Positions 1-17,463 of a DNA stretch of 17,463 nt are shown piece by piece. The number at the start of each line of letters is the position of its first letter. The stretch's first letter is position 1. Both the position numbers and the translations under genes were made by a program. The stretch comes from a bacterium (GTDB lineage: Bacteria; BMS3Abin14): assembly GCA_029210545.1 (NCBI GenBank), contig JARGFV010000050.1:1-17463 (forward strand), written 5' to 3'. The notes below the pieces were generated by a model that was not told where the DNA came from, did not search any database, and was given only the letters and a program-made list of their open reading frames with translations.

Positions 1-39
1 AAGTGGCGCTTCAAGTCGAATTCATTCGACGCGCCACTT
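1..39. repeat. Long inverted repeat (hairpin)
   Basis: Arms aagtggcgc (1-9) and gcgccactt (31-39) are perfectly complementary. Inside them gtcgaat (15-21) pairs with attcgac (24-30), leaving a five-base bulge on one side. The result is about 16 paired bases with a very short loop. It may continue beyond the window. The role is unknown; it could be part of a mobile-element end or a dispersed palindromic repeat. Confidence 0.7.
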
Positions 40-42
40 CAA

Positions 43-72
43 GCCCTCGGCTTACAGCCGAGGGTCTAGCTG
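43..72. mobile_element. Possible IS200/IS605-type right-end remnant
   Basis: A hairpin, ccctcggct (43-51) against agccgaggg (55-63), is preceded by aag and followed by tctagctgac. From memory, right ends of IS200/IS605 elements carry a subterminal hairpin of the form aagccc...gggtagttgac just after tnpB. A second hairpin with the same look, cccccggc-ttt-gccggggg followed by tacatgac, lies at 154-180. No transposase or tnpB coding is visible in the window, so this would be a bare end, a remnant, or the edge of an element outside the window. Confidence 0.3.
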
Positions 73-153
73 ACTTCCGGGTTCAAACCCTTCGACTACG
101 CTGCAAGCTTGCCTCCGCCGGGCGCACTCTACCGGTAAAAAACCTTTGGTAAT

Positions 154-180
154 CCCCCGGCTTTGCCGGGGGTACATGAC
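154..180. repeat. GC hairpin similar to the one at 43-63
   Basis: Bases 154-161 (cccccggc) pair perfectly with 165-172 (gccggggg) across a three-base ttt loop, followed by tacatgac. The arrangement echoes the hairpin plus ctagctgac at 43-72. It could be a second mobile-element end or an independent palindrome. No U-tract follows, so it does not look like a terminator. Confidence 0.45.
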
Positions 181-370
181 AGAGCCGGGTTACGTGTTCC
201 GTAGGGGGAACCATACCCGAAATCCGCCGCAAACGCCCTTCCGGTCGGGGCCGGCCGGTCAGCGGGTAACGTGGGGCGGCAAGTTCAACAGCAACACGGC
301 TCCATGCAAAAAATAGCCCTCTCAATGCCTCGACCGGAGGCCGACCAGAACCAATCGCGGATTTCGGGTG

Positions 371-434
371 TTGACAAGCGGGGTGAGTATTGATAAGTCG
401 TGTGCACATACGTACATATGATCATGTGTTCATG
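371..434 (+). promoter_or_regulatory. Candidate promoter/operator of the arsR-feoB locus
   Basis: A perfect -35 hexamer TTGACA sits at 371-376. The -10 region around 391-399 (tgataagtc) is poor. Directly downstream, 405-434 is rich in short palindromes (catatg, tgatca, and cacat...atgtg), the type of imperfect dyad ArsR/SmtB repressors bind. Autoregulation by the gene at 458 is an inference from position and family, not something the sequence proves. Confidence 0.3.
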
Positions 435-457
435 CGTAAGAATGCCTGGAGGAGTTC

Positions 458-793
458 ATGAGTACGGGAAAACACGATGATCCATTAAAGAAGGTGATGG
501 ACAGGGACGATACCGAGGCGGTCCTTTACGAACTCGCCGAGACGTTCCGTGTCCTGGGGGACCTGTCGAGGGTTCGCATTCTCATGGCCCTGGTGGGGGT
601 GGAGCTGTGCGTCCGGGACATCGCCCTGGGGCTCGAACTGACCGACTCGGCCGTTTCCCACCAGCTCCGCATCCTCCGCAACAGCCGCCTGGTGAAGTTC
701 CGCAAGGACGGCAAGAACGTTCTTTATTCCATCAGCGACGATCACGTGCCCACCATTTTCCGTGAGGGGCTCGAACACGTAGAGGGTCTGTAA
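458..793 (+). CDS. ArsR/SmtB-family metal-responsive transcriptional repressor
   Basis: A 111-residue winged-helix repressor, the usual length for the family. The recognition helix lies in residues 54-79 (motif SAVSHQLRILR). The family's alpha-3 metal motif ELCVxD is present at 49-54 as ELCVRD: Cys51 is kept, but the second Cys of the CadC-type ELCVCD is Arg. The C-terminal helix keeps most of an SmtB-type alpha-5 zinc site, with D94, H96 and H107, and Glu at 109, one place off the usual spacing. This suggests sensing of zinc or another divalent metal. A ggagg Shine-Dalgarno sits just before the ATG. The stop codon overlaps the FeoB start by one base (taATG), implying translational coupling. 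It probably represses its own operon until metal binds. The metal specificity is inference. Confidence 0.9.
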   Translation: MSTGKHDDPLKKVMDRDDTEAVLYELAETFRVLGDLSRVRILMALVGVELCVRDIALGLELTDSAVSHQLRILRNSRLVKFRKDGKNVLYSISDDHVPTIFREGLEHVEGL

Positions 794-2883
794 TGTTCGA
801 TCAGTCATCACACTGCGCCCGGTGCTATGTGCGTCACCGTCATCACCACGAAGAAAACCGGGAGCCGGAGAAGCGCCGGGGTCTTTTTTCAGGACGGCAC
901 CGTCATCGGGGAGCGAGCTGCCATTCACCGGACGGCCGAGCCGTGTCCGGATGCCGGATTCTCATGGTGGGCAACCCCAACGTGGGCAAAAGCGCCCTTT
1001 TCAACCGGCTCACCAGCAGCTATGTGGTGGTTTCCAACTATCCTGGGACCACGGTGGCTCTGTCCAACGGACGGATGAAGCACGAAGGGGTGGAGTACGC
1101 CATCGTCGATACGCCGGGCATGTATTCCCTGTTCCCCATTACCGAAGAGGAAAGAGTGGCACGTCGCATGATCATGGAGGAACCGGCCGATATCCTGCTT
1201 CACGTGGTGGACGCCAAGAATTTGCCGCGCATGCTGCCGTTTACCCTCCAGCTCATCGAGGCCGGGCTTCCCGTGATCCTGGTCCTCAACATCATGGACG
1301 AAGCGCGCAAGGCCGGCCTTGCCATCGACGCCGGGGCCCTCGAGAAGAGGCTGGGTATCCCTGTGGTCCCCACGGTGAGCATCTCGGGTGAAGGTGTGCG
1401 CCATCTCAAGGAGACCATTGCCGGTTACAGGCCCGGGGGCCGTCGCCTCAATATCGACTACGGGCTTTCCGTTGAAAAAACGGTGCGGGAGAGTGCCAGG
1501 TTCATGCCGGATACGAGCTTTACCCCCAGGGCCACGGCGCTCCAGGCCCTGCAGGAGGACAAGGACGTTCTCCGGCTGCTTTCCACGGTGGGGTCCGGAC
1601 GGGCCAGCAAGTTCTTCGAGGCCCTGAACCAGTTGAAACTGGAGCTGGACCGTCCCGTAAACTACTATCTCACCATGGGCCGCCAGAGGCGCGCCGAACA
1701 GATCCTGGCCGACGTGGTCAAGGAGGTCGAGGTCACAGGCAAAGGATCCGGGGCGGGCCTGGACCGCTTTCTCATGAACCCGTGGACAGGGGTCCCGATC
1801 CTCCTGGCCGTTCTCTATCTCGGTTTCTACAGGTTCGTGGGGGGGTTCGGAGCCGGTACGGTAGTGGATTTTCTGGAAGGGCACCTGTTCGAACAGTATT
1901 TTGTTCCCTTCGTCAACGGCTGGGCCGAAAAGCTTATACCGTGGCCGGTGCTGCGGGACCTTGTGGCCAATGAATACGGTGTGCTGACCATGGGTATCCG
2001 ATATGCCGTCGCCATCGTCATGCCCATCGTGGGCGCTTTCTTCCTGATGTTCTCCATGGTGGAGGACAGCGGATACCTGCCGAGGCTTTCCCTGCTCATC
2101 GACCGGCTCTTCAAAAAGATCGGTCTTTCCGGGCGCGCCGTCATCCCCATGACCCTCGGGTTCGGATGCGGGACCATGGCCACAATGGTTACGAGGACCC
2201 TGGAATCGACCCGTGAGCGGGTTATCGCGACGGTTCTGCTGGCTCTTGCCATCCCGTGCTCGGCACAGCTCGGTGTTATCTTCGGCCTCGCCGCCGAATC
2301 GCCGGGGATCATCGTCACCTGGATCGGGGTGGTGGGCGCCGTATTTCTCCTGGTGGGGTACCTCATCGCGAAGATCCTGCCCGGTGAGACCCCTGATTTT
2401 TTCATGGAGCTTCCCCCCTTGCGCATGCCGCGGCTCGGTAACGTCTGGCTCAAGACCTCCACCAGGATGCGGTGGTACTTCATGGAGATCCTGCCCCTGT
2501 TCCTCCTGGCCTCGGTGCTCATCTGGGCAGGGAACCTCACCGGGCTGTTCGAGGCAGCCTTGTCGATCCTCAACTACCCGACCCGATGGATCGGCCTGCC
2601 GGAGGAGGCAGCCCAGGCGTTCCTGTTCGGGTTTTTCAGGCGGGACTACGGTGTGGCCGGCCTGTACGACATCCAGCAGGGCGGTGTCCTGACAGGGAAC
2701 CAGCTTGCCGTCGCCACCATTACCCTGACCCTGTTCCTGCCCTGCGTGGCCCAGTTCCTGATCATGTTCAAGGAAAGGGGATGGCGGGTGGCCATGGCAG
2801 TGTCCGCTTTCGTGTTCCCCTTCGCCTTCCTCGTCGGGGGGGCAGTAAACTTCGCTCTCAATGCGCTGGGGATAAACTTATAA
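793..2883 (+). CDS. feoB: FeoB-type GTPase and metal (ferrous iron) transporter with His/Cys-rich N-terminus
   Basis: A 696-residue inner-membrane transporter that takes up Fe(II) or a related metal. The N-terminal G domain shows G1 GNPNVGKS (60-67), the switch PGTTV (84-88), G3 DTPG (106-109) and G4 NIMD (166-169). From about residue 328 onward there are several hydrophobic helices. The gate cysteines of the family are present but in unusual contexts: C459 in FGCGTMA, C489 in IPCSAQ and C651 in LPCVAQ. Classical FeoB usually has GCNVPA in the first gate. A 55-residue extension precedes the G domain, with C8, C11, an HRHHH run (15-19), HRH (36-38) and C43-H44, which looks like a metal-binding antenna. 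The gene overlaps the ArsR gene by one base, and a DtxR-FeoA fusion follows, so iron is the likeliest substrate. The ArsR partner leaves other divalent metals possible. Confidence 0.93.
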   Translation: MFDQSSHCARCYVRHRHHHEENREPEKRRGLFSGRHRHRGASCHSPDGRAVSGCRILMVGNPNVGKSALFNRLTSSYVVVSNYPGTTVALSNGRMKHEGVEYAIVDTPGMYSLFPITEEERVARRMIMEEPADILLHVVDAKNLPRMLPFTLQLIEAGLPVILVLNIMDEARKAGLAIDAGALEKRLGIPVVPTVSISGEGVRHLKETIAGYRPGGRRLNIDYGLSVEKTVRESARFMPDTSFTPRATALQALQEDKDVLRLLSTVGSGRASKFFEALNQLKLELDRPVNYYLTMGRQRRAEQILADVVKEVEVTGKGSGAGLDRFLMNPWTGVPILLAVLYLGFYRFVGGFGAGTVVDFLEGHLFEQYFVPFVNGWAEKLIPWPVLRDLVANEYGVLTMGIRYAVAIVMPIVGAFFLMFSMVEDSGYLPRLSLLIDRLFKKIGLSGRAVIPMTLGFGCGTMATMVTRTLESTRERVIATVLLALAIPCSAQLGVIFGLAAESPGIIVTWIGVVGAVFLLVGYLIAKILPGETPDFFMELPPLRMPRLGNVWLKTSTRMRWYFMEILPLFLLASVLIWAGNLTGLFEAALSILNYPTRWIGLPEEAAQAFLFGFFRRDYGVAGLYDIQQGGVLTGNQLAVATITLTLFLPCVAQFLIMFKERGWRVAMAVSAFVFPFAFLVGGAVNFALNALGINL

Positions 2884-3086
2884 GGATTCCAAATTCCAAT
2901 TTCCATATTCCAAAAAGGTGAGAATGCTAAGGCTGCCCTTGGTCCAATAGTTTTGAAAGTTGTGAGATTGGGGAATAAGTTAGTCAATGATCAGACTCGA
3001 TCCCATCTGGAATCTTGATGACTTTTTGCGACTCTATCAATCTTGAATCTGGAATTTGGAATCGGGACGATATGGGAGGTATATCA
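2884..3086. repeat. Intergenic region bounded by inverted heptamer tracts
   Basis: Four seven-base units of the form ttccaaa run from 2887 to 2914. Three units of the complementary form (cttgaat, ctggaat, ttggaat) run from 3042 to 3062. As a result gattccaaattcca (2885-2898) is a perfect inverted repeat of 3050-3063. Between them lies one copy of a 21-bp repeat (3020-3040) that recurs exactly at the end of the window. No gene was seen in the gap. The right-hand tract is read through in the upstream open frame of the next gene but lies outside the likely start. Confidence 0.75.
3020..3040 (+). repeat. 21-bp dispersed repeat, copy 1
   Basis: The sequence beginning gactttttgcg and ending ctctatcaa is identical over 21 bases to 17443-17463. 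A near copy in inverted orientation lies at 17305-17325. Three copies in 17 kb suggest a genome-wide dispersed repeat, possibly the end of a small non-autonomous element. Confidence 0.75.
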
Positions 3087-3773
3087 GTGGAACTGAGCAA
3101 CTTCGCCGAAGAGATACTGGACGAGATCCTCGAGATCCTGTGGACGAAGCTCGAGGAGGGCGGCCAGGAATCCGTACCCAGAACCGATATCGTGGTAGGT
3201 CAGGGGCCCGTGGATGAGGAGGCTGTCGCCATCCTTGCGGATAAGGGGTTTCTCTCCATAACGGACGATCTGGTCCAGCTTACCGACACCGGATTCGAGG
3301 AAGCAAGGCGTACGATCCGGCGCCACCGGTTGAGCGAGAGGTTGTTCTACGATATTTTCGACGTGGCCGCAGAGGAGATGGAAGAGGTCGCCTGCCGGTT
3401 CGAGCACATAATGATAAAGCCGGGTCTCGAGGAGAAAATATGCGCCCTGCTGGGTCACCCCAGGTTGTGCCCGCATGGACGTCCCATCCCGGTGGGTGAT
3501 TGCTGCCACAGGGCCGAGACCCAGATCGACCAGAAGGTCGTTCCCATGAGCGACCTGCGGCAGGATGAGGCCGGGGTCATAGCCTATGTGAGCACGGGCG
3601 ATTCGGACAAGCTGAAGAAGCTCATGGCCATGGGGATCCTGCCCGGGGAACCTGTCACGCTCCAGCGCCGGTACCCCTCCTTCGTCTTTACAGTGGGCCG
3701 GAGCCGTTTCGCCGTGGACCAGGGGATGGCCGAGGCGATCTACGTCAGAAGGTCCGATCCGGTATCCTCATGA
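3087..3773 (+). CDS. DtxR/IdeR-family metalloregulator fused to a FeoA domain
   Basis: A regulator of 228 residues. I chose the GTG at 3087 because GGGAGG (3074-3079) lies seven bases upstream. The open frame continues back to 3015, but that part translates repeat sequence. Residues 1-150 match the DtxR fold. Using DtxR equivalences, H80 and E84 correspond to H79 and E83, and the primary site C-x-x-E-H is intact as C103, E106, H107 (DtxR C102, E105, H106). Cys at this position is typical of iron-sensing DtxR/IdeR rather than manganese-sensing MntR. The H98 equivalent is Glu. Residues 155-222 are a FeoA SH3-like domain, with LMAMGILPGEPVTL the clearest signature. In this context it probably controls feoB with Fe(II) as co-repressor and may also supply FeoA function to the transporter. 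Confidence 0.88.
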   Translation: MELSNFAEEILDEILEILWTKLEEGGQESVPRTDIVVGQGPVDEEAVAILADKGFLSITDDLVQLTDTGFEEARRTIRRHRLSERLFYDIFDVAAEEMEEVACRFEHIMIKPGLEEKICALLGHPRLCPHGRPIPVGDCCHRAETQIDQKVVPMSDLRQDEAGVIAYVSTGDSDKLKKLMAMGILPGEPVTLQRRYPSFVFTVGRSRFAVDQGMAEAIYVRRSDPVSS

Positions 3774-3796
3774 CCCGCGCCTTGGAGAGCACATGA

Positions 3797-4125
3797 GACG
3801 GTTCCTTTTTAAAAGAGGTCCTTCTGCAGGAGATCCACCATCGCGTCAAGAACAACCTCCAGGTGATCTCCGGCCTGCTCAGCCTCCAGAGCTACCACAT
3901 CAAAGATGCCAGGTGAGGGAAGGCCGGTATCGCCTCGAGGTATGCGACGACGGGATCGGGCTGCCCGACGGGTTCGATATCAGGAAAGCCGACTCCCTGG
4001 GCCTGAAGCTGGTGACGATCCTGGTCGAGCAGCTTGGAGGAGAGATGGAGATCCGCTCCGGGGACGGGACCTGCTATACACTGGATTTCGCCGAGTACCG
4101 CGAGGCCGGAACGGAGATGGTGTAA
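3797..4125 (+). pseudogene. Remnant of a sensor histidine kinase (HisKA_2 plus HATPase fragments)
   Basis: Two pieces of a kinase lie in different frames. Frame 3797-3913 encodes [20 protein letters not shown] and then GLLSLQ, a textbook HisKA_2/HWE-type phospho-acceptor helix; it is opened by a TGA at 3794 and closed by TGA at 3914. The other frame continues to 4125 with CDDGIGLPDGF and SLGLKLV, the G1 and G2 boxes of the ATPase domain, ending at the normal C-terminus. The N box and roughly 80-100 intervening residues are missing, as is any sensory domain. This is an internal deletion with a frame change, so the kinase is dead. A reading from the ATG at 3793 would give 110 residues, of which only the C-terminal half is kinase-like. 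Confidence 0.85.
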
Positions 4126-4190
4126 TAATGCAGACTTTTTTAGTAAAACGATTTGTGAGATTGTCAACAAGAAGGAAAAGCGGATATTTC

Positions 4191-4251
4191 AAATTGGATA
4201 TCGGCCAAAGGTTTCTTCCGGGTCGAATTCCCGATAAAAAATATCCAATTT
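4191..4251. repeat. Inverted repeat upstream of the DUF89 gene
   Basis: aaattggatat (4191-4201) and atatccaattt (4241-4251) are perfect 11-bp inverted copies, with imperfect pairing extending outward. The right arm ends six bases before the ATG at 4257. It therefore occupies the place where a Shine-Dalgarno would be expected, and none is visible. Confidence 0.65.
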
Positions 4252-4256
4252 AAAAT

Positions 4257-5117
4257 ATGAAACTTCACGATGACTGCAGACCCTGTCTCCTCAAGCAGAT
4301 GGAAGCGACTGCCCGGGCGGCCGGGGCCGATGAAGGGCTGGTGGGGCAGGTCGCCGGCGCCGTAGGCTCCGAGCTGGAGCGCCTCTGGGATCCGGCGTGC
4401 AGCCCGCCCGCCATCAGCGCACCCCTTTATCACCTGACCGGCTCCATCTGTGGTGAGGATGACCCTTTCCTGGCCGCCAAGGTCCGCTACACACGGGAAG
4501 CGCTCAGGATGCTGCCCGGGGTCCAGGCCAGGATCCTGGAGTCCGGGGATCCCTTCGAGGCCGCGGTCAGGACCGCCATCGCCGGTAACATCATCGATTT
4601 CGGTACAGGCATCTACAGCGGACTGTTCGATCTGGGAAAGACTCTGGAGGATTTTCTTCAAAAGCCCCTGTTCATAGACAATGTGAAGGAGCTCCAGGCC
4701 CGATCTGCCTCCGCCCGGAAGATCCTGTACATAGGGGACAACGCAGGTGAAACCGTTTTCGACCGGCCCCTTTTAAGGTTGCTCGACGGGGCTGAACTTT
4801 ATTATGCCGCCAAGGATGGGGCTGTAATAAACGATGCCACGGTCAAGGATGCCACCCTGGCGGGGGTACACCTTCACGCCCGGATCGTCAGCACCGGAAC
4901 GAGAACCCCCGGAACCCTCCTCGATCAGTGCTCCGACGAGTTCCTGGAGCTGTTTGAGTCGGCGGACCTTGTTATCGCGAAAGGCCAGGGCAACTTTGAG
5001 ACTCTCACCGAACTTCCCTCTCTGGGACAGCTCTTCCTGCTGTTCACCGTGAAGTGCCCGGTAGCTGCCCGGCACCTGGACGCAGCCATGGGCGACATGG
5101 TGGTGATGAAGTGGTAG
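4257..5117 (+). CDS. DUF89/ARMT1-like metal-dependent phosphatase (damage-control family)
   Basis: A 286-residue protein of the DUF89 family, subfamily I as in the archaeal AF1104/PH1575 group. It carries the N-terminal cysteine pair C7/C10 (DDCRPCLLKQ), the metal-binding GDNAGETVFDRPLL segment with D161 and N162, the acidic NDATVKDA segment (192-199) and the KGQGNFETL loop (242-250). Members remove phosphate from damaged or surplus phospho-metabolites such as sugar phosphates and phosphopantetheine forms, using a divalent metal. The substrate of this one cannot be told. The start at 4257 is the only Met that keeps the Cys pair, yet no Shine-Dalgarno precedes it. It sits alone between a kinase remnant and trmH, with no clear operon partner. 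Confidence 0.88.
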   Translation: MKLHDDCRPCLLKQMEATARAAGADEGLVGQVAGAVGSELERLWDPACSPPAISAPLYHLTGSICGEDDPFLAAKVRYTREALRMLPGVQARILESGDPFEAAVRTAIAGNIIDFGTGIYSGLFDLGKTLEDFLQKPLFIDNVKELQARSASARKILYIGDNAGETVFDRPLLRLLDGAELYYAAKDGAVINDATVKDATLAGVHLHARIVSTGTRTPGTLLDQCSDEFLELFESADLVIAKGQGNFETLTELPSLGQLFLLFTVKCPVAARHLDAAMGDMVVMKW

Positions 5118-5133
5118 GGGAGTTTATGGTATA

Positions 5134-5221
5134 CAGTTTACCGTTTACAGTGAAATCCCCCATGTCGATCTCTGGTATTCCAGTAACCGAGAACCGTAAA
5201 CTGTCAACGGTGAACTGAATA
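5134..5221. repeat. Inverted pair of heptamer tracts between DUF89 gene and trmH
   Basis: Units cagttta, ccgttta, cagtgaa (5134-5154) face units ccgtaaa, ctgtcaa, cggtgaa, ctgaata (5194-5221). Bases 5134-5151 match the reverse complement of 5200-5217 at 16 of 18 positions. The right tract ends on the base before the trmH ATG, so it also forms that gene's ribosome-binding region. Confidence 0.7.
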
Positions 5222-5881
5222 ATGACTGACCGCGAACATCTTGAACAGCTTCTTCTCCCCGACCGCCTTGAACGGTTCAGGGAGGTGCTGGCGGGCAGGA
5301 CCTCCTCTGTCACGGCGGTCCTCGAGAACCTGCACAAGGACCACAACATCAGCGCGGTTTTAAGGACCTGTGAATCCTTCGGGATCCAGCGCGTCCACGT
5401 TGTCCCCCAGCCCGGCCATGGGCGGGTCTTTGATACCGTCACCCGGGGCTGTGACCGGTGGCTGACCATCCAGCGCCATCCCGACGTGACCTCCTGCCTG
5501 ATGAGGCTCAGGGCCGACGGTTTCCGGATCCTGGCAGGCGCCCTGGAGGAAAGAGCCGAGCCTCTCGAGAGTGTGGATTTTTCCGGCAGGATCGCCCTGA
5601 TCTTCTCCAACGAACTGCAGGGTGCCAGCCGGGAGGCTCTGGACATGGTGGACGGCTGTTTCGTCATCCCCATGGCCGGTTTTTCCCAGAGTCTGAACGT
5701 GTCGGTGGCCGCCGGTATCGCCATCCACCGGGTGATGCAGTACAAGAGGAGCGTTGGTGAAGAGCTCGAACCGGTGCCGCCGGAAGAGGCGGCACTGCTC
5801 ATGGACCTGTGGGTTAAAAAATCGGTAAGGAACGCCGGCCGGATCCTCAAGGAGCTTAAAATCAGGGGGAGCAGGGAATGA
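5222..5881 (+). CDS. trmH: SpoU/TrmH-family tRNA 2'-O-ribose methyltransferase
   Basis: A 219-residue SPOUT methyltransferase, closest in layout to TrmH, which methylates the 2'-OH of G18 in the tRNA D-loop using S-adenosylmethionine. Motif 1 is NISAVLRTCESFG (42-54) with catalytic-type R48. Motif 2 is LIFSNELQGAS (126-136). Motif 3, the trefoil knot, is VIPMAGFSQSLNVSVA (148-163) with the S157/N159 pair. The length suits TrmH, and there is no extra RNA-binding domain as in RlmB. The exact target could be another RNA in the family. The upstream sequence is a heptamer repeat with no strong Shine-Dalgarno. The stop overlaps the next gene's start as ATGA. Confidence 0.9.
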   Translation: MTDREHLEQLLLPDRLERFREVLAGRTSSVTAVLENLHKDHNISAVLRTCESFGIQRVHVVPQPGHGRVFDTVTRGCDRWLTIQRHPDVTSCLMRLRADGFRILAGALEERAEPLESVDFSGRIALIFSNELQGASREALDMVDGCFVIPMAGFSQSLNVSVAAGIAIHRVMQYKRSVGEELEPVPPEEAALLMDLWVKKSVRNAGRILKELKIRGSRE

Positions 5882-6165
5882 ACGTCCTTTGCAGCGCCTG
5901 CGGCGCCGTTTCTGAACTGCCCGAAAAGGTTGGTTTCAGGGATGTCTGCCCTTCATGCGATTCCTGGCTGCACGCCTGCGTGAACTGCAGGTACCGTGTA
6001 CAGAGTGGATGCGGCGAAACCGCCGCCGAAAAGGTCAGGGACCCTGAAGGGCAGAACTTCTGCGAGTGGTACCGCGGAATTGACGCCAATTCCGCGGGTG
6101 AGGGGAAAACCTCCTCAAGTAAAGATGCTGCGGAAGAGCTGTGGAAAAAACTAACGAAAAAATGA
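5878..6165 (+). CDS. Small cysteine-rich zinc-ribbon protein, function unknown
   Basis: A 95-residue protein translationally coupled to trmH (ATGA overlap at 5878-5881). It has a clear zinc ribbon, C5-x2-C8 with C24-x2-C27. A second cysteine set follows: C34-x2-C37, C45 and C62, in the frame CVNCRYR...CGE...NFCEWYRG. I recall similar CxNC...C...anFCdyF segments in uncharacterised deltaproteobacterial proteins, but no function is known to me. The C-terminal 25 residues are low-complexity, charged and helical. Coupling to an RNA methyltransferase hints at an RNA- or translation-related role; that is only an inference. Confidence 0.8.
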   Translation: MNVLCSACGAVSELPEKVGFRDVCPSCDSWLHACVNCRYRVQSGCGETAAEKVRDPEGQNFCEWYRGIDANSAGEGKTSSSKDAAEELWKKLTKK

Positions 6166-6276
6166 ACCGTTTGACGCGGGGACCTTGGGACGCCAAGACG
6201 CGGAGAAAAGATCATTCCCCGTGTCTCCCCTTCAACGTGTCTCCGTGTCACGGGATGATGAAACGGAGGTGACGGT

Positions 6277-7275
6277 TTGGCAGTCGCTTTAAAAGAGGTT
6301 CACCGCCGTTTCATCATCTACGGTGCCGGCGCCATAGGTTCCGTTTTCGGTGGGATGCTCGCGAAGGGTGGACACCAGGTCGATCTCGTTGGTCGCGAGG
6401 AACACATGGAGGCGATCCGGAAGGATGGTCTTCGGATCGATGGGCTCCTGGGTGAATTCATGGTGGAAGGGGTCGGCGCTTTTACCGGCCTGGAGAGGAT
6501 CGATCCCGAACCTGTTCCGGGTGTGGTCTTCATTGCCGTCAAATCCTCGGACACGGCGAGGGCAGTACAGGATATCGCCCGGAGCGGGATCGTTGGCGAT
6601 GGTACCCTGGTGGTCTCCCTGCAGAACGGTCTGGGCAACCTCGAGTCGATCCGGGAGATGTTCGGACCTTACCGGAGCGTGGGGGGGAGGGTCATTTTCG
6701 GCGCCCAGGTCACCCGGCCAGGATGGGTTCACGTTTCGGTATGGGCCGACAGTGTTCTTATTGGGGGTCCCCCGACAGGGCCGGGGGTAGAAGCTGCCCG
6801 CAACCTTGCCGGGGAGTTGACACGATGCGGCATCGAGACACGTGTATCAGAAAATATCCAGGCTGCCCTCTGGGGGAAAGTGCTCTACAATGCGGGATTA
6901 AACCCCTTGTCGGCTCTCCTCGAGGTTCCTTACGGTGCGCTGGGTGAACAGGAAAATGCCAGGCGTCTGCTTGTCCTTCTTGTCGAGGAGGCCTTTGCCG
7001 TGGCCTCGGTTGAAGAGACGCTCCCATGGGAATCGTTGGACGGTTACCTGGAACTGTTCTTCGGAAAGCTTCTTCCAGCCACCGAGTCTCATTACAGTTC
7101 CATGCTCCAGGATTTGGAGGCGGGGCGGGAAACGGAGATCGAGGCCATCACCGGCGAGGTCATCAGGAGAGGCGATGCCCGGGGCGTCCCGGTGCCGGTA
7201 AGTAAGGTGGTGTATGAGCTTATTAAAGCTAAGGCGGCGATGGAAAAACGTTCGCCAACAGATTCCGGAGTCTGA
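6277..7275 (+). CDS. panE: 2-dehydropantoate 2-reductase (ketopantoate reductase)
   Basis: A 332-residue NADPH-dependent reductase of the PanE/ApbA family, which makes pantoate for coenzyme A synthesis. The dinucleotide-binding GAGAIG is at 16-21. The catalytic-lysine segment WGKVLYNAGLNPL places K201 and N205 in the expected positions, and the substrate-proximal SSMLQDLEAGRETEIEAITG is typical. The start is a TTG at 6277 with GGAGGT (6265-6270) six bases upstream. The N-terminus is about ten residues longer than usual. The gap before it (6166-6276) holds only low-complexity gacgcgg/gtgtctcc repeats. Related PanE-like reductases act on other 2-oxoacids, so the substrate is probable rather than certain. 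Confidence 0.9.
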   Translation: MAVALKEVHRRFIIYGAGAIGSVFGGMLAKGGHQVDLVGREEHMEAIRKDGLRIDGLLGEFMVEGVGAFTGLERIDPEPVPGVVFIAVKSSDTARAVQDIARSGIVGDGTLVVSLQNGLGNLESIREMFGPYRSVGGRVIFGAQVTRPGWVHVSVWADSVLIGGPPTGPGVEAARNLAGELTRCGIETRVSENIQAALWGKVLYNAGLNPLSALLEVPYGALGEQENARRLLVLLVEEAFAVASVEETLPWESLDGYLELFFGKLLPATESHYSSMLQDLEAGRETEIEAITGEVIRRGDARGVPVPVSKVVYELIKAKAAMEKRSPTDSGV

Positions 7276-7350
7276 AGATCTTGCGCACCGGTGCACATGC
7301 GCGCTGAACTTTTTGAATCTTGAATTACAGATGCTGGAGGTGATTATCCG

Positions 7351-8238
7351 ATGACTGGAACATCCATACTGGAATTTTCCCTGATCGCGGCCCTGTCCAT
7401 GATGTTGGCAACGCCGGCATCTGTATCCGCTGCCGAGGCCGGGAACGTCCAGGTCCGCGTCGAGGGGAACCGTGTCTCGGTGAGCTACGATATCCCGGGC
7501 GACGGCGCCGTCGACATCGAGGTGAGCTTTACCGACGAGAACGGTCCGGTCAGCCACACCCCCGCGACCCTTTCGGGTGATGTGGGGAAAGGGGTTATAC
7601 CGGGGAAGGGAAAGGTCCTCGCCTGGGATTTCCTCAAGGATCATCCCTACGGGTTGATATCTCAAAAACTTGCAGCTGAAGTGAAAATCTCCAGGGCTGG
7701 TGATGACAGCTCTCCTGTGACGAAGAAGGGGGACAAAATGCCGAAAGTCAGTATCGAAACATCCATGGGAACCATCGTCGCCGAACTTGACCTGGAAAAG
7801 GCGCCCATCAGCGTGGAGAATTTCCTCGGTTACGCGCGGGACGGGTTTTTCGACGGCACGATCTTTCACCGGGTCATCGACGGATTCATGATCCAGGGCG
7901 GGGGGTTTGGCGCCGACATGCAGCCGAAGAAAGGAAAACCCGCCATCAGGAACGAGGCCGCGAACGGGCTCAAAAACAGCAGGGGCACCCTGGCTATGGC
8001 CAGGACTTCCGTGGTTGACAGCGCCACGGCACAGTTCTTCATCAACCTGGTGGATAACGGCCTTCTCGATCACCGGGACACCAGCAATGCCGGTTTCGGT
8101 TACGCCGTGTTCGGCAAGGTCGTGGAGGGGATGGACGTTGTGGATGCCATCGGCAAGGTCAAAACCGGCAGCAAGGGAATGTTCCAGGATGTGCCGGCCG
8201 AACCGGTGGTCATGAAGAAGGTCACGGTCCTGGAATGA
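7351..8238 (+). CDS. Exported cyclophilin-type peptidyl-prolyl isomerase with N-terminal Ig-like domain
   Basis: A 295-residue protein in three parts. Residues 1-28 form a signal peptide (hydrophobic run, then SVSA-AEA). Residues 33-115 form a beta-rich domain with [20 protein letters not shown], a pattern I associate with Ig-like domains in exported proteins. Residues 130-295 are a complete cyclophilin: R174 in [13 protein letters not shown] and the AQFF segment (227-230) match the active site. It would catalyse proline isomerisation in the periplasm. A strong GGAGGTG lies before the ATG at 7351. The cyclophilin domain starts exactly like a stand-alone cytosolic enzyme ([12 protein letters not shown]), and its Met130 codon (7738) is preceded by purine-rich aagaaggggga, so a second shorter product is possible. 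Confidence 0.9.
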
Positions 8239-8282
8239 GGGTTGCTTTCCTGTGCGCAGGGCGCAGGGCGGAAAAGCATGTG

Positions 8283-8390
8283 TGGAAAGTGGAAAGCCGA
8301 AGGCCCTGAGTCACGCCAACTTGTCACGGTGAAGTTCGAAGAACGAAGACGGATGGCGTGACCGAAGGGGTGAAAAGTGAAAAGGAAATG
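8283..8390. repeat. Short heptamer tracts upstream of rlpA
   Basis: Two units tggaaag (8283-8296) and three units gtgaaaa, gtgaaaa, ggaaatg (8370-8390) occur in the gap between the cyclophilin gene and rlpA. No gene is visible in the rest of the gap. Confidence 0.5.
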
Positions 8391-8411
8391 AAGGCAGGAG
8401 GCGGCGCTGCT

Positions 8412-9224
8412 ATGAGCAGGCAAAAGGTACGGCCCTTATCCCTTATCACTTATCCCTTGTCCCTTGGCTGCCTCCTGTTCCTGGTTTCCTGCGCTACCAA
8501 CCCTCCTGGCCGAACCCTGAGCGGTGTCGAAGGGCCCCTCCCTCCTCCCTCGAAAGAGGCACAAGCCCCCTCACAATCCGGCAAGATCTACACTGTCATG
8601 GGGCAGACTTATCGGGTCCTGGGGTCCTCGAGGGGTTATGTCGAGAGGGGAATGGCTTCATGGTACGGGACAAAGTTCCATGGCCGCAAGACCGCCAGCG
8701 GCGAGATCTACGACATGGACAAGTTCACAGCCGCCCACCGGACGCTGCCCCTCGGTACCTTCGTCAAGGTCAGGCGCACCGACTGCAGGGGGGAGTCGGT
8801 GGTGGTCCGCGTCAACGACAGGGGGCCCTTCGTGGATAACCGCGTCATCGATCTCTCCCGGGCGGCCGCGACCCAGCTCGACATGCTTGAGGAAGGGACG
8901 GCCGAGGTGACGATCACCGCCTTTGGCGAGGAGATCCTCCGGGGCAGGCCGGGAGAGGTCACCCTCAAGGCGCGGTACGATTATAACGAGGGGTCGTTCT
9001 CCGTCCAGGTTGGGGCGTTCACGGTCAAGGAGAACGCGCAGCGCCTTGCGTTGAGCATGAAGGCGGAACACGGCGCCGCCGACCTGTCCCTTTTTGACAG
9101 GGGCGACATGGTCTTTTTCCGGGTCAGGGTCGGCCGGTTTGAAAGCAGGGAGGAGGCAGAAGGGTTCAGGGACAACCTGATCCGTTCGGGCGAGTTCGGG
9201 CAGGCGTTCGTAGTGGCGCGATAG
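8412..9224 (+). CDS. rlpA: RlpA-like lipoprotein: septal lytic transglycosylase with SPOR domain
   Basis: A 270-residue lipoprotein. I start at 8412, since AGGAGG (8396-8401) lies ten bases upstream; the frame is open further back to 8358. A lipobox ends in LVSC with Cys27. The double-psi beta-barrel (79-171) carries MASWYG, E98, H109 (AAHRTLPLGT) and D136 (VRVNDRGPF), matching the catalytic-type residues of RlpA transglycosylases that cleave denuded peptidoglycan. A SPOR domain (194-269, GSFSVQVGAF) should target it to septal glycan. The hydrophobic core of the signal peptide is encoded by a heptamer tandem repeat (8433-8467), and residues 34-41 (RTLSGVEG) by another dispersed repeat, so the N-terminus has been built or rebuilt from repeat DNA. 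Confidence 0.92.
   Translation: MSRQKVRPLSLITYPLSLGCLLFLVSCATNPPGRTLSGVEGPLPPPSKEAQAPSQSGKIYTVMGQTYRVLGSSRGYVERGMASWYGTKFHGRKTASGEIYDMDKFTAAHRTLPLGTFVKVRRTDCRGESVVVRVNDRGPFVDNRVIDLSRAAATQLDMLEEGTAEVTITAFGEEILRGRPGEVTLKARYDYNEGSFSVQVGAFTVKENAQRLALSMKAEHGAADLSLFDRGDMVFFRVRVGRFESREEAEGFRDNLIRSGEFGQAFVVAR
8433..8467 (+). repeat. Heptamer tandem repeat inside the rlpA signal-peptide coding region
   Basis: Five seven-base units: cccttat, cccttat, cacttat, cccttgt, cccttgg. Because seven is not a multiple of three, the encoded peptide repeats every seven residues (PLSLITY then PLSLGCL). Confidence 0.85.
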
Positions 9225-9230
9225 CGCCGC

Positions 9231-9338
9231 GGAACAGGGAAGGACGAAGGAAGAAGGATGAAGGAAGAAGGGAATTTTTCAAGATTTTGCATTTTGAATG
9301 CGGAAGGTTTTCTTCCTCCTTCCTCCTTCCACCTCCTG
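9231..9338. repeat. Inverted pair of purine/pyrimidine heptamer tracts
   Basis: Six units at 9231-9272 (ggaacag, ggaagga, cgaagga, agaagga, tgaagga, agaaggg) face four units at 9311-9338 (tcttcct, ccttcct, ccttcca, cctcctg) in inverted orientation. The tracts fill the gap between rlpA and the PfkB gene and could form a long hairpin. Confidence 0.8.
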
Positions 9339-9345
9339 CATTGAT

Positions 9346-10194
9346 ATGATCCTCGTTGTTGGAAACCTGAATTACGATATCCTCCTCCCCATGGATCGTT
9401 TTCCCTCCTCCCACGAGAAGATGACCTGCGAATCCGCTGTGGCCGGATGCGGCGGAAGCGCCGCCAACACGGCGTGGTGGCTCGCAAAGCTGGGTGTACC
9501 GGTGGCTCTTGCGGGTGCCGTGGGTTCGGATCCCATGGGTCAGGCCCAGCTCGCGGACCTCGAGGCCGCGGGAGTGCGGATCCGCGGAGTGATCCGGACG
9601 CCGGGGTCCACGGGCCTTGCGGTCATCTTTTCTCTGGGGCGGGAGAAAAGGATGGTACGGGCACCCGGAGCTAACCTTCACACGACCTTCTTTCCCGGCC
9701 TGCTCGACGGCTGCCGCATCCTCTACCTTTCCGGTGCCGATATTCCGGTGCTGGCACAGTACGCCCGCGGGGCTCGTCAGCGGGGGATCACCGTGCTGTG
9801 CGGACGCCACGGGGCACAGGACGAGGCCGTGGCGAGCCATGCGGACGGTTTTATCCTCAACTCCGACGAGGTCCGGGAATTGACGGGTGTCGCGGATCCG
9901 GAGGATGGGGTGAGGGCCCTCGACGCGCGGTTGGCGGTTGTGACCCTTCCAGAGGGGGGGTGCCTTGTCTCTGAAGGGATCGAGGTCGTGCACGTCCCCT
10001 CTCCCGAGCTGGACCCTGTGGACAGGACCGGGGGCGGCGACGCTTTCGCGGCAGGGTTTATAGCGGGGTTTTACAGTAGTTTGAGCCTGGAGGAGTGTGG
10101 GGAGCTTGGAAACAAGCTGGCGAGCATGGTGATCATGGAGCGGGGCGGCAGACCTGAAATTTCATTAGGATGTGAGCTGAAATTTCAGGTCTAG
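9346..10194 (+). CDS. PfkB-family carbohydrate kinase
   Basis: A 282-residue ribokinase-fold sugar kinase. It opens with MILVVGNLNYDIL, the usual first strand, so I start at 9346; the open frame back to 9298 translates repeat DNA. The GG motif is at 36-41 (GGSAAN). The Mg-associated NxxE is N172-S-D-E175. The ATP-binding signature DRTGGGDAFAAGF (226-238) carries catalytic D232; TGGGD replaces the commoner TGAGD. The family phosphorylates sugars, nucleosides or related substrates at a hydroxymethyl group, and the substrate cannot be read here. No clear Shine-Dalgarno is visible (cctcctgcattgat precedes). The last 14 codons lie inside an inverted repeat. Confidence 0.87.
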   Translation: MILVVGNLNYDILLPMDRFPSSHEKMTCESAVAGCGGSAANTAWWLAKLGVPVALAGAVGSDPMGQAQLADLEAAGVRIRGVIRTPGSTGLAVIFSLGREKRMVRAPGANLHTTFFPGLLDGCRILYLSGADIPVLAQYARGARQRGITVLCGRHGAQDEAVASHADGFILNSDEVRELTGVADPEDGVRALDARLAVVTLPEGGCLVSEGIEVVHVPSPELDPVDRTGGGDAFAAGFIAGFYSSLSLEECGELGNKLASMVIMERGGRPEISLGCELKFQV

Positions 10195-10223
10195 CACCCG
10201 GTGTCTGGACACCGGACACCGGG
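10150..10223. repeat. Two inverted repeats at a convergent gene junction
   Basis: agacctgaaatttca (10150-10164) and tgaaatttcaggtct (10178-10192) form a perfect 15-bp stem that spans the final codons of the kinase gene. Next to it cccggtgtc (10197-10205) pairs with gacaccggg (10215-10223). The two genes converge here, so these could act as factor-dependent transcription blocks. There is no U-tract on either side, so I do not call them intrinsic terminators. Confidence 0.65.
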
Positions 10224-10227
10224 AAAT

Positions 10228-10998
10228 TCAGTCTCGGGGGAGACGGAACTTCCCCTTCGGGACCGATTCGTCCAGTGCCTGTTTCATCATTTTCACCAGG
10301 GTCATCTCCATCATCGCTCGCGTCGGCGCGGCGCCGTCGATGTAGACCTTGTCGTTCACCCAGATCTTGGGAACCGTCACGACCTTGTAGCGCTGGCTCA
10401 ACTCTGGATACTGTTGGCTTCCGAAGACCAGTGCCTTCACGCGGCTGCTCACTGAGGCCATGGCGTATGCGAGCCGGACCGGCTCGGGACAGAACACTCA
10501 TTCAGGGGTGGTGAAAATGCGGATCACCACCTCCTCTTCGAGACCGGCGAGGAAGGCTTCGACGGGAGGGGAGAACCTGAAAGGTTGTCCCGAGGCCAGG
10601 AGGATCCCGTCGAGGAACGGACGAACCTCCTGCCGTTCCGGGAATCCGTAATATCTCAAGATCCCACCCGTGGGGCCCTTCAATTCAATAACCGGCCCAT
10701 GGTCCACTTCCAGCTCTGATTTCGCTTCTTCGGTAAGTTCCCTCGGCACGATGATAAGGTTGGAAGATGTCCGGGCCATCAGGTCAACGAGGGTCTGGGT
10801 CTCCTCTCCCTGGTTTTCATTCTCGCCGCCCCGGTAGAGGAACAGCGTCACGGTTGAGGTGAGGGAGGCCAGGTTCTCCTGGACGATCTTTTTGGTCTCT
10901 TCGCTGATCCTTACCGGCGGCTTCCCGGCCTCCTTGCCGGAGGAACATGCGGTAAGGGTGAGAGCCAGCAGGACAGTGGTTACAATCTCATATCTCAT
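10228..10998 (-). CDS. Probable selenoprotein: tandem thioredoxin-fold lipoprotein (PDO-like) with UxxC active site
   Basis: A 256-residue reading if the single in-frame UGA (10500-10498) is decoded as selenocysteine. Both sides of the UGA belong to one domain: IFTTPE-U-VFC-PEPVRLAYAMA, where protein disulfide oxidoreductases have a CxxC motif. Sec would be residue 167 and its partner Cys170. The cis-proline loop follows as TVPKIWVND. Residues 1-18 form a lipoprotein signal (LTLTAC, Cys18). Residues 32-140 resemble the N-terminal thioredoxin fold of PDO/AhpF-type proteins, but its CxxC is missing (YRGGENENQGE). It is expected to be a cell-envelope thiol/disulfide oxidoreductase. The first codons (MRYEI) come from a heptamer repeat, and no clear Shine-Dalgarno is seen. 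The alternative is a nonsense-mutated gene or two separate genes; the SECIS-like hairpin argues against both. Confidence 0.82.
10470..10500 (-). promoter_or_regulatory. UGA selenocysteine codon and bacterial SECIS-like hairpin
   Basis: On the minus strand the UGA (10500-10498) is followed by 11 nt and then a 17-nt perfect hairpin, cgagccg-gtc-cggctcg (10486-10470). If the top pair opens, the apical loop is GGUCC. From memory, the minimal SECIS of E. coli fdhF is also a 17-nt stem-loop, 11 nt after the UGA, with GGUC at the tip. The bulged U of the fdhF stem is not present here. Confidence 0.8.
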
Positions 10999-11134
10999 AT
11001 CTCATATCTCTGGGGGGGAATGATCTCAAATCTCACATCTCATATCTCAGAGGAGAATAATCCAGATCTGTGGCGAGTTGTTCCGGTTTTTGGATTCTGA
11101 TCGATCTTTTTAAAATCTGAGATTTGAGATCTGA
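10987..11134. repeat. Heptamer tracts between cysteine synthase and the thioredoxin-fold gene
   Basis: Three units ctcatat (10987-11007), four units of atctcaa type (11023-11050) and three units aatctga, gatttga, gatctga (11114-11134). The last tract is in inverted orientation to the first two. The first tract overlaps the start codon and first residues of the gene ending at 10998. Confidence 0.8.
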
Positions 11135-11144
11135 GATTCACCCC

Positions 11145-12068
11145 CTACTCAAACAATGGAGTGGAAAGGTACCTTTCCCCCGTATCGCACAGGATCGTCA
11201 CGATGGTCTTGCCCTCGTTGCCAGGGCGTCCCGCTACCTGGACAGCCGCGTGGACGTTGGCCCCGGCGGAGATCCCCACGAGGATGCCCTCTTCCCTGGC
11301 AAGCCGGCGGGATGTCCGGAAGGCGTTGTCGGCGTCGATCCTGATGATCTCGTCGATGAGGGCGGTATCCAGAACAGGGGGAACGAACCCGGCCCCGATC
11401 CCCTGGATCTTGTGGGGCCCGGGAGGGCCGCCTGAAAGGACGGGGCTGTCGGAGGGTTCAACGGCGATAACCTTGAGGTTGGGGTTCTTTCCCTTGAGGG
11501 CTCCGCCTGCACCAGTCAAAGTACCGCCGGTACCCACAGCGGCAACGAAAAAATCCACTTTGCCGTCCGTGTCGGTCCAGATCTCCTCGGCGGTGGTTCG
11601 GCGGTGGACCTCGGGGTTGGCGGCGTTCTCGAACTGGTTCGGCATGAACGCGTTGGGCAGCTGCTCCAGGAGTTCCTCAGCCCGCTCGATAGCTCCCCTC
11701 ATGCCACTGGAGCCCGGCGTCAGGATCAGTTCAGCTCCCATGGCCGCAAGGAGGTTCCGCCGCTCGACGCTCATTGTGTCAGGCATGGTCAGGATGAGCC
11801 TGTACCCCCGGGCGGCCGCGACGAAGGCCAGCGCGACGCCCGTGTTGCCCGAGGTCGGTTCCACGATGACCGTTCCCGTGTCGATGAGGCCTGCCTTTTC
11901 GGCTGCCTCGATCATGCTCAGCCCGATACGGTCCTTGACGCTGGAAAGGGGGTTCATGCACTCCATCTTTCCCAGGACGATGCCTTTGGCCCCATCGGTA
12001 ACCTTGTTCAGCCTTAGAAGGGGCGTTTTCCCTACCAGCTCCGTAATGCTCCCGTAAATTCGGCTCAT
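11145..12068 (-). CDS. cysK: Cysteine synthase (O-acetylserine sulfhydrylase), PLP-dependent
   Basis: A 307-residue fold-type II PLP enzyme that joins sulfide to O-acetylserine to make cysteine. The PLP lysine is K45 in [11 protein letters not shown]. The substrate loop PTSGNTG is at 71-77 and the phosphate-binding GTGGT at 178-182. A late VGISAGAN and C-terminal [10 protein letters not shown] complete the signature. The start at 12068 has AAGGAG six bases upstream; the frame is open back to 12176 but that part covers the promoter. It has its own sigma-70-type promoter (12148-12176) and a leader hairpin beside the Shine-Dalgarno. The downstream thioredoxin-fold gene may be cotranscribed. CysK and CysM are hard to separate by eye. 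Confidence 0.93.
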
Positions 12069-12074
12069 TACACT

Positions 12075-12103
12075 CTCCTTGCAGGCAAGGCCTTGCAGCC
12101 TGC
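12075..12103 (-). promoter_or_regulatory. Leader hairpin next to the cysK ribosome-binding site
   Basis: Reading the minus strand, gcaggc (12103-12098) can pair with gcctgc (12086-12081), enclosing a self-complementary gcaaggccttgc. The AAGGAG Shine-Dalgarno (12080-12075) begins right at the foot of the stem. It could affect ribosome access. This is only a structural observation. Confidence 0.4.
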
Positions 12104-12147
12104 CCCTTTGCGTACCGCACTGTACTATATTGATTAAGTAGGAAAAA

Positions 12148-12176
12148 ATTAAACTAAAGTTCAGGGCTATAGTCAA
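12148..12176 (-). promoter_or_regulatory. Sigma-70-type promoter of cysK
   Basis: On the minus strand TTGACT (12176-12171) and TTTAAT (12153-12148) are separated by exactly 17 bases. They match the consensus hexamers at five of six positions each. Transcription would start near 12141, giving a leader of roughly 70 nt before the ATG at 12068. Confidence 0.75.
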
Positions 12177-12228
12177 GAAAAAAGAAACTATTTACACGTA
12201 AATTTGTGTATAAATAGCTTCTTTTTTC
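12177..12228 (-). terminator. Bidirectional-looking intrinsic terminator after mobA
   Basis: gaaaaaag (12177-12184) pairs with cttttttc (12221-12228), and the stem continues almost perfectly through aaactattta-cac against gtgtataaatagctt around an eight-base loop. Read on the minus strand after mobA, the stem ends in a run of T, as in intrinsic terminators. It separates the mobA operon from the cysK promoter, whose -35 begins one base away. Confidence 0.7.
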
Positions 12229-12289
12229 TGTAGACTGCATGGGAAGTGCGTTGAGTGCGGAACTGCCCCGCCCTGCCTGCACCTGGCGG

Positions 12290-12883
12290 TCAGGGGTCAG
12301 CCAACCGTTCCCAATCCTCCGGAGTGTTGATGTTAGCAAAAGGATCCCCTTCGCCTTCCACCGTCATAATTTCCGGGTTCGTGATCTTCAGGCCCTCGAG
12401 GGCCGCCATGATCCTGAAGGATCCCTTGTCGATGGCTTTTTTCATGGGAGCGGCGCAGCTTCGGGAGTAGAGGGCGCACAGCGGTTCGAAGCCCGTTGGC
12501 CCCCTGGGGATCACCGCGTCAACACCGCCTCGCATCCGGACCACCTGGTCGATGAGGGACGCGGATACGAATGGCATGTCGGCAGCCATGACGAAGACGG
12601 CGGGTGTGCCGGCGGTCATGACAGCTGTGTAAAGACCCCCGAGAGATCCTTTCCCGGGGATAAGGTCTTCGATGGCCCTGATCCCCAGGATGTGAAACTC
12701 CGGCCGGTCGTGACCGATGACCAGCACGTCGCTGAAAAGGGAAGAAAGAAGGGTGATCGATCTTTTGACCAGAGGTTCCCCGTCGACTTCGAGCAGCACC
12801 TTGTCCCTGCCGAACCTGCTGCTCTGTCCTCCAACCAGGACTGCTGCGCCGACCTCCCCGGGAAAAGGCACGCCAGGGGTCAT
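12290..12883 (-). CDS. mobA: MobA-like molybdenum cofactor guanylyltransferase
   Basis: A 197-residue nucleotidyltransferase that attaches GMP to molybdopterin to form the guanine dinucleotide cofactor used by formate dehydrogenases and related enzymes. The nucleotide-binding loop is LVGGQSSRFGRDK (16-28), the metal-binding motif AADMPF (100-105, D102), then GFEPLCALY (131-139) and the C-terminal NINTPED (184-190). The length is normal. The start overlaps the stop of the upstream globin-PsiE gene (ATGA, 12883-12880), so the two are translationally coupled. The related CTP-using MocA family is an alternative, but the NINTPED ending favours MobA. Confidence 0.9.
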   Translation of the reverse strand: MTPGVPFPGEVGAAVLVGGQSSRFGRDKVLLEVDGEPLVKRSITLLSSLFSDVLVIGHDRPEFHILGIRAIEDLIPGKGSLGGLYTAVMTAGTPAVFVMAADMPFVSASLIDQVVRMRGGVDAVIPRGPTGFEPLCALYSRSCAAPMKKAIDKGSFRIMAALEGLKITNPEIMTVEGEGDPFANINTPEDWERLADP

Positions 12884-13794
12884 TTGCCGCGGTCAGCGTG
12901 GGAGATGAGCCAGTACACCACGGCGAGGAGAAGCAGGGTGAAGACCCTGGTGCCGTAATCCATGAGGGTGGTGAGCTGGGCACCAGGGTTGGCGTGCTGC
13001 AGGGATCCGATGAGCACCTTCCTGATAAAGGCAACGATGACGATCCCGATGAAGATCGTAATGGGTATGTGACGTCCCCGCAGGTGCTGGATCTCGGTGC
13101 CGAGAAGCTCGATCATCATCCAGATGATAAGCAGGGAACCGAGAGCCCCCACAACTCCCGTTTCCAGGTGCTCGGCCCGGAAGATGTTGGCCACGTCCTG
13201 AATGAACAGCCACACCACGGCCAGGGACACGACAACCAAAGCCATCCCCAGGACGAGGTTCAGTCCATGGGTGAACCGCTCCAACAGGCTCATGAGGATC
13301 GATTCGGCCCTGGCGTTGAGGAAATACTTCTTCAACTCGGCCTGCCGGTAGGAACTGGTGAGCACGTCCAGGTTGATGTCCAGGATCTTGGTAATGGCTG
13401 TCGTGACCTTTTCCCGGTCCTCGGCCGGAATGTCCTGCTCGATCACCTCGGTCAGGAACTGCCTCACCTTGGTCATGGTGGAGTTGACAAGGTGGCCGTC
13501 GAGGTTGATGCCCACGTGGACCCTGCCGACTTTCCGCAGCTGCTGGAAATAGGCCTCATCGTAGGTCCCGGAAAAAAGCCTCATGAACCAGCCGGCAAAG
13601 GTCATGGCGTGATGGTTCTGCTTCGCCTCCGTGGGGAAAAAGTCAGCCATGAACTCGTGGGAAAGGAAATAGGCCATCAGTTCCGTCCCGAACCTGTCCC
13701 GGTGTTTCTTCATGGTGGAGGCAAGCTCTCCGAGAAGTTTTTCCTCGGCGGAGGTCAGTTCGTAATGGGCCTTGATCTTTTTGACGGTGATCAT
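12880..13794 (-). CDS. Protoglobin (globin-coupled sensor) fused to a PsiE-type membrane domain
   Basis: A 304-residue protein. Residues about 10-160 look like a protoglobin/globin-coupled-sensor heme domain: FGTELMAYFLSH, then RKVGRVHVGINLDG with H93 in the place of the proximal heme ligand. Residues about 170-300 form a four-helix membrane domain (roughly 178-200, 212-234, 243-263, 281-298) resembling the PsiE family, with ELLGTEIQHLRG and IVIVAFIRKVLIG as the clearest matches. The combination suggests a membrane protein that senses O2, NO or redox through heme. No kinase, cyclase or methyl-acceptor domain is present, so the output is unknown. AAAGGA precedes the start. It is coupled to mobA by an ATGA overlap and follows a small unknown gene. 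Confidence 0.8.
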   Translation of the reverse strand: MITVKKIKAHYELTSAEEKLLGELASTMKKHRDRFGTELMAYFLSHEFMADFFPTEAKQNHHAMTFAGWFMRLFSGTYDEAYFQQLRKVGRVHVGINLDGHLVNSTMTKVRQFLTEVIEQDIPAEDREKVTTAITKILDINLDVLTSSYRQAELKKYFLNARAESILMSLLERFTHGLNLVLGMALVVVSLAVVWLFIQDVANIFRAEHLETGVVGALGSLLIIWMMIELLGTEIQHLRGRHIPITIFIGIVIVAFIRKVLIGSLQHANPGAQLTTLMDYGTRVFTLLLLAVVYWLISHADRGK

Positions 13795-13823
13795 GGAGAG
13801 ATCCTTTCAAAAAATCGGGAGGT

Positions 13824-13902
13824 GGAACAGGGAATTGGGAAGAAAGACTCAGCTGTAATTGCTGTAAGACGTTTCCTTCCACCTTCCCTATTCCTCCTTC
13901 CT
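13824..13902. repeat. Inverted heptamer tracts in the operon gap
   Basis: Units ggaacag, ggaattg, ggaagaa (13824-13844) face units ccttcca, ccttccc, tattcct, ccttcct (13875-13902) in inverted orientation. They fill the gap between the small unknown gene and the globin-PsiE gene. Confidence 0.75.
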
Positions 13903-13914
13903 CATTCGATAGTG

Positions 13915-14205
13915 CTATTGCATTGTCGGGTAGTCCGGCTTCTCGATCCATGTCTCCACTTCCCCGATGATAAAAACACCGCGGTCGTCCCTGTTGTACC
14001 CTGCCTCGCCAAGCTGTTCCGGTGTGTTTATCTCCAGAAGCTCCCCCATGGCCTCCTTGTCATTGTCGGTCATGTGCCAGAGGTGGATCTCCAGGAGAAT
14101 CTGGTCGGATTCCACACCAACACCCTTCTTGATGTAAAAGGGGAACTCGAAGGCCTCGACATCGTTGAGGGGGCAGTAGGCGATCGGTTTTTCATTCTGT
14201 GTCAT
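13915..14205 (-). CDS. Small soluble protein, function unknown
   Basis: A 96-residue acidic protein that I do not recognise. I start at 14205 (MTQNEKPIAYCPLNDVEAF); GGAGG (14222-14218) lies 12 bases upstream. The frame stays open to 14319, but the extra 38 residues translate purine-rich repeat DNA. It has a single Cys10 and no transmembrane segment. The pattern (hydrophobic FPFYIKKG, ILLEIHLWHM, GVFIIGEVETWI) suggests a compact beta-containing fold. It is the first gene before the globin-PsiE and mobA pair on the same strand, with a gap of about 120 bases, so cotranscription is likely but not certain. Confidence 0.7.
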   Translation of the reverse strand: MTQNEKPIAYCPLNDVEAFEFPFYIKKGVGVESDQILLEIHLWHMTDNDKEAMGELLEINTPEQLGEAGYNRDDRGVFIIGEVETWIEKPDYPTMQ

Positions 14206-14222
14206 GGGGTGTTTTTGCCTCC

Positions 14223-14250
14223 GGAACAGGGAAGGAGGAAGAGGGAAAGA
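14223..14250. repeat. Purine-rich heptamer tract
   Basis: Four units: ggaacag, ggaagga, ggaagag, ggaaaga. The first two units are the same as those that open the tract at 9231. Confidence 0.75.
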
Positions 14251-14532
14251 AGAAGAAAAAACCAAACCCGGTTTCTCCCCTGATTCTGGTTGCATCCTCT
14301 TTCCAGGTTCATCCCTCACGTTGATATTGCGCCGGTTCTCACCGGAACCCTGTGTGGGGTTCTCTGACAGGTCCCCAGTTTAAAGCCAAATGCCGGTCCC
14401 TGTCCAGTTTGGGATTGTAGATTGCTTTAATCCCGCCTTTAAGAGGAAAATTGATGGATGGATTTAAATATACTTGACTTTTTAAGTTTGGTTGTGCCAG
14501 TCTCCCACCCTACATAGACTGCGACCATACAG

Positions 14533-14642
14533 TCCTTATCGAGAGTGGTGGAGGGACGGGCCCTGTGAAACCACAGCAACCGGTCGCGCAGTGCGCGTGA
14601 CGCCCGGTGCTAAATCCCGCAAGAGTTCTTGAGAGATAAGGA
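14533..14642 (+). ncRNA. SAM-I (S-box) riboswitch aptamer
   Basis: The conserved core is unmistakable: gagagtggtggagggac, ggccctgtgaaacca, cagcaacc and cggtgctaaatcccgc. Helix P1 closes as ccttatc (14534-14540) with gataagg (14635-14641). SAM-I aptamers bind S-adenosylmethionine and switch off methionine/SAM synthesis genes. Here it precedes the anaerobic homocysteine operon, which fits feedback on methionine supply. Confidence 0.95.
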
Positions 14643-14690
14643 GACGGGTAACCGATATTGCCCCTCCTGCTTTCAGGTGGGGCTTTTTAT
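14643..14690 (+). terminator. Riboswitch-controlled intrinsic terminator
   Basis: gcccc-t-cctg (14660-14669) pairs with cagg-t-ggggc (14674-14683) around a four-base loop, with one mismatch, followed by a T-rich tract. A competing antiterminator is visible: aggag (14639-14643) plus ggg (14646-14648) can pair with ccc-ctcct (14661-14668). It would use both the 3' side of P1 and the 5' arm of the terminator. SAM binding therefore should favour termination. Confidence 0.88.
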
Positions 14691-14724
14691 TTTCAGGTAT
14701 GGATCATCACCTGAAAATAAAAAG
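14683..14724 (+). repeat. Perfect 16-bp hairpin downstream of the terminator
   Basis: Bases 14683-14698 are the exact reverse complement of 14709-14724, with a ten-base loop. The left arm begins with the terminator's last base and U-tract. The octamer tttcaggt in this arm (14691-14698) is also present in the terminator (14671-14678), so the right arm could pair with either copy. Confidence 0.85.
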
Positions 14725-14795
14725 ATGAGTCAGCTTTACGATCACTCAGGTCTGGCTGTTTCGGCCAGGCATAAACCGTAACAAGGAGAAGTAAC

Positions 14796-15965
14796 ATGGC
14801 CAAAGTGAAGAAGAGTTTCGAGGAGATCAACGAGCGGATCCGGTCCGGCAAGGCCGTTGTCCTCACCGCCGACGAGATGTCCGATCTCGTGGACGAGGTG
14901 GGGGCGGCCAAGGCTGCCAGCGAGGTGGATGTCGTCACCACAGGGACCTTTGGGATGATGTGCTCCTCGGGCGCCATGTTCAACTTCGGGCACACGAGTC
15001 CCAAGATCAAGTCGGAAAAGGTCTGGTTCAACGACGTACCCGCCTATGCGGGCCTGGCTGCCGTGGACACCTTTCTCGGTGCCACCGAACCCCGGGAGGA
15101 CGATCCGTTAAACAGGGTCTATCCGGGCCGTTTCCCCTACGGGGGCGCCCACGTCATCGAGGACCTGGTAGCGGGCAGGAAGGTGGACATCCGGGTCACC
15201 GCTTACGGAACGGACTGCTATCCGTCCAGGAAGGCCGAACTTGAAAAGTCCCTGGACGAGATCCCCTATGCGGTGCTCTTAAACCCCCGGAACGGATACC
15301 AGAGCTACAACTGTGCCGTGAATATGGGTGAAAAGACGATCTATACCTACATGGGGGTCCTGAAGCCCGACGGCAGCAACGCCACCTACTGCAGCGCGGG
15401 ACAGCTGTCTCCCCTCCTCAACGACCCCCTGTACCGGACTATCGGGCTGGGGACGAGGATCTTCCTGGGCGGTGGGGAGGGTTTTGTCATCTGGCACGGG
15501 ACACAGCACAACCCCAACGCTCCGAGAGGGGAAAACGGGGTGGTCCGTACACCGGCCGGAACCCTCGCCGTCATGGGCGACCTCAAGGGGATGCAACAGC
15601 GGTACCTGAGGGGGGCCAGCATGCTGGGATACGGTATCACCCTGTTTGTCGGGCTGGGTATCCCTATCCCTATCCTCGACGAGGAGATGGCCCGCTTCAC
15701 AGCCGTCAGGGACAAGGACATCTTCACCAATATCGTGGATTACGCGGAGGCCTATCCCCAGGGGACAGGCAAGACTCTCGGTGAGATCAGCTACGAGGAA
15801 CTGCAAAGCGGCACGATCAGGTTCAACGGCAAGGAGATCACAACGGCGCCCCTTTCAAGCTACTCCATGGCACTGGAAATAGCCCGGGAACTCAAGCGGT
15901 GGATCCTCGAGGAACGGTTCATCCTCGGCGTTCCGCAAAAACCGCTGCCCGGTCCAAGGGCATGA
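14796..15965 (+). CDS. Homocysteine biosynthesis protein (DUF39/COG1900)
   Basis: A 389-residue protein of the DUF39 family. From memory, members in Methanosarcina acetivorans act with a NIL-ferredoxin and a COG2122 protein to make homocysteine from aspartate semialdehyde and sulfide, bypassing the usual O-acyl-homoserine route. Residues 43-80 (VDVVTTGTFGMMCSSGAMFNFG) and the GTDCYPS segment with C141 are characteristic. C56, C141, C173 and C199 are the cysteines to consider for a persulfide or thiol role. It lacks the C-terminal CBS pair found in the methanogen version. AAGGAG lies seven bases before the ATG. It is the first gene of the riboswitch-controlled operon. Confidence 0.93.
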   Translation: MAKVKKSFEEINERIRSGKAVVLTADEMSDLVDEVGAAKAASEVDVVTTGTFGMMCSSGAMFNFGHTSPKIKSEKVWFNDVPAYAGLAAVDTFLGATEPREDDPLNRVYPGRFPYGGAHVIEDLVAGRKVDIRVTAYGTDCYPSRKAELEKSLDEIPYAVLLNPRNGYQSYNCAVNMGEKTIYTYMGVLKPDGSNATYCSAGQLSPLLNDPLYRTIGLGTRIFLGGGEGFVIWHGTQHNPNAPRGENGVVRTPAGTLAVMGDLKGMQQRYLRGASMLGYGITLFVGLGIPIPILDEEMARFTAVRDKDIFTNIVDYAEAYPQGTGKTLGEISYEELQSGTIRFNGKEITTAPLSSYSMALEIARELKRWILEERFILGVPQKPLPGPRA

Positions 15966-15968
15966 CCG

Positions 15969-16778
15969 ATGATGCTTCGTGCCGGTTTTGGCAACAGGGA
16001 TTATCGTGAAGGCCCGGCTCCCGGGGGGCTGGTGTCTTTCAGGGCAGTGGTTGATGAGACGGACCTGTGGATCGCCGCCCGTGAGAATCTCACCGCCGCT
16101 GCCCTTGCGTCCATCAGGAAACACCGGGCCGGTGTGGAAGAGTACATCGGTGAGCATCCGGGTTTTGCCTCCGCCCTCAAGCCGTGGGTCGTCAAGGTGC
16201 CTCACGGGTCGCTGGTGAGCCGCATGACCGAAGCTGCTGCGGCAGTGGGTATAGGGCCCATGGCCGCGGTGGCCGGCACCATCGCCGAAGCGGTTGCACG
16301 GGACCTGAACCTGAGATCCGGGCAGGTCGTTGTTGAGAACGGCGGCGACCTGTACCTGATCGGGGGCCGCCCCAGGCGTATCGGGATCTGGGCCGGCAAA
16401 TCGCCCCTGACCAACCGGGTGGGCCTTGAAGTCGTCCCGGGTGGCGGGATAGCCGTGTGCACCTCGTCGGGAACGGTGGGGCCGTCCCTGAGTTTCGGAA
16501 AGGCCGACGCCGCGGTTGTGATCTCACGATCGGGCGCTCTTGCCGACGCCGCTGCCACCGCATTGGGAAACCGGGTCAACGGCCCCGGCGATGTGGAGTC
16601 TGCCCTGGACTGGGCCATGTCGGTCACAGGAATTACCGGAGCTGTCGTAGTCCTGGGCAGCACTATCGGAGCCAAGGGGCAAGTGGAACTCGTTCCACTC
16701 GCTGATCCAAAATCCAAGATCCAAGATCCAAAATCCAAAATCCAAGATTCAAAATCCAGGATCCAAAATCCAAAATAG
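15969..16778 (+). CDS. UPF0280 (COG2122) ApbE-related protein, sulfide-assimilation partner
   Basis: A 269-residue protein. ENGGDLYLIGG (123-133) and GALADAAATALGN (189-201) mark the UPF0280 family, a distant relative of the flavin transferase ApbE. A methanogen homologue is reported, from memory, to help deliver sulfur for homocysteine synthesis, and the operon position between DUF39 and NIL-ferredoxin supports that role here. The gap to DUF39 is only three bases. The natural C-terminus probably lies near residue 245. The last 24 residues (DPKSKIQ repeated) are translated from a ten-unit heptamer tract that runs up to the stop codon. Such a tail is unlikely to be part of the conserved fold. 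Confidence 0.88.
   Translation: MMLRAGFGNRDYREGPAPGGLVSFRAVVDETDLWIAARENLTAAALASIRKHRAGVEEYIGEHPGFASALKPWVVKVPHGSLVSRMTEAAAAVGIGPMAAVAGTIAEAVARDLNLRSGQVVVENGGDLYLIGGRPRRIGIWAGKSPLTNRVGLEVVPGGGIAVCTSSGTVGPSLSFGKADAAVVISRSGALADAAATALGNRVNGPGDVESALDWAMSVTGITGAVVVLGSTIGAKGQVELVPLADPKSKIQDPKSKIQDSKSRIQNPK
16706..16775 (+). repeat. Ten-unit heptamer tandem repeat in the UPF0280 gene 3' end
   Basis: Ten consecutive seven-base units of the form tccaaaa or tccaaga run without a break to the TAG stop at 16776. An inverted fragment (attttggat) follows at 16813-16821. This is the longest heptamer tract in the window. Confidence 0.9.
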
Positions 16779-16856
16779 GATCTTCGGTGTGGTTGCCTGC
16801 CCTGGATCTGGTATTTTGGATGTATAAATTTCACGCTGAATAAGAGGAAATTTATT

Positions 16857-17267
16857 ATGGAAAAGACAATTATAGTCCGCTTCACCAAACAAACCTGGAA
16901 CACACCCGTCATCCACGGTCTTTCCAGGAAAGCCGACCTGGTCTTCAATATCCTCGAGGCCAAGGTCCTGCCGCGCCAGGAGGCCTATGCCATCATGAAT
17001 CTGGAAGGGACCGCGGTGGAGTACGCCAAGGGGATCGAGTATCTCAAGTCGTGCAACGTGCTCATCGAGGAGGTCACGGATACCATACAGCGGGACGAGG
17101 ACAGCTGTGTTCACTGCGGGGCCTGCTTGACCGTGTGTCCTTCAGGCGCCCTTTACGTGGACGGGCCGGAAAGGAAGGTGGCCCTCGAAAAGGACAGGTG
17201 CATCGCCTGCGGAAACTGCGTCGATGTGTGCACGGTGCATTGCATGAGTTTGTACATCTTTTCCTGA
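16857..17267 (+). CDS. NIL domain fused to a 2[4Fe-4S] ferredoxin, homocysteine synthesis electron carrier
   Basis: A 136-residue protein. Residues 1-75 form a NIL-type ACT-like domain, as also found in methionine ABC-transporter ATPases. Residues 80-130 form a two-cluster ferredoxin: C84, C87, C90, C94 (CVHCGACLTVCP) and C115, C118, C121, C125, with an extra C129. In the methanogen system, as I recall, this is the redox partner of the DUF39 protein and supplies electrons for converting aspartate semialdehyde plus sulfide to homocysteine. AAGAGGA lies eight bases before the ATG. It is the third gene of the SAM-controlled operon, 78 bases after the second. Confidence 0.93.
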   Translation: MEKTIIVRFTKQTWNTPVIHGLSRKADLVFNILEAKVLPRQEAYAIMNLEGTAVEYAKGIEYLKSCNVLIEEVTDTIQRDEDSCVHCGACLTVCPSGALYVDGPERKVALEKDRCIACGNCVDVCTVHCMSLYIFS

Positions 17268-17277
17268 ACTCGGCAGT

Positions 17278-17298
17278 GGAAAGGGGAAAGAGGAAAGT
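17278..17298. repeat. Purine-rich heptamer tract after the ferredoxin gene
   Basis: Three units: ggaaagg, ggaaaga, ggaaagt. A complementary ttttccctttcc lies at 17408-17419. Confidence 0.65.
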
Positions 17299-17304
17299 GT
17301 AAAC

Positions 17305-17463
17305 TTGATGGACTCGCAAAAAGTCCATCAACGCACCCCGCGCGGGGTGCCCAAATCAATGACCCGCACTGTAAGTCATTGATTTGTGAGGAAAGGGAAA
17401 ACCACGCTTTTCCCTTTCCGTGGAGCGAAAAGTCCCGGATTGGACTTTTTGCGACTCTATCAA
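17305..17463. repeat. Composite hairpin element with inverted ends
   Basis: Outer ends 17305-17326 and 17442-17463 are inverted copies matching at 20 of 22 bases. Between and within them are four perfect hairpins: ttgatggact/agtccatcaa (17305-17331), an 18-base palindrome gcaccccgcgcggggtgc (17333-17350), caaatcaatgac/gtcattgatttg (17352-17386) and ggaaagggaaaa/ttttccctttcc (17390-17419). No coding sequence lies within it. The right end repeats 3020-3040 exactly. It may be a small non-autonomous mobile element or a REP-type cluster, and it may continue beyond the window. Confidence 0.75.

Follow-up and report, generated by a model that had tools for sequence, protein, structure and literature searches.

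A UGA-containing gene for a predicted lipid-anchored selenoprotein with two thioredoxin folds in a barely described bacterial phylum

Results

The minus-strand gene at 10998-10228 of the window, as we call the whole 17,463-nt stretch of DNA that was analyzed, is predicted to encode a selenoprotein, with a probability of about 95% as judged from its sequence and those of its relatives. Its internal UGA occupies one alignment column, the spacing to a following hairpin and the hairpin itself are kept in all seven members of the clade, homologues have a cysteine at the UGA position, and machinery for selenocysteine (Sec) is present in the genome. Taken together, this makes it very probable that the gene is a real selenoprotein gene. 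The features discussed below are listed in Table 1.

Table 1. Features of the UGA-containing gene and its conserved neighbors in the window
Feature	Start	End	Strand	Remarks
UGA-containing gene, tandem thioredoxin-fold lipoprotein (256 aa, Sec167), predicted	10228	10998	minus	stop TGA at 10230-10228
Internal UGA, residue 167, position 1 of the UxxC site	10498	10500	minus	UGA in 7/7 clade members, Cys in homologues
SECIS-like hairpin, 17 nt, CGAGCCGGUCCGGCUCG	10470	10486	minus	11 nt past the UGA
Predicted lipoprotein signal peptide, lipobox LTAC with Cys18	10945	10998	minus	sequence pattern, Cys invariant in 7/7
First thioredoxin-like fold, approximately residues 31-155, without Cys	10534	10908	minus	AF2 model, fold matches
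Second thioredoxin-like fold, approximately residues 156-243, U167-V-F-C170 and conserved VP loop (P210)	10270	10533	minus	Pfam Thioredoxin_3, AF2
cysK-type PLP enzyme	11145	12068	minus	immediate upstream neighbor, kept in 5/5 relatives with that side visible
mobA-like nucleotidyltransferase	12290	12883	minus	conserved neighbor
Protoglobin-PsiE membrane fusion	12880	13794	minus	conserved neighbor

An in-frame UGA conserved among relatives

The reading frame opens with ATG at 10998, runs for 166 codons to the internal TGA, continues in frame for another 89 codons and closes with a second TGA. The UGA is the sole interruption in these 256 codons, and the two contiguous same-frame segments that the original prediction had described as parted by UGA alone were found at their coordinates. 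It also held that the UGA stands in place of the first Cys of a CxxC motif (TTPE-U-VFC-PEP), which is the case, at residue 167. The only cysteines of the protein are C18 and C170. Because the codon directly 3' of the UGA is GTG, gene finders can split the gene.

Twelve genomes of the phylum, all from one family, were sampled, and seven of them, including that of the window, contain the gene. Each of the seven clade members has a single internal TGA, always at one and the same alignment column, and no other internal stop; a search of the relatives for further nonsense mutations, proposed earlier as a check, thus revealed none. The six relatives share 36-55% identity with the window protein, indicating that the conservation of the UGA is old and not the legacy of a recent common mutation. 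Past the UGA, residues C170, P171, V209-P210 and Q240-D243 are invariant in the clade. In archaeal homologues and in those of other bacterial families, Cys occupies the UGA column, in CPYC-type sites, which is what an alignment had been expected to reveal. The gene was not found in the remaining five of the 12 genomes, one of which is 100% complete. Remnants were sought in that complete relative and none was detected; cysK is followed there directly by the rlpA-like gene, and the absence is a clean loss, not decay.

A conserved hairpin downstream of the UGA

A spacer of 11 nt (10497-10487) separates the UGA from the 17-nt sequence CGAGCCGGUCCGGCUCG, which is self-complementary over 7 bp and has GGUC at its tip, confirming the hairpin that had been proposed at this position. 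We take this 17-nt/11-nt geometry to be that of the minimal fdhF SECIS of E. coli. Folding of the RNA after the UGA, also suggested as a check, gave an energy of -11.3 kcal/mol for the hairpin and a z of -2.5 against dinucleotide shuffles, and no other among the 244 17-nt segments of the gene, sampled at codon steps, was as stable. The window contains 569 TGA triplets (both strands, all frames), and UGA167 is the only one with a 17-nt hairpin of at least six Watson-Crick pairs at +11; mononucleotide-shuffled windows give 0.12 such TGA-hairpin pairs on average.

The distance of 11 nt between UGA and hairpin is kept without gaps in 7/7 clade members. Of the seven base pairs, the outer six are formed by every clade member (42 of 42 cells paired; sliding one strand by 1-3 columns lowers this to 12-40%), and two relatives lack the seventh pair beside the tip. 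Variation is seen at three pairs, and at one of these it affects both partners (C-G, U-G, U-A). Since this single compensatory change is not above what within-column shuffling of the seven sequences yields, covariation by itself is weak evidence. Codon choice is a stronger indication of selection on the hairpin: at same-amino-acid pairs among the seven sequences, identical codons make up 82% in the hairpin, compared to 40% upstream and 47% downstream, which is most naturally read as selection on the RNA beyond that on the protein.

Selenium machinery of the genome

The genome of the window contains tRNA-Sec (74.3 bits with Rfam at a cut-off of 47, and also found by ARAGORN), selA (598 bits) and selB (363 bits). 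The latter two genes are adjacent and directly follow a gene for formate dehydrogenase, which itself contains one in-frame UGA. The original prediction called for a search of the genome for selA, selB, selD and tRNA-Sec and regarded selB and tRNA-Sec as decisive; these two are both present, as is selA, and only selD gave no match above the cut-off in this 241-contig draft assembly. Among six relatives searched, five have selD (L089-L093), and its absence is therefore read as a gap in the draft, the likeliest explanation. All five copies have a single TGA interruption, which makes SelD a probable selenoprotein of these relatives; by this sequence pattern selenophosphate synthetase probably is one in the phylum.

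Fold and predicted membrane anchor

The N-terminus of the protein follows the pattern of a bacterial lipoprotein signal peptide, by which the product would be a lipoprotein. A hydrophobic stretch precedes Cys18, and the lipobox takes the forms LTAC, LPSC, FLSC, LAAC, LAGC, ASAC and VLSC in the seven clade members. Pfam Thioredoxin_3 matches the second half of the protein, and the AF2 model, calculated with 20 sequences, has a mean pLDDT of 91 and a pTM of 0.86. In fold comparisons the model matched Pyrococcus PDO with a Z of 26 (208-209 residues, 2.1-2.2 Å) and the AhpF N-terminal domain with a Z of 24, and single thioredoxins came far below (Z 10 and less). A CxxC in the first thioredoxin fold was found in none of the seven clade members. 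In the model, the UGA lies within the second fold, with the first strand of that fold before it and the active-site helix after it. A product of 166 residues could therefore not be complete, and the downstream part is not a complete domain, in agreement with what had been proposed.

Alternative readings of the UGA

A frame that is interrupted by a stop, in a gene that is missing from five genomes of the phylum, could also be a pseudogene, an ordinary CxxC oxidoreductase gene cut short by a nonsense mutation. We consider this extremely improbable, as the interruption is TGA and never TAA or TAG in seven genomes that differ as widely in protein sequence as given above (36-55% identity), no other stop or frameshift accompanies it, and the sequence 3' of the UGA is conserved and includes the invariant residues C170, P171, V209-P210 and Q240-D243. 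This conservation pattern rules the pseudogene out. Alternatively, the GTG directly after the UGA in the window might mark the start of a second gene, with the first gene ending at the UGA. In the seven genomes, however, the codon at this place is GTG, ACG, ACT, GGG, AGC, CCT or CCG, and this variation excludes a second start there. Moreover, the division would fall inside one thioredoxin fold of the AF2 model. With no start codon kept and a cut within a fold, a pair of genes has hardly any chance of being correct and was rejected.

That the UGA of this gene is read through would also be explained by a genome-wide reassignment of UGA to Trp or Gly, the situation of genetic codes 4 and 25. A number of intact genes in the window nevertheless end at TGA (dtxR-like, spoU, panE, cyclophilin, mobA and hcyBio), and so does the selenoprotein gene itself, which shows that the code is not reassigned. 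The homologues have Cys at the column instead of Trp or Gly, and the Sec machinery is present. A recoded genetic code is ruled out on these grounds, and its probability is negligible.

Relation to known families

Among protein families, TIGR02187 ('protein disulfide oxidoreductase') matches the window protein best, with 134 bits and an E-value of 4e-39 over positions 2-205 of 209, and all seven clade members match this family. The score is below the NCBIfam equivalog cut-off of 185 bits, which makes the window protein a relative of TIGR02187 and not an equivalog member as curated. The C/U-x-x-C redox site that TIGR02187 PDO/seleno-TRX proteins require in the second fold is present. The tandem-fold UxxC selenoproteins of this family have been known since 2006 (PMC1794560, PMC9312934, PMC13188914); they are tabulated under TIGR02187 (PMC9312934, PMC13188914), and Asgard members exist as well (PMC11227280). 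They share with the window protein two thioredoxin folds and a UGA-coded UxxC site in the second, whereas the window protein stands apart by its score below the equivalog cut-off, its lipoprotein signal and its Cys-free first fold. Archaeal PDO (1a8l, 1j08) has the same fold across nearly the whole length, but with a CxxC in each fold, Cys at both second-fold positions and no lipobox. The AhpF N-terminal domain (1zyn, 4o5q, 5h29) resembles the window protein in having one redox-active pair, located in the second fold; unlike the free-standing window protein, which is predicted to be exported and to contain Sec, it is a cytosolic domain joined to a flavin reductase.

Relatives turned up in 89 of the 386 genomes scanned, and among these 13 UxxC members from other families were read. 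The first-fold CxxC is kept in 12 of these 13, the exception being G096. This UxxC relative without a first-fold CxxC, L133 (G096), also has no lipobox. Two other UxxC relatives from other families, L126 and L131, have a lipobox at the start and keep the first-fold CxxC. With these 2 of 13 carrying a lipobox, envelope anchoring is not unique to the branch of the window protein. In the tree, the seven clade members form one fully supported branch on a long stem, and two UxxC members of other families neighbor it with weak support (89/30). No relative was found in viral contigs.

The hint of novelty given earlier holds in part. A tandem-fold UxxC family, TIGR02187, was already described in the papers cited above (PMC1794560, PMC9312934, PMC13188914), but a description of its lipoprotein branch was not found in the open-licence literature, and the word 'lipoprotein' does not occur in the reviews PMC9312934 and PMC13188914. 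What is distinctive in the branch is the combination of a lipobox with a Cys-free first fold, leaving the lipidation Cys and the UxxC site, and the conserved protoglobin-mobA-cysK neighborhood.

Gene neighborhood

The mobA gene and the protoglobin-PsiE fusion come next after cysK in 4/4 relatives with a contig that reaches so far. Downstream of the selenoprotein gene, pfkB, the rlpA-like gene and a cyclophilin gene are in convergent orientation. The link to cysK suggests a possible role of the product in sulfur or cysteine redox.

Some further features of the window were observed. The fusion at 12880-13794 (minus strand) joins a protoglobin domain to a PsiE-type membrane domain, i.e., it is a membrane-anchored globin. 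On the plus strand, at 14796-17267, a row of genes for HcyBio (homocysteine biosynthesis), an unassigned protein and a NIL-ferredoxin resembles sulfide-based homocysteine synthesis. Short tandem repeats with a period of 7 bases and differing sequences occur at 8433-8465, 9239-9271, 10985-11010 and 16705-16776; one of them (ATGAGAT, minus strand) includes the start codon of the selenoprotein gene, and the 3' end of the reading frame 15969-16778 consists of another.

Discussion

The sequences establish the reading frame, the conserved UGA, the hairpin, the Sec machinery, the fold family and the lipobox, and from these we infer Sec insertion at UGA167 as well as the lipidation, location and redox chemistry of the product. 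With the hairpin at 11 nt past the codon as the signal, SelB and Sec-tRNA would decode UGA167 as selenocysteine. The protein would be exported and membrane-anchored, with Cys18 as its probable site of lipidation. Its two fused thioredoxin folds would be of the PDO/AhpF-N-terminal type, of which the Cys-free first is probably structural, and the second would hold the only redox pair, Sec167-x-x-Cys170, for electron exchange with envelope disulfides. The protein is likely to function as a membrane-anchored thiol/selenol-disulfide oxidoreductase, and a role in envelope disulfide exchange appears somewhat favored. The interpretation of the original prediction, a Sec-containing envelope disulfide oxidoreductase, finds support in selB, tRNA-Sec, the Cys homologues and the lipobox Cys in 7/7 members.

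The selenoprotein might instead serve a reduction of peroxide, persulfide or cystine that is linked to sulfur assimilation, and not protein disulfide exchange. This fits with cysK being the immediate upstream gene in 5/5 relatives in which that side is seen, with the HcyBio homocysteine-synthesis gene nearby, and with a fold like that of the N-terminal part of AhpF, a domain that supplies a peroxidase with electrons. However, the argument is one from the neighborhood only, a cytosolic location is expected for CysK but an extracytosolic one for the lipoprotein, and no peroxiredoxin gene is adjacent within the window. We regard such a role as rather unlikely.

Neither DsbD/CcdA (PF02683) nor VKOR (PF07884) was found in the genome of the window, which leaves it with no known envelope electron partner; VKOR is present in 4/12 genomes of the phylum. 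A doubtful proposal, to which we give little credence, is that phylum-specific membrane-anchored seleno-oxidoreductases with a single redox pair operate an envelope thiol pathway independent of both DsbD/CcdA and VKOR. If this were true, extracytoplasmic selenocysteine chemistry would depend on an undescribed electron partner.

The phylum is barely described, and because automatic annotation splits genes of this kind or calls them broken, its selenoprotein set is under-counted. The branch represents a single-site form, predicted to be lipid-anchored, of a selenoprotein family that has so far been given only a predicted function. As all cysteines except the lipidation Cys and the partner in the UxxC site are gone, members of the branch would be a clean subject for biochemical work on envelope selenocysteine. 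With them, the family, which has been known since 2006, gains a branch with a predicted envelope anchor.
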